From contig JAPLNI010000053.1 of assembly GCA_026692865.1 (NCBI GenBank), positions 186,001 through 250,000 on the forward strand: DNA of 64,000 nt, read 5' to 3'. The stretch is from Planctomycetota bacterium. Its GTDB lineage: Bacteria > Planctomycetota > Planctomycetia > Pirellulales > Pirellulaceae. Below the pieces are notes generated by a model, which saw only the letters and a program-made list of their open reading frames with translations, was not told the DNA's origin and did no database searches. Shown here piece by piece: positions 1 to 64,000 of the stretch. Each line of letters opens with the position of its first letter. Positions within the stretch are counted from its first letter, which is position 1. Position numbers and translations under genes: made by a program.

Positions 1-424
1 AAATCAACCCCGAGATGATGGGCGAGACTGCAAATGGTAAGTCGATCAGCGTAATCAAAACGCTTTTGCCAACGAACTCGAATTTCGCTATCGCCCACGC
101 TGCTGCGATTCCAAATACGAGATTCAAAGGAAGCGAGATTCCTGTAGCAATCAAGGTTAACTTAATCGCATGCCACGCGGATGGATCTTGAAACGACTTG
201 AAATACTCTACGATGCCAAGCTTAAACGCCTCAATAAAAATCACCGCCAGCGGTAAGACGAGGAACAACGTCATAAAGCCTACCGCTAACGTGATCAGGA
301 ATCCTGGCACTAGCGAGGACAACAAATCGATGAATTTGGCTGTCGGCTTTAATACAGTGGTTTGCACTGTATTTGGCAAGGTGGTTTGATTCTTCAGCCT
401 TTGTGTTTCTTGAAGTGGGCTCAT
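1..424 (-). CDS. cysW: Sulfate ABC transporter permease CysW (partial, runs off left edge)
   Basis: Inner-membrane permease half of the sulfate/thiosulfate importer, pairing with CysT. The frame opens at an ATG (complement of 422-424), two bases after the cysT stop, with a GGAGG ribosome binding site lying inside the cysT tail. The translation starts MSPLQETQRL, has a hydrophobic segment reading PGFLITLAVGFMTLFLVLPL, and continues with typical CysW sequence such as SLPLNLVFGIAAAWAIAKF. Only the first 141 codons are inside the window; the conserved EAA loop lies beyond the edge. The spacing implies translational coupling with cysT. Identity is assigned from order and sequence style of the family. 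Confidence 0.88.
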   Translation of the reverse strand, partial: MSPLQETQRLKNQTTLPNTVQTTVLKPTAKFIDLLSSLVPGFLITLAVGFMTLFLVLPLAVIFIEAFKLGIVEYFKSFQDPSAWHAIKLTLIATGISLPLNLVFGIAAAWAIAKFEFVGKSVLITLIDLPFAVSPIISGLI

Positions 425-426
425 GA

Positions 427-1266
427 TTAAGCAACCCTCCTTCGTCCAACACTGAACCACCATTGAAGGAGGTTGATGCTCAGCAAGATTGCGAAGGAAA
501 CCACAAGCATTACCACTGCAATCGCGGTTGCTCCCGCAAAGTCGTATTGCTCAAGTTTGGTAATGATCAGGAGCGAAGTAATTTCTGTGCGTCCTGGCAT
601 GTTTCCCGAGATGAAAACAACCGAACCGTATTCGCCAAGTGCTCTTGCGAAGGCGAGCGCAAAACCAGTCAGCAATGCGGGAAAGACAGTAGGAAGAATG
701 ACTCGAATAAAAGTTTGAAATCGATTGGCTCCCAAACTTGCTGCAGCTTCCTCCGCCTCTTTCTCTAACTCCTCAATCGCAGGCTGGAGCGTTCTGACGA
801 CAAACGGCAAGCCAATAAATGTTAATGCGATCACCACACCTAGAGGAGAGTAAGCTGCTTTGATTCCAAGAGGTTCTAAGTACCGGCCAATCCATCCATG
901 CTTCGAAAAGATAGTCGTCAACGCGATCCCCGAAACAGCCGTCGGCAACGCAAAAGGAAGATCCACCAAAGCATCCATCAATCGACGACCGGGAAAGCGA
1001 TAGCGGACAAGGCACCACGCAATCAAGAATCCAAACACAGCATTAATAGCCGCACCAATAAGCGAGGCACCAAAAGTAAGTCGGTACGATGCGACGACAC
1101 GAGGCGAAGTTACGTGATTCCAGAACTCGGCAAATGACAAATTCGCAGTTTGAATAAAAAGAGCTGAAAGTGGAATCAGCACGATCAGCGTGAGATAAAG
1201 AAGGGTATACCCCAGCGTTATTCCAAATCCTGGAATGACACTGTATTGTTTGAATCGCGATTTCAT
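427..1266 (-). CDS. cysT: Sulfate ABC transporter permease CysT
   Basis: Inner-membrane permease (279 aa, normal for CysT/CysU) of the ATP-driven sulfate importer. About six hydrophobic helices are visible, with the cytoplasmic EAA loop at about residues 171-200 ([18 protein letters not shown]) that contacts the ATPase. Residues 205-225 ([17 protein letters not shown]) are a CysT hallmark. It sits between the binding-protein gene and cysW on the same strand. The ATPase gene cysA is not inside the window and may lie beyond the left edge. Upstream is a 272-bp spacer holding a dispersed palindromic repeat, which may set relative expression of sbp and the permeases. Confidence 0.95.
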
Positions 1267-1420
1267 TATTCCGTTATTTCTCCTGGCGTTGTCGCCTCAG
1301 TAGCCTTCATGGCAGTTTTGAAGATATCCAAGTTCGCAAGTCTCTCCGCAGACTTGCAACTCAAGAATTACTAACTCAATGCTCTAAAAAAAATCAATAA
1401 ATACCAGCCTCGGAGTAGGC

Positions 1421-1530
1421 TAATGAAACCTGAGCCGATGGCGCTAGCCACGGGTTTCGATTTTGGAACAATTTGCCGGATAGCACCCGAGGTTAGCGCC
1501 TACGGCTCAGGAAAAATGCTCTTTTCTACG
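1421..1530. repeat. Dispersed palindromic repeat, GAGCCG family, copy A
   Basis: A roughly 105-bp element with inverted arms at 1429-1455 and 1485-1511; the left arm begins CCTGAGCCGATGGCGCTAGC and the right arm ends CGCCTACGGCTCAGG. Closely related copies lie at 38646-38751 and, interrupted, at 26377-26580. A perfect inverted pair of the left arm sits inside a coding frame at 8397-8552. Here it lies between sbp and cysT within one operon, where a transcript would fold into a long hairpin. Confidence 0.8.
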
Positions 1531-1538
1531 TGACGCGG

Positions 1539-2780
1539 TTACTTCGATTCATAGATTTGGTCGAAAACACCGCCATCGACAAAGTGTTCTTTCTGAGCAG
1601 CAGCCCAACCGCCAAAGGCATCATCAATTTTGAATAAGTTGATGTTCGGGAACGTTGCAAGTAGCTTTGCGTCTACCGATTCAGGAAGAGCAGGGCGATA
1701 ATGATGTTTGGCTGCAAGCGATTGCCCGATAGGTGTGTAAAGGTATTCCAAGTAGTTTTTTGCAACTTCGGCAACGCCATGCTTGGCTGCAAACTTGTCT
1801 ACCACAGCAACGGGCGGCTCAGCCAAAATGCTGATCGATGGAACGACGATCTCAAATTTGTCTTTGCCTCCTTCTGCAATCGAAAGAAACGCTTCGTTCT
1901 CCCACGTCAACAAAACATCGCCAATCTCACGTTGAACGAATGTGTTGGTAGATCCACGAGCAGCCGAATCAAGCACAGGTACTCGTTTGTAAATGTCACC
2001 GACAAATTTCTTCGCAGCCGTTTGAGCCGCGAGGACCTTATCGGATTTCGGGTCGCTCTTAAGAAGGCTTAAGTCACCTAGCTCTTTGTTCAATGCGTAT
2101 CCCCATGCAGCGAGGTAATTCCAGCGAGCTCCTCCGCCTGTCTTCGGATTGGCTGTAATGACTTCCACATCTCCTTTCACTAAATCATCCCAGTCGCGAA
2201 TGTTTTTGGGGTTCCCTTTGCGAACAACAAACACAATCGTAGAAGTGTACGGCGCACTGTTGTTTGGAAGCTTAGATTGCCAGTCGTTGGCGAGTAGTTT
2301 TCCTTTCTCTGCAATCGCTTCGATGTCGAGCGACAACGCAAGAGTAACCACGTCTGCCTGCAACCCGTCGATGACTGCCCGAGCCTGTTTGCCAGAGCCA
2401 CCGTGCGACTGATCCACCGTAACTGTCTGGCCTGTTTTTTCTTTCCAGTGCAACGCAAACGAGTTATTGAACTCTTGATAGAACTCGCGAGTCGGATCAT
2501 ATGAGACGTTGAGTAACTTAACTTCCGACGCTGGTTTCGAAGCCGCTGATGCCAATTGAGGTGAATTCGGATCGCTGGGAGTTGCTGCAATTGGAGTGTT
2601 CGTTGGAGTGCATCCAAGCAATAGAAATGGAGCAATCAGCGCAAACAAAGCCAAGGCGGGAAACGACACGTCAAGTCGCCCTAGCAATCGGCGTGTGTGT
2701 CGGTCGATCGACTGCGATACGACGATTGGTCGGACGAGCGTAAGAGAAAGCGAGTCTCGCTCAGGAGGCTGTTTCGACAT
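1539..2780 (-). CDS. sbp: Sulfate-binding lipoprotein of ABC importer
   Basis: Extracytoplasmic sulfate/thiosulfate-binding protein of the CysPTWA system. Residues 40-57 form a signal helix ending FLLLGC, a lipobox that would lipidate Cys57. The mature domain has family signatures: [17 protein letters not shown], then [15 protein letters not shown] (anion-binding loop) and [20 protein letters not shown]. At 413 aa it is longer than the usual ~340 because of a hydrophilic stretch before the signal helix; no other ATG lies between the ORF start and the lipobox, so a GTG start closer to the helix is possible. First gene of the sbp-cysT-cysW operon, preceded by a strong sigma54 promoter match. 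Confidence 0.93.
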
Positions 2781-2910
2781 GATAAAGTTCTCGTTCCGGC
2801 GGCAAAGCTCGGATTGGGTTTTGTTAAGTTTGGGATGCGATAGCTATTCAAAAACTATCTCAGAGGGGTCAGGACCTTTGAAACAGCTCCCAATTCCTCC
2901 GCTGCCCACA

Positions 2911-2932
2911 CTTACGCACCCACTGTGCCAAA
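2911..2932 (-). promoter_or_regulatory. Putative sigma54 promoter of sbp-cysT-cysW
   Basis: Read on the minus strand, the site is TTTGGCACAGTGGGTGCGT. GG (2928-2929) and GC (2916-2917) are separated by exactly ten bases, the invariant sigma54 -24/-12 geometry, and the -24 block TTGGCAC matches the consensus fully. Transcription would start near 2905, about 125 nt before the sbp start. A pair of palindromic sites lies 86-121 bp upstream, and the gene for a sigma54 activator ends just beyond them. Confidence 0.72.
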
Positions 2933-3014
2933 GAGCATCGCGTAAGAAAAAGCCACAAATAAGCTGGCTTTTTTGCAATGAACAGCCCAAGTCAGTAAAT
3001 GCGACAGATACAAG

Positions 3015-3050
3015 CCGTGTTATTTAACGGATTTCCGTGTTTAGTAACGG
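3015..3050 (-). promoter_or_regulatory. Tandem 16-bp palindromes, putative activator (enhancer) sites for sbp
   Basis: Two sites, CCGTGTTATTTAACGG (3015-3030) and CCGTGTTTAGTAACGG (3035-3050), each of the form CCGT-N8-ACGG, with starts exactly 20 bp apart (two helical turns). The nearer one is centred about 94 bp upstream of the sbp -24 element. The first differs at only two positions from the reverse complement of the site at 4737-4752. Binding by the adjacent sigma54 activator is inferred. Confidence 0.68.
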
Positions 3051-3100
3051 GGTGTGCTTAGGGCTGAATGGTATTGAGCGACCAGAACGGCTTGGTACGT

Positions 3101-4705
3101 TTAACGGAACTTGGCCCAGTCGAGCTTGTGCTTTCGCATTCTCGCTCTCAATGTGTGCGGGTTAATTCCCAGCAGTTCCGCAGCACCATTCTTGCCTTCG
3201 ATTTTCCCGCGAGTCGCCGCGAGAGCTCTTTCGATATGCTGGGTCATTGCATCATCGAGGGACATAATAGGCGACTCTTCGGATGCGACTGCCCGTGAGA
3301 TAGGTGGATCATCGGGGATGACTTCGTAGAAGGTCGGCTCATTGTCCGGCGCGCGTGGCGGTGCGGGCTTGCTGAGCCCAAGAGCCGTTGCGACTTCAAG
3401 TGATTTACCATTACCAAGAATCACCGCGCGGTCAACGACAGCCCCCAGTTCGCGAATGTTGCCGGGCCATGAATAGTTCATCAGCATCGCAAGTTCGGCT
3501 GGCTTGGCCTCTACATGGCTGAGCTGAAATCGATCGGCAGCACGCTTGGAGAGATGGCGAACTAATGCGGGAATGTCTTCGATCCGCTCCTTCAATCGCG
3601 GAAGCAAAATGGGGAACACATTGATTCGATACCACAGGTCTTCGCGAAACTGAGCCTGCTTCACCATTGAAGCCAAGTCGCGGTGGGTTGCTGCGATTAT
3701 TCGAACGTCAACATGGATAGACTGCTCGCTGCCAACACGTTCTATATGGTGGTCATGAAGGACACGCAATAAACGAACTTGTGCTTGGAGCGGGAGTTCT
3801 CCAATCTCATCTAGGAATAGGGTCCCTCCCTCTGCTCGCTCAAACCATCCTTTACGTTGGTCCGATGCACCTGTGAAACTACCTTTTTCATGCCCAAAAA
3901 GTTGCGAGTCAATCAACTCAGTTGGTATCGCGCCGCAATTAACCTTGATGAATGGCCCTGCATTTCGTTTCGATCTCGTATGAATCGCTCGAGCAACTAC
4001 TTCTTTTCCTGTTCCGGTTTCACCTAAAATCAATACGGGCACATCGGAATTGGAGACCAATTCGACCCGCTCCATGACAAGTCGCAATCCAGTTTCAGAA
4101 CCGACTACCGCCTCATTAATGTCTTGCCTACCCAAGCGAGAAAGCAGCGTCCGTCGATCCGCTTCTGCTGCTTCACGTAGAGCGTTCAGTTCGCTTCTTC
4201 GATGATCATTCTCAAGCGCAACGGCGATCGGCTTCAGTAATAACTGAGCCAGCTCAAGATCACTCTCTTGAAAGGCTTTCCCAGGTGCAGCAACCAATAC
4301 CCACAAGCCAAACAATTTAGACTCGTACATCAATGGTCCAACAATGATGCGTGAAGAGTCTGTGGTAATCTTGAAGGCTTCGATCGGATTTGGAACGTTG
4401 TTGCTTCGCGAATGCGGTGCATCAAGAAAACTAACGCGACCGGTTTTGCTCCACCGAAGAAACTGCTTCCAAGTGGGGATCGAATAGGTTGTCAGTTTTG
4501 GTAAATCGAGCTGCTTAGAATCAGGAGGATAATAAGCCACTGTTTCAACCGTTCGGTTTTCCTGGTCGATTCTTCCAACTAGCATTCCCGCGATAGGAAG
4601 CTGCTCCGTCAGAAGCTCTTCAATCGATTCGACAGACTCGCGAATCTCGATGTGCCGGCACGCTTCTTGCCAGACTTGAACCAATGTGTGAATGAATGTT
4701 GGCAA
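3101..4705 (-). CDS. Sigma54-dependent transcriptional activator (GAF - AAA+ - Fis)
   Basis: Bacterial enhancer-binding protein that remodels sigma54 RNA polymerase by ATP hydrolysis. With the chosen TTG start (534 aa), a GAF-like sensor covers about residues 20-170, then the AAA+ domain: Walker A GETGTGKE at 228-235, the sigma54-contacting loop GSFTGA at 275-280 (Ala to Ser change from canonical GAFTGA), Walker B TLFLDEIG at 295-302. A Fis-type helix-turn-helix ends the protein (AAELLGINPHTLRARMRKH). The TTG at 4705 is preferred because GGAGG lies 8 bases upstream; a longer frame to 4759 would include presumed operator DNA. Architecture resembles NorR, but the signal is unknown. Neighbouring promoters suggest it controls sulfate uptake, the DUF1559 gene and itself. 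Confidence 0.92.
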   Translation of the reverse strand: MPTFIHTLVQVWQEACRHIEIRESVESIEELLTEQLPIAGMLVGRIDQENRTVETVAYYPPDSKQLDLPKLTTYSIPTWKQFLRWSKTGRVSFLDAPHSRSNNVPNPIEAFKITTDSSRIIVGPLMYESKLFGLWVLVAAPGKAFQESDLELAQLLLKPIAVALENDHRRSELNALREAAEADRRTLLSRLGRQDINEAVVGSETGLRLVMERVELVSNSDVPVLILGETGTGKEVVARAIHTRSKRNAGPFIKVNCGAIPTELIDSQLFGHEKGSFTGASDQRKGWFERAEGGTLFLDEIGELPLQAQVRLLRVLHDHHIERVGSEQSIHVDVRIIAATHRDLASMVKQAQFREDLWYRINVFPILLPRLKERIEDIPALVRHLSKRAADRFQLSHVEAKPAELAMLMNYSWPGNIRELGAVVDRAVILGNGKSLEVATALGLSKPAPPRAPDNEPTFYEVIPDDPPISRAVASEESPIMSLDDAMTQHIERALAATRGKIEGKNGAAELLGINPHTLRARMRKHKLDWAKFR

Positions 4706-4716
4706 GAAATTTACCT

Positions 4717-4752
4717 CCGTGCTATTTGCAATATACCCGTCAAATAAAACGG
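4717..4752 (+). promoter_or_regulatory. Second pair of CCGT-N8-ACGG sites, putative enhancer and autoregulatory operator
   Basis: A full palindrome CCGTCAAATAAAACGG (4737-4752) and a degenerate one CCGTGCTATTTGCAAT (4717-4732), again exactly 20 bp apart. The full site is centred about 92 bp upstream of the -24 element at 4836, matching the geometry on the sbp side. The degenerate site overlaps the ribosome binding site of the activator gene (complement of 4714-4718), so bound activator could also limit its own synthesis. Confidence 0.6.
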
Positions 4753-4833
4753 GCAACAACCATCATATTTGATGATGCAATCTTTGGAAGGCGACAATTC
4801 GCTAAATAACCTAGGTTTTTGATTATTTTCCGT

Positions 4834-4851
4834 TTGGCACAGACTTTGCAA
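4834..4851 (+). promoter_or_regulatory. Putative sigma54 promoter toward the DUF1559 gene
   Basis: The sequence TTGGCACAGACTTTGCAA has GG (4836-4837) and GC (4848-4849) exactly ten bases apart and differs from the textbook TTGGCACG-N4-TTGCA at one position. Transcription would begin near 4861, giving a leader of about 235 nt before the DUF1559 start. Confidence 0.75.
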
Positions 4852-4876
4852 ATTAGCTCAAACGAAGAGGTTTGGC

Positions 4877-5005
4877 TTGCAGGATTCAGACACGTGGGTC
4901 ACAAGCGACCCGCAGTTTGGTGAGGTTCAGATTGTTTTCGATCCCGCCAAGGAAGGTTTCGTGAAACACAACGACGGTTTTACCTCTCTCGAAAAACAAT
5001 ACTGA
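4877..5005 (+). CDS. Possible 42-codon leader ORF in the sigma54 transcript
   Basis: A TTG codon preceded by AGAGG at six-base spacing opens a 42-codon frame starting about 16 nt after the predicted sigma54 transcription start. The peptide begins LQDSDTWVTSDPQFGEVQIV and ends GFTSLEKQY. It is soluble and polar, without signal peptide or recognisable domain. It may be a leader peptide, a small protein or chance. The balanced composition and good ribosome binding site are the only support. Confidence 0.3.
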   Translation: MQDSDTWVTSDPQFGEVQIVFDPAKEGFVKHNDGFTSLEKQY

Positions 5006-5096
5006 CTCGAACAACGAGAAGTCTTCTAATTCATCTGAAAGGTGTTTGCTGACTGGCTATGGCTAGAGGCATCCACGCAGTTTATGGAGCTATAAA

Positions 5097-6335
5097 ATGA
5101 AGCGATCTTTCCAAAGTTACAAGCGAGGTTTTACGCTTGTTGAACTCTTAGTTGTCATTGCAATCATCGGCGTCCTTGCCGGTTTGTTGCTTCCTGCTAT
5201 TCAGCAAGCTCGGGAGGCCGCACGAAGAATGGCTTGCTCAAGCAATGTTCGCCAGCTTGGTTTAGCGGCGATGAATTTCGCGGACACTTACAAAAAACTT
5301 CCCTCCAGCATTCGTGCGCCAGGTGCAACCAGCAACCCACGCGTCGCTGGTTTAACATTCATCTTGCCATACATCGAGCAAGGAAATGTTTTTAATGCTT
5401 ATCAGCAGGATAAGAATTGGAGCGATAACACGCCAAGAACTGTTAAATCAGTATCAGCTGGCGGCGCACCCTATGCCAATCCTCTCGCTCCTGCGACGGG
5501 AAGTCCAGCAACATACAATTACGCTCTCAGTCCAAACGATCCGACAAATGCGCAGCTTACGGGTATTAAAATTCCTGTTTACTTGTGCCCATCTTCCACT
5601 AACCCAGAAAGACGAGATTACGACCCGCAAAGTACTGGGCCTGGCGGTTTGCCTACATTGGCTTTTGTTGCGATAACCGATTATTCGCCAACGTTGGGCG
5701 TAAGCGGATGGTTGCGACCTCGGACAACCAACTCGACAAACTTTGTTACGCCAGTTGACGCGGGTGGGTTAGGTGCACTGTCAAGCGAAGACCCCACCGT
5801 GCAGCCAAGACTTGCTGATGTAAAAGACGGACTTTCTAACACTATTTTATATGCGGAATCCGCTGGTCGACCTGACGTATATCGACGAAATAAGAAATTT
5901 GGAAGTCAGGGAGCGAACCGAGTCAACGCAGGTGGATGGTCTCGACCAGCGTCCGACTTCTGGGTCGATGGAGCCTTTGTCAATCAATCAACTCAAGAAG
6001 CTCACTTCGGGCAAGCTGGAGCAGCACTCGGTACCTTAGCATCGTTCAATGCAACCAATGGCGAAGACTACGGCACGGGCTCGATCGATTTGGCGGGAAC
6101 AGGAACTGTTCCGTTGGCAGGAGTCAACACGCTATCAACTCCGAATGCGGACGCATCTAACGGAGCTGGTGGCACGCTTGGTTCGAGCGAAGCATACTCC
6201 TTCCATACAGGAGGCGCAAACTTCGCCTTCGGTGATGGCTCGGTTCGCTTCCTATCGGATGGTATCCCAATTCAGGATTTCGCTAGACTAGTGACGCGAG
6301 ATGCTGGGGAGATCATCACCAGCACGCCAGAGTAA
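5097..6335 (+). CDS. DUF1559 protein with prepilin-type N-terminus
   Basis: Secreted, pilin-like protein of the large planctomycete DUF1559 family. Residues 1-11 are a short basic leader ending in Gly11; [19 protein letters not shown] follows, with Glu16 at +5 of the mature protein, so prepilin peptidase cleavage and methylation after Gly11 is expected. The next stretch, ending AREAARR, is diagnostic. Near the C-terminus [14 protein letters not shown] is the family's closing motif. At 412 aa the length is typical. Function is unknown; pseudopilin-like surface or secretion roles are assumed. What is unusual here is the strong sigma54 promoter match upstream and the neighbouring activator. Confidence 0.93.
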
Positions 6336-6412
6336 AGTCGCCTTAAGTTCCGCTGGTGCACAATTGATTCATCCCTGAAGCGGGTTGATTGTTTTGATGT
6401 TTTCATCAGCAA

Positions 6413-7546
6413 TCAACTCGGCTCGGTCAGATAAACAATCGCATTTTTGTTGTCTGCGGACTTCTTGAGAGCGTCCACTACGCGCTGAGTTTTCTCTGCG
6501 TATTCCAGCCAGCGATTGTCAGGAGCACCTGCAAGTACAAGGCGACTAAAGTCATCGAATAACAATACTTCTTGAGCCGTAGGATGGCCTTCAGAGTACT
6601 CGTTGCATGTTTGAGTTTGTCTGCGATCTTCCATACGGAAATCGCTGTTGCGAACGTGAAACACGGGCGAGTGTGTTATATACGAGGTTCGACTTCCATA
6701 GTACGGCAGTACAAAATCATCGACAAACAAATGCCCCAAGTCGCCACTGACATGTGACCATTGCTGAAGCTCGGCTAAGAACGAGCAATAGACGGATGCG
6801 GTTCGACCTTGATCGAAGAATAGCTCACCAGAAAATTCCGCAGGAACAAGTCCCGCGTTCGAACTGCTACCACCTGGATAACCGACAAGAGTTCGGCCGA
6901 TCACGTGCGTGGGAAGCTCCCAATTCATCGCCGACAAGATGAACCGGACGTTATACCATCCAAGATCACCCAAGCACCCGAGGGGTTCCATTTCACTTTG
7001 ACTGCGGATGTTAGATGTTGCAAAGTCATCGTCGGCTTTGAACGAGAAGTGACTTGCAACGCGTCGAACATTCCCGACTGATTTGTCTACGTGAATCGAC
7101 TTCTCAATGGAGCTGAGTCTTGCTGAATGAGCAAACATCACTCCGTCCATAAAATGCTTGCCCGAAGATCTTACCGCACACGATATCTCATCCATGTCGG
7201 CAATCGAAATAGCGACAGGCTTTTCTGATAGCACATGCTTGCCGGCGTTGAGTGCTTTCAGGATCCACTCTTTTCTTAATCCAGTCGGCAAAGGAATGTA
7301 AACTGCGTCGACATCCGTCCGAGCAAGCAGTTCCGAGTAACCCGCGATTGCTTCCACCGAGGGGAGAATCGGAAACTGGGCATTGCACTCGTCCACAAAC
7401 TGACGAGCCTTTGATTGTTCTCGTGCAGCGACTGCAACCAACGTTGAATATTGCGATTGCGAAAATGCTCGCCAGTTCTTTCTCGCAATCATCGCAGCCG
7501 AAAGAATTCCCCATCGAAGTTTATTAGGTTGTTGATCGGTGTTCAT
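6413..7546 (-). CDS. Gfo/Idh/MocA family oxidoreductase
   Basis: NAD(P)-dependent sugar-type dehydrogenase (377 aa). The N-terminal Rossmann fold starts at about residue 11 (RWGILSAAMIARKNW; the dinucleotide Gly motif is relaxed), followed by DAVYIPLPTGLRKEW and the catalytic-region motif EKP at 108-110 in GKHVLSEKPVAIS. The C-terminal alpha/beta domain (about 125-340) is of the dimer-forming Gfo/Idh/MocA type. Substrate cannot be told from sequence; many planctomycete members act on polysaccharide-derived sugars. Convergent with the DUF1559 gene. Confidence 0.9.
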   Translation of the reverse strand: MNTDQQPNKLRWGILSAAMIARKNWRAFSQSQYSTLVAVAAREQSKARQFVDECNAQFPILPSVEAIAGYSELLARTDVDAVYIPLPTGLRKEWILKALNAGKHVLSEKPVAISIADMDEISCAVRSSGKHFMDGVMFAHSARLSSIEKSIHVDKSVGNVRRVASHFSFKADDDFATSNIRSQSEMEPLGCLGDLGWYNVRFILSAMNWELPTHVIGRTLVGYPGGSSSNAGLVPAEFSGELFFDQGRTASVYCSFLAELQQWSHVSGDLGHLFVDDFVLPYYGSRTSYITHSPVFHVRNSDFRMEDRRQTQTCNEYSEGHPTAQEVLLFDDFSRLVLAGAPDNRWLEYAEKTQRVVDALKKSADNKNAIVYLTEPS

Positions 7547-7677
7547 AAATCGCTCGTAGCTTTGGGATGAATCTCAAAAGACTAATTCTAAGCGATGAGA
7601 TCGGAAAAGGGCGAGGAGTAGCAACCGTCCCAGCGCTTGTCAGAAATGTACTTTGCCGATCTAGCCGCTTCGGGCCC

Positions 7678-7858
7678 GATTAGTGATGATTAGTGCCAAT
7701 TAGTGTTCCCAATTCCAGGACACTAATCATCACTAATCATCACTAATCATCACTAATCGACACTAATCGACACTAATACGATTTCTCTGTTTAAATGTTA
7801 TTAGGCATGCCTAAGACACACGCAAACCAGATCGCTCCATAGTCAACAAAGCTTCCCA
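7678..7858. repeat. ATTAGTG/CACTAAT hairpin repeat, copy 1
   Basis: The left arm is GATTAGTGATGATTAGTG followed by CCAATTAGTGTTCC. The right arm (7721-7777) is six tandem 10-mers, CACTAATCAT or CACTAATCGA. The arms pair into a long hairpin with several registers. The downstream flank to 7858 (ending in AAAGCTTCCC) recurs after copy 2, so the whole block is a duplication about 224 bp apart. Lies in a 705-bp stretch without a convincing gene. Confidence 0.8.
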
Positions 7859-7901
7859 GATGGATTCCGAGAGTCCCCTCCACGACGTCCGCTTTGGCTC
7901 C

Positions 7902-8050
7902 TATTAGTGATGATTAGTGCCAATTAGTGTTCCCAATTCAAGAACACTAATCATCACTAATCGACACTAATTAAATTCCGCTGTTTCAATGTTATTTGGC
8001 ATTTATAAGAAGCACGCAAACCAGGTGGCGTGATAGTCAGTAAAGCTTCC
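7902..8050. repeat. ATTAGTG/CACTAAT hairpin repeat, copy 2
   Basis: Shorter partner of the block at 7678-7858: same left arm, but only three CACTAAT units in the right arm, then the same flank (ATGTTATTTGGCA, GCACGCAAACCAG, GTAAAGCTTCC). The difference in 10-mer number (six against three) suggests slippage in the right arm. Confidence 0.8.
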
Positions 8051-8127
8051 GATTGTGGATTGTTTACTTGTCCTAACGATGTTCCTAGTTTCTCGTTGAT
8101 CTTTGTTTTACGGTGGAAGAAATGTTT

Positions 8128-8204
8128 CACGCCAAGGCGCGAAGCTCGCAAAGAGTTGGGCGGACGAGAACTGTCTTTTCTTTGCGCCTTCGCGCCTTTG
8201 CGTG
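8128..8204. repeat. Long inverted repeat upstream of the sulfotransferase fusion
   Basis: Left arm CACGCCAAGGCGCGAAGCTC (8128-8153, ending GCAAAG) pairs with the right arm CTTTGCGCCTTCGCGCC (8180-8204, ending TTTGCGTG) around a 26-nt loop, with few mismatches. It lies 48 bp before the likely start of the downstream gene, where the missing part of the sulfotransferase domain would be expected. Confidence 0.65.
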
Positions 8205-8251
8205 AGCCTACTATTCACCATCAAAGAATAGCGAAACCGCATGGTCACACT

Positions 8252-10054
8252 ATGGGGCCGCCGTTTTGGGGGGAGCATTTTGAAGCGGCGGATTTGTCGG
8301 CTGAGCTTCGGACGTCGTGGAGTGAACCGCAGCTTGTGGAAACGGTTTCGAAACAGATTCGCGTGGAATATCTAAAGCGGTGGCTTCAAAAACACTCTGA
8401 GCCGATGGCGCTAGCCACGGGTGACGAGCTGAATGATGTTCAATCAATTGCCAAATCGAATTTGTTGACGTCGGATTTGGATGATGCATCTACAGAATTT
8501 TCAGCATTGGATACGCGGATGCTGCTACCCGTGGCTAGCGCCATCGGCTCAGGGGGAATTCATTGCGGGGCTAAGCATCCTTTGCTCTCTTTGTCGGCGG
8601 GCGATGTGCTTGAAGCTTGGGGGCCGAAGACGCGTTTCATTTGGGCTTGGCGTCCGCTGGAAGAATCAATCGATTCACTTAAACGCTTGAACTGGTGGAG
8701 TGAACCCGATCGGATTCAACGAACGCTTTGGAACGCAACTGAATCCTTCCTGAATGATCGTGAACATCTTCGTGTTGAATACGACGCAGTGTTGCGTAAT
8801 CCCGCCAATGAAGTTCGGCGTTTGATCGATTTTTTACAAATAACCCCGACCCGAGAGCAGGTTACGCAAGCGATCAACATGGTGAAACGACCATTGAAAG
8901 CTCGAGACGACGAGGCTGGAGACTCTCGCAAGAGCATTCCAGGCGGAGCTTGGAACGAGAAATGTTCCAATGAAAAGATTGTGGCGACGATGCTTAGCGG
9001 GAATAGCCAAGACTTAGTCGCTGAAGCGGTTGAATCGGTTTACGATTGGGTAGATGAGATCGTGCTTATTGATACTGGAATTAGCGATCAAACGACCGAA
9101 CGGGTTCGAGCTTCAGCAAAAGACAAATTTGTTTCCATTGAGTTTCCATGGCGAAACGATTTCGCTGCGGCGAGAAATGCGGCTCTGCAAATTGCTCAAT
9201 CGCAAGGTGCAAGCTGGGCGCTCACGCTGGACACCGACGAACGTATCGATTTGTCGGCTTATAAAGACCGCGAACATTTGCTGAAAGCATTTCGTGAAAA
9301 CACGGCAGTGAAGACTTGGATGGTCGCGTCGCGAGATGGGTCCTATACCAAAGAGCGATTTATTCATCTGCCAACCAATTTGAAGTGGTCAGGAAGATCG
9401 CACGAGGCACTCGTCGGGGCGACTGCTGAGCAGCGTATGCTTTTGCCTAATTCTTGTTTCTGGGAAACGCCCAAGACACCGGAAGCGATGGAACGGAAAC
9501 TGAACCGCGATTTGGAGATCTTGCTAGAGGTCACCAGAGACGCTCCAGCCAATGCGCGTTGTTGGTATTACCTGGGCCAGACTTTCGAGGCCTTGAAACG
9601 AAACGAGGAAGCGCTCCAAGCCTTTCTAAAATGTGCGAAGCTAGACGGATGGGGCGAACAGGCTGCGTGGGCGGCTTATTGTGCAGCGAAGTGTTATGTC
9701 CATCTGAAGCAGTTTAAAGAAGCGGAAGAGATTGCCGCATACGGACTGAGCCGTGACGCGTCCTTTCCCGAGCTTGCGTGGCTTGCAGGATGGTGTGCCT
9801 TCACTCGTGGCGACCATCACTCAGCAATCGCTTGGTCGCGCATGGCCGGTTCGATTGGTTTTCTGAATGGTGACGAAATCTGCAATAAACGAGTTGGGCT
9901 TCGACATTTACCTGCTTGGTACGAAGCCCCTTTTGATGTGCTTCGTTTCGCTCTCAAAAGCGCGGGCAAGGACACGGAAGCACTTGTCGCCGAGCGTGAC
10001 TTTCAAGTCGCAAAAGAACGAAGGATTCAATTTATCACCCCGTCCGTAAGGTAA
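8252..10054 (+). CDS. Sulfotransferase (5'-truncated) - glycosyltransferase family 2 - TPR fusion
   Basis: A 600-aa three-part protein. Residues 1-215 resemble the C-terminal two thirds of a sulfotransferase (AKHPLLSLSAGDVLEAWGP, RVEYDAVLRNP), but the PAPS-binding P-loop is absent. Residues 235-400 form a GT2 domain (NEKIVATMLSGNSQDLVAEA; DxD-like LDTDERID near 326). Residues 430-530 are TPR-like (CWYYLGQTFEALKRNEEALQ). The ATG at 8252 (MGPPFWGEHFEA) is chosen because the frame before it runs through repeat DNA. Residues about 49-101 are encoded by a dispersed inverted repeat and look like an in-frame insertion. It may act on surface glycans; sulfotransfer activity is doubtful. Confidence 0.78.
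   Translation: MGPPFWGEHFEAADLSAELRTSWSEPQLVETVSKQIRVEYLKRWLQKHSEPMALATGDELNDVQSIAKSNLLTSDLDDASTEFSALDTRMLLPVASAIGSGGIHCGAKHPLLSLSAGDVLEAWGPKTRFIWAWRPLEESIDSLKRLNWWSEPDRIQRTLWNATESFLNDREHLRVEYDAVLRNPANEVRRLIDFLQITPTREQVTQAINMVKRPLKARDDEAGDSRKSIPGGAWNEKCSNEKIVATMLSGNSQDLVAEAVESVYDWVDEIVLIDTGISDQTTERVRASAKDKFVSIEFPWRNDFAAARNAALQIAQSQGASWALTLDTDERIDLSAYKDREHLLKAFRENTAVKTWMVASRDGSYTKERFIHLPTNLKWSGRSHEALVGATAEQRMLLPNSCFWETPKTPEAMERKLNRDLEILLEVTRDAPANARCWYYLGQTFEALKRNEEALQAFLKCAKLDGWGEQAAWAAYCAAKCYVHLKQFKEAEEIAAYGLSRDASFPELAWLAGWCAFTRGDHHSAIAWSRMAGSIGFLNGDEICNKRVGLRHLPAWYEAPFDVLRFALKSAGKDTEALVAERDFQVAKERRIQFITPSVR
8397..8552. repeat. Perfect 25-bp inverted repeat of the GAGCCG family inside a coding frame
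   Basis: CTGAGCCGATGGCGCTAGCC (8397-8421, ending ACGGG) and its exact reverse complement (8528-8552) flank 106 bp within the sulfotransferase-glycosyltransferase gene. The arm matches the left arm of the intergenic element at 1429. The span is translated without a stop (SEPMALATG ... LLPVASAIGSGG). Confidence 0.85.
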
Positions 10055-10160
10055 TGCACAGTGAGTGCACGTATCTTTTCGCAGTCCTGCCAATCTTGCG
10101 CGACTGCCTTAAGTGCTCTTTTGGATAGTTGATCGCTGAGCAATCAGCATTAACAAACGG

Positions 10161-11927
10161 CTACTTTTGGATTTGGAAATCAAGGCTTGCTTGACCGAAC
10201 TTCTTGGCCTTCATGTCTTCCACGGTGAGTCGTAGTTGATAGTTGCCGGGTCCGATTTGCATTGGGGTGTAGATTCGGTAGACGATGAAGTAGTCGCGGC
10301 GGTGGTTTTGGCAGATCTCTTTTTCCATCGGAAGAAGTTGGTCTGCGATCCTACGACCATTGGGGTCGATGATTTCGTAGCTACCTTGCAACTGAGTTTC
10401 GTAACCTTCTTTGACTTCGTCGGCGGCTACATTTTCTAGCTCGCAGTACAGGAGAAGATCTTGATCGGGTTTAAATGAATTGTTTGGAAACTTGGTGATC
10501 ACCCCATATCCTTGAACGTCGGTGCAGAAAGCAACGGTCTTTACATCTAAGTTGCTAACCGCAGCGAGTTGGTCGGTCGCGGCACGCTGGCTGTTCATGA
10601 CTAGCGACCACTTACGGCTTTTTACGGGCATCGCGTCTGGGTTGGAGGCTTCGTAGAGGGCTTGAGCTTGATGGCGCATGTAATCGCGTTCGGATTCGGT
10701 AAGGCCTTCGATAGGTCGCATGGCTTCTTCCAATTGGCGATTGGCGACATAGAGCATTCGAAGAGTCATCTCTTGGCTTATTCGCACGCTTTCATCAGAT
10801 GACGGGCTTTCCTTTAATTGCTTTTCGAGCTTGGCAATCGACCCGGCGAGGTCGTGGTTCCACTGAGCGCCAGCAGAAGTTGGAGACGCAGAAGATGGAG
10901 ATGCGAACGTTACGTTGGACTGGTTACTGTTTACGGGGAGTGTCGCCGATGCGGTGACGACGCCCGGACTGCTTACGTTATTGGTTGCGATAATGGCGGA
11001 GGCTTGTTGCACCGGTCCGGTTGCTAACGGGGCTTGAGGTTGGGCAGTCGATTCCTTACTCACGGCTACCAAGGATGACTGTGAAGGAGAATCGGAGTTT
11101 GGCTGCGTGATTTGCGAAATGATTGCGGCAGATGAAACGGCGTCTACCGTAGGCGAAGCAAGGGCCTGCTGCTTTGTACTAAGCGTGTTTATAGCGATGC
11201 TCGTAGTTGGCGTTTCAATGGACTTACTTTCACTATCGGTAATTCGCATTGAAACCTTTTTCTCTGGAGTTTGAGAAGGATTCTTTTGCGAAGTCAGCGC
11301 GTAAGCTTCCTGGTCTCGCTTTTCGAGTGCGTCGAGTTGCCGCTTAAGGACGACTTGCATATTGGGAGGCAATGCCGCGATAGCACCATCGAGATCGAGC
11401 TCCTGTGGATCGGTTTCAATGACGTTCGATTCGTTCTTCGAGTCGCTCGTAAGCTTTGATGTTTCTTTATCTCCGATACGACGATTCGTACTTTGGCTAT
11501 TAGCTAATTCAACAGCATCGCGTTTTGTTTCACTACTTTTCGCGACATCCGTCTTTTGTAGATCCGCTCCGCTGTTTGGCGATTTATAGCTCGCTCGTTG
11601 TGGATCTTTGGTAGTAGCTAGGGAATTGGTGCTCTTATCGTTGGGCGGTTTTGCGACCGCTTGGCTCGCGGCTGATCGAAACTGTTTTGGTGTTCGATAA
11701 GCGGCTGCTTGTCCGTTCACCTTCGGGGGAGCCCAGTCGTCTTCTAGCGATGGGTCCATTGCCGTACTTCGACGCCAACGATTTTCAAATGGTGTACAAC
11801 CTATTTGCACGAAGCATAGAAACCCCACAATCAAAGGAACCCATACCGAGTCCGATAACTGCTTTCCCAATGACTGATTTACTCGAGCAGTGTCTGTTGA
11901 CATTTGTTGGCGATCCTTCATCAACAT
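10161..11927 (-). CDS. Hypothetical Ser/Thr/Gln-rich lipoprotein
   Basis: Envelope lipoprotein of 588 aa. A hydrophobic segment (VPLIVGFLCFVQIGC) ends in a lipobox, putting the lipidated Cys near residue 44. Residues 60-370 are low-complexity and rich in Ser, Thr, Ala, Gln and Asn, as in a spacer. The C-terminal 200 residues are ordered: a helical region (EMTLRMLYVANRQLEEAMRP), then a beta-rich domain (KPDQDLLLYCELENVAADEV, GPGNYQLRLTVEDM). No catalytic motif seen. An internal ATG (residue 9) with AAGGA upstream is an alternative start. Convergent with the sulfotransferase fusion; probably planctomycete-specific. Confidence 0.75.
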   Translation of the reverse strand: MLMKDRQQMSTDTARVNQSLGKQLSDSVWVPLIVGFLCFVQIGCTPFENRWRRSTAMDPSLEDDWAPPKVNGQAAAYRTPKQFRSAASQAVAKPPNDKSTNSLATTKDPQRASYKSPNSGADLQKTDVAKSSETKRDAVELANSQSTNRRIGDKETSKLTSDSKNESNVIETDPQELDLDGAIAALPPNMQVVLKRQLDALEKRDQEAYALTSQKNPSQTPEKKVSMRITDSESKSIETPTTSIAINTLSTKQQALASPTVDAVSSAAIISQITQPNSDSPSQSSLVAVSKESTAQPQAPLATGPVQQASAIIATNNVSSPGVVTASATLPVNSNQSNVTFASPSSASPTSAGAQWNHDLAGSIAKLEKQLKESPSSDESVRISQEMTLRMLYVANRQLEEAMRPIEGLTESERDYMRHQAQALYEASNPDAMPVKSRKWSLVMNSQRAATDQLAAVSNLDVKTVAFCTDVQGYGVITKFPNNSFKPDQDLLLYCELENVAADEVKEGYETQLQGSYEIIDPNGRRIADQLLPMEKEICQNHRRDYFIVYRIYTPMQIGPGNYQLRLTVEDMKAKKFGQASLDFQIQK

Positions 11928-12131
11928 GGAAAAAGTATGATGTTCGGAGCTGTTGGGGAGGGGGAATTGCGACTCATCTGACGGAATCAGTTTGCTGTAT
12001 CACTTGATCGACGTGCCGCGCGGCACAAGACCGCAATCGGATAGTACGCGAGATGCCAACTGGATCGCAAGACGGGTTTAATGGCGGATTCTCAACGCAG
12101 AATAGATCTTTGCTATCTGTTGCATAATGGA

Positions 12132-13271
12132 TTACTTACCGTCCAGATATCCGTATTTTTTCGCGTAGTCATGCCATTCTCGAAGGACCATTTTTTCAGT
12201 TTCAACATCCAAACCAAGTTGATTGGTTTTATAGTCCTTTTCAACCGTTTGCCGTTCATCGATTTTCTTTGCGATTGGTGCAAAGTCACCGATTTGGAAT
12301 TGGCTATAGATTTGTTTCATCGTCTCAATCGGTTGAGCCACCAGGTCTTCGTAATGTACGTCGATGACGCGATCAGAGGCGATTTTTTGCCGATCTATTT
12401 CAAACGAATCATACATCCGGTGGAGCGATTCAATGACGAAACGATGAAGCAAATCGGGATCAGTTTTCGCTTGCAACGATTGAACTTCGTCCAAAACTCG
12501 CCATAGCTTCATGGTTGATGGGTAGAGTTTTCGCGGATCGCGAATCATGTGAATGAATTTCGCATCAGGGTACATTTCCGCGAGGACTCCAAGTCGTCCT
12601 GTATGTGGAGGACTTTTAATAATGAGTGGCTTCGGAGTATGATACGACAAAGCTCGAAAGAACCAATCAACTGAGCGTTTCCATTGCTCAAGCTTAGTTG
12701 AGTCGAATGTTTTAGCCCCGAGCGAGTCCATATGCGGGACTGGGTTGTTTGGGAAGGCTACGCGAAAGTAGGGTGTCGGTGCCCCCAAGATCAACAGCGC
12801 GAACTCGTCTTCTTGAGGAAGCTGCCAACCGACTTTCATATTGTCCATCGGACGCTTTTCCGGAAGCAAAAAATTACCAAAGCGGATCATCCAAGGTTCG
12901 GTGAGCAAAAAGTGACGCGGGGCAAAGCATTGGTACGTGGACGGAGATGTAAATTGGTCGTCCAAGTGGAGCAATTCATGCATTAGCGTTGTACCACTGC
13001 GCCAGTGGCCAAGCACGAAGATCGGCGGACCAGCGAGCTTTGTTTGTCGAATCCTGCGACCATGGATCAAATATTGGATCAACGCCAAAACATCAATGAT
13101 TGGCGTTACGAAACAAATGATGATCGCCATATGAAGCTTGGATGGCGAAATGCGAAAGCGATTTCGAGCGAGCATCGACCACCAAACGGACGACGTCATC
13201 CCGTGCCAAAATCGCGGCGCGATCATTGGGTAAGGATTGACCGTCTCTTTACTCTTGGGTGATGCAGTCAT
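12132..13271 (-). CDS. Sulfotransferase family protein
   Basis: PAPS-dependent sulfotransferase (379 aa). The phosphosulfate-binding loop GHWRSGTTL lies at residues 88-96, after a hydrophobic stretch (about 48-68, AIIICFVTPIIDVLALIQYL) that may anchor it to the membrane. The 3'-phosphate-binding part follows (KFIHMIRDPRKLYPSTMKLW), and the C-terminus has the usual VIDVHYEDLVAQPIETM. Unlike the fusion gene at 8.3 kb, this copy keeps the P-loop. The acceptor is unknown; membrane-associated members commonly sulfate glycans or lipids. Confidence 0.9.
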   Translation of the reverse strand: MTASPKSKETVNPYPMIAPRFWHGMTSSVWWSMLARNRFRISPSKLHMAIIICFVTPIIDVLALIQYLIHGRRIRQTKLAGPPIFVLGHWRSGTTLMHELLHLDDQFTSPSTYQCFAPRHFLLTEPWMIRFGNFLLPEKRPMDNMKVGWQLPQEDEFALLILGAPTPYFRVAFPNNPVPHMDSLGAKTFDSTKLEQWKRSVDWFFRALSYHTPKPLIIKSPPHTGRLGVLAEMYPDAKFIHMIRDPRKLYPSTMKLWRVLDEVQSLQAKTDPDLLHRFVIESLHRMYDSFEIDRQKIASDRVIDVHYEDLVAQPIETMKQIYSQFQIGDFAPIAKKIDERQTVEKDYKTNQLGLDVETEKMVLREWHDYAKKYGYLDGK

Positions 13272-13475
13272 GAAGTTTTATTAAACAACTCAAGGGAAAT
13301 GCTAGTAAAGATTTAAATGCTTTTTCTTGGAGTTGTGTATAGTTGAACGGGAAGTCTGATGTCAAGACGCGGAAACTCTCGGATGTTTACCCTATCTAGC
13401 TGACACTGATTCAAATCTGACGGGTCAAAAAATCTCTCTGGACTGCGGGAGCGGCTCGCAGTTAGTCTTCGCGGC

Positions 13476-15563
13476 ATGAGCCTAGCCACGAATGTCATGA
13501 ATAGAACGCAAGACTTGATCTTTCCTGTCGGAATCATCGGGTGTGTGATTGTTATTTTGGTTCCTTTGCCACCGGCGATATTAGACGTTTTGCTGTCCGC
13601 GAACATAGCTGTCGCTGTCGTCATCTTGCTCACAACCATATCGATTGGTTCACCGCTTGAATTCAGCGTCTTCCCAACGATGTTGGTCGCTACGACTCTA
13701 GCAAGGCTAGTCTTAAACATTGCAACCACTCGTCTCATTCTCACGAGGACCGACAGCGACGGCCTAGGAGCAGCCGGCGGCGTGATCGAAGCATTCGGCG
13801 AATTCGTGGCTGGAGATCGGTTGGCAGTCGGAATCATATTGTTTGTTATCATCTTCTTGATCAATTTCATTGTGATCTCAAAAGGTGCAACTCGTATCGG
13901 CGAAGTCGCAGCGAGATTCGCTTTAGATGGAATGCCTGGTCGCCAAATGGCCGTCGACGCGGATTTGAGTGCGGGTGCGATCGACGAAAAAGAAGCTCAA
14001 CGACGTCGAGATGAGATAACTCGTCAAGCTGACTTCTACGGGGCCATGGACGGTGCTAGTAAATTCGTCCGTGGAGACGCCATTGCGGGAATTATCATCA
14101 CCTTTATTAATATCATCGGTGGACTTTTCATTGGGTATGTTTATGCCGGAATGACATTGCTGGAAGCCGCCGAGATTTTTACCAAGCTTACGATCGGCGA
14201 TGGTTTGGTCAGCCAGATACCGGGCTTTCTAATCTCTTTGGCTGCTGCCATTCTTACAACTCGATCAACGCAACAGTCGAGCTTGCCGAGAGATTTTCTT
14301 GGCCAGATATTTTCGCACCCGCAAGCACTTGTTGTATCCGGCGCGTTTCTTTTGCTGTTGATGTTTACACAGTTACCTACCATTCCGCTCCTCACGATGG
14401 GATGTGGTTGTATTGGGCTCGCTGCAACACTTCAGAAACGACAGAAGGTCAAAGTAGTTCAAGAAGCAAAAAGTAAAGCTGACGCTGCAGCGGTGAAGTC
14501 TGCTCCTCCCGAGAAGAAAGTTGAAGACTACTTAGAACTCGATGCGATGCGAGTCGAGCTTGGACTAAAACTACTTGTACTCGCAGATCCAAATCGCGGC
14601 GGCGACATTACCAAACGGATTTCGACAGTGCGAGCAACGCTTGCTGGTGAGATGGGAATCTTACTACCGACTGTTCGCATGAAGGACCGATTGAGTCTTC
14701 AGGAGTATGCCTACGAGATCCAAATTGGTGGCAATCGTGTTGATCGCGGGATGATTCGTCCTGACCGAGTTCTTGCGATTGATACGGGACTGACGACAGG
14801 GCGAATTGATGGTGAAGAAACCGTAGATCCTGCATTTCGAAAGAAGGCATTTTGGATTGACCCTTCACGGAGGCAGCAAGCGGAAATATACGGCTATCAA
14901 ATTGTGGATCCGGGAGCAGTGCTTGCGACTCATATCCAGGAAGTCGCACGCCGCCATGCGGATGAACTACTCACCCGAGATGTCACCAAGCAGCTACTCG
15001 ACCAGTTGAAAAAGACAACGCCGACTGTGGTTGAAGAACTTGTCCCAGCCATGATGAAGGTTGCCGAAGTGCAGCAAATTCTTCAGAATCTACTTCGCGA
15101 GGATGTCCCGATCCGAAATCTCGCAGCCATTCTTGAAACGCTTGGCAACAATGCCGGCAAGATGAAAGATCCGGTATGGCTGACCGAGTGTGTTCGCGTT
15201 CGACTCGGTCGCACGATCTCACAACGCTATCGCGATTCGAACTCGCAGCTCCGAGTCATTATGCTTGACCCAGCCGTTGAGGATCGAATTGCTGCTGGTA
15301 CCGAGCATACCGAACGTGGGCTTTTCATTCGGATGTCTCCTTCAACGATCAAAACAACTTGCCAGCAGATCTCGGACCAAATGAAAAAGCTCGATCAACT
15401 CGGGCGTCCTCGATGTCTACTGGTAAGTCCTCGTATTCGTGCTTCGGTCCGGCAGATTACACAAGAAACGATGCCCGAGTTGCGAGTCCTGAGCTTTCAC
15501 GAAATCAGTACGGATACCAACATTGAATCGGTTGGAATGGTTACCGATTCAGTGACCAAGTAG
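13476..15563 (+). CDS. flhA: Flagellar export gate protein FlhA
   Basis: Core membrane component of the flagellar type III export gate (695 aa, normal length). About eight helices occupy residues 15-320, with the FHIPEP-family signature around RLVLNIATTRLILT (77-90). The long cytoplasmic domain (about 340-690) includes PEKKVEDYLELDAMRVELG and a C-terminal substrate-docking part (GLFIRMSPSTIKTTCQQI). No other flagellar gene is in the window, so it stands alone, as flagellar genes often do in planctomycetes. No strong ribosome binding site precedes the ATG. Confidence 0.96.
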   Translation: MSLATNVMNRTQDLIFPVGIIGCVIVILVPLPPAILDVLLSANIAVAVVILLTTISIGSPLEFSVFPTMLVATTLARLVLNIATTRLILTRTDSDGLGAAGGVIEAFGEFVAGDRLAVGIILFVIIFLINFIVISKGATRIGEVAARFALDGMPGRQMAVDADLSAGAIDEKEAQRRRDEITRQADFYGAMDGASKFVRGDAIAGIIITFINIIGGLFIGYVYAGMTLLEAAEIFTKLTIGDGLVSQIPGFLISLAAAILTTRSTQQSSLPRDFLGQIFSHPQALVVSGAFLLLLMFTQLPTIPLLTMGCGCIGLAATLQKRQKVKVVQEAKSKADAAAVKSAPPEKKVEDYLELDAMRVELGLKLLVLADPNRGGDITKRISTVRATLAGEMGILLPTVRMKDRLSLQEYAYEIQIGGNRVDRGMIRPDRVLAIDTGLTTGRIDGEETVDPAFRKKAFWIDPSRRQQAEIYGYQIVDPGAVLATHIQEVARRHADELLTRDVTKQLLDQLKKTTPTVVEELVPAMMKVAEVQQILQNLLREDVPIRNLAAILETLGNNAGKMKDPVWLTECVRVRLGRTISQRYRDSNSQLRVIMLDPAVEDRIAAGTEHTERGLFIRMSPSTIKTTCQQISDQMKKLDQLGRPRCLLVSPRIRASVRQITQETMPELRVLSFHEISTDTNIESVGMVTDSVTK

Positions 15564-15570
15564 CGGCTGA

Positions 15571-16686
15571 TTATGATCGACGGCGTGCTTTGACTTTGAT
15601 GTAGGGTGGTAAAAATCGAGAGCGATGACCGATGGTATTAATGGGTGCCCAAGCATCGCCTCGGAGTGGCTCTGAAAAATCTTCGATCACGAATCCGCTC
15701 TGACAAAGTCCACCTAGAAGAGTACCCATGGAATGGATGTACTCGGTCGTCCCCTGTTCGCGGAATGCAGATCGATCTGAAACTTCAGGTGCGATCTGGC
15801 CATCTTCAATTGGCTTTGCGATCACGTAGCCGAAGCCTTCTCGCCAGTGGATATCCGCTTGCATTGCGGCCGTCTGCTTGTGCTGTGCGATGTAAAGTCC
15901 CTGCGCTCTTAGAACGCGAGCGACCTCTTGGTAAACCCGAGTTATGTCGCTGATGTAGCACATGCTAACCGGCTGAATCACGATATCAAAACTCTTCGTA
16001 GCAAGAAGCGACAGATTGTCGATTGATGCTTGAATGGTCTTTAGCGAAACCCCGAGTTGGTTGGCAACAGCTTGATCAATTTGTAGCTGCTTAGCGCTTA
16101 AGTCCACTACAGTTACCATCGCACCCGCCATCGCAAGTAAAGGCCCGTGCGTTCCACCACCTGCAGCGAGGCACAGGACATGCTTGGGTTCTAAGCTTTG
16201 AGCAAAGTCAAACTCGGTGCGTAGCCACGGATCGAGTGACTCGATCGCTTGTTGTCGATCGGTCGGAAAATCGTCTGTTCTAACAAACCTTTCGTCGGCA
16301 TTCATTGCATCCCAAGCGATGCGATTTTTTTCTCGCGCAATCTTGCCATCGGTTGTCCTATCTTGATGTTGCTTTAATAGATCCGAAATCAAAGATTCAA
16401 GGCTGGGCGTGGTGTGGTTGCAGAGCAGTCGCTCAGGAACCGGTTCGTGCAAGCCGACCCAAGAGCCCCCAAGGTTTCGAACTAGCCACTGCCCTAACCA
16501 CGCTCCGTAACACAGAACCAATGACGACCGAGCATCTTTGTCGCAAGTCTTCGATTCGCTTTTTAGAATCAAATCAATCGCTGGTATAGAATCATCGTCA
16601 AGCCTTACTTTGTATTGCTCCAATGCGTGTAAGGCGGCAGCTTCAGCGAAGTTCGCAAAAACGCTATTTGATTCATGAATGCTCAA
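15571..16686 (-). CDS. SAM-dependent methyltransferase with N-terminal extension
   Basis: Class I methyltransferase of 371 aa. SAM-binding motif I is VLCLAAGGGTHG (170-181), followed by the acidic residue of TVVDLS at strand beta-2; DIVIQPVSMCYI is the motif IV region. The first 110 residues form a separate domain (SSLVLCYGAWLGQWLVRNLG) that I do not recognise with certainty. The start is a TTG with GGTGA five bases upstream; no nearby ATG fits. Substrate unknown. The gene ends 7 bp from the convergent flhA stop. Confidence 0.8.
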   Translation of the reverse strand: MSIHESNSVFANFAEAAALHALEQYKVRLDDDSIPAIDLILKSESKTCDKDARSSLVLCYGAWLGQWLVRNLGGSWVGLHEPVPERLLCNHTTPSLESLISDLLKQHQDRTTDGKIAREKNRIAWDAMNADERFVRTDDFPTDRQQAIESLDPWLRTEFDFAQSLEPKHVLCLAAGGGTHGPLLAMAGAMVTVVDLSAKQLQIDQAVANQLGVSLKTIQASIDNLSLLATKSFDIVIQPVSMCYISDITRVYQEVARVLRAQGLYIAQHKQTAAMQADIHWREGFGYVIAKPIEDGQIAPEVSDRSAFREQGTTEYIHSMGTLLGGLCQSGFVIEDFSEPLRGDAWAPINTIGHRSRFLPPYIKVKARRRS

Positions 16687-17015
16687 GTTATCACCAGTTA
16701 GTTGCGGTAACAGTCGCGATGGGATTTCGCTGCCACTCGTTTTGCAAGGCGGTATGGATTATACTACATCGTTGGTTACCCCCGCCGTAAGATAAAATTA
16801 GCCTGATGAAAATGCGATTTGCCGCGAACTATTAGCGTTAAATCAGCGTAAGACGTCGTTGCAAACTGTTGCTGACTGATAAACTATTACTGTCGGATAG
16901 ATTGTTGGAAAGTTAACTTTTTTGGCTAACGCTACTGACTCAGTTATTATCGCGCTGCGGTAAGATTGTGGACTAACCAGAATCGCCTCCTGCCCCCATC
17001 GATTTAGAGAAGTGA
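16687..17015. other. Intergenic region between divergent methyltransferase and response-regulator genes
   Basis: 329 bp without a convincing ORF or RNA gene. It must hold both promoters; AT-rich stretches (TAAGATAAAAT, and AGTTAACTTTTTTGGC) are visible but no pair of -35/-10 boxes is clear enough to call. Confidence 0.4.
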
Positions 17016-17432
17016 ATGATTCCTCCCGCTTGGCAAGTTGAAAATCGAAAACCCCGAATATTGCTAATCGATGACGATTCGGACATCACTGATGCAGTTG
17101 AGTTCGCGATGACTGGCCAGGGCTACGAAGTCCGAGTCGCTCACGATGGTAACGAAGGCATTGCGATGGCTGAGACCATCGCACCAGATTTAATTATCTG
17201 CGATATGATGATGCCCAAACGTAGCGGATTCATGGTTCTTGAGCGACTAAGTCAAACACTCTTGCATCCTGTTCGCATCATCATGTGTACTGGGAACGAT
17301 GGCGAACGTCATCGTGACTACGCTTCCATGATGGGGGTTAGCGAGTACATCACAAAGCCTTTCGTGATGGATGCTCTACTGGACGTAGCGAAGCGATTGT
17401 TGGACGAACCGCTGCCCGATCTTCATCGATAA
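17016..17432 (+). CDS. Single-domain response regulator (CheY-like)
   Basis: A 138-aa stand-alone receiver domain. The acidic pocket is Asp19-Asp21 (LIDDDSD), the phosphoacceptor Asp63 (ICDMMMP), the switch Thr92 (CTGND) and the conserved Lys114 (TKPF). There is no output domain, so it would signal by protein contact. No histidine kinase is adjacent. It precedes the DUF423 gene by 31 bp on the same strand and may share its transcript. Confidence 0.92.
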   Translation: MIPPAWQVENRKPRILLIDDDSDITDAVEFAMTGQGYEVRVAHDGNEGIAMAETIAPDLIICDMMMPKRSGFMVLERLSQTLLHPVRIIMCTGNDGERHRDYASMMGVSEYITKPFVMDALLDVAKRLLDEPLPDLHR

Positions 17433-17463
17433 GTTCATAAGTCGTCCAACTTCGAAAACAGAT

Positions 17464-17955
17464 ATGATGGTGTCTATGTTAGGTAGTAAGTGGTTGATTT
17501 TTGTGGGAGCCTGCTTGGCCGGAATAGCGGTCGGTTTGGGTGCGATTGGTGCTCATTCATTACCGGCTTATCTACAGTCGCAAGAGCTTACAAACGATGC
17601 GATTCAATCACCCAATCAATCTGCGGGCCTGACACCGACGAGCCAAACAAAGATTCAAAAAAAGTTAGACAACTTTGAAAAGGGTGTGCGATATCAGCTC
17701 TTCCACGCGATGGCGATTCTTGTCATCGGTTTCGCTCCTGTTTCGGCAAAATTGCGCGGAATGAGAATTGCCGCAAGTTGGATGATGATTGGGATTCTCC
17801 TGTTCTGTGGAGGAATTTACGGAATCGTTTTTACGACTTATCCAACCCATTGGATTGTTCCGTTCGGAGGATTGTCATTTATCGTAGGCTGGACATGTTT
17901 GGCGGTTTCGGCTCTTTGGACTGGGCCAATTGATCTGGCTAGTCCAGCGTCATAA
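17464..17955 (+). CDS. DUF423 family membrane protein
   Basis: Small inner-membrane protein (163 aa) of the YgdD/DUF423 family, function unknown. The first helix with AIGAHSLPAY is the family's signature; RYQLFHAMAILVIGFAPV is the conserved second helix, and two more helices follow. A hydrophilic insert of about 35 residues (near 42-75) separates helix 1 from helix 2, longer than usual. Its stop overlaps the convergent ABC gene by 17 bp. Confidence 0.88.
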   Translation: MMVSMLGSKWLIFVGACLAGIAVGLGAIGAHSLPAYLQSQELTNDAIQSPNQSAGLTPTSQTKIQKKLDNFEKGVRYQLFHAMAILVIGFAPVSAKLRGMRIAASWMMIGILLFCGGIYGIVFTTYPTHWIVPFGGLSFIVGWTCLAVSALWTGPIDLASPAS

Positions 17956-18829
17956 AGAGGTAGTCTTGTTTGTTTCGATGCACCGATAGGGGTACGTTGA
18001 ACAACGAACTTAGTCTCTCCGATTGGATGGCTTCATCGCGATTGCCATCAAAATAAACATTTCCATTCTTGAGGAGTAGAACTCGATTGATTATCGGGAT
18101 GACTTCTTCAATATGATGCGTTACCAAGATAAGTGTCGTGCCTGATCGAGCCAGCAATTCGATTTGATTTAAGAAGATCGCTCGCGAAGCGATGTCGAGT
18201 CCTGCAGTGGGTTCGTCTAGTACAAGTCCAATAGGTCGATGAACCATCGCTCGTGCGAGCATGACTCGTCTTCGCTCACCCGTAGATAGCCCGGCTACTG
18301 CACGGGTAGCAAGATGCCCAACGCCACACATCTTCAGCGATTCTTCTGCGGCCGATCGCATCTCGTCCGTCATCTGTTCGATTTCAATGGCAAGTTCGCC
18401 TGCGGTGAATCCTGTGACAGCAGCATCCAAACCTGTAAGTCTTCCTGATCTACCTTGGGTGAAGTGCTGATCGATCTCGCCACTGACATAGCCGAGCTGC
18501 TTCCTTAGTTCCCATACGTTCCAATCGCTACGTCCCATAATTGCGATTTCAGGAGAACGCTCCGGTTTAGACAAATCAGAATGGCCTTTGGAATCTAACA
18601 GCTCGCTTCCTAAAGTGTCCGGTGTTTCTGGCCATGGATCTGGATAAAGCAATCGCAGTAGCAATTTAAGCAGCGTTGATTTCCCGCTTCCGTTTGGACC
18701 CAAAATGGCGGTGTGTACGCCGAGCGGGATTTTGATTGAGACTTGATTTAACGCAGGTTTTGTCGAGCGATCATGTCCGAAACGAAACGAGATATTTTCA
18801 AGCTGTAGGAGTGGCGGAGTTAGGTTCAT
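17939..18829 (-). CDS. ABC transporter ATP-binding protein
   Basis: Stand-alone ABC ATPase (296 aa). Walker A GPNGSGKST at 44-52, signature LSTGE at 181-185, Walker B LVLDEPTAGLD from about 202, then the switch His in LVTHH. Between Walker A and the Q-loop sits an insert of about 35 residues (TLGSELLDSKGHSDLSKPE) not typical of the family. The ATG at 18829 is preferred over a longer frame because it leaves a 10-bp gap after the NYN gene. No permease partner is adjacent apart from the APC transporter gene of the same cluster, which is not an ABC permease. Substrate unknown. Confidence 0.85.
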   Translation of the reverse strand: MNLTPPLLQLENISFRFGHDRSTKPALNQVSIKIPLGVHTAILGPNGSGKSTLLKLLLRLLYPDPWPETPDTLGSELLDSKGHSDLSKPERSPEIAIMGRSDWNVWELRKQLGYVSGEIDQHFTQGRSGRLTGLDAAVTGFTAGELAIEIEQMTDEMRSAAEESLKMCGVGHLATRAVAGLSTGERRRVMLARAMVHRPIGLVLDEPTAGLDIASRAIFLNQIELLARSGTTLILVTHHIEEVIPIINRVLLLKNGNVYFDGNRDEAIQSERLSSLFNVPLSVHRNKQDYLFMTLD

Positions 18830-18839
18830 CGAACTGTTT

Positions 18840-19676
18840 TCACGAAATCCCGTCAAAGTAGTCTTCAGGAAATAGCGGACCATCTTCTGGAAGTTTACGA
18901 TTGGCCCGCTTTAGTATCTTAGGATCGATCCCAGATTCATCCGCCGTCAGTGGCTTGCTTTCAGGCAGGTTACGCGAAGACTTTGGGGCTCTCTTTGATA
19001 CGCCTTTTGGCACTTTCTTGGTAGGCCCGGTACTTCGCTTGTTTGGAGGAGAGGCTTTACGCTCGTTAGATTTTTTAGAAAGCTTAGGTGCAGCTTTTGG
19101 TTTTGGTGCTGGGTGATCTTCGGGGGATTTATTCACAGATATTTTCTCCATCTCTAGATAGCTAACCCATGCATCAACTTCGTGCTCCATAATCGATGTA
19201 TTCTTGATTGATTCTGGATCGATTTCCTTTGTAATGGATGTCGCATGGTTACGCGAATCAGTATATCGCAACGAGATTTTTTCATACCAATCGCGACTGT
19301 CAATCGTTTGTGCTTGACGATACTTGGCGGCGTTCCGAATTCGTCGGTCAGAAGAAACAACCAAAAGCGAGCGAGGCGATCGGTGCTGGTCGATCAAATC
19401 TTCGATGAAATCATCTGCCTCACGATGGTGATGTGCAAAGCAGACTCGGATGTCTTCGAGCACAAAGTCGGTAGTGTTTGGAGAGCGGTCTGTATGGGCA
19501 TCAAACACGCAGATGGTCGAAACTCGCTCCGCAGGAGTAAGTAGCTTAGCAAGTTCATGTATCAGATTGCTTCGCTGTTGATGAAGCCAAGTGGGACCAC
19601 TACCGGACTGCATCACCGGCGTTTGGTGTAATAGGTTATATCCATCAATAACAGTTTTTAGTGAACTCAAAGTCAT
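18840..19676 (-). CDS. YacP-like NYN domain protein (putative RNase)
   Basis: A 278-aa protein whose N-terminal ~150 residues fit the YacP/NYN (PIN-like) nuclease family: VIDGYNLLH with Asp11 and Asn14, VFDAHTDRSPN, READDFIEDLI, LLVVSSDRRIR. These acidic residues would bind metal. The C-terminal half is basic and low in complexity (KPKAAPKLSKKSNERK), suggesting RNA contact. The ATG at 19676 overlaps the upstream permease stop as ATGA, so translation is probably coupled. Bacillus Rae1/YacP cuts mRNA in the ribosome; a similar role is only inferred. Confidence 0.82.
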   Translation of the reverse strand: MTLSSLKTVIDGYNLLHQTPVMQSGSGPTWLHQQRSNLIHELAKLLTPAERVSTICVFDAHTDRSPNTTDFVLEDIRVCFAHHHREADDFIEDLIDQHRSPRSLLVVSSDRRIRNAAKYRQAQTIDSRDWYEKISLRYTDSRNHATSITKEIDPESIKNTSIMEHEVDAWVSYLEMEKISVNKSPEDHPAPKPKAAPKLSKKSNERKASPPNKRSTGPTKKVPKGVSKRAPKSSRNLPESKPLTADESGIDPKILKRANRKLPEDGPLFPEDYFDGIS

Positions 19677-21010
19677 TCTGTGGACCATTCAACTGCCGGC
19701 TTATCTTCCTGGCGTTTCGGCATGAACTTTCGCGACAGGTAGTAAAGAAGCAAGCCGGACGCAAATGTCGCTAGCATCGTATAAAACTGGGCAACTTGGA
19801 ATGTAGACGCAACAAGGATCATACTGCATGTGAGGCCGATGAAGACCGCGGAAGTGAGGTGCTCATACCACTTTAGTAAAGGTGCATCTGGTAAAACGCG
19901 ATGAATACGCCACATCGATGCGATTGTCATGGCACCGCAAGCGGTAAGAGTCAATCCGAGAAACCCGATCAGGTCTCGAAGATTAGCTGCATAAACGACG
20001 GCGATTGAAAGAACTGCTTGAACAAAAATTGCTACTCGCGGAACATTGTTGGAGTGCTGAAACAGCCTTGGCAGCAATCGATCGTCGGCCATTTTTGCGT
20101 ACACCCGTGGCCCGGTCATTAGTAGCGAAAGTACGCTTGTCCAAGAAGAAAGCAAAATCGTAGCGGTCATGAGTCTGCTCATCCATGGTCCTCCGATAGC
20201 AGATGCCGCCACCTCTGCGATCCGAGGTTCGCCTGCGATGGACTCGGGCGAGCAACCGAACAGGAACAGATAGTTGAGGCACAGATAGATCGCCGTTACA
20301 AGGATGGTCGCGGTTAACATGGCTATCGGAACCATTGCCTTTGCATTTTTCGATTCTCCGGCAACGTAGACTGCTGCGTTAAAACCTGTATAGGATAGCG
20401 ATATCCAAACCAAAGAACTAAGCATGCTCAACGCGATCAAGAATGGAGTTGCATTGACTGATGCCGTTATTGGAATTACTCCCGAATGCGTCGGCGACAG
20501 ACCCACTTCGCTAAGCCCCCAGACGATGAGTATTCCTAGTCCCGCGATCTTGATTACAACGGCAATGTTCTGTGTCCAAAGGCCCGTTCGAAGCCTCATC
20601 GCATGGACTAACGTCGCCACGATAATGACGATCGACGCGATCAATTTCTGATCCAGATTCCACCGATTGAGTGCTGTCGCATCCGCGTAAACGGCAAACA
20701 CCAATGCCGCAGCGGCAAGCGGGCCCGTAAAGCCGGCAACTAACGAAATCCAACCAGCCAAAAATCCAACTGAAGGATGTATCAAGCGTGAGAGGTAAAG
20801 GTATTCTCCGCCTGAGTCGGGAAGGCGTTTGGCAATCGCACCGTAGGATACAGCACCGCAAAGAGCCATAACTCCTGCAATGACCCAAACCCACATGACC
20901 AGATCGGCTCGTCCAAGTGACGAAAGGGCGAACCCGCTCGAGGTATAGAGTCCCGACCCGATCATGTTCGCTACTACAAGGCAAACAAGTGAGAAAAAAT
21001 CAATCGACAT
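19673..21010 (-). CDS. APC family amino acid permease
   Basis: Inner-membrane amino acid/polyamine transporter (445 aa, about 12 helices). Helix 1 carries VVANMIGSGLYTSSG, the substrate-binding GSG break of the family; GGEYLYLSRLIHPSVGFLAG is the conserved helix 3 region. The ATG at 21010 (MSIDFFSL) is chosen over an in-frame TTG 18 bp upstream. It is the first gene of an overlapping cluster with the NYN protein and, 10 bp later, the ABC ATPase. Substrate unknown. Confidence 0.9.
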   Translation of the reverse strand: MSIDFFSLVCLVVANMIGSGLYTSSGFALSSLGRADLVMWVWVIAGVMALCGAVSYGAIAKRLPDSGGEYLYLSRLIHPSVGFLAGWISLVAGFTGPLAAAALVFAVYADATALNRWNLDQKLIASIVIIVATLVHAMRLRTGLWTQNIAVVIKIAGLGILIVWGLSEVGLSPTHSGVIPITASVNATPFLIALSMLSSLVWISLSYTGFNAAVYVAGESKNAKAMVPIAMLTATILVTAIYLCLNYLFLFGCSPESIAGEPRIAEVAASAIGGPWMSRLMTATILLSSWTSVLSLLMTGPRVYAKMADDRLLPRLFQHSNNVPRVAIFVQAVLSIAVVYAANLRDLIGFLGLTLTACGAMTIASMWRIHRVLPDAPLLKWYEHLTSAVFIGLTCSMILVASTFQVAQFYTMLATFASGLLLYYLSRKFMPKRQEDKPAVEWSTE

Positions 21011-21438
21011 TTCGGTCTGATTTTTCAATCTAACGTTCTTTTTTGAGGAAATATGTGAATGGAAACTCTGCCGAAGTCAGAAAACAACTAAGTCCAGTCG
21101 GGGCCGTCTGTGTGGCTAACCCATCACCCCGATTGCTCAACCAGGCCATCTATAGCGTGTGAGTATCAGCCAAGATGTGCTCTGAATTTTACCTTGCCGC
21201 AAATACCATCGTTCGATCGTATTCTAGAACAAGTGGATTATATTATATCGCTGCATAACATTTCCGTTTGTACCGGTTATTCAGAAGATTTTGTCGGCCC
21301 GATGAAACGATACTATTTTTTCGAGTCGAAACTCACTCGTAGCGATATCCCGATCCGAAAACTGTTTTACCTTTGATAAAAGGCGATTCCCCAGATCACA
21401 TCGGATTTCTAGTTCTCCCGTGAGTAAGAGCAGCCCTC
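21011..21438. other. Intergenic region before the Flp pilin gene
   Basis: 428 bp between divergent genes. Open frames exist but lack family resemblance and ribosome binding sites. No repeat, RNA gene or clear promoter was seen. Confidence 0.4.
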
Positions 21439-21624
21439 ATGCTTAGACGAATACTGAATAGCTTCGGCAGATTTGTTCATGAAGAAGATGGCCCCACAGC
21501 GGTTGAATACGCTGTGATGCTTTCTTTAATCATTGTCGTGTGTATTGCGAGCGTTCGATCGGTGACGAATGCTACCAGAGATTCATTTGATCGATCTAGC
21601 CAGGTTCTTATTCCTGCTCTTTAA
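21439..21624 (+). CDS. Flp/Fap family type IVb pilin
   Basis: Small pilin of 61 aa. After a polar leader ending in Gly18 comes PTAVEYAVMLSLIIVVCIAS, the hallmark hydrophobic helix of Flp pilins, with Glu23 at +5 of the mature form; cleavage after Gly18 by a TadV-type prepilin peptidase is expected. Such pilins build tight-adherence (Tad) pili. No tad secretion genes are in the window, so the assembly machine must be elsewhere. Start chosen at the only ATG before the leader. Confidence 0.88.
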   Translation: MLRRILNSFGRFVHEEDGPTAVEYAVMLSLIIVVCIASVRSVTNATRDSFDRSSQVLIPAL

Positions 21625-21836
21625 CGTCCAATGGAAGCTAGTGATTCGGCACAATTTGAAGATGGAGTTTGGACTGGAAGCAGATGTCGTAAGGCATATG
21701 AAGTCCGCTGCATTTCCACCGACTTCTGAATTCTTACGAATTCAGCTGCCCCAAAATCAAATTGGGACAAATCGTGAGGGCTTCGAAAGAGAAGTAATTA
21801 ACGATGTTCAATTAGGCACCGATTGCACTTCGGTAA

Positions 21837-23054
21837 CTATTCGTAACAGCCAGCCTCAGAAGACAGCGCTGTCAGCATCGATTGAAGCTCTGAACGTATC
21901 TGCTTCATAACGGGATCTTCTTCACCACGTGGACCTCGCTCTGTTGGAATGGGAATAGCCGCTCCAACTGCAATGATGGCATGCAGCGGTCCGTGTACTC
22001 GGGCTTTGTCGGTGAGATCCTCTTCAAGTCGCTCGACGGTTTCCAAGATTCGTGTTGGCGTGGTCGGTCGAGTGATGTAGTCTGGGGGATAAGAAGCGAT
22101 TTGCTGTGCGAGATAGATGTTGGCAAGCTGCTTCCAGCGACGATCGCGTTCTTGTGAAGACAGCTCGCCAGTAGTCATCTCGGGCAAGATTTTCATTCGC
22201 AACGACTTCACACGCGGTACGATAACGCCTTCTTGCTCTTTTCCGAGCCATTCGATTTCCAATGGGTCGAGCAGATAGTCAATGAGACGTTGCTGCCGTT
22301 CCGCAACTGGTCCCGACTGAGGCTCGCCCAAATGTTCTACTTCCTTGAGAGCTAAGACACCGAGAACAGCACGTTGAACTCTTTGAAGCATATCTCCAGG
22401 AGCAGGCGAGGTCCAAGTAAGACGACGTTCAATGTTTGATAATACGGGCTCGATCGACGTCGCAAGGTCATTGCCACGATAGACGTATTTAATTGCTACA
22501 GGATGGATGACGACCTGTTTGTCGGGCGACTGTTTGGCTCGCTTTTTTGCAGCCGTTCTCGCAATAAAGGCGACTCCATCTAACAAAGCTTGGAGCTGGT
22601 CGTTGGTACGGAATACCGATCCTTCGGGGAAAATAACAAGAGGCCGTTCAGCTGACGTAAGCACTTCGACTGCCAGGTCCAAGGACTGACGATCAACGCC
22701 TTCGCGATAAACGCTAAATGCTCCCATTGTTGTCATGGCGACTTGCATCAGTGACGACTGCTGGAATAAATGCCAACTGGCCATCGCATACATCGGAGTA
22801 TCTGCGGCGCGCGAGATCCATCCCATGACCATCGGGTCCGCGTATCGACAATGATTGGGCGTTACGAGTATGCCATGGCCTCGCCGCAGCGATTCGCGGA
22901 AATAATCAATACCTCGAAGTTCGTAGGAGGCTACACCTTCCACTTTTTTGAGGTAGTAGTCCACGAGCCCGAGCTTCAAAATAGTTTGTTGAAGCCAAGT
23001 TCCTCGACGGGGAGGAATGAACTTATAGGGCTTTTCGATGATGATTTGCTGCAT
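21837..23054 (-). CDS. PlsC-type lysophospholipid acyltransferase
   Basis: Membrane-associated 1-acyl-glycerol-phosphate acyltransferase family protein (405 aa). The catalytic HX4D motif is in NHCRYADP (His68, Asp73), and the substrate-binding FPEGS is near residue 141. The C-terminal 180 residues are a charged, soluble extension beyond the ~240-aa core (LLDPLEIEWLGKEQEGVIVP) of unknown role. It probably acylates a glycerophospholipid or related lipid. It follows galE on the same strand. Confidence 0.88.
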   Translation of the reverse strand: MQQIIIEKPYKFIPPRRGTWLQQTILKLGLVDYYLKKVEGVASYELRGIDYFRESLRRGHGILVTPNHCRYADPMVMGWISRAADTPMYAMASWHLFQQSSLMQVAMTTMGAFSVYREGVDRQSLDLAVEVLTSAERPLVIFPEGSVFRTNDQLQALLDGVAFIARTAAKKRAKQSPDKQVVIHPVAIKYVYRGNDLATSIEPVLSNIERRLTWTSPAPGDMLQRVQRAVLGVLALKEVEHLGEPQSGPVAERQQRLIDYLLDPLEIEWLGKEQEGVIVPRVKSLRMKILPEMTTGELSSQERDRRWKQLANIYLAQQIASYPPDYITRPTTPTRILETVERLEEDLTDKARVHGPLHAIIAVGAAIPIPTERGPRGEEDPVMKQIRSELQSMLTALSSEAGCYE

Positions 23055-23100
23055 AAACTTCGACCGCTAACGGTTACGTCAAGCTCAAGAAATGCTGTAA

Positions 23101-24084
23101 TTAAGTTGCGTAACCCCGAGGATGACTTTGGTGCCATCGCCACGCGGTTTCCACGATCGTATCGATCGATGTATATTTCGGCTTCCAGCTGAGCGTCTTT
23201 TGCGCGAGCGTGGAATCAGCGATCAAGCAAGCGGGATCGCCATCGCGTCGCGGTCCAACTTTGGTTGGTATCGGATGCCCAGTCACTTTGCGACACGCTT
23301 GAATGACCTCCATAACACTTGTACCTTGTCCTGTACCAAGATTCATTTGAAGGTTGGAGCCTGGTGAGAGTAGCTTAAGTGCAGCCAAGTGCGCAGATCC
23401 AAGATCATTCACGTGAATGTAATCTCGTACACAAGTTCCGTCGCTTGTTGGGTAGTCTTCTCCAAAGACCGAGATGTATTCACGTTGACCAAGTGCGACT
23501 TGGAGTACAATCGGGATGATGTGGGATTCGGGGTCGTGGTCTTCACCGATAGTTCCATCGTCGGCAGCTCCGGCAGCGTTGAAGTAGCGTAGAGCTGCGA
23601 CTCCAAATCCGTACGCTCTTGCGTAGTCCGACAAGGCGTGTTCGATTACAAGCTTGGTAAACCCATAGGGGTTGATTGGATTTTGGGGGGTAGATTCTGC
23701 GATTGGAATTTTTTCAGGTTGGCCATATGTCGCAGTAGTGCTTGAAAATACAAATCGCCAAACGCCGGCCGCTCGCATGGCCTCTAGAAGGTCGAGTGTC
23801 GCTGAGACGTTGTTCTGATAATAGATCGCTGGATGCTGCATTGATTCACCAACCAGCGCATAGGCCGCAAAATGCATAACCGCTTCAATTTCCTTGTCTC
23901 TCATAACCTGCATCAAAAGGCTACGATCCGAAAGATTTCCCTCAATTAGTCGGCCTGCTGGGACCGATTCACGATGTCCTCGGGAAAGATTGTCGTAGAC
24001 CCAAACGTCATGTCCTTCTGTCAAGAGAAGCTTTACCGTGTGAGAGCCCACATAACCAGCACCGCCAACAACCAAGATCTTCAT
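23101..24084 (-). CDS. galE: UDP-glucose 4-epimerase
   Basis: Interconverts UDP-glucose and UDP-galactose for glycan synthesis (327 aa). NAD-binding GGAGYVGSH lies at the N-terminus, the catalytic Ser/Thr in SSTTATYG (114-121), and the YxxxK pair is Tyr140/Lys144 in NPYGFTK. The ATG at 24084 has GGAGG eight bases upstream, so the longer in-frame start is rejected. It ends 46 bp before the acyltransferase gene and could be cotranscribed with it. Confidence 0.96.
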   Translation of the reverse strand: MKILVVGGAGYVGSHTVKLLLTEGHDVWVYDNLSRGHRESVPAGRLIEGNLSDRSLLMQVMRDKEIEAVMHFAAYALVGESMQHPAIYYQNNVSATLDLLEAMRAAGVWRFVFSSTTATYGQPEKIPIAESTPQNPINPYGFTKLVIEHALSDYARAYGFGVAALRYFNAAGAADDGTIGEDHDPESHIIPIVLQVALGQREYISVFGEDYPTSDGTCVRDYIHVNDLGSAHLAALKLLSPGSNLQMNLGTGQGTSVMEVIQACRKVTGHPIPTKVGPRRDGDPACLIADSTLAQKTLSWKPKYTSIDTIVETAWRWHQSHPRGYAT

Positions 24085-24269
24085 CAGATGAGCCTCCACA
24101 GAGATTACGATTTTTTGGGCCAGCCGCGGCCTACGCGTGAGCCTAGATTTTAGTCATCTAGATCGCTTCACAACAGGGCGGCGAAATTCTGAATCTTTTT
24201 GAATTACTTCGTTAAACGAATAAAATATGAAGAAATCGTTCGACCCTAACTCGATGAAAATCAATCCAT

Positions 24270-25223
24270 ATGGCTGTAAGTAAGCTTAAAAAGCTCCGAA
24301 CGGTAGCCACTGTCGATCCGTCGCCGCAGGAGACGATGTCAGGCTGGATCGAGCGTTACACGAACTATCTTCGTAGCGAATGTCACTTGGCGGACAACAC
24401 TGTCCAAGCCTACACTCGTGACTTGGTACACATGAAAGAGTGGCTTGCTGGAAGGTCGCCGACGTCGATGACGATTCGAGATCTTTCTGATTTCATCTCT
24501 TTTCTGAAGGACCGAAAGCTGGCGCCTTCGAGTATCTCGCGACATATCGTCGCGGTCCGAATGTTCTACAAGTTCCTTCAGCTTGAAGGAGCTGTAACGG
24601 ACAATCCGGGGGAGCTTCTTGCAACACAAAAAATGTGGCAACGCATCCCTAAGGTCTTGACCGCGGGTGCAATTGATCGCTTTCTTAGTGCACCAAAAAA
24701 GTGGGAGCCATTGTCGTTGCGAGACCGCGCGATTCTCGAATTGATGTACGCTACCGGTTGCCGTGTTAGCGAAGTAAGCAACATGACACTGAATAACCTG
24801 CGAATGGACGAAAGCTACTGTCTTGCTGACGGCAAGGGAAGTAAACAGCGTGTAGTTCCACTTGGACAGCGGGCTATCGAGGCGCTGCGAACTTACCTCG
24901 CCGAGCTTCGCCCGCAATTGGCACGCGGAAAAGATTCGCTTGACGCTCCGTGGGTTCTTCTTTCGCGATCTGGAAAGCGATTGCGACGAGAAGCTATCTG
25001 GGAATTGATTAAGCGATACGCGATTCGTGCAGGAATCGATCCGAATGTTTCCCCTCACACGTTGAGGCACTCTTTCGCAACGCATCTGCTCGCCGGAGGT
25101 GCCGATCTTAGACTGATTCAAGAGATGCTAGGCCACGCAAGTATCGCCACAACACAAATCTACACCCAAGTCGATAACTCGCGATTAAAGAAGATTCATA
25201 GTCAATATCATCCACGAGCATAA
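24270..25223 (+). CDS. xerD: Site-specific tyrosine recombinase XerD
   Basis: Chromosome dimer resolution recombinase (317 aa). SAM-like N-terminal domain at about 22-110 (NYLRSECHLADNTVQAYTRD), catalytic domain from about 125. Catalytic residues are Arg165 (GCRVSE), Lys189 (DGKGSKQR), His263 and Arg266 (HTLRHSF), His289 (LGHAS) and the nucleophile Tyr298 (IYTQVD). All are intact. XerD is favoured over XerC by overall sequence style, but the call between the two is not certain. No mobile-element boundary is visible, so this is probably the housekeeping enzyme. Confidence 0.92.
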   Translation: MAVSKLKKLRTVATVDPSPQETMSGWIERYTNYLRSECHLADNTVQAYTRDLVHMKEWLAGRSPTSMTIRDLSDFISFLKDRKLAPSSISRHIVAVRMFYKFLQLEGAVTDNPGELLATQKMWQRIPKVLTAGAIDRFLSAPKKWEPLSLRDRAILELMYATGCRVSEVSNMTLNNLRMDESYCLADGKGSKQRVVPLGQRAIEALRTYLAELRPQLARGKDSLDAPWVLLSRSGKRLRREAIWELIKRYAIRAGIDPNVSPHTLRHSFATHLLAGGADLRLIQEMLGHASIATTQIYTQVDNSRLKKIHSQYHPRA

Positions 25224-25465
25224 CGCGGTCCCAATTGCGATTCAGAAACAATTGCAGTTCGACTTGCGAATAAAAATCCACGTCGATTGGCACATTGTTT
25301 CTCGGTTTTCGGTATTCGCTTTTGAGTAGTGTTCGAGGTAACGTCCAAAGTAGCATCTGTGTCACAGAATTGCAGAACAGTGACTTTGCCTGATCTTGCG
25401 TAAAAGCGAGAACTGCGGCACATTTGATTTGTCACAAATCAAACAATCGCCAATTCGAGTTCTTC

Positions 25466-26353
25466 ATGAATACACATCAATCAATCGCGTTTCTCGGCAT
25501 GGGCTTGATGGGGGTTCCGATGGCCCGGAACCTACTCAAAGCAGGCTTCACGGTAGCTTGCTACAACCGAACTGCATCCAAGACAGCTCCTGTCGTCGAG
25601 TCGGGTGGTACTGCTTGCTTATCACCCAAAGAAGCTGCCAGGAATGCCGATGTGGTGATCTCCTGCGTTACGAACGGGCCTGATGTTGAGAATGTTCTCT
25701 TTGGCGATGAGGGGGCAATTCATGGAGCGAAAGCTGATACAATTTTCGTTGATATGAGCACGATCGCACCTGCCGTATCGGTGGAGATTGGTGCGCGTGT
25801 GAAAGCGAAGGGCTTTCGATTCGTTGAAGCCCCAGTTACAGGCGGGACTGTTGGAGCACAAAACGGCACCTTGAGTATTCTTGCGGGTGGTTCCGAAGAA
25901 GACTTTCTGGAACTGCAACCAGTTTTTGCCGCGATGGGCAAGAACGTCACGCGATGCGGTCCTTGGGGAGCAGGGCAGGGGGTCAAGCTTTGCAATCAGA
26001 TTATGGGGGCGATGAATATTTTGGGGGTTTGTGAAGCTTTCTCGCTTGCACGTGGCATGAAAATCGACCTGGCGCTTATTGAAAAAGCTCTTAATGGTGG
26101 AGCGGCATCCAGTTGGGCGCTTCAAAATCTTGCTCGTAAAATTGCAGCCGGCGATTGGTCGCCTGGCTTTATGGTCGACACGCAGCAGAAGGATATGAAA
26201 CTGGTTCTGGAAGCTGCTGAACAGGTTCAAGCAGTTCTTCCCGGTTCAGCATTAGTCACCCAACTCTGGCGATCTGCTCAAGCAAACGGGGATGGTTCGG
26301 ATGGGATTCATGCGTTAGATAAGGTTCTTCAAAGGCTTTCCAATCCGAAGTAG
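25466..26353 (+). CDS. NAD(P)-dependent beta-hydroxyacid dehydrogenase (HIBADH family)
   Basis: Oxidoreductase of 295 aa related to 3-hydroxyisobutyrate dehydrogenase and tartronate semialdehyde reductase. The N-terminus has the dinucleotide motif IAFLGMGLMGVPMARNL; the substrate loop is VEAPVTGGTVGAQNG; the catalytic Lys sits in GAGQGVKLCNQ. The ATG at 25466 begins MNTHQSIAFLG and is preferred over an upstream in-frame codon. Exact substrate is not decidable from sequence. Confidence 0.9.
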   Translation: MNTHQSIAFLGMGLMGVPMARNLLKAGFTVACYNRTASKTAPVVESGGTACLSPKEAARNADVVISCVTNGPDVENVLFGDEGAIHGAKADTIFVDMSTIAPAVSVEIGARVKAKGFRFVEAPVTGGTVGAQNGTLSILAGGSEEDFLELQPVFAAMGKNVTRCGPWGAGQGVKLCNQIMGAMNILGVCEAFSLARGMKIDLALIEKALNGGAASSWALQNLARKIAAGDWSPGFMVDTQQKDMKLVLEAAEQVQAVLPGSALVTQLWRSAQANGDGSDGIHALDKVLQRLSNPK

Positions 26354-26376
26354 CGGTATCTCGCCGAGACTGGCCT

Positions 26377-26580
26377 GATGAAACCTGAGCCGCTGGAGAT
26401 AGCCGCGTCGCTAGACGTTCCTGCGCAAGCGGTTGGTTCGTCGTTTGAAATCGCCTAGCGATTCTGGCCCAAAACATTAAACATTGAGTCTAAGGCGCTT
26501 GCCGCGGGTTTCGGTTTTGCCGTAGTTTGTCAGATAACCCCCGAGGCTGCGGCTTTGGAAAAATGCCCGTTTCATCACCC
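26377..26580. repeat. Dispersed palindromic repeat, GAGCCG family, copy B (interrupted)
   Basis: The first part, AAACCTGAGCCGCTGGAGAT, lies at 26381-26400. The rest of the element (GCCGCGGGTTTCGGTTTTGC ... AAATGCCCGTTTCATCACCC) resumes at about 26490 after roughly 85 bp of unrelated sequence. Arms are more diverged than in copies A and C. It fills most of the gap between two same-strand dehydrogenase genes. Confidence 0.65.
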
Positions 26581-26711
26581 CACTCAGAGACATCGGTCAC
26601 GCAAGCCTGCGAAGATAGTTGGCTACGTCCTTTGAGTGTGCGAAGCGTCTTGGTAAATTCTGTTTTCACTTTTTTCAATCAGTTACGTTTACAATAAATT
26701 ACATTTACATT

Positions 26712-27464
26712 ATGCATGATTCGAATCGTCCTGTTGCGTTGATCACGGGTGCTGCTACTGGAGTTGGACGGGCTTGTGCCGTGCAATTTGCCAAGCGAGG
26801 CTTTGATGTCGTCGTGAATTATTCTCGAAGCGAGGCCGATGCTAAGCAGACCGCGAACGATGTCGAATCATTGGGTGTCCGGGCGCTCGTCATTTGTTGT
26901 GATGTATCGAACGATTTGGCTGTGAGAGCCATGCTGCAAGAAGTCGAAAAGACCTTTGGGCGGCTGGACGTCTTGGTGAATAACGCCGCGACGACAAAGT
27001 TTATTCCTTACGCAGACATGGAAAGCCTCACCGAAGAGCTTTGGGATCGAATGTTCGCGGTCAATCTGAAGGGGGCATTTTTTGTAACTCGGGCTGCCGC
27101 GGATTTGCTCAGGGCAGGGGAGGGCGGGGCTGTTGTGAACATTACCTCAGTCGCTGCAACGACAGGAACCGGTTCCTCGATTGCTTATTGCGCGTCTAAG
27201 GCTGGGTTGAACACCATGACCAAGTCGCTTGCCAAGACACTGGCTCCGAAGGTTCGCGTCAATGCGGTCTGTCCGGGCCCAATCGATACACGATGGATTA
27301 AAGAAGGAGCCCCGAGTCTTGATCTTGGAAAGATGGTTGCGGGCTATCCTCTGCCAAAAGCTTCCCAACCTGACGACATTGCGGATGCGGTGATTTTTCT
27401 TGCGATCGGAACGACAATGGCAACCGGTCAACTCTTAACGATCGATGGTGGGCAGACGCTTTAG
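26712..27464 (+). CDS. Short-chain dehydrogenase/reductase (FabG-like)
   Basis: NAD(P)-dependent SDR oxidoreductase (250 aa). TGAATGVGRA near the N-terminus binds cofactor, NNAAT is the classical NNAG variant, and the catalytic Ser-Tyr-Lys triad is in NITSV and YCASK. The C-terminus IDGGQTL is typical of FabG-like enzymes. The ATG at 26712 is chosen because the frame before it has no SDR similarity. Could be a 3-oxoacyl-ACP reductase or a sugar/alcohol dehydrogenase; context does not decide. Confidence 0.9.
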   Translation: MHDSNRPVALITGAATGVGRACAVQFAKRGFDVVVNYSRSEADAKQTANDVESLGVRALVICCDVSNDLAVRAMLQEVEKTFGRLDVLVNNAATTKFIPYADMESLTEELWDRMFAVNLKGAFFVTRAAADLLRAGEGGAVVNITSVAATTGTGSSIAYCASKAGLNTMTKSLAKTLAPKVRVNAVCPGPIDTRWIKEGAPSLDLGKMVAGYPLPKASQPDDIADAVIFLAIGTTMATGQLLTIDGGQTL

Positions 27465-27498
27465 GCAATTTGGTAACCGAAGTTAGGGAAGGCTCGGT

Positions 27499-28497
27499 TT
27501 AAAAATTTCCGGCGACCATAGCAAAGATAATCAGTAAGATCGCAATAAAGATCACCCCGAAGGCGATAGAGACTTTCGTGTAGGAAATCGGCGCGGCACC
27601 ATGTACCTCGCCAGTTTGGCCGTTGAGCAAAACCCGATAGGGGACCTTTTTATAGTTGTAGACCATGATCCACATCGGCAACAAATAAGGCTCACTTCGG
27701 AGGTCTCCCAGCATCACGTTGACGTGCATGTTTCGAACGCTTCCTCGAACGAATTGCGAGCTGGCGGCGGCTTCGAGTTGCTCGAATTGAACGACCGCGA
27801 TGGGACGGGCTTCTTTTCTTGGCAAACGAAATTCTTCGACGATCACGTTGGTAAGGTCGATGTTCTCGGGGGCAACAGCTCTAGAAAGATCAAATGGTTG
27901 GATGGCCTCAACTTCGCTGACCGAAAGAATTCCGCTGGCGGGAACGATGACTCCCCTATACGAATTTTTTTGCGAACCAGATACCGGATACCAACTCGCT
28001 TGAGCACCAAACGGAGGCGGCGATGCATCCGCACTCCACTCGGTTCGCGTTGTTGCAGAAAAGACCCAAAACGGAACGAAAACCTGAGTTACTTTTGCCA
28101 GTACGGATGCTGTTGCCGTGTCGTCTGGACGCCAAAAACCTTGCGATAACCATCGCTTTAAAACACCTTCGATCTCATGTCGGTCAATGTCAAACGGGAC
28201 TATTCCGGTTGGCTTTAATGTTCTCGCATTCTTGCGAGCAATCATCGAAGACGAGCCGCAGAAAGGGCATCGCAACGATTTAGCTGATGCATCATAGGAC
28301 ATCGAAGCACCGCAGCCCTCGCAAGCAAACGAATAGACAGATGCTTGCTGAACAACGGTCGTGGTTTGCCCGCTGGTCTGTCCCGTGTCGGTTTCAAGGC
28401 CACCGGTGGGGTTTTCGGTGCCGCAGTTGGCACAAAAGAGGTCTTCGTTATCCATGTAGGATCGACAGACTTTGCAACGAGTATTGTTTGGTGTCAT
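27499..28497 (-). CDS. Zinc-ribbon membrane protein (paralogue 2)
   Basis: A 332-aa protein with two N-terminal zinc ribbons (CKVC/CANC at residues 8-25, CEGC/CPFC at about 59-80), a cytoplasmic middle domain (IVPFDIDRHEIEGVLKRWL, VFVPFWVFSATTRTEWSA) and one C-terminal membrane helix (VSIAFGVIFIAILLIIFAMV). PYRVLLNGQTGEVHG before the helix recurs in the next gene as VYRFLVNGQTGKIYG, so the two are paralogues. It starts 12 bp after that gene. Function unknown; a membrane-tethered metal- or protein-binding factor is a guess. Confidence 0.8.
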   Translation of the reverse strand: MTPNNTRCKVCRSYMDNEDLFCANCGTENPTGGLETDTGQTSGQTTTVVQQASVYSFACEGCGASMSYDASAKSLRCPFCGSSSMIARKNARTLKPTGIVPFDIDRHEIEGVLKRWLSQGFWRPDDTATASVLAKVTQVFVPFWVFSATTRTEWSADASPPPFGAQASWYPVSGSQKNSYRGVIVPASGILSVSEVEAIQPFDLSRAVAPENIDLTNVIVEEFRLPRKEARPIAVVQFEQLEAAASSQFVRGSVRNMHVNVMLGDLRSEPYLLPMWIMVYNYKKVPYRVLLNGQTGEVHGAAPISYTKVSIAFGVIFIAILLIIFAMVAGNF

Positions 28498-28509
28498 CGG
28501 TAGTGGACT

Positions 28510-29802
28510 TTAGTTGGATCGAGTATTGGTGGCGAGTGTCACAAGCGTTACTACAACGCCGATCAAAATCATCACGACGGCGATGGCTGCTCCGATGCGT
28601 TTAGCCGACCAAGGTTTTTCGCCATAGATTTTTCCGGTTTGGCCGTTAACTAAAAAGCGATAGACTTGATCTCGGTATCGGTAGCTAAGCACATGAACCG
28701 GGAGCAGAATCAGATCGGTCCCGCTGTGATCAAAATCGGTGCTAACACTAAGCCCGGCTTGCGTATCACCGGGTAGCTTTGCACCGACGGAGCGGGCCTC
28801 TCGATTTCGAAATTCTTGAGTTGCAATGTTGATCGCTTGCTCGGCAGCGACTGAATATTCTTCCGAAAGCCAGCCGGCGAGATAATACGGTTTATAGCGA
28901 ACAAGCTCGTTAAGATCGTATGGCTGAATTGCAAGAGCCTCATTCTGAGGAAGCCCAGCAGACCCGGAAACCATGAACCCGGAATAATAAGCTCGATGAC
29001 GACCTGACAGCGGCCACCATTCGGTCTCTTGAACCATCCTGGTTCGAGTCTCTTTTTCCCCCTTGGAGTTGGTCACCGTGTAGGTTTCGGTTCGATACCA
29101 ATATTGGCCGATTTGAGCCGACCATTGGCTTTGCGCGGAAATTGAAAAGTGCCAAAATGGGATGTAGACGCCTTTCTGTTTTTCCGAGACCGCCTTGACG
29201 TTAAGGTCGCCAGGGCGAAACCACGAATTGCGTCCGATCCACTTGAGGTACTTTTCTTGGGCTTGCTCGCGTGTGACGGAAAACCCGATGATGAATTCTG
29301 GACGTTGTCTCTTTCCTGCGTCGCGATTAATTTCCGTAACGTAAGCAGAATCGCAGAACGGGCAGTGAAAGGAACGCTGTTCGATCGAGGTTTCGATATC
29401 GCTGCCACAGTTTTGGCAATGAAAGAGATTGCTTGGTAGTGCCGCTTGCTTTTCGAGGGCGGACTGGTTGATCGAGTTAGAGTGCAGATCTTTGGGCTTA
29501 GACTGCGCGTTAACTGGGCTTGGGAATTGCCGCGAATAGCTTCCCCATTTTTCGTGCCGAGGGATTTCGTCGGGGACTTCGAACGGCAGCCCGCAGGAGA
29601 CGCAGAAGCGGGACTGAGCGTCGCGAGGGGACCCACAAGCAGGGCAGGGGAGCCCTGTCGCCGGTCCCTGGACTCGGTCGGCACGAGGGGCAATTTGACC
29701 GTTTTGACCCGTCTGCAAAACTTTATTGTAGGGCTCGATGAGAATCGGCTCCAAACCAGGTGTTTCCTGAGGGCTACGGCGAGTGATCGGGTTGGTTAAC
29801 AT
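28510..29802 (-). CDS. Zinc-ribbon membrane protein (paralogue 1)
   Basis: A 430-aa relative of the downstream gene with the same plan: zinc ribbon one (CPACGSP and CVSCGLP, about 53-74), zinc ribbon two (CQNCGSD and CPFCDSA, about 128-150), a middle domain (FIIGFSVTREQAQEKYLKWI, VYIPFWHFSISAQSQWSA) and a C-terminal membrane helix. It has a longer middle region with WYRTETYTVTN that may be an extra beta-element. Divergent from rpmB. Function unknown. Confidence 0.8.
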   Translation of the reverse strand: MLTNPITRRSPQETPGLEPILIEPYNKVLQTGQNGQIAPRADRVQGPATGLPCPACGSPRDAQSRFCVSCGLPFEVPDEIPRHEKWGSYSRQFPSPVNAQSKPKDLHSNSINQSALEKQAALPSNLFHCQNCGSDIETSIEQRSFHCPFCDSAYVTEINRDAGKRQRPEFIIGFSVTREQAQEKYLKWIGRNSWFRPGDLNVKAVSEKQKGVYIPFWHFSISAQSQWSAQIGQYWYRTETYTVTNSKGEKETRTRMVQETEWWPLSGRHRAYYSGFMVSGSAGLPQNEALAIQPYDLNELVRYKPYYLAGWLSEEYSVAAEQAINIATQEFRNREARSVGAKLPGDTQAGLSVSTDFDHSGTDLILLPVHVLSYRYRDQVYRFLVNGQTGKIYGEKPWSAKRIGAAIAVVMILIGVVVTLVTLATNTRSN

Positions 29803-29911
29803 TGGCTAAGTTGCTCTGTTCCTTTTCTGCAGGATGATGCTCGGCGAAATCGTCTGTGAAATCGTCTGTGAAACCGCCGAAAATGGAAGATCCCCGAGCA
29901 ATTTTTTGACG

Positions 29912-29939
29912 TTGCTTTCCCTCGCTCCCTCGTTATACT
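29912..29939 (+). promoter_or_regulatory. Candidate sigma70-type promoter of rpmB
   Basis: TTGCTT (29912-29917) and TATACT (29934-29939) are separated by 16 bp and lie 86 bp before the rpmB start. The -10 box is a good match and the -35 box a fair one. Confidence 0.4.
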
Positions 29940-30024
29940 CCGTGGCCCAGTATTGAGGAAACTACGTGGGAAGTTTACGACGAACGTGAATTTTCTTGCT
30001 AGCGAAATAATCGCAAGGTGAATT

Positions 30025-30306
30025 ATGTCCAAGGTTTGTGAAGTGTGCGGCAAAGGCCCGCAAGTTGGAAATGCAGTCGAAATTCGTGGTAAAGCTAAGT
30101 ATTTGGGCGGTGTCGGAACGAAAGTTACCGGTATCACCAAACGCCGGTTCATGCCCAATTTGCAGACAATCAACGCATGTCTCCCTAACGGAGAAAACAA
30201 GTCGATGAAGGTTTGCGTTCAGTGCATCCGAAGCGGACGCATCCGCAAAGCTGTTCGCAATAAGCCATTTGATTTATCCTCCAAATCGCCTTCGAAGTCG
30301 GCTTAG
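30025..30306 (+). CDS. rpmB: 50S ribosomal protein L28
   Basis: Large-subunit protein, 93 aa. The N-terminal CEVCGKGP and the later CVQCIRSG supply four cysteines, so this is the zinc-binding C+ form. TKRRFMPNLQ is the core family motif. It stands alone, followed 43 bp later by gatC. Confidence 0.96.
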   Translation: MSKVCEVCGKGPQVGNAVEIRGKAKYLGGVGTKVTGITKRRFMPNLQTINACLPNGENKSMKVCVQCIRSGRIRKAVRNKPFDLSSKSPSKSA

Positions 30307-30349
30307 ATCCAGCTTCAGATTGAGATTTTGGAATACAAAGAGATTTTGA

Positions 30350-30634
30350 ATGTCGCTCGATAGGGCTCAGGTCGCTAAAATCGCGTTGCTCGCAAGGTTA
30401 TCCTTGTCTGAGCAGGAGCTTGATTCGGCTACAGAGCAATTGGGCAAAATTGTGGGCCTGTTTCGACAGTTGGAACAGGTCAATACCGATGGAATTGAGC
30501 CACTTGTTCATGCTATCGAGTTACATAATGTGCTCGCAGCAGACCAACTTGCTCCTTCAATCGAGAGAGAATTAGCATTGAAGAACGCTCCGTCGGCAGA
30601 CGATGAGTGTTTCCGAGTGAATGCGGTTCTTTAG
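30350..30634 (+). CDS. gatC: Asp-tRNA(Asn)/Glu-tRNA(Gln) amidotransferase subunit GatC
   Basis: Small subunit (94 aa) of the GatCAB amidotransferase that makes Gln-tRNA and Asn-tRNA by transamidation. Family features: VAKIALLARLSLSEQELDS at the start, LEQVNTDGIEPLVHAIEL in the middle and DDECFRVNAVL at the end. gatA and gatB are not nearby. Placed between rpmB and rplS on the same strand. Confidence 0.94.
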   Translation: MSLDRAQVAKIALLARLSLSEQELDSATEQLGKIVGLFRQLEQVNTDGIEPLVHAIELHNVLAADQLAPSIERELALKNAPSADDECFRVNAVL

Positions 30635-30835
30635 TAATGCGAAAGTTAGTGGATTGAGGTAAGGCTTTTTGATAAAAGGCTGCTCAATTCAGAGTCGAAC
30701 AGATAATATAATATGCTCCAGTTATTTGGGGTTTGCAGATTAATTAAGTGCTCGATTTATTCGGAACACTTACCGTTTTAACTAGTTTTGTAATTGAGTT
30801 TTTGAGTACGCCAACCGGGTACAATTGAGAAAATC

Positions 30836-31186
30836 ATGAGTCAGCAAATTCTGAAAATGGTTGAAGAGTCCTCCTTGAAAAAGGATGTTACTGTCTTTGA
30901 AGTCGGTGATACGGTTGACGTTCACACTCGGATCTTGGAAGGTACCAAAGAGCGAATCCAGATTTTCTCTGGCGTTGTTATCGCTCGCAGCGGCAGCGGC
31001 ACCCGCGAAATGTTCGTGGTTCGCCGAATCGTTGCTGGTGAAGGCGTTGAACGAAAGTTCCCAGTCAACTCACCTCGGATCGACAAAATCGAAGTCAAGC
31101 GACGCAGTGTTGTCCGACGAGCTAAGCTTTACTTCCTCCGCGAAAGAAGCGGCAAGTCGGTTCGTCTCCGCGAACGACGTGTTTAA
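30836..31186 (+). CDS. rplS: 50S ribosomal protein L19
   Basis: Large-subunit protein of 116 aa at the 30S/50S interface. GDTVDVHTRILEGTKERIQ and FPVNSPRIDKIEVKRRSVVR are the family's conserved blocks. The usual neighbours rpsP, rimM and trmD are absent. A 201-bp leader separates it from gatC, with AT-rich sequence that may hold its own promoter. Confidence 0.96.
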   Translation: MSQQILKMVEESSLKKDVTVFEVGDTVDVHTRILEGTKERIQIFSGVVIARSGSGTREMFVVRRIVAGEGVERKFPVNSPRIDKIEVKRRSVVRRAKLYFLRERSGKSVRLRERRV

Positions 31187-31468
31187 TCTTTGTGTTTGAT
31201 TTATAGGGGTTTCGTCTCTTCAATCTCGAAGCTCCAGAGCCTCATCACACGGATTCGAATCTATTAGATCGGCGTCTCTACGCGAACGTCGATTCGGCGT
31301 TTACGTTGCATCGTATTGCGCTACACTCTGGGAGTTGTCGTATTCCGTGAATTGTGCGTGATATTTTCGCTGACTCGCTCGCCTGGAGTTCCTTTTTGGC
31401 TACAACTGGTAACTAGTCATTCTCGAGAATGGTTTTAGATTTACTATGTTGTTTTGGTGGGAACGAAG

Positions 31469-33994
31469 ATGCATCAATCATTCGGTTTTATTCATGTTTG
31501 CTTGACGATATTCTTTTTTGTTTTCAGTTGTTCGGTACCTCTCCGTTCGTCAATTTCCCAAGAGGCCACTCCTTCCAGTGCGCCGGTTCGGATTCCAGGT
31601 CTGCAGCGAAACGGGCAAACCTTGCTCCCGAACGGATGGTCGTTGCGACCTGCAGGAACGCAAATCGATCTCGGTGATTTCCCAAGCCACATAGAAGTTT
31701 CGCCTGATGGGAAATTTGCTGCAGTTCTTCACAGTGGCTGGGGCACACATGAAGTGAGAGTGGTTTCGATCTCCGATCGGCGAGTGCTAAGCTCGGTCTT
31801 GATTAATCAAACCTTTCAGGGGCTTCGCTTCTCGGAGGATGGTAGTTATCTCTTCGCAAGCGGTGCCGAGGACGAGTGTGTCTATGTCTTCAGCCATCGC
31901 GAGGGTTACTTGACGCTCGACAAGAAGATCCATGTTGTCAAAGTCAAAGAGAAGTTTGTCGTATCCGGATTGGCGGCTATTGATAATCATAACCAGTTGC
32001 TTGTGTGCGGCATGTTTGCTGATGAAGTTGCCAAGATCGACAGTAATTCTTCCATGCGAACCGGAACTGTAAAACTACCGGTAGGGAGTTTTCCTTTTGA
32101 AGTCGTCGTGACTCCCGATAAGAAGCGAGCGATCGTTAGCCTTTGGGGTAAGTCATCGGTAGCTGTGATTGATCTCGATTCGATGAATATGGTGGCTCAG
32201 TGGGCTACACGAAGTCATCCAACGGAAATGCTTTTTATCGACAAGGGCAAGTATCTTTTGGTGGGATGTTCCGACGACAACTCGGTAGTGATTTTGAACA
32301 CCGAAGACGGTTCACAAAAGGAAGTTATCCGCACTTCGCTTTACTCAACGACGCTCAACGGCAGTACTCCAAACAGCCTTTCGGTCTCGCCCGATGAAAA
32401 CGTTTTGATTGTTGCCAATGCAGACAATAACAACGTCGCGATGTTCGACATTCGCGAACGTGGTCAATCCAAATCGCTCGGATTTATTCCTGTTGGCTGG
32501 TATCCGACGAGTGTACGATTTGCTGGGGATGGAAAAGAGATTTTGGTGACCAACGGCAAGGGGCTGACATCACGAGACAACTCGCAAGGTCCTAACCCAC
32601 TGCAAGAGCCTCCAGCATCAATTCGCGAATACATCGGCGGATTGTTCAAGGGAACGATGAGTGTGATTGAATCGCCGTCGCCGGAGCAGATGGTTGCATG
32701 GACCAAAGATGCTTATTCGGTATCACCGCTGCGTAGTGACCAACAGCCCAATCTTCAAGCACTCGCTCAAGAGTCATCCATTCCATCGAAGGTTGGTGAT
32801 GCATCTCCGATCAAACATTGTTTTTACATCATCAAAGAAAACCGAACCTATGATCAAGTCTTCGGTGACATTCCAAAAGGGAACGGAGATGCAAGTTTGT
32901 GTATCTTTCCTGAGTCGATAACTCCCAATCATCATGCGCTCGTGAACGAATTCGTGTTGCTCGACAATTTTTATGTCGAAAGCGAAGTAAGTGCCGACGG
33001 GCATGAGTGGTCGATGGCTGCCTATGCAACCGATTTTGTGGAGCGAGTTTGGCCGCTTAATTATCGAGGTGGACGCAAAAAAATCGGCTACACCTCCGAA
33101 GGTGGCTACGAAATCGCTGCCCCATCCAGCGGTTACATATGGGATAAATGCGCGAAATCTGGCGTTAGCTACTTTAGCTTTGGCGAGTTCATCCAGAATC
33201 CAACTCAGCCAGGGACGCCAAGTAAACCTCGAGTCAAAGCGTTAGAAGGCCATTATGATCCGCTCTATCGTTCTTACGACTTGGAATATCGCGATGTCGA
33301 CCGAGCGAAGCGATTTGCAGAACGATTTGCAGAGTTCGAACGTAACGACAATCTACCTCAGTTCATCGTTCTCAGAATCGGCAACGACCATACCACTGGC
33401 ACGCGTGTCGGCAAGCTGACCCCGACCGCGATGGTCGCAGACAATGATTTGGCGTTAGGCCAAATTGTCGAGACGATTTCCAAGAGCCGATACTGGGCCG
33501 AGTCTGCGATTTTCGTCGTGGAGGATGATGCTCAAAATGGTTCAGATCACGTGGATGCGCATAGAACTGTCGCCCTGGCAATAAGCCCGTACATCCGACG
33601 TGGGACTGTCGATTCAACTCTTTACACCACCTCAAGTATGTTGCGATCGATGGAACTGATTCTAGGTTTGGAGCCAATGACCCAATTCGATGCTGCTGCG
33701 AATCCGATGTATGCAAGTTTCGGAAAGTCACCCGATCTTCGTCCGTACACTCCGTTGCCTGCTCGTGTTGACTTGGATGCAAAAAACACGTCGAAGGCGT
33801 GGGGAGCGATCGAATCAGAAAAGATGAACTTCGCTGTTGAAGACGCAGCCGACGATTTGCTGCTCGGGGACATCGTATGGCGAAGCGTTCGCGGAGCCGA
33901 TTTCCCCATGCCAGCCCCTGTGCGAGCCGCCTTTGTATTTGCAGAACTGGAAGAAGAAGGCGACGACGATCAAGAAGACGACGAAGAAGATTAA
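31469..33994 (+). CDS. Secreted YncE-like beta-propeller / phosphoesterase fusion
   Basis: An 841-aa exported protein. A signal peptide covers residues 1-22 (VCLTIFFFVFSC). Residues about 60-390 are a YncE/SMP-30-like propeller with repeated blades (HIEVSPDGKFAAV, NSLSVSPDENVLIVANAD). From about 430 the phosphoesterase domain of the phospholipase C type begins (CFYIIKENRTYDQVFGD, NEFVLLDNFYVESEVSADGH, VEDDAQNGSDHVDAHRTV), supplying Asp, His and Asn ligands for metal. An acidic tail (ELEEEGDDDQEDDEED) ends the protein. The ATG at 31469 is preferred over an upstream TTG because it starts the signal peptide. Phosphate scavenging outside the cytoplasm is likely; the substrate is unknown. Confidence 0.9.
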   Translation: MHQSFGFIHVCLTIFFFVFSCSVPLRSSISQEATPSSAPVRIPGLQRNGQTLLPNGWSLRPAGTQIDLGDFPSHIEVSPDGKFAAVLHSGWGTHEVRVVSISDRRVLSSVLINQTFQGLRFSEDGSYLFASGAEDECVYVFSHREGYLTLDKKIHVVKVKEKFVVSGLAAIDNHNQLLVCGMFADEVAKIDSNSSMRTGTVKLPVGSFPFEVVVTPDKKRAIVSLWGKSSVAVIDLDSMNMVAQWATRSHPTEMLFIDKGKYLLVGCSDDNSVVILNTEDGSQKEVIRTSLYSTTLNGSTPNSLSVSPDENVLIVANADNNNVAMFDIRERGQSKSLGFIPVGWYPTSVRFAGDGKEILVTNGKGLTSRDNSQGPNPLQEPPASIREYIGGLFKGTMSVIESPSPEQMVAWTKDAYSVSPLRSDQQPNLQALAQESSIPSKVGDASPIKHCFYIIKENRTYDQVFGDIPKGNGDASLCIFPESITPNHHALVNEFVLLDNFYVESEVSADGHEWSMAAYATDFVERVWPLNYRGGRKKIGYTSEGGYEIAAPSSGYIWDKCAKSGVSYFSFGEFIQNPTQPGTPSKPRVKALEGHYDPLYRSYDLEYRDVDRAKRFAERFAEFERNDNLPQFIVLRIGNDHTTGTRVGKLTPTAMVADNDLALGQIVETISKSRYWAESAIFVVEDDAQNGSDHVDAHRTVALAISPYIRRGTVDSTLYTTSSMLRSMELILGLEPMTQFDAAANPMYASFGKSPDLRPYTPLPARVDLDAKNTSKAWGAIESEKMNFAVEDAADDLLLGDIVWRSVRGADFPMPAPVRAAFVFAELEEEGDDDQEDDEED

Positions 33995-34336
33995 GCTGCC
34001 AACCGGCTTTGCAGGGTTCACTGAGCCGGATTCGATCAAATCAAGTCATTGATGTAAGAATGTGCAACGACTTACATGGATCAGGATTTGAAACACAGAT
34101 TCACAGAGAACACAGAGGAATTCGTTAGCGCTCTGGTTTCTGAGTGGTGCGGAAAGAAGGTTTAGCAAGCACTAAAGGTCGATTTCTTCTTGTTGGTGAT
34201 TTTGTTTTTCTGGCTTGTTCTGAACTTAAGCTAGTCGCAAAGTCATGAGGCAATGCGACGAAAATTCCCTTGACTTGGGGCATTTGCTTTCGTTATTTTC
34301 CGTGGGTTAGTTTGTAACTCGTTGGAAAGGAATTCC
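33995..34336. other. Intergenic region with ACAGAGAACACAGAGG-type repeat
   Basis: 342 bp before the DegT aminotransferase gene. It contains CAGATTCACAGAGAACACAG (34096-34115), a phrase resembling a degraded dispersed repeat; a similar inverted phrase (CGTGTCTTCCGCGTTCTCCG) occurs near 48860. No gene or clear promoter is seen. Confidence 0.4.
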
Positions 34337-35560
34337 ATGAACTCGCCGCATCGTCCTCAGTTATTTTTCAAGAATCCGTTTGCTGTTGATTCGCAAGATA
34401 AAGGTAATAAAGCAGAGGCTCCAGTACCGCTTTTGGATGTTAATCGTGGTAATTCGGCCATTCGTGATGAAGTCATTGCAGCGATTACGAAAGTCGTCGA
34501 TAGCGGTCGATTTCTGCATGGGCCTGAAGTGGGAGAGCTTGAGTGCACGATAGCGGGGGTTTCGCAAACCAAGCATGCGATTAGCTGTGCGTCGGGATCT
34601 GATGCCTTGTTGCTGGCGCTGATGGCGATGGAAATTGGTTCCGGCGATGAAGTAATTCTGCCTAGCTTCACATTCTTTGCGACCGCGTCTTGCGTCAGTC
34701 GAGTCGGTGCAAAGATTATTTTTGTCGACATCGATCCGGAGACCTATAACGTCTCGCCGGAAGCCATTCGCGATGCAATTACGCCTCGCACGAAAGCGAT
34801 TATTCCTGTTCACTTGTTCGGCCAATGTGCTGCCATGGACGAGATTTGTGCGATTGCCGAATCCCATCAAATCCCGATCATCGAGGATGCGGCTCAAGCG
34901 ATTGGAGCGGCCTATCGGGGGCGGCATTCAGGTGCTTGGGGAGCAGTCGGCTGCTTCAGTTTCTATCCGACAAAGAATCTTGGCGGCATGGGTGACGGTG
35001 GGATGCTTACGTGTCAAGACGATGCGATGGCCGCCAAGCTTCGGCTGTACGCTTCTCATGGAATGCAACCTCGATATCACCACCGTGTGATTGGAATCAA
35101 TAGTCGACTAGATACGATTCAAGCAGCCGTGCTCAACGTCAAGATGAATCGTCTCAATGATTACACGCATACTCGTCAAGCGAATGCCGCCAGGTACGAC
35201 GCTTGGTTTGCTGAAGCAGGCCTAAACGAGCAATTTGAGCTTCCAAAGACCACACCCGGAGCATTTCACGTATGGAACCAATACGGAATTCGAGTGCCAG
35301 AGGGTCGGCGTGATACTTTGAAGGCTCACTTGCAAGATCGCAAAATCGGAGCGGAGATTTACTATCCGATTCCTTTACATATGCAGGACTGCTATCGATC
35401 GCTGGGGTATGCTCAGGGCTGTCTTCCAGAGACGGAACGTGCGTCGGCTGAGATTTTGCATTTGCCGATCTACCCTGAATTGACGATTGACGAGCAGAGA
35501 ACAGTCGTTTCGGCTATCCAAAGCTTTTACGCGACTGCGGCGTATCGACGCGTTGCGTAG
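34337..35560 (+). CDS. DegT/DnrJ/EryC1/StrS family PLP aminotransferase
   Basis: Sugar aminotransferase-type enzyme (407 aa) that transfers an amino group to a nucleotide-linked keto sugar. PLP-site features: SCASGSDALLLALMA, VHLFGQCAAMDE, IIEDAAQAIGAA with the cofactor Asp, and the Schiff-base Lys in FSFYPTKNLGGMGDGG. The ATG at 34337 has AAGGA upstream; a TTG 15 bp earlier is rejected. It probably makes an amino sugar for surface glycans. No nucleotide-sugar partner gene is adjacent. Confidence 0.92.
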   Translation: MNSPHRPQLFFKNPFAVDSQDKGNKAEAPVPLLDVNRGNSAIRDEVIAAITKVVDSGRFLHGPEVGELECTIAGVSQTKHAISCASGSDALLLALMAMEIGSGDEVILPSFTFFATASCVSRVGAKIIFVDIDPETYNVSPEAIRDAITPRTKAIIPVHLFGQCAAMDEICAIAESHQIPIIEDAAQAIGAAYRGRHSGAWGAVGCFSFYPTKNLGGMGDGGMLTCQDDAMAAKLRLYASHGMQPRYHHRVIGINSRLDTIQAAVLNVKMNRLNDYTHTRQANAARYDAWFAEAGLNEQFELPKTTPGAFHVWNQYGIRVPEGRRDTLKAHLQDRKIGAEIYYPIPLHMQDCYRSLGYAQGCLPETERASAEILHLPIYPELTIDEQRTVVSAIQSFYATAAYRRVA

Positions 35561-35788
35561 GTTCGATGCGATTGAATTGGCTGCTTACCAATGCGGGAAT
35601 TCAAACCGTGTTGGCGGCTGACTGAAATTCGGCTGGAACTTGCAGTAGAAAGGCCTAGTCGAAACTCGCAGTTGATTAGTGCGGGCTGTAGGATATTGCC
35701 AGCGGGGGATCCTATCGCAAAAAGCGGGATGGGCCTAAAATTAGTGGTTTACGGTTTCGTAATCCTTTAATTTACAGCCCTTCTGAAT

Positions 35789-36925
35789 ATGACTGCTTCT
35801 GCTGCAAATCTCAATGCGAAGAGACTTTATAACTTTTCTCCAGGACCGGCAGTGCTGCCTGTGTCAGTGTTGGAACGCGTTCGCGATGAAATGCTTTGCC
35901 TGCCGGGGGCTGGTGCGTCGATCCTCGAGCTTTCCCATCGTAGTAAGCAGTTTATTGAAATCCAGGAGAACGCTCGGCAACGATTGATTCGATTGCTGAA
36001 GATCCCCGATTCGCACGAAGTCTTGTTTCTTCAAGGCGGTGCACGGCTTCAGTTCTCGATGATCCCGATCAACCTGCTTCGTGGAGCGAAAGACAAAACC
36101 GGTAGTAACCCAGCAGTCGCTCAGTACATTCTTACTGGTACTTGGGGTAAGTACGCGGTCGGTGAAGCCAAAAAAGAGGGATCTGTTGAAACGATTTATG
36201 ATGCCAAGTCGACCAACTACGATCGGCTTCCCTCTAGTAGCGAACTATCGATCCGAGAAGACGCAGCCTATGTGCACATGACGACCAACGAGACCATTCA
36301 GGGTGTGCAGTTCCAAAACGATCTCAGCTCGCCAGCACCGCTGGTTGCCGATTGTTCTTCGGACTTTTTGTATCGTCCTATGGATATCAGCAAGTACGGC
36401 CTCGTTTACGCTTGTGCTCAAAAGAACGCTGGTCCAGCAGGCGTTACTGTGGTCATCATTCGCAAGGACTTATTGGAGCGATCCACAGACAACCTTCCCG
36501 GGTATCTGAGCTATAAGAATCATGCTGCTGAAGGCTCAATGTGGAACACCCCGCCAACGTTTGCCATCTACACACTAGGATTGGTAACACAGTGGATCGA
36601 AGAAACGATCGGCGGACTGGATGCGATGCTAAAAGTGAACCATGAGAAAGCTTCTACGGTTTATAACATCGTTGATAAGTTTCCAACGATGTTTATCGGG
36701 CACGCTCAAAAGGACTCGCGGTCTTTGATGAATGTGACTTTTAAATTCGCGACCGAAGAGCTCGAAAAAGCGTTTCTAAAAGGGGCCGAAGCTCGCGATT
36801 TGGATTCACTCAAAGGCCATCGCAGTGTTGGTGGTATTCGAGCGAGCATCTATAACGCGATGCCGATGGCAGGCGTGAAGTTACTCGCAGAATATATGAC
36901 CGAGTTTGCAAACAAGAACGGATGA
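35789..36925 (+). CDS. serC: Phosphoserine aminotransferase
   Basis: PLP enzyme of serine biosynthesis (378 aa) converting 3-phosphohydroxypyruvate to phosphoserine. Conserved blocks: NFSPGPAVLPVSVLE, HRSKQFIEIQENA, LFLQGGARLQFSMIPINLL, and the Schiff-base Lys212 in YACAQKNAGPAGV. It is followed 59 bp later by serA, so the first two steps of the pathway are made together. Confidence 0.96.
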   Translation: MTASAANLNAKRLYNFSPGPAVLPVSVLERVRDEMLCLPGAGASILELSHRSKQFIEIQENARQRLIRLLKIPDSHEVLFLQGGARLQFSMIPINLLRGAKDKTGSNPAVAQYILTGTWGKYAVGEAKKEGSVETIYDAKSTNYDRLPSSSELSIREDAAYVHMTTNETIQGVQFQNDLSSPAPLVADCSSDFLYRPMDISKYGLVYACAQKNAGPAGVTVVIIRKDLLERSTDNLPGYLSYKNHAAEGSMWNTPPTFAIYTLGLVTQWIEETIGGLDAMLKVNHEKASTVYNIVDKFPTMFIGHAQKDSRSLMNVTFKFATEELEKAFLKGAEARDLDSLKGHRSVGGIRASIYNAMPMAGVKLLAEYMTEFANKNG

Positions 36926-36984
36926 TAACAGTATCATCTGCCTGATTTAATCATAGATTACAGCCCCTCATTTAGTAGTTAAAA

Positions 36985-38619
36985 ATGGCTAAGTTTCGAA
37001 TCCTAGTTTTGGACCCAATCGCTCAAGAAGGCTTTGACCTTCTTAACCAAGATGCGAGCTTCGAATATGAAGTTCGACTTGGATTAAAAGGGGATGCACT
37101 GCGAACATCGTTGAATGAATTCGATGGCGCGATCGTTCGCAGCGGTGTAAAAATCACAGCCGAATCGCTCGAAGGCAATAAACGGCTCAAGGCAATCGTT
37201 CGCGCTGGCGTCGGCACCGACAACATCGACAAAAACGCAGCGACTCGGTTAGGCATTGTCGTTATGAATACGCCAGCCGGTAACACGCTTAGTACGGCAG
37301 AGCATGCTTTCGCATTGATGTTGGCGTTGTCGCGAAGTATCGCACCTGCTCATGCGAGCTTGTTGGCCGGTAAGTGGGATCGCAAGTTGTTCATGGGAAC
37401 GCAATTGGCCGACAAGACCCTTGGCGTGATCGGAATGGGACGAATCGGACGAGAAGTAGCAATTCGAGGCTTGGCCTTTGGGATGCGAATCGTTGCCTTC
37501 GATCCGTTCTTTACCGATGAGCAAGCAGCAAAACTCGGTGTAGAGCGTGCACCGACCGTTGCGGATCTGCTCCCCAAAGCAGACTACATCACGGTTCACA
37601 CGCCACTGACAAACGAAACCAAATACCTCGTTGGGATAAAGGAGCTAGATCAGCTTAAGCCCGGCGTAAGGTTGATCAATTGCGCTCGTGGCGGCATCTA
37701 CGAAGAAGCCGCGTTGATTGAGGGGCTCAAAAATGGAAAAATTGGCGGCGTTGCGTTAGACGTTTTTGAGACCGAACCATGTACCGACAGTCCGCTTTTT
37801 GGAATGCCAAACGTTGTTTGCACACCTCACTTAGGAGCAAGTACGGAAGAGGCTCAAACGCAAGTTGCGATTGAAGGAATTCATCTGCTGATCAACTTCT
37901 TTAAGACAGGCGAGATACGACACGCAGTCAATGTCGCGGCACTAGATCCGAAGACGCTTGAATCGATCCGCGGTTATCTAGACGTCGGTCATCGACTTGG
38001 ACGACTGATGTCTCAATGGCACGTTGGTAGCATCTCTAGCGTGAAGTTGACTTATCGAGGTGAAGTATGCAATCGCGATACGAAGCTCCTCACTGCAGCC
38101 TTCTGTGCAGGTCTTTTAGAAACCGCAATGTCGGAAGAAGTTAACATCATCAACGCCGAGCTTTTGCTTCGTGAACGAGGCATTGAACTCTCTGAGAATC
38201 GCAATCACGAGCCGGGCGCGTTCAGTTCATCCATGTCAGCAGAAGTAAGTGGCGATGGTCAAAAGTTACGAGCCGGCGCGACGATTTTTGGTAATAACAT
38301 GCCAAGGATTATTTCGCTCAACGATTGCCGCTTGGAAGCTTATCTTGATGGTCGAATGCTATTCTTTATTCATCAAGATGTTCCTGGCATTATTGGTGCC
38401 GTAGGAACCGTCTTTGGCGGACACAATGTGAATATTGCTCAAATGTCGGTAGGTCGACAAGGCGAAAAACCGGGCGGGAACGCAATTGGCATTCTGAACC
38501 TAGATAGCACACCGCCTCAGGAAGCGCTCGACGCACTTTTGAAAGTTGGTGGCATCGAGAAGGTTAAGATGATCGAACTTCCCGAAGCAGGCGAGCTTCC
38601 AGCTTGGCTAACAAGCTAG
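36985..38619 (+). CDS. serA: D-3-phosphoglycerate dehydrogenase
   Basis: First enzyme of serine biosynthesis, long form (544 aa). Catalytic and NAD domains ([44 protein letters not shown] with the catalytic His) are followed by an intervening domain (about 320-455) and a C-terminal ACT domain ([20 protein letters not shown]), which usually mediates serine feedback. Cotranscription with serC is likely. A palindromic repeat follows the stop. Confidence 0.97.
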
Positions 38620-38645
38620 CAGAGACTCGCAGGTACCGGGTGGAC

Positions 38646-38751
38646 TGATAAAACCTGAGCCGATGTAGGTAGCCACGGGTTTCGATTTTGCCACAATTTG
38701 CTTGGTAGCACCCGAGGCAACTGCTCAGGGAAAATGCCCTTTCCATTACCC
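38646..38751. repeat. Dispersed palindromic repeat, GAGCCG family, copy C
   Basis: The sequence runs AAACCTGAGCCGATGTAGGT ... CAACTGCTCAGGGAAAATGC and ends TTTCCATTACCC. It matches copy A along nearly its whole length, including the unpaired middle TTTCGATTTTG, with arms slightly degraded. It lies between convergent serA and the Nramp fusion and could serve as a bidirectional terminator. Confidence 0.8.
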
Positions 38752-38789
38752 TAGATACGGGGGGCACACTCGGGGGATGAGTATTCAAC

Positions 38790-41777
38790 TCATTCCCACT
38801 TAGCCAAATCGAGAGATAGATAAAGCGAGCGTTGTAGCTGAGCTCGTCCAGTTTGATTAGATAAAGCTTCCCATTGAATGTGGCATTCTTGTAATGCTTC
38901 TTGTGGAGATAGTTCTTGTCGAATAATTTTAGAGAGTGCCTTACCCAACGCGTTTCTGTAGGGCTCTGCTCCAGCGAATTGAAGTTCCACCGAAACATAC
39001 CGCTCGTTCATTACGGAAGCGATCAATCGGTGATAGCTGTCACGATCTGGTCTCTCGGTGACTTTACGTTGATTCTCAGGAAGCGGCTTGATTCGCGATG
39101 TGATTTCGGCAAGTGCCTGGCGTTGGACGTCGTCGTTGAGCCAGTTCATGAATCGCTCGGATGCCGCCGATTGTCGATTTGTTTGCGAGAGGACGGCCAG
39201 CAGCGTTCTCCCCGAATCCGTCCATGTTGTCGGAGCGGTTACCACAAAGTTCTGCTGGCTTTGACTCAACGAATCTTTCTCACGAGCAGCTTTTGTTTCG
39301 AGCAAATCGTTGTTCGCTGCTGGCCAACCATAAGACTGTTTGAAAGCGCCCTGTCGTGTTCCCTCCCACGCAACTTCGGCAGAGCTGAACAGATTTGCTG
39401 CAGATGATTCCTTCTTATATGCTTCCGCAAACTTGGTCGCTGCTTCGACTAGCCAAGCTTCATTTAAACGTGATTTAGCACCGATGGGCTTGAAGAGAAA
39501 GCTCGAATCGCTTGGCGAGGGGTTGTCGGCCGCAGCACTCAAAAGAAAACGATCGACAATCCAATCGATGCTTTCTCGCGAATCATCTTGAACGATCAAT
39601 TTTGGCGAATCCGGAGCAGAAGCTATCGTTCCATTTTTTTCGGATGGTTCGATAGAAACGAGAAAATTTGTACCTAATGGAACTCCCCAGATGCGTTGTC
39701 CGTAAGTTGCGACACGTCTCAAATGAGCAACGTTTGGAACGGATTCCAGTAGCGATGTTGGAAAAGGGCGAACCCATCTCAGATCCGCAAATGTTGCGAG
39801 CCAGCGGGATTCAATCAGGAAAACATCCGCTTGAGGTTTCGACTTAGAGGAACCGCTATCTGATTTGGTTGATCCGCTCAGCAAGTCATAGGTATTCATC
39901 GGCTGCAGATCTATCAGCTGCTCCGAATGGCTTTTCCATCGACGCGCGATCGCATCGAGAACCTCTTGCGGTAAATCTGCCCTGATCCGAAGCGGAACAC
40001 TGGATACGGTCAAAGGACCACCAGGAGTTGTCGTACCAAACACTGAAGTACTAGAAGTGCTCGATTCATTTGGATTAGAGATGCTCTCTGAAGTGGATTT
40101 TGTTGAAGATGCATCAGTGCAGCCAATCGCCGATATCAGCAGCGAGCAACTAGTCACCAAGAGCAGCACGCTAATCCAACGTGACACTAATCGGATTGTT
40201 TCATTGACGAGTGAATAAACACCCACAATTGTCATCACTGCACTGCTCATCCAAAGTCCGATATCTGACCAAATACTTGGTCGTAATCGTGGATGGCATT
40301 TGTAATAGCGAAAATAGATCGCCGCTGCGCACATCATGGGTAGCATGATCGCTTGCGCGGCACCGCTGAGAAAGACAAGCGAACCTGGTTCTGGGACAAC
40401 CCAGTAAACGGCCAAGCAAAGGAAGGGAAACAGACCGCATAAGACTTTCACCGACAAATTAATTGATGTTTCAGTAGCTGGGATCAGACCCATAACACAA
40501 AGCCCGTCGGTGAAAGTCCTGGCGTGACTTGCGTTGGCAACATAGAAAGTCGAATAAAGAACGGCGAAAGCACCGAGAATGAAAATGATGGGAGCCCAGC
40601 TCGATAACACCGGCTCGTACATCAAAGAAAGAGTCTGAAGTAGTGTCGACTCTTGAGGCACGATCCCCGTGCGGTGAAGGATCGCCACGCCTAACAGGAA
40701 AAAGCAAATTGTCGCAACCGTATAAATGACCATCGATACCCACGCGTCGGCCTTCATGACTCGCAACCACCCCTTGGCTCGCGTGACCCATTCTTCGGAG
40801 CCATCGTCGCTGCCTGTCCATTTGGCGTACCCTTTCTCAAGGCACCAGTATGGATACTGTACCAATTCGGCAGCCCCAACTCCAATGACACCCACCACTG
40901 CCAACGCCATCAGCAAGCTAGACTTCCAATCGTCCGCTTGTGGCAAGTGGAACGAAAGCCCGTAAATAATTTCGGCGCTTGTGATATGCCAGTCCGGAAG
41001 CATTTGTAGTCGAAGAACGTTGCCCATGGTGATGAAAGTAAATGTCGCAACCAAAATCGTTGCCACCGTTTGAATCATTCCATATTTGCCTATGACCAAC
41101 ATGATCGCCGTGATTACGGCGATGGGGACGGCCCAGAGTCGATCGTCCCAAGGCTTCTTGATTGGAGCAGTCGAGTTCGAAGTGGTTTCAACTGGACGAT
41201 CCTTTGAGCTATTCGCAGCGCTGTTCGCAACGGCTTCGACTGGAAACTTCGACACGTAAGCATCCTTTGCGATTGCCAAGTCTTCCGTACTTAAACCAGG
41301 AGCAACCACTTCTTTGCCGGTGGCGTTATTGATTTGAGTTCGAATCTCGCTTCCTCGTATCTCATTGTAGGATTGACCTTGCTGGGTAAGTGGAATCGCC
41401 AACGCGAGGACTTGCCCGCATGCTCCCGCGATTCCACCAAGCTGCGCGATGCTGCAGAACCACATGAAAAACCAGTACCAGACAAGCCAATTTCCGCGTC
41501 CTTGAATTCGTGGACCGGGAACCATGGCCATGGCCGAGAGCGTCGGTGTTCCCGTGGTAATCGTAAATCGACCAATCTCGATCTGTGCAAAGACCTTGAT
41601 CACGCAGCCAAGCACAATAAGCCATAGGAGCGATATTCCGGCCTTGGCGCCGGTTAGCGTCGTTGCGATCAACTCGCCAGAGCCAACGATAGACGCGGCG
41701 ATTATCAACCCAGGCCCAAGTTGTTTGAGAATCTCGATTGGGCGGGTGGGAGCTGTTCGAATTGGAGAGGAATTCAT
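38790..41777 (-). CDS. Nramp-family metal transporter fused to a lipoprotein-type solute-binding domain
   Basis: A 995-aa protein. Residues 1-530 are a divalent-metal/proton symporter of Nramp type: LKQLGPGLIIAASIVGSGEL is helix 1 with the metal-binding region (canonical DPGN is replaced by GSGE), and about eleven helices follow. A hydrophilic insert of about 85 residues (130-215) splits the early helices. Then ISVLLLVTSCSLLISAIGC, a complete lipoprotein-like signal with lipobox, leads into a 430-residue solute-binding-like domain (DVFLIESRWLATFADLRWVR, SERFMNWLNDD). No stop separates them; a GTG codon at VSRWISV could start a separate lipoprotein. True fusion or hidden gene pair remains open. 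Confidence 0.78.
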   Translation of the reverse strand: MNSSPIRTAPTRPIEILKQLGPGLIIAASIVGSGELIATTLTGAKAGISLLWLIVLGCVIKVFAQIEIGRFTITTGTPTLSAMAMVPGPRIQGRGNWLVWYWFFMWFCSIAQLGGIAGACGQVLALAIPLTQQGQSYNEIRGSEIRTQINNATGKEVVAPGLSTEDLAIAKDAYVSKFPVEAVANSAANSSKDRPVETTSNSTAPIKKPWDDRLWAVPIAVITAIMLVIGKYGMIQTVATILVATFTFITMGNVLRLQMLPDWHITSAEIIYGLSFHLPQADDWKSSLLMALAVVGVIGVGAAELVQYPYWCLEKGYAKWTGSDDGSEEWVTRAKGWLRVMKADAWVSMVIYTVATICFFLLGVAILHRTGIVPQESTLLQTLSLMYEPVLSSWAPIIFILGAFAVLYSTFYVANASHARTFTDGLCVMGLIPATETSINLSVKVLCGLFPFLCLAVYWVVPEPGSLVFLSGAAQAIMLPMMCAAAIYFRYYKCHPRLRPSIWSDIGLWMSSAVMTIVGVYSLVNETIRLVSRWISVLLLVTSCSLLISAIGCTDASSTKSTSESISNPNESSTSSTSVFGTTTPGGPLTVSSVPLRIRADLPQEVLDAIARRWKSHSEQLIDLQPMNTYDLLSGSTKSDSGSSKSKPQADVFLIESRWLATFADLRWVRPFPTSLLESVPNVAHLRRVATYGQRIWGVPLGTNFLVSIEPSEKNGTIASAPDSPKLIVQDDSRESIDWIVDRFLLSAAADNPSPSDSSFLFKPIGAKSRLNEAWLVEAATKFAEAYKKESSAANLFSSAEVAWEGTRQGAFKQSYGWPAANNDLLETKAAREKDSLSQSQQNFVVTAPTTWTDSGRTLLAVLSQTNRQSAASERFMNWLNDDVQRQALAEITSRIKPLPENQRKVTERPDRDSYHRLIASVMNERYVSVELQFAGAEPYRNALGKALSKIIRQELSPQEALQECHIQWEALSNQTGRAQLQRSLYLSLDLAKWE

Positions 41778-41922
41778 TGGCTTTGTAAATGGTTTTTCGA
41801 ACTTGTAGCGGGGGGTCGCGTAATTCCTAAAGAGTAATCAATCGAAGCCGAACTAACACTAGGGCAAACGTTACAATACAAAGACTTATGCATCAACACG
41901 AACGCTTAGCAGGACTTTATCA

Positions 41923-43005
41923 ATGATTGTCGGAGTTCCGAGAGAAGTTAAAGAAGACGAGTATCGCGTTGCCATGCTCCCGGTAGGTGTGGAAGAGTTA
42001 GTCGCTCGCGGTCATCAAGTGATCATGCAATCCAACGCAGGAATCGGCTCGGGTTTGGCCGACCATGACTACCTCAAGGCCGGCGCCGAAATGGTAGCTA
42101 CTGGAGCGGATGTTTTCGCTCGAGCCGAATTGATTGTGAAGGTCAAGGAACCACTCCCCGAGGAATGGCCCTCCATCCGGTCTGGCCAATGTTTGTTTAC
42201 TTATTTTCACTTCGCCGCCTCCAGCAAATTGACTCAGGCGATGATGCACTCGGGGGCGACTTGCTTGGCTTACGAGACGCTCAAGGATGCCGCCGGTCGG
42301 TTGCCTTTGCTTACACCGATGAGCGAAGTCGCGGGGCGAATGAGTATTCAAGAGGGAGCCAAGTATCTTGAGAGACCACAAATGGGACGTGGTATTCTTT
42401 TAGCCGGAGTGCCCGGTGTAGCTCCCGCGCATATCACGATTTTGGGTGGTGGTATCGTGGGAGCCAATGCAGCTAAGATCGCAGCAGGCTTTCAAGCGGA
42501 CGTCGCCATACTGGATGTGAATCTAGATCGACTTCGGTATCTGGATGATGTCATGCCTGCTAACGTGAATTGCCTTTTCAGCGACCGACACACCATTCGC
42601 GATCAGCTAAAGTTAGCCGACTTGGTGATCGGAGCTGTTCTAATTCCCGGTGCGAAAGCTCCTCACCTAGTTCATCGCGAGGATCTTCGACTGATGAAGC
42701 CAGGAAGCGTCATTATCGACGTGGCAATCGATCAGGGTGGATGCATTGAGACGAGCCGTCCAACAACACACCAGCAACCAACCTACATGGTCGATGATGT
42801 CTTGCACTACTGCGTCACAAACATGCCAGGAGCCGTTGGTCGTACATCGACTTATGCTCTTTGCAACGTAACGCTGCCATGGATTTTGCAGATTGCAGAT
42901 CAGGGCATCGATGAAGCGGTTAAGAAATCGCTCAGCCTGCAAACTGCACTCAACATCCGTGACGGAAAAATCACCAACGAAGCCGTAGCAAAAACCTTTG
43001 GATAA
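41923..43005 (+). CDS. ald: Alanine dehydrogenase
   Basis: NAD-dependent oxidative deamination of L-alanine to pyruvate (360 aa, family length). Family blocks: MIVGVPREVKEDEYRVAMLP, VKVKEPLPEEW with a pyruvate-binding Lys, LFTYFHFAASSKLT with the catalytic His, and the NAD motif ILGGGIVGANAAKIA. The C-terminal Asp-rich VIIDVAIDQGGCIETS is also typical. Divergent from the Nramp fusion across 145 bp; no pathway partner is adjacent. Confidence 0.97.
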   Translation: MIVGVPREVKEDEYRVAMLPVGVEELVARGHQVIMQSNAGIGSGLADHDYLKAGAEMVATGADVFARAELIVKVKEPLPEEWPSIRSGQCLFTYFHFAASSKLTQAMMHSGATCLAYETLKDAAGRLPLLTPMSEVAGRMSIQEGAKYLERPQMGRGILLAGVPGVAPAHITILGGGIVGANAAKIAAGFQADVAILDVNLDRLRYLDDVMPANVNCLFSDRHTIRDQLKLADLVIGAVLIPGAKAPHLVHREDLRLMKPGSVIIDVAIDQGGCIETSRPTTHQQPTYMVDDVLHYCVTNMPGAVGRTSTYALCNVTLPWILQIADQGIDEAVKKSLSLQTALNIRDGKITNEAVAKTFG

Positions 43006-43089
43006 CGCTGATACGATATCGCTAGACGATCGGATGCCGTTGGGTTCACGCAGACCTTTTTGATCGGTGCCCGAGTGATAAGTCTTAAA

Positions 43090-43206
43090 GCTCCGCCAAG
43101 CCGGAGCACTCCAAATTTGGAGTGCGGAGATTTGCTTGCTGAATGTATGCGGATTGCAACGCGTGCAACTGAGAATATAGCCAAACCAGAAGCCAGCCAA
43201 TTTGCC
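43090..43206. repeat. Palindrome cluster plus dispersed CGGATTGCAAC-type repeat
   Basis: GCTCCGCCAAGCCGGAGC (43090-43107) is a 6-bp-stem hairpin. It abuts CACTCCAAATTTGGAGTG (43107-43124), a perfect 18-bp palindrome. Next comes 43131-43206 (TTGCTTGCTGAATGTATGCG ...), which matches 46959-47033 beside the transposase gene. The remaining 300 bp to the next gene hold an AT-rich hairpin (43416-43449) and no ORF that looks real. Confidence 0.65.
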
Positions 43207-43508
43207 AACTACGGGTTTCGCATATCTCCCCATAACCGTTCTCCACGAACCTTGAACTTGCTCAAAAAGTTTTGAGATAATTCAGTCTGCATTGATTAAT
43301 TGAATAATTAGCGAGCGGACGTATTTTGGAGGTTTACCGAAAAATTACTTGCGACGCCTGATTGACTCCGGCTCAACTAACTTTAACCTACCGAAATGGG
43401 CTATCAGTGCACTTTAAGTTAATTAAAAAGTCTTTTTTAATTCCAACTTGATAAAGGGGCAACGGCTGTGATGTTTTTCCAACGCCATCTCTCATCTCTC
43501 ATCGCTCA

Positions 43509-46500
43509 GTGAGAAATCCCAAGCGAATTGGTCGCTTGCTTTTGCATGAGGCGATCGAGAGTCGGGTCGTTTTCACTATTGATGCGACAGCCGGATTGAT
43601 CGATTTGCCAGCAGAAGTTGATAACTGGACCAATTTTTATGGGTCGCAACTTGCTTCTCAAAATATGTACTCCGCAGACTGGGGACTAGGGATTCTCGAC
43701 CAAGGCGAGTACGCGACGGGTTCATTCGATGTTCCTTACGAATCTGAAATCAACGATTCGGAATTCTTGTCGCAGCAAGACTATTCTGCTGATTATAGCT
43801 CTCCTGACTTCATCGATTACAATTTCGACCCACAGTACATTGACACTACCTATTACGAACCAACCGATACGTTTTCGTCGTGGGACGATTCTGGGCAATA
43901 CCAAACCGTCTACGACACGTTCGATTTCGACTTAAGCTCCATTGATGCGTTCGCATCGAATTCGACCGACTGGAACGATGTGAATCCTGACGAGTTGATT
44001 CAAGACATTATCGAGAATTCTCAAAATGAAGAGCCTGAATTTTATGCGAACGAACATGGTTTCATAGACTTCGTTTACTACGAAAATGATGGTACAAATG
44101 GGAGCGAAAACGATACTTTGTATGATCATGGGCTGAGCTTTGATACCGATTTTTATACAAACTATTCCACCAGCGACGATTCTTTCGATGAAGATTCGTC
44201 CAATGATTCCAATACAAACGAAACCGATGGGTCGCAACAAGAGAATGATCCCAATAGTGAAGGCGACTCACCGGAAGAAAGCTGGCTGACTTTCGATTCT
44301 TCCGGAAGGCCAGGTTTTCGGGTACCTGGAACTGGAATCATTCTAGCGATCGGAGCCGAGGTCACCGCCGCACAGAGGTTTTTCTTGAACGACCAGTATG
44401 GTGATGGCGGAGGCGACTCTGGTGGCAATGCTATCAACGACTCACTTCCGATGAGTATCGATGTAGTTGCTGATGGAAATCAATTCGATGTTTGGGTGAC
44501 AGTCAACTCGAACGAGTCAATCAACGAGGAATCGATTACTGGAACAGAAATCTTTTCGTACGTCGTGCACTATCAACTCGATTCCAACGCAAGATTGGTA
44601 CCGGTAGCATTGAATGGGAGCTATAGCCGAACAATCACGATCGATACTACTGGTTCAGAAACGATTGTTCCCGATCCAAATGATACAAGTGGCTCGTCAT
44701 CGCCAGACGAATCAGATTCGGAAGGTTCAGATTCAGGTGAATCGGCAACAAGTAGTGCAAACGATGATCAAGAGACTGGCGGAACGTTGACGTACGTCTA
44801 TTTTTCCACCGAAACGCTGACCCTTACTTGGAGCCTTACCACTGTTTCGTCGTCTTATTCGAGCTCCTCGCGCTTGACCGCGACGATCACCGAACAATTC
44901 ACGAATTCTCTGGCTGGTGCTCCCGATGAAATTGAAGGAGCAAGTGAGGGCGAGAATGGTGAAGCAAGTGAAGGAACCATCGCCAGTTCAGGAACTGTAA
45001 ATACTGGCTCTGTGTCAGGAGTGTCCACATTCGAACTCACGTCGATCTCCTCTCAATCGCTTAACTACGTCTTGGACGTCACGAGTGACGACTACACATC
45101 GTACAACTACACGTCACAAAGCAACTCGACAGTTACCAACACCCGCACGGCGACCGGCACGTACACATCAACGTCAACCGAATCGTTTGCGATCACAGGA
45201 ACGACTACCGAGTACGATCGACAAACCGTTATCTCCAACGATTCAATATCGCTCTCGTATCAAGGTGCTGCGTGGGTGGTCGGCGGAACTTCGACCAATT
45301 CATTGACCACTACTTCTGTCTTTACGAATGCTTACAGCGGAACCTATACGTCAATTGTTCAAGGCGTATCGGTAACGGGTACTGTATCCGGTCAATCAAG
45401 GACTTCATCGACGACGCAATCAGAAGTCGCATCCAGCTTGAAACCCGTTGAAGCAACTACGCCTTCCGAAGATGGCGAAGAGATTTCAGAAGGTTCCGAT
45501 GATTCAAATACGAGTTCCGAGGAAACAGCTTACGGTTGGACCCTCGATTCCTACAGCGAAAGCGGCTCGTCCACAGACTTCAATAGCCAAATGTCCGATC
45601 TTACGGCTTCCATCACTGCTGGCAACTTAAGTGGAACAGTCACCGAGACATCGACATCGAGCTCTAACGTTGCGTCGAGTTGGGAAATCGGTCTTGTTGT
45701 CGAATCGGTATACATGAATTTCCAACAAACCACCACGGCCGATTCGCTCTATGATTTTAACAAGGATTTATCTGGCCCATTAACCGAAGATGGCTTGACC
45801 GGCACACAGTGGGAAATTGAAACCAACTTTCAGGAATCGTCACTGTTTTCGCAATCGAAGAGTTCTCTATCGTCTAAAGATCCAGAAGAAGTCAAATCAT
45901 CCACCACGGGAGATGTATCGGGTTCAGGGAATTCACTTACTGACGTAGGCCGCTCGCTCTCCGGTAGCATCTCACGCGGCGATTTAAGCGGAACCGCGTC
46001 TCGGATGTCTCAGGAAGTCATTCGAACTGGATTCAATTACTCAGGTTCTTTTTCTGGTGATGACATCGACTACGACCAGTACCAAAGCACCGCGTCGGGT
46101 GATAACACCACCGACAATTCCGAATCGCTAGCAGGAGTCTTTCAAGCGTCGGTCCCTGGGATGGATCAAGAGATTATCGGTACACAATCCGAAAGCAAAA
46201 GCAAATACAGCAACACATTTTGGTTAGTTGTGACTGGGCTCGGCGAATCCGGTGATATTGGTGACTCGATAGGAGGATACTCGTTCACGCAGCGGGACTC
46301 ATTCGATGCGACGCGATCGGCCGAGCGTAGCTATTCCCGTGTAGATGGAGACACGCAGTTTAGCGGATCCGCTAATGTCACGATCACCGAATCGTTTTTA
46401 TCGAGAGCAACCATCGGGAGTCAACTCCGTGGCGATTCAAACGAAACCGATTTGGGGCCTTCGACGGGGACCAGTCAGACGACTGTTGGCTCCAGCTATA

Positions 46501-46583
46501 TATCGAGATTCTCAGGTTTCGGCACCATCGGGGCGACAGCATCCAATGATTCCGAAGACGGATCTTCATCGAGCTCACCCTAG
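43509..46583 (+). CDS. Giant Ser/Thr/Asp-rich acidic exported protein with internal repeats
   Basis: A 1024-aa protein dominated by Ser, Thr, Asp and Glu. The start is a GTG. Residues 8-18 (GRLLLHEAIESRVVF) resemble the planctomycete N-terminal 'LExR' sorting motif of large secreted proteins. Residues 60-250 are rich in Tyr, Asp and Ser. From about 280, beta-rich repeats occur with a recurring core: TAGNLSGTVTETSTSS, SRGDLSGTASRMSQEV, VSVTGTVSGQSRTSST. No catalytic motif seen. The 3' end runs directly into a small repeat cluster, so the C-terminus may be truncated. Probably a surface or matrix protein. Confidence 0.7.
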   Translation: MRNPKRIGRLLLHEAIESRVVFTIDATAGLIDLPAEVDNWTNFYGSQLASQNMYSADWGLGILDQGEYATGSFDVPYESEINDSEFLSQQDYSADYSSPDFIDYNFDPQYIDTTYYEPTDTFSSWDDSGQYQTVYDTFDFDLSSIDAFASNSTDWNDVNPDELIQDIIENSQNEEPEFYANEHGFIDFVYYENDGTNGSENDTLYDHGLSFDTDFYTNYSTSDDSFDEDSSNDSNTNETDGSQQENDPNSEGDSPEESWLTFDSSGRPGFRVPGTGIILAIGAEVTAAQRFFLNDQYGDGGGDSGGNAINDSLPMSIDVVADGNQFDVWVTVNSNESINEESITGTEIFSYVVHYQLDSNARLVPVALNGSYSRTITIDTTGSETIVPDPNDTSGSSSPDESDSEGSDSGESATSSANDDQETGGTLTYVYFSTETLTLTWSLTTVSSSYSSSSRLTATITEQFTNSLAGAPDEIEGASEGENGEASEGTIASSGTVNTGSVSGVSTFELTSISSQSLNYVLDVTSDDYTSYNYTSQSNSTVTNTRTATGTYTSTSTESFAITGTTTEYDRQTVISNDSISLSYQGAAWVVGGTSTNSLTTTSVFTNAYSGTYTSIVQGVSVTGTVSGQSRTSSTTQSEVASSLKPVEATTPSEDGEEISEGSDDSNTSSEETAYGWTLDSYSESGSSTDFNSQMSDLTASITAGNLSGTVTETSTSSSNVASSWEIGLVVESVYMNFQQTTTADSLYDFNKDLSGPLTEDGLTGTQWEIETNFQESSLFSQSKSSLSSKDPEEVKSSTTGDVSGSGNSLTDVGRSLSGSISRGDLSGTASRMSQEVIRTGFNYSGSFSGDDIDYDQYQSTASGDNTTDNSESLAGVFQASVPGMDQEIIGTQSESKSKYSNTFWLVVTGLGESGDIGDSIGGYSFTQRDSFDATRSAERSYSRVDGDTQFSGSANVTITESFLSRATIGSQLRGDSNETDLGPSTGTSQTTVGSSYISRFSGFGTIGATASNDSEDGSSSSSP

Positions 46584-46656
46584 AACGAAAGGACACACCC
46601 TAGAACGAAAGGACATGCATTGCGTTGATTGTTGAAAAATCCTGAAAAGCTGACTA
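46579..46656. repeat. GAACGAAAGGACATGCATTG repeat, upstream copy
   Basis: CCCTAGAACGAAAGGACA occurs twice in tandem (46579-46596 and 46599-46616). The second continues into a 40-bp block GAACGAAAGGACATGCATTG ... GAAAAATCC that recurs at 47360-47399 just before the transposase promoter. It overlaps the end of the giant Ser-rich gene. Confidence 0.75.
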
Positions 46657-47016
46657 GAATGGAACGAAGACAATCAAGACTTCGAGTGGCATACCTACGA
46701 AGAAGTTTCCAACAGTACATCCAACTGGTTTGCTGAAGACGCCAGTTTGGCGAATTCATCCAGTACCAACGACGATACGACTTCTACCGGCAGCAGCAGG
46801 GGTCGAACCGGCGATTCGTTCGAGAGTACCACCGATCGAACCACCAACGGCGAGACGGAAACCACCACCGACAGCGGCTCAACAGAAAGATCCTACGAGA
46901 CCAACACCGAAGAAGACATGAGCCAAACGGGGACACGCGCAAAACGGACCGCTTGTTTTTGCTCGCTAAATGTTTGCGGATTGCAACTTAAGCAACCGAG
47001 AACATGGCCAAACTAA
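46655..47016 (+). pseudogene. Remnant of a Ser/Thr/Asp-rich protein gene
   Basis: An open frame without a start: LEWNEDNQDFEWHTYEEVSN, then TSNWFAEDASLANSSSTNDD and a Thr-rich tail. Composition is like the giant protein just upstream, so this may be its detached 3' end or part of a lost paralogue. From about 46959 the frame runs through the repeat at 46959-47207, where it ends in non-native sequence. No ribosome binding site precedes it. Confidence 0.45.
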
Positions 47017-47207
47017 TAGCAAGCAAACTTGCCGCCGACATTCTGCCCGCGAATTACGCGAATGAACGCGGATAAATGCGGGCAAGAACTGGTTCGGGAC
47101 TTGTACGCGATCCCTAATTCATTCGCGTAAATCCGCGCCATTCGCGGGCAAACAGTACCAAGCAAAGTTGTCGCCGACGGATTTTGTGCGTATCCCCGCG
47201 CGTGTCT
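46959..47207. repeat. Long direct repeat, left copy
   Basis: The block AACTAATAGCAAGCAAACTT ... ATTTTGTGCGTATCCCCGCG (47011-47207) recurs at 49011-49225, exactly 2000 bp away at its start. It contains inverted arms CGCGAATTACGCGAATGAACG and its mate CATTCGCGTAAATCCGCGCC, and short copies of AAGCAAA(G/C)TTGTCGCCGAC at both ends. The upstream 46959-47010 part matches 43131-43180. Confidence 0.8.
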
Positions 47208-47257
47208 GGATTTCGTAGCTAAGGGGTTTGCGGGCTCGGCGTAAACGCCTCGGGGAA

Positions 47258-47304
47258 CAGCTGGGACAGCATGTTCTACAGTGTAGATCAGCTGTCCCCA
47301 GCTG
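47258..47304. other. Hairpin between long repeat and transposase promoter
   Basis: CAGCTGGGACAGC (47258-47270) and GCTGTCCCCAGCTG (47291-47304) pair with one bulge, and the loop contains a smaller TCTACAGTGTAGA palindrome. It lies in the 445-bp non-coding stretch before the transposase gene. Confidence 0.6.
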
Positions 47305-47359
47305 ATTAGCGCACTAAGTGAGTTTCTATCAAACTTGACTTCTTGGCCTAGCGGGAAAT

Positions 47360-47412
47360 GAACGAAAGGACATGCATTGCGTTGATTGTTGAAAAATCCC
47401 GAAGGCTGACTA
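47360..47412. repeat. GAACGAAAGGACATGCATTG repeat, copy adjoining transposase promoter
   Basis: Forty bases identical to 46604-46643, then a similar GAAGGCTGACT. It ends at the -35 box of the transposase gene. Its core GGACATGCAT reappears inverted (ATGCATGTCC) four times downstream of the gene. Confidence 0.8.
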
Positions 47413-47440
47413 TTGACATAGGTGTATACATACGTACACT
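47413..47440 (+). promoter_or_regulatory. Promoter of the REP-type transposase gene
   Basis: A perfect TTGACA (47413-47418) and TACACT (47435-47440) lie 16 bp apart. The spacer and -10 contain an imperfect palindrome GTGTATACATACGTACAC that could be an operator. Confidence 0.55.
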
Positions 47441-47461
47441 TTTTGTCTTGGAGGGTTAGCT

Positions 47462-48499
47462 ATGACGATTTCACGTGCAAAGTTGATTAATCCGGAAGTG
47501 ACTCGCTGGTATCACTGCATATCGAGATGCGTGCGGCGGGCGTATTTGTTTGGCGAGGGGAACGAGGATGCCGCGGGGCTTAATCGGAAAGCTTGGATGG
47601 AGGAACGATTACGCTTTCTCAATAGTCTCTTCGCTGTTTCGGTGGCGGGATTTGCCGTCTTGGATAATCATCTCCATACCCTAGTTCGAATGGATTTGGC
47701 GGATGCCAAGCAATGGTCACCTTGGGAAGTGGTCCGTCGATGGTTGGTCCTCTTTCCACCGCGTGACAGGAAACGATTGCCGATCGAAGTCACTCCCGAG
47801 TTGATTGAATCCAAGATTCAGGACTCTGCCTATGTCGAAGAGATTCGAAATCGGTTGTCTTCTATCAGTTGGTTCATGAAGTGTTTGAAGGAGCCACTGG
47901 CAAGGTTGGCTAATAAAGCCGACGATTGCAAAGGGGCATTCTTCGAGGGACGCTTCAAATCGATCGCCATTCTTGATGAGGAATCGCTGCTAACGGTTTG
48001 CGCCTATATCGATCTCAACCCAGTGGCGGCTGGAATCGCAGAGGTTCCCGAAGAAAGCCAACACACGTCGATCAAAGAGCGAGTGGATCATGTGGCTAGT
48101 CAGGGAAGAATCGATGATCTTCGCGTCGCCAAACGCGGAAGCGTTGCAGCCATCAAGGCGGCCTGTCATTTAGAAGAAGGCTTGTGGTTGATCCCGATTG
48201 AAGACCGTCGAGCGATCGATTCGAAACGAGAAGGCATGCTCAGCGGTTTTACGCTCGGCAACTATCTTATGTTGTTGGAATACACCGGTAGGATCGTTCG
48301 AGCTGGGAAGGTATCTATCTCGCCGGAGATTCTGGACATCTTCGATCGAATCGGGACAACAGCGCAGCGATGGCAGAATCGGGTAAAGAAGATGATCGCT
48401 AATCGCTGGTATGGCTCATTCATTGCCAGCAGTCGCCAACTTCTAATCGAGACGGCCAATAAGCTGGGTCTTCACCACTTAGCAAACGCGGGTAGCTAG
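47462..48499 (+). CDS. REP-associated (Y1/HUH-type) transposase-like protein
   Basis: A 345-aa relative of the TnpA-REP (RAYT) and IS200 transposases. TRWYHCISRCVRRAYLFGEG starts the fold, the metal-binding HxH is DNHLH (His70, His72), and GAFFEGRFKS plus AYIDLNPVAAGI are RAYT family blocks. It is longer than typical RAYTs (~200 aa) through a C-terminal extension (about 200-345). In the helix expected to hold the nucleophile (about 133-153) I see no Tyr; Tyr124 and Tyr182 are the nearest. The ATG has GGAGG at eight bases. Several repeat families flank the gene, but no terminal IS ends were found. Confidence 0.85.
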   Translation: MTISRAKLINPEVTRWYHCISRCVRRAYLFGEGNEDAAGLNRKAWMEERLRFLNSLFAVSVAGFAVLDNHLHTLVRMDLADAKQWSPWEVVRRWLVLFPPRDRKRLPIEVTPELIESKIQDSAYVEEIRNRLSSISWFMKCLKEPLARLANKADDCKGAFFEGRFKSIAILDEESLLTVCAYIDLNPVAAGIAEVPEESQHTSIKERVDHVASQGRIDDLRVAKRGSVAAIKAACHLEEGLWLIPIEDRRAIDSKREGMLSGFTLGNYLMLLEYTGRIVRAGKVSISPEILDIFDRIGTTAQRWQNRVKKMIANRWYGSFIASSRQLLIETANKLGLHHLANAGS

Positions 48500-48688
48500 C
48501 CGTCACCTGCTGTAGAAAGCGAACTTTCTCTCTCGCACTTGCACCTAATCCTCACACGGACAGTGTAAACGAGTGGACAAGATTGGTGGTTCCCCCTCAG
48601 CCCGACATCGCGTCTGCTACCCCAAGCAATGTGAGCTCTTTCGCATTTTCGTCCATATTGCAATACTGGTGCCTTTGCAAAAGCCGTC

Positions 48689-48815
48689 GTCCAAAACAAT
48701 GCATGTCCTTGTGACCTTGTTGTCCAAAACAATGCATGTCCTTGTGACCTTGCTTATGCATGTCCTTGTGACCTGTTCCCATGCATGTCCTTGTGACCTC
48801 TTCTTGTGACCTCTT
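48689..48815. repeat. Tandem array of ATGCATGTCCTTGTGACCT units
   Basis: Four exact copies of the 19-mer ATGCATGTCCTTGTGACCT start at 48699, 48732, 48756 and 48781, with a partial fifth (CTTGTGACCT, 48803). Intervals are 33, 24 and 25 bp. The first two share the extra prefix GTCCAAAACA. ATGCATGTCC is the inverse of GGACATGCAT in the repeats before the transposase gene, which begins the array about 190 bp upstream. Confidence 0.88.
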
Positions 48816-48949
48816 AGGAGCACAAACCGAACCCACGCAAGGCGTTTCAAAAGTCTTTTCCGTGTCTTCCGCGTTCTCCGTGTCCAATACCAATCGCACA
48901 AATGAGAAATCTGCAAACAGGAAAACTCGTAAACCAAATCGATCGGATT

Positions 48950-49225
48950 GGCTTGCTAAATATCTGTTGAACGCAGCCCATGTGACTGACGTCTCAACCA
49001 AACAGTAGGCAACTGATAGCGAGCAAAGTTGTTGCCAACTTTTTGCCCGCGAATCACGCGAATGAGCGCGGATTAATACGGGCAAGAGCTGGTTCGGGAC
49101 TTGTACTCGATCCCCCAATTCATTCACGTAGATCCGCGCTATTCGCGGGCAAACGAAGCAAGTAGCGGATTAGCCAAACTAATAGCGAGCAAAGTTGTCG
49201 CCTACGGATTTTGTGCGTGTCCCCG
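48950..49225. repeat. Long direct repeat, right copy
   Basis: Mate of the block at 46959-47207, with the 140-bp palindromic middle and short ends repeated at both sides (AGCGAGCAAAGTTGT). The copy ends where a transposase relic begins. The region 48500-48950 holds the tandem array and no real gene. Confidence 0.8.
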
Positions 49226-49257
49226 CGTGTTCATCCCCCGCGTGTTCATTCATCCCC

Positions 49258-49665
49258 CTGCTTCGCAGCAACGTATGCGATTGGACGGATGAACAACTTT
49301 GGAAGGCTTATATTCAGCTGACCGAAGCAGAATCAGCCTTTCGAATACATAAAACCGATTTGAGTCTTCGTCCGGTATGGCATCAAAAAGAAGACCGCGT
49401 AAGAGCCCATATCCTGGTCTGCTTCCTGGCGTATGTGCTTTGGAAAACTCTCGGGCAGCTATGCACCAAAGCTGGCTTAGGTGATGAACCGCGTCGAGTC
49501 CTTTCCGAGCTGTCCGATATTCGATTGGTCGACGTCGTCCTTCCAACCGACAGCGGCCAAGAGATCCGCACCAGCTGCGTAACACGCCCAACTGAACATC
49601 AACAGATCTTGCTAGAAAAGCTATCCCTTCGGCTCCCTACAAGACTTAAAACAAGGGAAATGTAG
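49258..49665 (+). pseudogene. C-terminal relic of an IS1634/IS4-type DDE transposase
   Basis: An open frame of about 135 codons without start: [20 protein letters not shown], then [42 protein letters not shown]. This resembles the C-terminal part of IS1634-like transposases, containing the Glu of the DDE triad in the YxxLTEAE(S/A)AFR region. The rest of the gene is missing; the sequence upstream is the long repeat. A dead element. Confidence 0.72.
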
Positions 49666-49933
49666 TGAGAAAAAACCACCGATCTCAACGATTTCCTTGA
49701 TCTCTACCGACTTGTTGGGGAAGTTGGGCTAGCCACGGGTGGCGCACTCGACGAATCTAAGCGAGCGCACTGTTGCAACTTCCTTAAATCCTAAGGTTAG
49801 AACCTCAATGCCGTCCATGTTTTCATTCGGACAATCGGGACACGGATAACGCGGACGACACAGACGTAGCCATCAAGAAATGCCATGTCGTAGCCGCTGT
49901 CGAACTTGAGTTATCGCGAACAGATGGTATTCG

Positions 49934-51397
49934 CTAACGAAAGTAGTTCAATGGAACGGGAGTCTGCTTCCAAGTATCCGTGTCTAGGAGAAAAATCTCC
50001 AACGCAAGCGTTGCGTTACTCGTTCCCTGGTAGTATTCGACGCGAATCGGATGGAGTCCTTTCTCAAGTTTTCTGAGTCCACTTTCAGCCTGTGGCGGGT
50101 GGTTGAAATTGTTGTCAACCACCAACTCATCGTTTACGTATAGACAGCTACCATCATCAGAAGTCAGTTGCAGTCGATACAGGCCAGTCTCCGGCACCTC
50201 GATGAATCCGTTAATCACTAAACCAAAGTTCACACTTCCTGGCTTCGCCATCGATGCAAGATCTAGCACCATTGTTGTGCCCGCTTGCGATACTTCAAAT
50301 CTGCTAAAGTCTGGCAGTTGCGTAAAGCTACCCGAGTAGTACTTGTAATTGAGCCCCGGTTGAAGGTCCTTCATTAATTGCGCAGGGGTTGGTGAGGATA
50401 GTCCTAGAGAAAGCGTTAGTTGTTGACGTACTCCATCTCGTTCGATAAACAACTGTAGACTTTCCGAATTGGGAAGTGCGTCGTTCAAAGCCAGGACCCA
50501 ATCGATGGAATGCTGGACATTCCAAGTGCCAACTGCATGGATAGTATCGCCCGCCTTCACACCTGCAAGCTGCGCAGGTGATTCGGGATCCACGCTTAAA
50601 ACTACTACTGTGGACAGGTTCGAGTCGATTTTTATACCGACTTTTCGTTGATGCCGAATCTCAGGCTCGACAGCTCGACAAGCCAGTTCTCTTACGCGAC
50701 CGATGGGGATGGCATAGTTGACGTTCTGTTCCTGTGCAAAACCACCGCTCACGATACCGATTAATTGGCCCTCCAAGTTCATCAATGGTCCACCGCTGCT
50801 TCCTTTGTTGCTCGCCGCGTCAAATTGAATAAAGGAATCACGCCGATTACTTGTCGTAAATTGAGTCATTGCTAAGGCGTTGCTGGCATTAAGCCAAAAA
50901 GATTTTCGACTAATAATTCCCGACGTAAAGACGATTCCGCGCCCGCCCGGATTGCCGGCTGTGATGACCGTCTCTCCATTCATAAGGTCGTCTTTACGTG
51001 CGATCGGGATGAAGGGCCATTCTCGATCTTCCAGCAATTGAACAATCGCGATGTCTTTTTCGGGAACACATCCGACCAATCGAAATCGAATCGCGTTTCC
51101 TTCGTATACGGCGAATCCTGCATGGTACGGGAGAACGTGATAGTTGGTTAGCACAAAACCACGAGGATGAATTATCGCGCCACTACCTGTCGCGCCTGCC
51201 CCCGTATTAGGGGCCTGCGTGAACAATGAAACAACCGCCGGTTCGGCCTTCTCAATGACATCAACTAGTGGCGTACGCCGTACCGAGGATTCGGCTAACT
51301 GTCCGCTGGCGACGCGACCACCTATCGTTAATGCAATAAGCATATTGAAACCAGTGATTCGCGAATTCCAACAACGATTTATTGAAAGCAACGGCAT
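49934..51397 (-). CDS. Secreted trypsin-like serine protease with PDZ and PA14 domains
   Basis: A 487-aa HtrA-like protein. A weak signal helix (FNMLIALTIGGRVA) leads to a chymotrypsin-fold domain with catalytic His87 (TNYHV), Asp115 (KDIAIV) and Ser201 (GSSGGPL). A PDZ-like domain follows (about 245-335, SPAQLAGVKAGDTIHAVG), then a PA14-like carbohydrate-binding domain (about 350-485, GLYRLQLTSDDGSCLYVNDE). The PA14 fusion is unusual and suggests that the protease is targeted to a glycan-rich surface. Confidence 0.88.
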   Translation of the reverse strand: MPLLSINRCWNSRITGFNMLIALTIGGRVASGQLAESSVRRTPLVDVIEKAEPAVVSLFTQAPNTGAGATGSGAIIHPRGFVLTNYHVLPYHAGFAVYEGNAIRFRLVGCVPEKDIAIVQLLEDREWPFIPIARKDDLMNGETVITAGNPGGRGIVFTSGIISRKSFWLNASNALAMTQFTTSNRRDSFIQFDAASNKGSSGGPLMNLEGQLIGIVSGGFAQEQNVNYAIPIGRVRELACRAVEPEIRHQRKVGIKIDSNLSTVVVLSVDPESPAQLAGVKAGDTIHAVGTWNVQHSIDWVLALNDALPNSESLQLFIERDGVRQQLTLSLGLSSPTPAQLMKDLQPGLNYKYYSGSFTQLPDFSRFEVSQAGTTMVLDLASMAKPGSVNFGLVINGFIEVPETGLYRLQLTSDDGSCLYVNDELVVDNNFNHPPQAESGLRKLEKGLHPIRVEYYQGTSNATLALEIFLLDTDTWKQTPVPLNYFR

Positions 51398-51536
51398 CTT
51401 AGAGTCCAGTTTTTCCGCGAAGTTTTTTAAAGCGACAGCAATGCTGTTAGCAAGATATCAATATTACCGTCTCTGATTAACAAGTGTATTTGTAATGAAT
51501 CGATGTTAGGCTTTTTAGAATGTGCGGAGGCATTCG

Positions 51537-52028
51537 TTAGCCTTGAAGGTACTCCGGCAATCGACGAACGGTTCCCGAACGGTCAATACAAGCGATTTCG
51601 CTTTTTGCGATTACGACCTGCTGCTGGTCGACATCGCGTAAAAGAACATAGCTATGTCGGATACGAGCTCCTCGGGCGTGTTCTACGGTCGTCGTGAGTG
51701 TTAGCTCGTCATCGAATTCAGCAGGAAACAGATACTCGATTTCCATTTTTCGAACCACCAGCATGAGCCCCGAGGCTTCGAGAGATTTATAGGAGAAACC
51801 CATCGATCGCATCATCTCAACTCGACCTCGTTCAAAATAGTTGAGATACTGAGCGTGATGAACGCGGCCTTGACCGTCAGTTTCGTGATAGCGCACGCGA
51901 ATGGATATTTCTTTCGGCGACAACGTTTGTAAAATCCTATCGAGAGAGTACGTCAAGAATTGAATGTCGATTTGGTAATACCTAAATAGACGCAGCATAT
52001 CATATCGAACCGAATGGTTTATACTCAC
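51537..52028 (-). CDS. Acyl-CoA thioesterase, hotdog fold (4HBT/YbgC-like)
   Basis: A 163-aa hotdog thioesterase. RVRYHETDGQGRVHHAQYLN has the YbgC-type catalytic Asp, followed by FERGRVEMMRSMG, which forms the long helix. The likely substrate is a short- to medium-chain or hydroxybenzoyl CoA thioester. The N-terminal 38 residues precede the fold, so the real start may be an internal ATG (residue 11) or TTG; the listed start is a GTG. Divergent from the neighbouring hydrolase by 5 bp. Confidence 0.78.
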   Translation of the reverse strand: MSINHSVRYDMLRLFRYYQIDIQFLTYSLDRILQTLSPKEISIRVRYHETDGQGRVHHAQYLNYFERGRVEMMRSMGFSYKSLEASGLMLVVRKMEIEYLFPAEFDDELTLTTTVEHARGARIRHSYVLLRDVDQQQVVIAKSEIACIDRSGTVRRLPEYLQG

Positions 52029-52033
52029 GGCCT

Positions 52034-53197
52034 ATGAATACTGATCCCGTTAACGAAAACTCATCGCTTGAAAAACCGTTTCCGATAAGTATGCCTCCAG
52101 AAGGTTTGCCAACCCCACGGAAGGCACATTTGCTTGTCAAAGAAACGCCCAAGGCATATGTCTGGTCTGCGTGGATACTAAAATTTTCGGCAACCTGTTA
52201 TCTGGCCGTTTTAATATTGATGATCCTTCTGGAATCGTCGTTAGTGTTTCCAGGTTCGCCGAGTACGGCTGGGGATTGGAGTCATCCTGGAATTGCACTT
52301 GAAGAAGTCGATTTTACTTCGGCGGACGGAACTCAACTTCATGGATTCTTTTTTCAAAACCCGAAATCGGATCAATACTTGCTTTTCTGTCATGGCAATG
52401 GTGAGAATATCGCAACGATCGCGAGCGAAATGGATTTGCTGAGGAAGCAATTGAACGTGTCAGTCTTCGCGTTCGACTATCGCGGTTACGGGAAATCGGA
52501 AGGGAGTCCCTGGGAGGAAGGGGTCTTGGCTGACGGAGAGGCCGCTGCGGTGTGGCTCGCAGATCGGTCGCAACAGCCAATAGAAAACTTGATCATCATG
52601 GGTAGGTCACTTGGTGGAGGCGTTGCTGTGCATCTTGCATCGCTAGTTGATCCGCAAGCACTGATTCTTGATCGTACATTCAGCAGTACCGTCGATGTGG
52701 CTGCCGATCGTTATTGGTGGCTACCGGTGCGATACGTGATGAGGAATCAATTCTGGTCGATAGTGCGAATCAAACGCTATGAGGGACCGCTGTTTCAAAT
52801 GCATGGTGTTAAGGATGAAGTCATACCAATTTGGTCTGGAAAAAAACTTTTCACAGCGTCTCCTTCCGAGGACAAATACTTCATGGAGATAGCTGATCTA
52901 TATCACAATGATCCGTGGCCACAGGCGTTCATTGACCAGGTAGACGGCTTTATCAACGGGGAAGAAGAGCAACCACAGAAGGAGTCGCTCATAAAGGCGA
53001 ACTCGCCGACGCCAGATTTCAATCGCAATGCAAGCGAAGTAATCCCGATAGCACCCGAAACGAGTCCTTTAAACATTGACAAGCAATCGCGATCCTCGGG
53101 TCTTTTAGATTCAACATCGTCAAGCAGTCGCGTATCCAGCAGTCGCATCTCCAAAAGTAGTAATGCCATTTATGATTCGCGGGGGAAAGATGCCTGA
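52034..53197 (+). CDS. Membrane-anchored alpha/beta hydrolase
   Basis: A 387-aa serine hydrolase resembling the ABHD13/17 class. A single membrane helix (about 52-72, ATCYLAVLILMILLESSLVF) is followed by a hydrolase domain: LLFCHGNGENIAT (oxyanion region), FAFDYRGYGKSEG, nucleophile elbow GRSLGG, catalytic Asp in GVKDEVIPIWSG and His in DLYHNDPW. The tail after residue 305 is a low-complexity Ser-rich stretch. The stop overlaps holA. Substrate unknown. Confidence 0.85.
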   Translation: MNTDPVNENSSLEKPFPISMPPEGLPTPRKAHLLVKETPKAYVWSAWILKFSATCYLAVLILMILLESSLVFPGSPSTAGDWSHPGIALEEVDFTSADGTQLHGFFFQNPKSDQYLLFCHGNGENIATIASEMDLLRKQLNVSVFAFDYRGYGKSEGSPWEEGVLADGEAAAVWLADRSQQPIENLIIMGRSLGGGVAVHLASLVDPQALILDRTFSSTVDVAADRYWWLPVRYVMRNQFWSIVRIKRYEGPLFQMHGVKDEVIPIWSGKKLFTASPSEDKYFMEIADLYHNDPWPQAFIDQVDGFINGEEEQPQKESLIKANSPTPDFNRNASEVIPIAPETSPLNIDKQSRSSGLLDSTSSSSRVSSSRISKSSNAIYDSRGKDA

Positions 53198-54257
53198 CTC
53201 GCGACATGTCTTTGAAGTTCTCGATAAGCCGGAAATAATTGCTTCCGTTCCATCAACGGTTGTTGTTTTCGGTGCAGATAGCTTTTTAAAACAGCATGCC
53301 ATAGAAAGCATTCTCGAGCGATCGGGATGCGATCGGTCGTCCGTGAAAAAAATCGAAGGCGAGTTGGCTGCTTGGCGCGACATCCATGATGCACTTGCCA
53401 CTCGTTCTTTGTTTGATGACGATGGCAAACGGGTTTCGGTGGTGAAGGATGCCGATTCGTTTGTGTCGAAGAATCGAACTCCTCTAGAAAAGTGGTCCGA
53501 AAGATCTTCTGAGAAAGGTTCTGAAGATGCGACCTTACTTTTGGAGCTGAACTCGTTTCCTGGTAATACAAAGCTATACAAGTTGGTCCTCAAGCAGGGG
53601 CTGATAGTCGACTGCAATCCGCCGCTGAAGCCTCGCGCGAAAACTAATTTAGACGAAACGGCAATTCAAAAGTGGATCATCAAGTGGGGCAAGGGGCACC
53701 ACGCCGTTCAGCTAACGACTCAACAAGCAAATATTTTAGTAGAACGCGTTGGGGCGGTTTTTGGATTGCTCGATTGCGAACTGGCAAAGCTCGCATTGTT
53801 TGCGGATGCTCAGCAGCATGTTTCGGATGCGCACGTGAAAGAGATGGTTGGCGGTTGGCGAACCAAGACTGCCTGGGAAATTGCTGACAGCATCGCGGAA
53901 GGAAGAATCCATCACGCCATGGAACAAATCGATCGGCTGATGATCAGCGGCCAAAACGCGATTGGTTTAAGTGCTCAACTCTCTTGGTCTTTCCGTCGCT
54001 TTGGGTTAGCCGCCCATGTTGTGGAGCAGCAGGAACGCTATGGCGGTAAGGTCGCGCTGAACCGAGCACTTGAACAGGCCGGATTTCGAGTTTACGAAGT
54101 CGACGATGCCGCGCGGCGGTTGAGGCGGATCGGTCGAGCTCGCGCGAAACTTATTTTACCTTGGCTCAAGGACTTAGATATGAAGCTCAAGGGCTCGCAC
54201 TCTGTTGAAGATCGGTCGCGGTTCGCGTTGGAAGAATTTGTGATGCGGATGGGTTGA
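53190..54257 (+). CDS. holA: DNA polymerase III delta subunit
   Basis: Clamp-loader subunit (355 aa) of the replication machinery. VVFGADSFLKQHAIESIL and LLELNSFPGNTKLYKLV are delta-subunit blocks; the C-terminal collar domain includes AIGLSAQLSWSFRRFGLA. The start is an ATG whose bases overlap the hydrolase stop (ATGCCTGA), preceded by GGGGGAAAG; an in-frame ATG at 53163 is less likely. Coupled translation with the hydrolase is implied. Confidence 0.88.
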   Translation: MPDSRHVFEVLDKPEIIASVPSTVVVFGADSFLKQHAIESILERSGCDRSSVKKIEGELAAWRDIHDALATRSLFDDDGKRVSVVKDADSFVSKNRTPLEKWSERSSEKGSEDATLLLELNSFPGNTKLYKLVLKQGLIVDCNPPLKPRAKTNLDETAIQKWIIKWGKGHHAVQLTTQQANILVERVGAVFGLLDCELAKLALFADAQQHVSDAHVKEMVGGWRTKTAWEIADSIAEGRIHHAMEQIDRLMISGQNAIGLSAQLSWSFRRFGLAAHVVEQQERYGGKVALNRALEQAGFRVYEVDDAARRLRRIGRARAKLILPWLKDLDMKLKGSHSVEDRSRFALEEFVMRMG

Positions 54258-54386
54258 TTTACGTGAATATCGGTTACTTGGCTGCGGTTAACTTGACCGT
54301 CTCGGCTGCTTAATCGACAATCGGATGGGCAAAATTGGTTTGTTTGGCTATTTACAAGGCGTTTTGACGCTGAGGGATCCGTTTTC

Positions 54387-55652
54387 ATGAGTATTGCTCC
54401 ATCACCGATTGAGGGAACTTCGTCGGCAGATCGCCACTTGCCCAACGCATCGACGGCAAGCAAATCCGTTCCTGACCGAGCCGGTCGCTTCGGCGATTTT
54501 GGTGGACGCTATGTTCCAGAAACACTGACTCGAGCTTTGGAAGAACTGACAGTCGAGTACGCGAAAGCTCAAGCCGACCCAGACTTTCATGCCGAACTGG
54601 ATGAACTGCTCCATCGATTCGTAGGCAGACCGAGTCCTCTCTATCATGCGGCCCGATTCAGTAAGCACTTGGGCGGTGGGCAAATCTGGCTGAAGCGTGA
54701 AGACTTAAACCACACCGGTGCCCACAAAATTAATAATACATTAGGGCAGGGGCTGCTCACCCTAAGAATGGGGAAAAAAAGAGTCATTGCCGAAACCGGT
54801 GCAGGGCAGCATGGTGTCGCAAGTGCAACCGCTTGCGCTCACTTCGGATTGCCTTGTGTGGTCTACATGGGTGCCGAAGATGTTCGCAGACAAAAGCCAA
54901 ACGTTTTTAGTATGCGTCTCATGGGTGCAGAGGTTCGACCGGTCGAATCTGGTTCCCGAACGCTTCGTGATGCCGTGAACGAGGCCATGCGTGATTGGAT
55001 GAGTAGCGTTGAGAGCACGCATTACATCATTGGATCAGTGATCGGGCCGCATCCGTTTCCGATGATCGTTCGTGATTTCCAAAGCGTCATTGGAACTGAA
55101 TGCAGGCAGCAGTGCTTGGAATCAATTGGGCGGTTGCCGGATAAAATCGTCGCGTGCGTAGGCGGTGGCAGCAACGCGGCTGGAATGTTTTACCCCTTCG
55201 TCGAAGATACTTCAGTGGAGTTGATCGGAGTCGAGGCGGGTGGGCGAGGAAGCAAGCCTGGAGATCACGCGTCGCCGCTTTCGTATGGCTCACCGGGTGT
55301 TCTACACGGCAGTTACAGCTACGTGATGCAGGACGAGGACGGACAAACTTCTGATGTGCATAGCATGTCGGCCGGGCTGGATTATCCCGGTGTCGGACCA
55401 GAGCACAGTTACTGGAAAGATACGGATCGTGTTCGTTACACCGCTTGTCGTGACGACGAGGCACTTGCGGCATTTGACTTTCTAGCAAAATCCGAAGGAA
55501 TTCTTTCGGCTCTTGAGACCTGTCACGCCGTTGCAAAAGCAGCAGAAATTGCAAAGACCATGAAGCCCGACGAGCACTTAGTGATCTGCTTGAGCGGTCG
55601 CGGCGACAAAGACGCTGGCGAGATCGCTCGCTTGCGAGGACAAGAGTGGTAG
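54387..55652 (+). CDS. trpB: Tryptophan synthase beta subunit
   Basis: Condenses indole with serine to tryptophan (421 aa). PLP-binding Lys114 is in [12 protein letters not shown]; the catalytic Glu lies in [13 protein letters not shown]; the phosphate loop is [12 protein letters not shown]; the C-terminus ends with CLSGRGDKD. The first 30 residues are a variable lead. It is followed 88 bp later by trpA, the usual pairing. Confidence 0.97.
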
Positions 55653-55740
55653 TGTTTTCGAAGTGCGGCTTGCGTGATACGTTATGATCCGCAATCCTTC
55701 CGGGAGCATCCTCCACCCGTTAACACACTAGAAATATTTT

Positions 55741-56544
55741 ATGTCCGCAATTGATGATCTCTTTGTTCGTCTTCGGAGTGAAGGCAAGAAAGCATTTTTA
55801 CCGTTTGTCACGGCCGGTGATCCGGACCTTGCGATGACAACCGAACTGCTGAAGATGCTTGATGCGGCAGGCTGCAGCATGGCCGAAGTCGGAATCCCCT
55901 ACAGCGATCCGATCGCCGACGGGCCCGTGATTCAAGCTTCTTATACAAGAGCTTTAAACAAAAAGATAAAGCTCAAGGAAATCTTCGCTGCTATAGAACC
56001 GGTCGCCAAAACGCTCACAATGCCTTTGGTGACGATGGTCAGCTACGCGGTGATCTATCGTGTTGGGCTAGCCGCGTACGTAGATCAAGCGAAAGCCGCT
56101 GGTTTTGCCGGTGCGATTGTGCCCGATTTGTTAGTCGAGGAAAGTGCTAAGTTGTCGGCGATTTGTAAAGAGAAAGACTTCAGTCTAATTCAGTTGGTAA
56201 CGCCGACAACGCCACCCGAGCGAGCTCTCAAAATTGCAGAATTCTCAAGCGGTTTCCTCTACTTTGTTTCGGTTACCGGAATCACCGGAGCAAGAACGGA
56301 ACTGCCTCCCGAACTAGTCGACCGCGTCAAATGGCTTCGCGAGCGAACCACTCTGCCAATCTGCATCGGATTCGGAGTTAGTCGCCCTGAGCATGTCAAG
56401 CTACTCAGCCCCGTTGCCGACGGCCTCATCGTCGGATCAGCAATCGTAAAACACCTTGAATCGGCAGAGCAGGGCGACCGAGCGAAATCGCTCTTGGACA
56501 TCAAAGCACTCGCCAAAGAACTCATGGACGCGATGAGCAACTGA
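55741..56544 (+). CDS. trpA: Tryptophan synthase alpha subunit
   Basis: Cleaves indole-3-glycerol phosphate for channelling of indole to TrpB (267 aa). Catalytic Glu49 and Asp60 are in AEVGIPYSDPIADGP; the phosphate-binding end carries GFGVSRPEHVK and ADGLIVGSAIVKHL. It completes the trpBA pair; no other trp gene is in the window. Confidence 0.97.
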   Translation: MSAIDDLFVRLRSEGKKAFLPFVTAGDPDLAMTTELLKMLDAAGCSMAEVGIPYSDPIADGPVIQASYTRALNKKIKLKEIFAAIEPVAKTLTMPLVTMVSYAVIYRVGLAAYVDQAKAAGFAGAIVPDLLVEESAKLSAICKEKDFSLIQLVTPTTPPERALKIAEFSSGFLYFVSVTGITGARTELPPELVDRVKWLRERTTLPICIGFGVSRPEHVKLLSPVADGLIVGSAIVKHLESAEQGDRAKSLLDIKALAKELMDAMSN

Positions 56545-56675
56545 CTCGCCACTTCGGAGTTTTGTTGCCCTTTTCAGGGATTGCCGTTCAAGCGGGATTT
56601 TCTGCTATCATGTGTCAGTCACTTCCGTCGTGAAGTTGCTGCGTAGCTGAAGTCTTTCCACCTACCTAAAAACTT

Positions 56676-58049
56676 ATGATGAATTGGTTCCGCATGACTT
56701 ACTTTCGTCAGTTCTCCGTCAGGGCTCGGGCGGCCTTTTACGTCACAACGGGATTCTTATTTTTCACAGGCTGTCCAACAGTCAAGCCTCAGACCGATAC
56801 ACCAGTTGTACAAAGCTCTTCGATATCCTCGCCGGTCCAAGTGGGCGGTGAAGCAAAGCCCACTGGTGATGCCAAGGCGATTGAGGAACTTTCATCCATT
56901 CCCTTGATTGGGATCGAGAAAGCCAAAGATGGTTCGATTCGCGGAGTTGACTACAGCCAGTGCGGCGATGGTTGGTCTAAGAGCGTTGCTTTGATTGCCA
57001 AGATTCCGACCGTGGAAACGTTAACGCTTTCCGGACCAGAGGCGACTGACGAAGCGATTGCGCCGCTCGCAAACCACCCGGGTTTAAGGATCTTTCGGAT
57101 TGCTCAGACAGGAATTACCGATGCGGGGGTTGCGATGCTTGCCAAACTGTCTCGGATTGAGGACATCAATTTAGATCGTTGTGAAATCTCGGACGACTCT
57201 TTCAAAAGTCTCTCGGAGAGTAATTCGATCAAGCGAATCAGAGCTCCTCGCACCAAGGTCACCGATGTTGGACTTGGTTATTTGAAGGATACAAAGCAGC
57301 TTGAGCTTCTCAACTTTTCTGATTGTCTTGCAGTCAGCGATAGCGGAGTCGAATCGTTGAAGGGGCTTACTAAGATGCGAAACATTTCGCTTTGGGGAAA
57401 TCGCATTACGGATGCTGGTTTGGTACACCTGTCGGAAATGACCGATATGGCTGCGATTGATTTCCAGGATTGCGGCATTACGGACGCTGGCTTTAAATCG
57501 CTGGCCGGGATGTCCAAGCTGAAAGAACTTTCCGTCTTTCGCAATCAAGTTGGCAACGGTGTCTTGGAAGCCATGAGCGGATGCAAGCAGCTAACCAAGC
57601 TGAACTTTCGAGATACCAAGGTCACAAGCCAAGGGATCGCCGATTTTATTGAAATGTATCCAAACGCGAAGTTGCTGGATTTGAGCGAAACGCGAATCAA
57701 CGACAAAGCCCTTGCTGCGATCGCCAAGCTTCCAAATTTAGAGGACTTGAATTTGTGGCATACGCGAGTGACCGACGAAGGAATTGCTCTGCTGGTCGAC
57801 ATGAAATTGAAGCGGCTCAATTTGGACGACATTACTGGTATTGGTGATGGTGCAACCGAGCATTTGGCAAAGATGACTAGCCTAGAGTTTTTACACCTCG
57901 GGAAAACTGGCGTGACCGACGAGGGCCTTAAAAAGCTTGAGACGCTTGTGAATTTGACCGAGATCAATTTGAACAACACAGCTCTGACAAAGAAGGCGGT
58001 CGACGAATTACAGGCAAAATTACCAAAGCTTAAGAAGGTGACTTTCTAG
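56676..58049 (+). CDS. Leucine-rich repeat lipoprotein
   Basis: A 457-aa lipoprotein. The signal ends FFTGC, giving lipidated Cys33. From about residue 80 to the end it consists of LRR units of about 24 residues: LRIFRIAQTGITDAGVAMLA, MRNISLWGNRITDAGLVHLS, LEDLNLWHTRVTDEGIALLV and others, with the IT-D(A/E)G-(V/L/F) signature of the planctomycete repeat subfamily. Probably a periplasmic or surface adhesion/scaffold protein. No enzymatic part. Confidence 0.9.
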   Translation: MMNWFRMTYFRQFSVRARAAFYVTTGFLFFTGCPTVKPQTDTPVVQSSSISSPVQVGGEAKPTGDAKAIEELSSIPLIGIEKAKDGSIRGVDYSQCGDGWSKSVALIAKIPTVETLTLSGPEATDEAIAPLANHPGLRIFRIAQTGITDAGVAMLAKLSRIEDINLDRCEISDDSFKSLSESNSIKRIRAPRTKVTDVGLGYLKDTKQLELLNFSDCLAVSDSGVESLKGLTKMRNISLWGNRITDAGLVHLSEMTDMAAIDFQDCGITDAGFKSLAGMSKLKELSVFRNQVGNGVLEAMSGCKQLTKLNFRDTKVTSQGIADFIEMYPNAKLLDLSETRINDKALAAIAKLPNLEDLNLWHTRVTDEGIALLVDMKLKRLNLDDITGIGDGATEHLAKMTSLEFLHLGKTGVTDEGLKKLETLVNLTEINLNNTALTKKAVDELQAKLPKLKKVTF

Positions 58050-58476
58050 TTGTTCGCCAAGCTTTGCTCTTGTTGTCGCATGGCTTACATTGCTCAGCTT
58101 TCGGTTAAAAGAAAGAGCGATTTTTCCTGAGCCGGAAACGCTAATGCCGGCGGCTCAAGTCCAACGTAGTGAACCTAGAACACTAGCCGAGTTCAAAAGG
58201 CTAACCACCTGCATGCGCAGGAACATCCAATGATACGGCTGGGAATCGTAACGGAACAAACGTGTAAGACATTTGGGTAGTGCAATCGCTAATCTGCAAA
58301 AAGCGGATCGCCAGCGATCTTTAGTTCATCTGTTTTGGAAAGCTGGAACGGTTGGGCAAGACCTCTTGTGAAAATGCTAGACTTGTCACCACGGTTTCGC
58401 ATAACATATAACGTCTCGTAACGACATGTAGTTGGAGTGGAATAGGCGATACGAGACATTTGCACGGGTGAGCGTC
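58050..58476. other. Intergenic region with a small GAGCCG-like hairpin
   Basis: 427 bp without a convincing gene. TGAGCCG (58128-58134) and CGGCGGCTCA (58148-58157) form a short hairpin similar to the outer arms of the GAGCCG family. No promoter or RNA gene was recognised. Confidence 0.4.
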
Positions 58477-58725
58477 ATGTGGGTTCGAGAGATGTTGGCG
58501 AATACATTTGTGCAGGCTGGGTTGAGCTTGCTAGGTTTGATGATCGTTTCCGCTGTGGCATATTTTGTCGTGGTAAGGTTGCGCGATTCCTCCCATGAAG
58601 ACCAGAAAACCGCTGAAGACCTCATGAAGAATTTCGAGGAAATGCGACAGGAGGGTGACATAGACGAGAAAGAATTCCGAAACATACAACTGTTGTTGCA
58701 GAAGGATCAACAGGGCTTGTCGTAG
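58477..58725 (+). CDS. Small membrane protein with SHOCT-like tail
   Basis: An 82-aa protein starting MWVREMLANTF. One membrane helix is clear (AGLSLLGLMIVSAVAYFVVV, about residues 14-35) and the acidic tail AEDLMKNFEEMRQEGDIDEK looks like a short SHOCT-type oligomerisation motif. The ATG at 58477 is chosen over a TTG 45 bp upstream, as GGGTGAG precedes it. Function unknown; precedes clpX on the same strand. Confidence 0.7.
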   Translation: MWVREMLANTFVQAGLSLLGLMIVSAVAYFVVVRLRDSSHEDQKTAEDLMKNFEEMRQEGDIDEKEFRNIQLLLQKDQQGLS

Positions 58726-59015
58726 TTAGCTGCGAGTAGTTCAGTTGAACTTTGGTCAAGAAGTTTATTTTCGGAACGGTCATGACGACCATTTAGATCG
58801 GCAACCTATGCGTAGGTATATTTTCGGCTCGAAACCGCGGACATGGAAGGCCCGGTTCAGAAGGACACAAACATTCGGTAATTCGAATAGCGTGAACTTC
58901 GGACCCATCGAGCTTCCATTTCGCGTTTAACCATTTTTCATCTCGCGTATCACCAGTGCGAACAGTCGCAAGGGTGTGGTACTCGGGGCGATGGGAATAG
59001 TTTTTAGGAGTCGTT

Positions 59016-60308
59016 ATGCCTCAAGGTAAGGATGTTGTGTCGGGCCGTCGAACTGGTGGACCGGGAAGCACTAAAAAGAATGCTTTCTGCTCTTTCTGTC
59101 GCAAGAGCTACCGAGATGTAGGTCCATTGGTCGAGGGTCCTGGAGATGTTTACATCTGTGGCGAATGCATTGAACTGTGCCAGTCGATCTTGGATCAAGA
59201 AACCAAGCGTCGTGGGCCATCGAAGAAGCTTTTCAATGACATTCCTACCCCACGTGATATCGTCGCTCACTTGGACGAATATGTGATTGGCCAGACCGGT
59301 ACCAAACGCACGCTCGCTGTTGCCGTTCACAATCACTACAAACGCCTAACTGCCGATTGGCAAGGCTCGGACGTAGAAATCGAAAAGTCTAACATTCTTT
59401 TGTGTGGGCCAACCGGAAGCGGAAAAACGCTTCTCGCGAGGACTCTAGCTAAGATGCTCAATGTTCCGTTCGCGATTGGCGACGCCACGACTCTTACCGA
59501 GGCTGGCTACGTCGGCGAAGATGTCGAAAACTTGCTGCTCAAACTCTTACACGCAGCAGATTTTGACCTTGAGTCGGCTCAACGCGGAATCCTCTACATC
59601 GACGAAATCGATAAGATTGGGAAGACCAGCCAAAACGTTTCGATCACACGTGACGTTTCCGGCGAAGGTGTTCAACAGGCTCTTTTGAAAATGCTTGAGG
59701 GAACCGTAGCAAACGTTCCGCCTCAAGGTGGTCGAAAGCACCCTGAGCAGCAGTTCATCCAAATGGACACGACAAATATCTTGTTCATCTGCGGTGGTAC
59801 ATTTGTTGGCGTCGAAGAGATCATTCGCAAGCGGCTTGGCAAGAAGACGCTTGGATTCGGTCAAGTCGGCAGCCATAAAGAAGAAGCGGATACGGCTTCC
59901 GTTTTGACCCAGGTTAACTCGGATGACATTCTCGAGTTTGGATTAATTCCAGAATTGATCGGTCGTTTGCCAGTGGTCACCTCGCTTGCTCCCTTGGATG
60001 AAGCAGGTCTGATTAAAGTTCTGAGCGAACCAAAGAACGCGTTACTTAAGCAATATCAAGCCTTGTTCGGCATGGAAAATTGCGAGCTTCACTTCACCGA
60101 CGCCGCACTCAAGTCGATCGCTAACAAAGCGACTGTAAAAAGTGTTGGAGCTCGAGGATTACGAGGCATCGTTGAAGAAGCGATGCTTGACATCATGTTC
60201 GAGCTTCCTGACCAAGAAGAAGGGACTTCCTACACGATCGATGCAGACTCAGTCAGCGGAACTCTGGTGCATCGCAAGGCTGCTCCAAAGCGAAAAGAAT
60301 CAGCTTAG
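59016..60308 (+). CDS. clpX: ATP-dependent Clp protease ATP-binding subunit ClpX
   Basis: AAA+ unfoldase (430 aa) that feeds substrates to ClpP. An N-terminal zinc-binding domain has Cys25, Cys28, Cys48 and Cys51; Walker A is [12 protein letters not shown] (about 130-140), Walker [12 protein letters not shown], and the sensor-2 region [18 protein letters not shown] lies five bases before the ATG. clpP is not adjacent. A strong terminator hairpin follows. Confidence 0.97.
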
Positions 60309-60340
60309 TAACAGTTTTTTCTAACGGTCTTACTATCTAA

Positions 60341-60380
60341 ACACGTCACTCGGCAAGCTTTCGAGTGACGTGTTTTCGTT
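60341..60380 (+). terminator. Intrinsic terminator-like hairpin downstream of clpX
   Basis: AACACGTCACTCG (60341-60353) and CGAGTGACGTGTT (60363-60375) form a perfect 13-bp stem with a 9-nt loop, followed by TTCG. The T-run is short. A second hairpin GGCTGGCC/GGCCAGCC lies at 60401-60421. Confidence 0.75.
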
Positions 60381-60553
60381 GGTACGTGGTTGCTTGATGG
60401 GCTGGCCCAGGAGGCCAGCCTCTCCGCAGGCTGACTGAATTCTTCCAAGGTGCAAGTGCTCGCGCCGTGAAGCTTTCGGTCCGATAGAATGGGGGCGATC
60501 GCAATTGGTTGCGATTTAGCTACTTCAATTTACTACCAATTGGTTGACCGCGA

Positions 60554-61291
60554 ATGAGTACGAAAAAGCCAGCGATCGAGACCACTCTTCGAATTCCTGG
60601 AGCATGGGGGAGCTTTGAAGAAATTTCAGATCGACTACCGAAAGGTTACTCGATGTGCGAGGAAGGCTTGGCGATGCCTGACGGGCATGTGATCGAAATG
60701 TTCCCGATGAAACCTGATAAAAAATTCGCTGGAATCTTCGAAAGCTCTTGCCGCAGGCCAGCAACCGCCGACGAGCTGGCGATAGTGAATCGCTACACGG
60801 TGAACCTCGGTTTGATAGGTCCTGGCGGTTCTATGAAAGCTGCACAAACGATGATGAAAGCAGGTGCCGCAATTGTTCAAACGGGGGCCGCCGGAGTCTT
60901 CATCGACAATAGTATGCTCGCACACGGAGCAACTCTCTGGACAGAGATTTCCACGGTCTGCGATATCGAGGCCATCAGTTTTGCCTTCGTGGGAGTGATT
61001 CGCGGCAAATCAGAAGTCCGAACGATGGGGATGAATGTTCTTGGGAAGCCAGACCTAACGATGAGTCGCCAAGACTTCAACGAGAACACCGATTCGATGA
61101 TTGATTTGATCCGTTATGTCTGCAGCACAGAAAAACCAATTGGTGATCGTCACATCATTGCGATGGAAATGGGGGCGCAGTTTCAATCACGAATTGTTGA
61201 TACCGATGACGCACCTGTTGGAAGCCACCTGCATAACCCGTTCGGTCGCTTGCAGTTGGTGAATCTCAAAGCAATTGGTGAAAGCAATTGA
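60554..61291 (+). CDS. DUF4261-like hypothetical protein
   Basis: A 245-aa cytoplasmic protein. AAQTMMKAGAAIVQTGAAGVF and VRTMGMNVLGKPDLTMSRQD resemble the DUF4261 family (glycine-rich 'GMxxLGKPE' phrase), sometimes linked with immunity or stress proteins, but the match is from memory only. No membrane helix, signal or catalytic motif. It lies between clpX and a toxin-antitoxin-like pair. Confidence 0.65.
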   Translation: MSTKKPAIETTLRIPGAWGSFEEISDRLPKGYSMCEEGLAMPDGHVIEMFPMKPDKKFAGIFESSCRRPATADELAIVNRYTVNLGLIGPGGSMKAAQTMMKAGAAIVQTGAAGVFIDNSMLAHGATLWTEISTVCDIEAISFAFVGVIRGKSEVRTMGMNVLGKPDLTMSRQDFNENTDSMIDLIRYVCSTEKPIGDRHIIAMEMGAQFQSRIVDTDDAPVGSHLHNPFGRLQLVNLKAIGESN

Positions 61292-61307
61292 GCTTTGTAC
61301 GCTCGAC

Positions 61308-61784
61308 TTATGACGAGGGTAAATTCTCGAGATCGATTAAGTCCTGTGGACGGCCTGAGGCTTCTTTCATTCGTCTCAGCCAAGCTAGTGATGCAAACCG
61401 GCGGCCGCTAATCCAGATTGCATCTTGGAACAAGTCAGCAACCGATGCATGTGGTAGACCTGGTACGTAGTCAAAAAGATCTACATAGCCGAATTTTGAT
61501 CCGACCATCATCAATCTGCGACCTCGCACGTACGGCAGATCTACTGGGTAGGTCTTTTCAATACCAGTAGACGGATCAATTTCTTCGCCGATCCAAAAGG
61601 CATCTATTTCTCTTAGGGCATTGGTAAGCGAAAGTTCCACTGCCGCAGTTCTCGCAAATACGATATCGATATCTTGAGTTGCTCGAATATGCCCATGAAC
61701 GATTACCGCATGTCCACCAATAACAACGGTCGGTACATTATGCTTTTCAAGTACATCTAACGCACTAAACATAGATACCGTCAT
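61308..61784 (-). CDS. Nucleotidyltransferase-fold protein (AbiEii/DUF6036-like)
   Basis: A 158-aa nucleotidyltransferase-fold protein. GGHAVIVHGHIRATQDIDIV (about 23-42) contains the GG ... TxDID signature with metal-binding Asp38 and Asp40. RRLMMVGSKFGYVDLFDYVP follows, and the C-terminus (RRMKEASGRPQDLIDLENL) resembles AbiEii/DUF6036 relatives. Its ATG overlaps the stop of the small gene upstream by four bases (ATGA), the usual arrangement of toxin-antitoxin partners. Toxin activity is inferred. Confidence 0.78.
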   Translation of the reverse strand: MTVSMFSALDVLEKHNVPTVVIGGHAVIVHGHIRATQDIDIVFARTAAVELSLTNALREIDAFWIGEEIDPSTGIEKTYPVDLPYVRGRRLMMVGSKFGYVDLFDYVPGLPHASVADLFQDAIWISGRRFASLAWLRRMKEASGRPQDLIDLENLPSS

Positions 61785-62005
61785 GGACTGTCCTTCTGTG
61801 GAGCAGAATGATGAACCGAAGTTTCGATTCTATTTTCTGGTCGGTCACGACGTTGGTGATGGTTTCGTTTCACGAAGGCAGCAAGCCCAGACGGCGATGC
61901 TCGAAGTAGCTCGAATGCGTGCTCATGAAGTCGTTCCGCCAACTCCAATCGCTCCTTGGGGCTCATTGCCAAAGCGTCTCGTTGATAAATGTGCGTCGGA
62001 TTCAT
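61781..62005 (-). CDS. Small partner gene of the nucleotidyltransferase (putative antitoxin)
   Basis: A 74-aa acidic-then-basic protein. After MNPTHIYQRDALAM comes SPKERLELAERLHEHAFELL, a helical stretch seen in small genes that precede DUF6036-like nucleotidyltransferases; the end (FVKRNHHQRRDRPENRIE) is basic. It overlaps its partner by four bases, with the smaller gene first. Antitoxin or regulator role is inferred from arrangement only. Confidence 0.6.
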   Translation of the reverse strand: MNPTHIYQRDALAMSPKERLELAERLHEHAFELLRASPSGLAAFVKRNHHQRRDRPENRIETSVHHSAPQKDSP

Positions 62006-62201
62006 TGGTGAAGTTGCGGAGTGCAGCGGATCGTACCGTACAATAAAAACTTCATTGTAGCTTGCAGAAAAAGCACCACAACTTTTCTCAAGTGCATAAC
62101 GGCTTTTCGCGTTCGAAAAAACGTACGATTCAATGGATAGTTAGTAAACAGTTTGCGAGTCTAACTAGCAAACGTTACGAGAACACACCTTTACCGAAGC
62201 A

Positions 62202-63704
62202 CTAGCGGACTTTGCATTGGAAGCGGAGAAAACCGCCCGTTCCGGGAGCAACTGTTTCGGTAATGTTCCAAGTGAGTGTACTGCTTCCCGCGTCGTTGGG
62301 TTCAACAGAGAACTGAGAAGCGATGCTGCTCTTCTGGCTATCGACGACGTATTCAAGTCGCGGTGTCAACGAGTCTTGGATCATGATGTTGGTGATCTTT
62401 TGATCGCCTGTGTTATCGAAGCGAATCGTGAAGTCGATGATATCGCCTGGTTCTGCAACTTGGTGTGAAGCGACTTTGCAAAGTCTTACGCGGTTGTTAC
62501 CGAGTTCATAGTTGAACAACTCTTGTGGTCCATCTAACGACTCGACGCTATTCGCTGCAGCGTTGTCGACTAAAACAATCAGTTGGTCAACACTGGTCCA
62601 ATTGAGAGCGGCTTGCGTCCCCTTGATGAGGAGCGGACGATCCAAATCGGTGTACTCGCCCCGTCGAATAATTGCCAAATCTTCGTACGGCTTGAAAGCG
62701 TCGCTGATGTCCAGTGCTGGGAGAATTTTTACGACTGGGATTCCACGATTTCGATCACGCAGGGCTTCGATGACTTTGACATTTGCTTCACGAACAGGCT
62801 TGTCGTTGCGCACGACGTTATTCGGAGGGAGAACATCATGCACGCGAGTCGGCTTTTGTTCTAGCAAAGTGGCTTGCGTTGCTACGGCATGTTCGCTGAG
62901 GTTAAGAGAGACAATCTTTCGAATAGATGAAAAACGGGGCGAATAGATTGGAACGCGGCAACCTGTTTGAAGCTCGACGCTTCCGGATGTTGTTTCGTAT
63001 CGAATGATCGTGTCTTCCGAGTCGAGTCCTACAACGGATAGGTCATCGCGTAATCTCGCTTGTGGATAACGATCGCCGCCGTCGTAGATAAACTCTTGCG
63101 CGTCTATGTGTCGCGTAGGGTAGGGCAGGGGAGCGCAAGAGGTTGTGCAACTGCCGCAATTCGATAGATCGCCACTGGTCGAGAATTCGGGGAAGACTGG
63201 CGAATAGCCTTCCTGTGGAGAGCAGCATTTTCCGCCACATCCGACGTGGGCCGGACGTACCTGTCCAGGAGCAGTTCCGTTCATCGGTACAGGCCTGGTA
63301 GATGGCATCATCGTCGAAACCGGTAGCAGATGCGCCGGAATTCTTTGCGTGTTGATGGCTGGATCGCCCTGTAGCGAGTTCGCAGAGACTATTGGCGGTG
63401 GATTTCGTGAACTGATCTCTTCGTAGCCGACTGTTTGAACGGTTGACGCATGCTGGAGTGCGTTCGGTGCATCGGTTTGTTCTGGCTGGGAAGCGATGTT
63501 GGATTGCCGCTGTGATTTCTGAACAGGCGTGGCAGCCGCACTTGCTCGTCGCATCGAATGCGAGGCATTGTGGGAAGAGTCTTGGTTTACCAGCGAACGG
63601 GAGCAGCCGACTTGCGCGACGAAAAGAATCGTAGCAACAAGTACCAAAGTCATTGTCAACGATTCGACATGGGAAGGTAAAGACTTATTGATTGTTCGAA
63701 GCAT
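62202..63704 (-). CDS. DUF11-domain lipoprotein
   Basis: An envelope lipoprotein of 500 aa. TLVLVATILFVAQVGC ends in a lipobox, so Cys34 is probably lipidated. Residues about 40-160 are low-complexity; a Cys-rich patch follows (HVGCGGKCCSPQEG, NCGSCTTSCAP). A DUF11-type beta-sandwich is at the C-terminus (about 405-495, EPGDIIDFTIRFDNTGDQKI). The start overlaps the preceding gene by 20 bp. Such proteins are common in planctomycete envelopes; function unknown. Confidence 0.85.
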   Translation of the reverse strand: MLRTINKSLPSHVESLTMTLVLVATILFVAQVGCSRSLVNQDSSHNASHSMRRASAAATPVQKSQRQSNIASQPEQTDAPNALQHASTVQTVGYEEISSRNPPPIVSANSLQGDPAINTQRIPAHLLPVSTMMPSTRPVPMNGTAPGQVRPAHVGCGGKCCSPQEGYSPVFPEFSTSGDLSNCGSCTTSCAPLPYPTRHIDAQEFIYDGGDRYPQARLRDDLSVVGLDSEDTIIRYETTSGSVELQTGCRVPIYSPRFSSIRKIVSLNLSEHAVATQATLLEQKPTRVHDVLPPNNVVRNDKPVREANVKVIEALRDRNRGIPVVKILPALDISDAFKPYEDLAIIRRGEYTDLDRPLLIKGTQAALNWTSVDQLIVLVDNAAANSVESLDGPQELFNYELGNNRVRLCKVASHQVAEPGDIIDFTIRFDNTGDQKITNIMIQDSLTPRLEYVVDSQKSSIASQFSVEPNDAGSSTLTWNITETVAPGTGGFLRFQCKVR

Positions 63705-64000
63705 CGCTTAACGTCTTTCCCTTCGGGAGGTTCTTGATGGGGAGCCATGGAGGCGAACCGAATACAAAATGTTCCGCTTCAGGACCTTCAATGACGTTGG
63801 GGATACGCGAGCCAATGCGCAGGATCGCCAAAGGTCGACCGTAGTAGTCCGCCGTTCTAAGGCTATCTTCGGCAACGGTGATGTCGAAGACGCGTTGAGG
63901 TCCACCGGCGTAGCTAACGGGTTCAGCGTTTGTCGAATCTTCTAGATAAATGACACGTGTTACCATGTCACCTCGGAGAGCCGCGTCAATGTCCGTTTGG
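63685..64000 (-). CDS. C-terminal part of a hypothetical envelope protein (runs off right edge)
   Basis: The frame stays open to the window edge and ends at 63685. The visible 104 residues read QTDIDAALRGDMVTRVIYLE, then AILRIGSRIPNVIEGPEAEH and FVFGSPPWLPIKNLPKGKTL. It lies directly before the DUF11 lipoprotein gene with a 20-bp overlap, so the two are probably cotranscribed. Function unknown; an internal ATG at 63966 exists but is unlikely to be the true start. Confidence 0.65.
   Translation of the reverse strand, partial: QTDIDAALRGDMVTRVIYLEDSTNAEPVSYAGGPQRVFDITVAEDSLRTADYYGRPLAILRIGSRIPNVIEGPEAEHFVFGSPPWLPIKNLPKGKTLSDASNNQ

Follow-up and report, generated by a model that had tools for sequence, protein, structure and literature searches.

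A window of 64 kb of planctomycete DNA, the whole stretch analysed here, contains a unit of about 1.35 kb, bounded by a left tip that starts at 47366 and by the first of several right tips, which ends at 48710. This is probably a transposon of the TIRYT type (terminal-inverted-repeat tyrosine transposase), with a transposase gene, tips at its two ends and one-ended copying of those tips. Its layout is a hairpin-free tip, a long Y1 transposase gene, a tail of about 200 bp and an inverted tip; the boundary motif is the tip itself, roughly ten letters repeated in mirror orientation. Features of the unit and its surroundings, by position in the window, are:

46576..46615, forward strand: tandem duplication of 20 bp (CACCCTAGAACGAAAGGACA twice), bordering the solitary left end on its outer side
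46603..46656, forward strand: solitary left end, identical to 47360-47412 in 51 of 54 columns, without gene or right tip
47011..47153, forward strand: dispersed repeat A, upstream copy, outside the unit
47205..47354, forward strand: dispersed repeat B, in which a GTAG-footed hairpin (47283-47306) faces a second palindrome; outside the unit
47366..47379, forward strand: left tip (LE), AAGGACATGCATTG, 83 bp from tip end to start codon
47413..47440, forward strand: promoter-like pair TTGACA-16-TACACT between tip and gene, alone no better than chance
47462..48499, forward strand: Y1 (HUH-tyrosine) transposase gene, 345 aa, with NHLH and YIDLNP, TnpA_REP fold and an extra C-terminal helical region
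48697..48710, reverse strand: first right tip (RE), the inverse of the left tip
48730..48743, reverse strand: second right tip; it and the first lie in copies of a 33-bp direct repeat (97%)
48756..48767, reverse strand: third right tip
48781..48792, reverse strand: fourth right tip, outside which CTTGTGACCTCTT is once more repeated (48790, 48803)
49011..49154, forward strand: dispersed repeat A, downstream copy, with an orthologue in genome G326 without the gene

The gene had initially been annotated as a REP-type transposase, and its product is, by motifs and modelled structure, a RAYT-fold protein of class 2 of the TnpA_Y1 family. It has features of the RAYT/TnpA_REP family: an HUH motif (here NHLH), a Y---NP signature (here the class-2 form, YIDLNP) and the TnpA_REP fold. 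Library matches are weak: Pfam Y1_Tnp at 14.7 bits (cut-off 23) and NCBIfam REP_Tyr_transpos at 34.4 bits (cut-off 80); NCBIfam NF047646 detects 25 of the 26 members (E 0.01 or lower), the window protein scoring below the curated cut-off. A structure model built from 26 proteins of the window and related loci (pLDDT 81, pTM 0.84) has E. coli TnpA_REP (4er8) as its best structural match (Foldseek E 1e-3, probability 1.00); by VIA, 4er8 gives Z 12.9 over 158 residues, and the next best, IS608, 7.0. For the C-terminal region modelled alone (pLDDT 74, pTM 0.63), no known structure matched at E under 3. A sequence search of the PDB with the transposase returned nothing at E up to 10, the viral contigs searched contain no relative, and in the 5.55-Mb window genome the transposase has a single match.

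The inverted motif GGACATGCAT, to which the initial annotation had drawn attention, occurs six times in the window, compared to a mean of 0.12 and a maximum of 1 in 100 shuffles. Its distribution is oriented: two copies are on the forward strand upstream of the gene (46611, 47368), and four are on the reverse strand downstream (48699, 48732, 48756, 48781). All four exact genomic matches to the 14-mer AAGGACATGCATTG are at the window locus; allowing one mismatch adds one there and two elsewhere. The 11-mer AAGGACATGCA is found nine times in the genome, six of them at the locus, with the other three estimated to be about the chance number. With one transposase copy and no exact tip elsewhere, there is no sign of recent movement in this genome. 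When 12 tip regions were folded as single-stranded DNA, z ranged from -2.29 to 1.28, with one region below -2. The tips form no hairpins (11 of the 12 regions fold no better than z -2 relative to shuffles), contrary to what had been suggested for GGACATGCAT, and are therefore unlike REPs and IS200/IS605 ends.

The initial annotation had also proposed that the gene moves as one unit with the direct repeats of about 200 bp that flank it. These repeats do exist, 104 nt aligning ungapped at 87% and 220 gapped columns at 78%, and their starts at 47011 and 49011 are exactly 2000 bp apart. Their direct orientation on either side of the gene, at that spacing, is what would favor them as the ends; the first copy as query, however, gives 26 matches, at about 20 places, and the genome has a single gene of this kind; because the copies belong to a dispersed family, the exact spacing carries little information. 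G326, a genome of the same genus that is 87% complete, is collinear with window positions 31820-53987 over the stretch fetched. Its locus is without the transposase, ORF 43509-46583 and the IS1634 relic described below, yet both repeat A copies sit between the same neighbors as in the window: an orthologue of the 49011 copy (window 48847-49149 corresponding to L160 10039-10337, 85%) and, upstream, a degenerate copy with 75-82% identity in stretches of 49-70 nt. Long repeats at a locus without the transposase had been named beforehand as the finding that would refute their inclusion, and they are accordingly not the ends of the unit. Comparison of copy pairs (below) likewise required no long repeats of this kind for a boundary, so that joint movement of the gene with repeats A is scarcely credible. 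The part of the proposal that stands concerns the GGACATGCAT motifs, as inverted ends of a unit that is absent from the G326 locus.

Repeat B raises a different possibility: that a domesticated RAYT has kept this nearby GTAG REP doublet as its substrate, the tips being relics. The GTAG-footed hairpin is 60 bp before the left tip, and RAYTs act on such REPs (Quentin et al., 2018, PMC6006769, as far as its accessible text goes). It is the one GTAG hairpin within 1 kb (at 47283) in a scan that took only perfect stems of at least 7, and its status as a cognate REP is unsupported; copies of the doublet are scattered through the window genome and G326. Against this possibility, repeat B is equally widespread in G326, whose one transposase relative, elsewhere in its genome, is distant (33% identity) and has fetched flanks without the core of B. 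With up to two mismatches the core has 23 strand matches in the window genome, 14 in G326 and none in a reversed control, some sites matching on both strands. Other relatives of the transposase carry tips, not repeat B, and we regard a retained REP substrate as highly improbable. Neither GTAGATCAGC nor its complement is present in any of nine loci fetched where the two genomes have other Y1 matches (L167-L174 and L204, of which L172 and L204 are the same place). An isolated GGACAGCT was seen in L169, and other GTAG hairpins in L168 and L170. An empty site was sought among the other copies of repeat B, and none was recognizable.

The tips recur around related genes. Relatives were drawn from 296 genomes of the order, 107 of them with a match, and from named genomes (56 loci), and their flanks have the same design as the window unit. 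For counting, one row was kept per distinct gene of at least 44% identity, giving 68 loci including the window; loci of lower identity or lacking a gene start, stop or flank were left out, and near-identical genes were counted once. Of the 48 loci that could be tested, 33 (from 23 of 29 genomes) have the pattern [A/G]GGACA[G/T]GC no more than 140 bp ahead of the start codon, compared to none for its antisense, one for its reverse and a mean of 0.19 (maximum 2) for shuffles. Its inverse is found within 400 bp after the stop codon in 22 of 56 loci (15 of 34 genomes), compared to two in the wrong orientation and a mean of 0.5 (maximum 3) for shuffles. Fourteen of 38 loci have both; by this pattern, 34 of the 56 are without a right tip and 15 of the 48 without a left one. 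The pattern was read from these same loci, so the strength of the result lies in orientation, spacing and controls. The variable letter is the same in both tips of 12 of 14 elements (one-sided Fisher p 0.010, uncorrected for kinship). The idea that this letter, T or G, tracks the protein tree was rejected: the T group requires 5 changes, compared to a mean of 5.8 in shuffles, 105 of 500 of which were as low. Among clades of 33-39% identity whose flanks were inspected, some have other inverted motifs, such as GGTGCCACCCATCTA in L132 and AGGACACCCACTTT, four times downstream, in L111; in others no inverted motif was seen.

The distance from tip to start codon in the planctomycete relatives is rather fixed (median 83 bp, range 72-136), as might be expected if the tips were regulatory sites, an operator before the gene and a processing or termination signal after it, and not transposition ends. 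In 16 of 33 relatives the string TTGAC occurs between tip and start, and its reverse in four of 33, which would also suit an operator; in the window itself one promoter-like pair was found, compared to a mean of 1.1 in shuffles. An inverted copy of the tip past the stop codon is less readily explained on this basis, as are a search of 47300-48900 that found no terminator-like site, homology between copies that stops at the tips, and arrays and solitary tips outside the unit. Rfam has no match at gathering score. A purely regulatory role is quite improbable; the tips may serve autoregulation alongside transposition.

Similar tips also occur outside the planctomycetes. A tblastn search of plasmid records identified 13 records of Gammaproteobacterial genera, seven of them Pseudoalteromonas; the window protein is 34-43% identical to these relatives from Alteromonadales, Vibrionales and Aeromonas, which carry FWE and YVDLNP, and the eight Gammaproteobacterial proteins placed in the tree form one supported group. 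Twelve records were counted, leaving out the Aeromonas locus (two pieces and a broken frame); L192 and L196 represent the same insertion in two strains, and L183 is closely related to L194. A relaxed pattern, GACANVCA, picked after inspecting these flanks, is found within 160 bp upstream in nine of 12 records (wrong orientation 0, shuffles mean 0.4, maximum 2) and inverted within 400 bp downstream in nine of 12 (wrong orientation 2, shuffles mean 0.7, maximum 3); six of the 12 have both. The typical tip is GACACCCA, located at -73 to -80 in seven of nine cases, near the planctomycete distance.

Eleven copy pairs were compared, and in two homology stops within 10 bp of both tips: a Singulisphaera GP187 pair (90.6%; L090), with shared homology at 2925-4344 and tips at 2927 and 4340, and a Pirellula pair (88.2%; L072), with shared homology at 2908-4277 and tips at 2917 and 4276. 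In three more (L034/L065, L087/L075 and L067/L069) homology starts no more than 10 bp from the left tip, and either ends short of the right end or has no right tip found. In the other six the boundary is absent from the main aligned block, so that nine of the 11 pairs are without both boundaries; copies in genomes G220 and G288 have no clear common edge. Presence and absence of the unit can be compared in Pseudoalteromonas, in the isocitrate dehydrogenase-acetolactate synthase region: P. shioyasakiensis SDCH90 and A316 have it and CF6-2 does not; at about 86% identity, the join is approximate and not placed to the base. By eye, the inner and outer tips in SDCH90 and A316 resemble two nested inverted pairs. 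The REP neighboring the window unit and a terminator-like stem in Pseudoalteromonas prompted the idea of a preference for insertion beside hairpins. This was not supported: perfect stems of at least 8 are found at three of 55 tip flanks and three of 216 controls, with mean stem lengths of 4.2 and 4.3.

Tips are often repeated at the edges of these units. A direct repeat of at least 10 bp is present in a 72-bp window across 23 of 55 tips, compared to 1 of 54 control windows placed outward of the tip and 2 of 55 placed inward. All 37 extra tips within 300 bp outside have the same orientation as the end they adjoin, and none the opposite; at 400-700 bp there are three in the same orientation and one in the opposite. 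Some tips are at a distance from any known copy. The exact 12-mer AGGACAGGCATC occurs eight times in genome G160 and six times in G200 (reversed control 0), and five stretches without a known copy (L199-L203) have no transposase match. One of these, L201 in G160, is about 13 kb from the nearest known copy and has 14 tips in the same orientation and none inverted; its 2 kb of fetched sequence contain no match to the transposase. L199 has four tips, L200 and L202 three each, and L203 one.

Ordinary replication slippage in short repeats, unrelated to the transposase, could produce such arrays beside a genuine unit: it yields tandem copies in the same orientation, and some arrays do consist of short simple units, such as an octamer-like repeat outside L090 and an A-rich repeat outside L069. 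It would not readily explain why repeats are far commoner at tips (23/55) than in control windows at the same loci (3/109 together), the array units of 131 and 178 bp found in Gammaproteobacteria, or solitary ends away from the gene, at 46603 in the window and in L201. We consider slippage as the source of the arrays rather unlikely.

Copying of tips by the transposase itself could be pictured as follows. Comparison of sequences shows conserved inverted tips, a rather fixed distance to the gene, boundaries in two pairs, presence or absence of the unit, and one-way arrays with solitary tips. The E. coli TnpA_REP cuts REPs strand-specifically. The HUH-tyrosine enzyme of the window might recognize RGACANNCA-type tips in exposed single strands, perhaps with help from its extra C-terminal region, and nick at them; as these are inverted relative to each other, nicking would be on opposite strands at the two ends. 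Processing of both ends would move the unit. If one end alone is nicked, extension or re-ligation there would leave a local copy of the tip and part of its flank, oriented alike; this would account for the window's solitary left end and its four right tips. It is possible, if still short of probable, that hairpin-free inverted RGACANNCA tips are the general target of a long Y1 transposase branch across phyla, with one-ended action producing arrays of uniform orientation as well as solitary ends, both next to the gene and at a distance from it, and so giving birth to REP-like families.

The nearest described elements are the TIRYTs and TIRtrons named by Di Nocera et al. (2013, PMC3733652). In the accessible text of that paper, a TIRYT is a RAYT-like tyrosine transposase between inverted repeats (TIRs) unrelated to GTAG REPs, some TIRs have a GGGGWSAS motif, TIRs occur in dimers or clusters, and R. 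baltica is rich in tyrosine transposase genes with flanking repeats. The window likewise has a RAYT-like gene between inverted repeats unrelated to GTAG REPs, and shares with that description similar repeat-to-gene distances, a short shared motif and clustered tips. It differs in its 345-aa protein and in its tip, AAGGACATGC, which is not an exact match to GGGGWSAS: AAGGACAT departs from it in letters one and two and in the final letter, although that motif is not in all TIRYTs described there. Boundaries tested on copy pairs, and the orientation of arrays and the solitary end measured here, go beyond that text as accessible.

Of 26 TIRYTs, 20 were assigned to TnpA_Y1 subclass 2.1 by Quentin et al. 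(2018, PMC6006769), in whose accessible text no REP-like sequences are reported at subclasses 2.1 and 2.3. As described there, subclass 2.3 resembles the window protein in length (median 325 aa; 345 here), in its class-2 Y motif (YVDLNP; YIDLNP here) and in having Alteromonadales members, the order of some of the relatives found by tblastn; it also has subclass-specific insertions and a C-terminal domain. The window differs from it in NHLH for NHYH (L, not Y), in FE for WE, and in having inverted tips where no REP-like flanks are reported. With TnpA_REP/RAYT proteins of GTAG REPs (E. coli, 4er8) it shares the fold and the HUH and Y---NP motifs, but the ends of the unit are hairpin-free tips and are not dispersed in the genome as a REP family, and the protein has about 145 extra C-terminal residues. 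With IS200/IS605 elements it shares the Y1 catalytic core (the IS608 and ISDra2 transposases match at Z 6-7), but it has inverted tips, not subterminal hairpins, and a protein more than twice as long; no TnpB match was found among the window ORFs scanned (five in one scan, four in another). On the accessible parts of both papers, the unit is best placed as a TIRYT/TIRtron of a long-protein type resembling subclass 2.3, a variant within a known kind; no later description of these tips was found in the literature searched, which excluded subscription papers and preprints.

Y1 single-strand transposases are understood through hairpin recognition, and in a branch whose inverted tips are short and unstructured, the ends would have to be located and paired by some other means. 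For a protein type in which no REP-like flanks have been reported, the tips supply a definite substrate on which binding and nicking are directly testable, and the one-way tip arrays suggest a testable way in which clusters of REP-like repeats could originate.

The surroundings of the unit also include the relics that the initial annotation had recognized on both sides. ORF 43509-46583, just past whose stop codon the solitary left end sits, has no relatives in the remaining 118 of the family's 119 genomes, and a similar coding style picks up again from about 46660. On the other side, ORF 49195-49665 encodes the C-terminus of an IS1634-type transposase (NF033559, E 2.5e-27; 96 bits, cut-off 100), matching profile positions 362-481 of 483.

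Dispersed repeat B of the window holds a GTAG-type REP doublet; the other two window features listed here lie one on each side of the Y1 transposase unit.

43509-46583, ORF of 1024 aa, rich in Ser, Thr and Asp
47205-47354, GTAG-type REP doublet, with a GTAG hairpin at 47283-47306
49195-49665, relic of an IS1634-type transposase, C-terminal part

The feet of the doublet face each other (CTAC-A-N-T-GTAG). It is spread through both genomes of the genus, with 23 strand matches in the window's own genome and 14 in G326 (reversed control: 0), and is absent from the flanks of all Y1 genes fetched at loci around the other Y1 matches in these two genomes.

At the collinear locus of G326, both the large ORF and the IS1634-type relic are missing. 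The ORF has no relative in the 118 other genomes of the 119 family genomes searched; past the solitary left end (46603-46656), a similar coding style starts again.

L201 (genome G160) carries 14 tip copies at positions 1-1025, all in one orientation. Their spacing ranges from 22 to 284 bp, the sequence between them varies, and the 2 kb fetched there holds no transposase match. In two Pseudoalteromonas stretches (L186 and L188), part of the right end, roughly 178 and 131 bp long, is tandemly duplicated downstream of the gene, outside the first right tip. Among more distant relatives, the flanks of L132, L138, L060 and L111 have motifs, inverted or in arrays, that differ by clade (GGTGCCACCCA, GTGCCACCCACT, TGGTGCCAGCCACCA, AGGACACCCACTTT) and perhaps point to a broader tip code, G[A/C]CANNCA.
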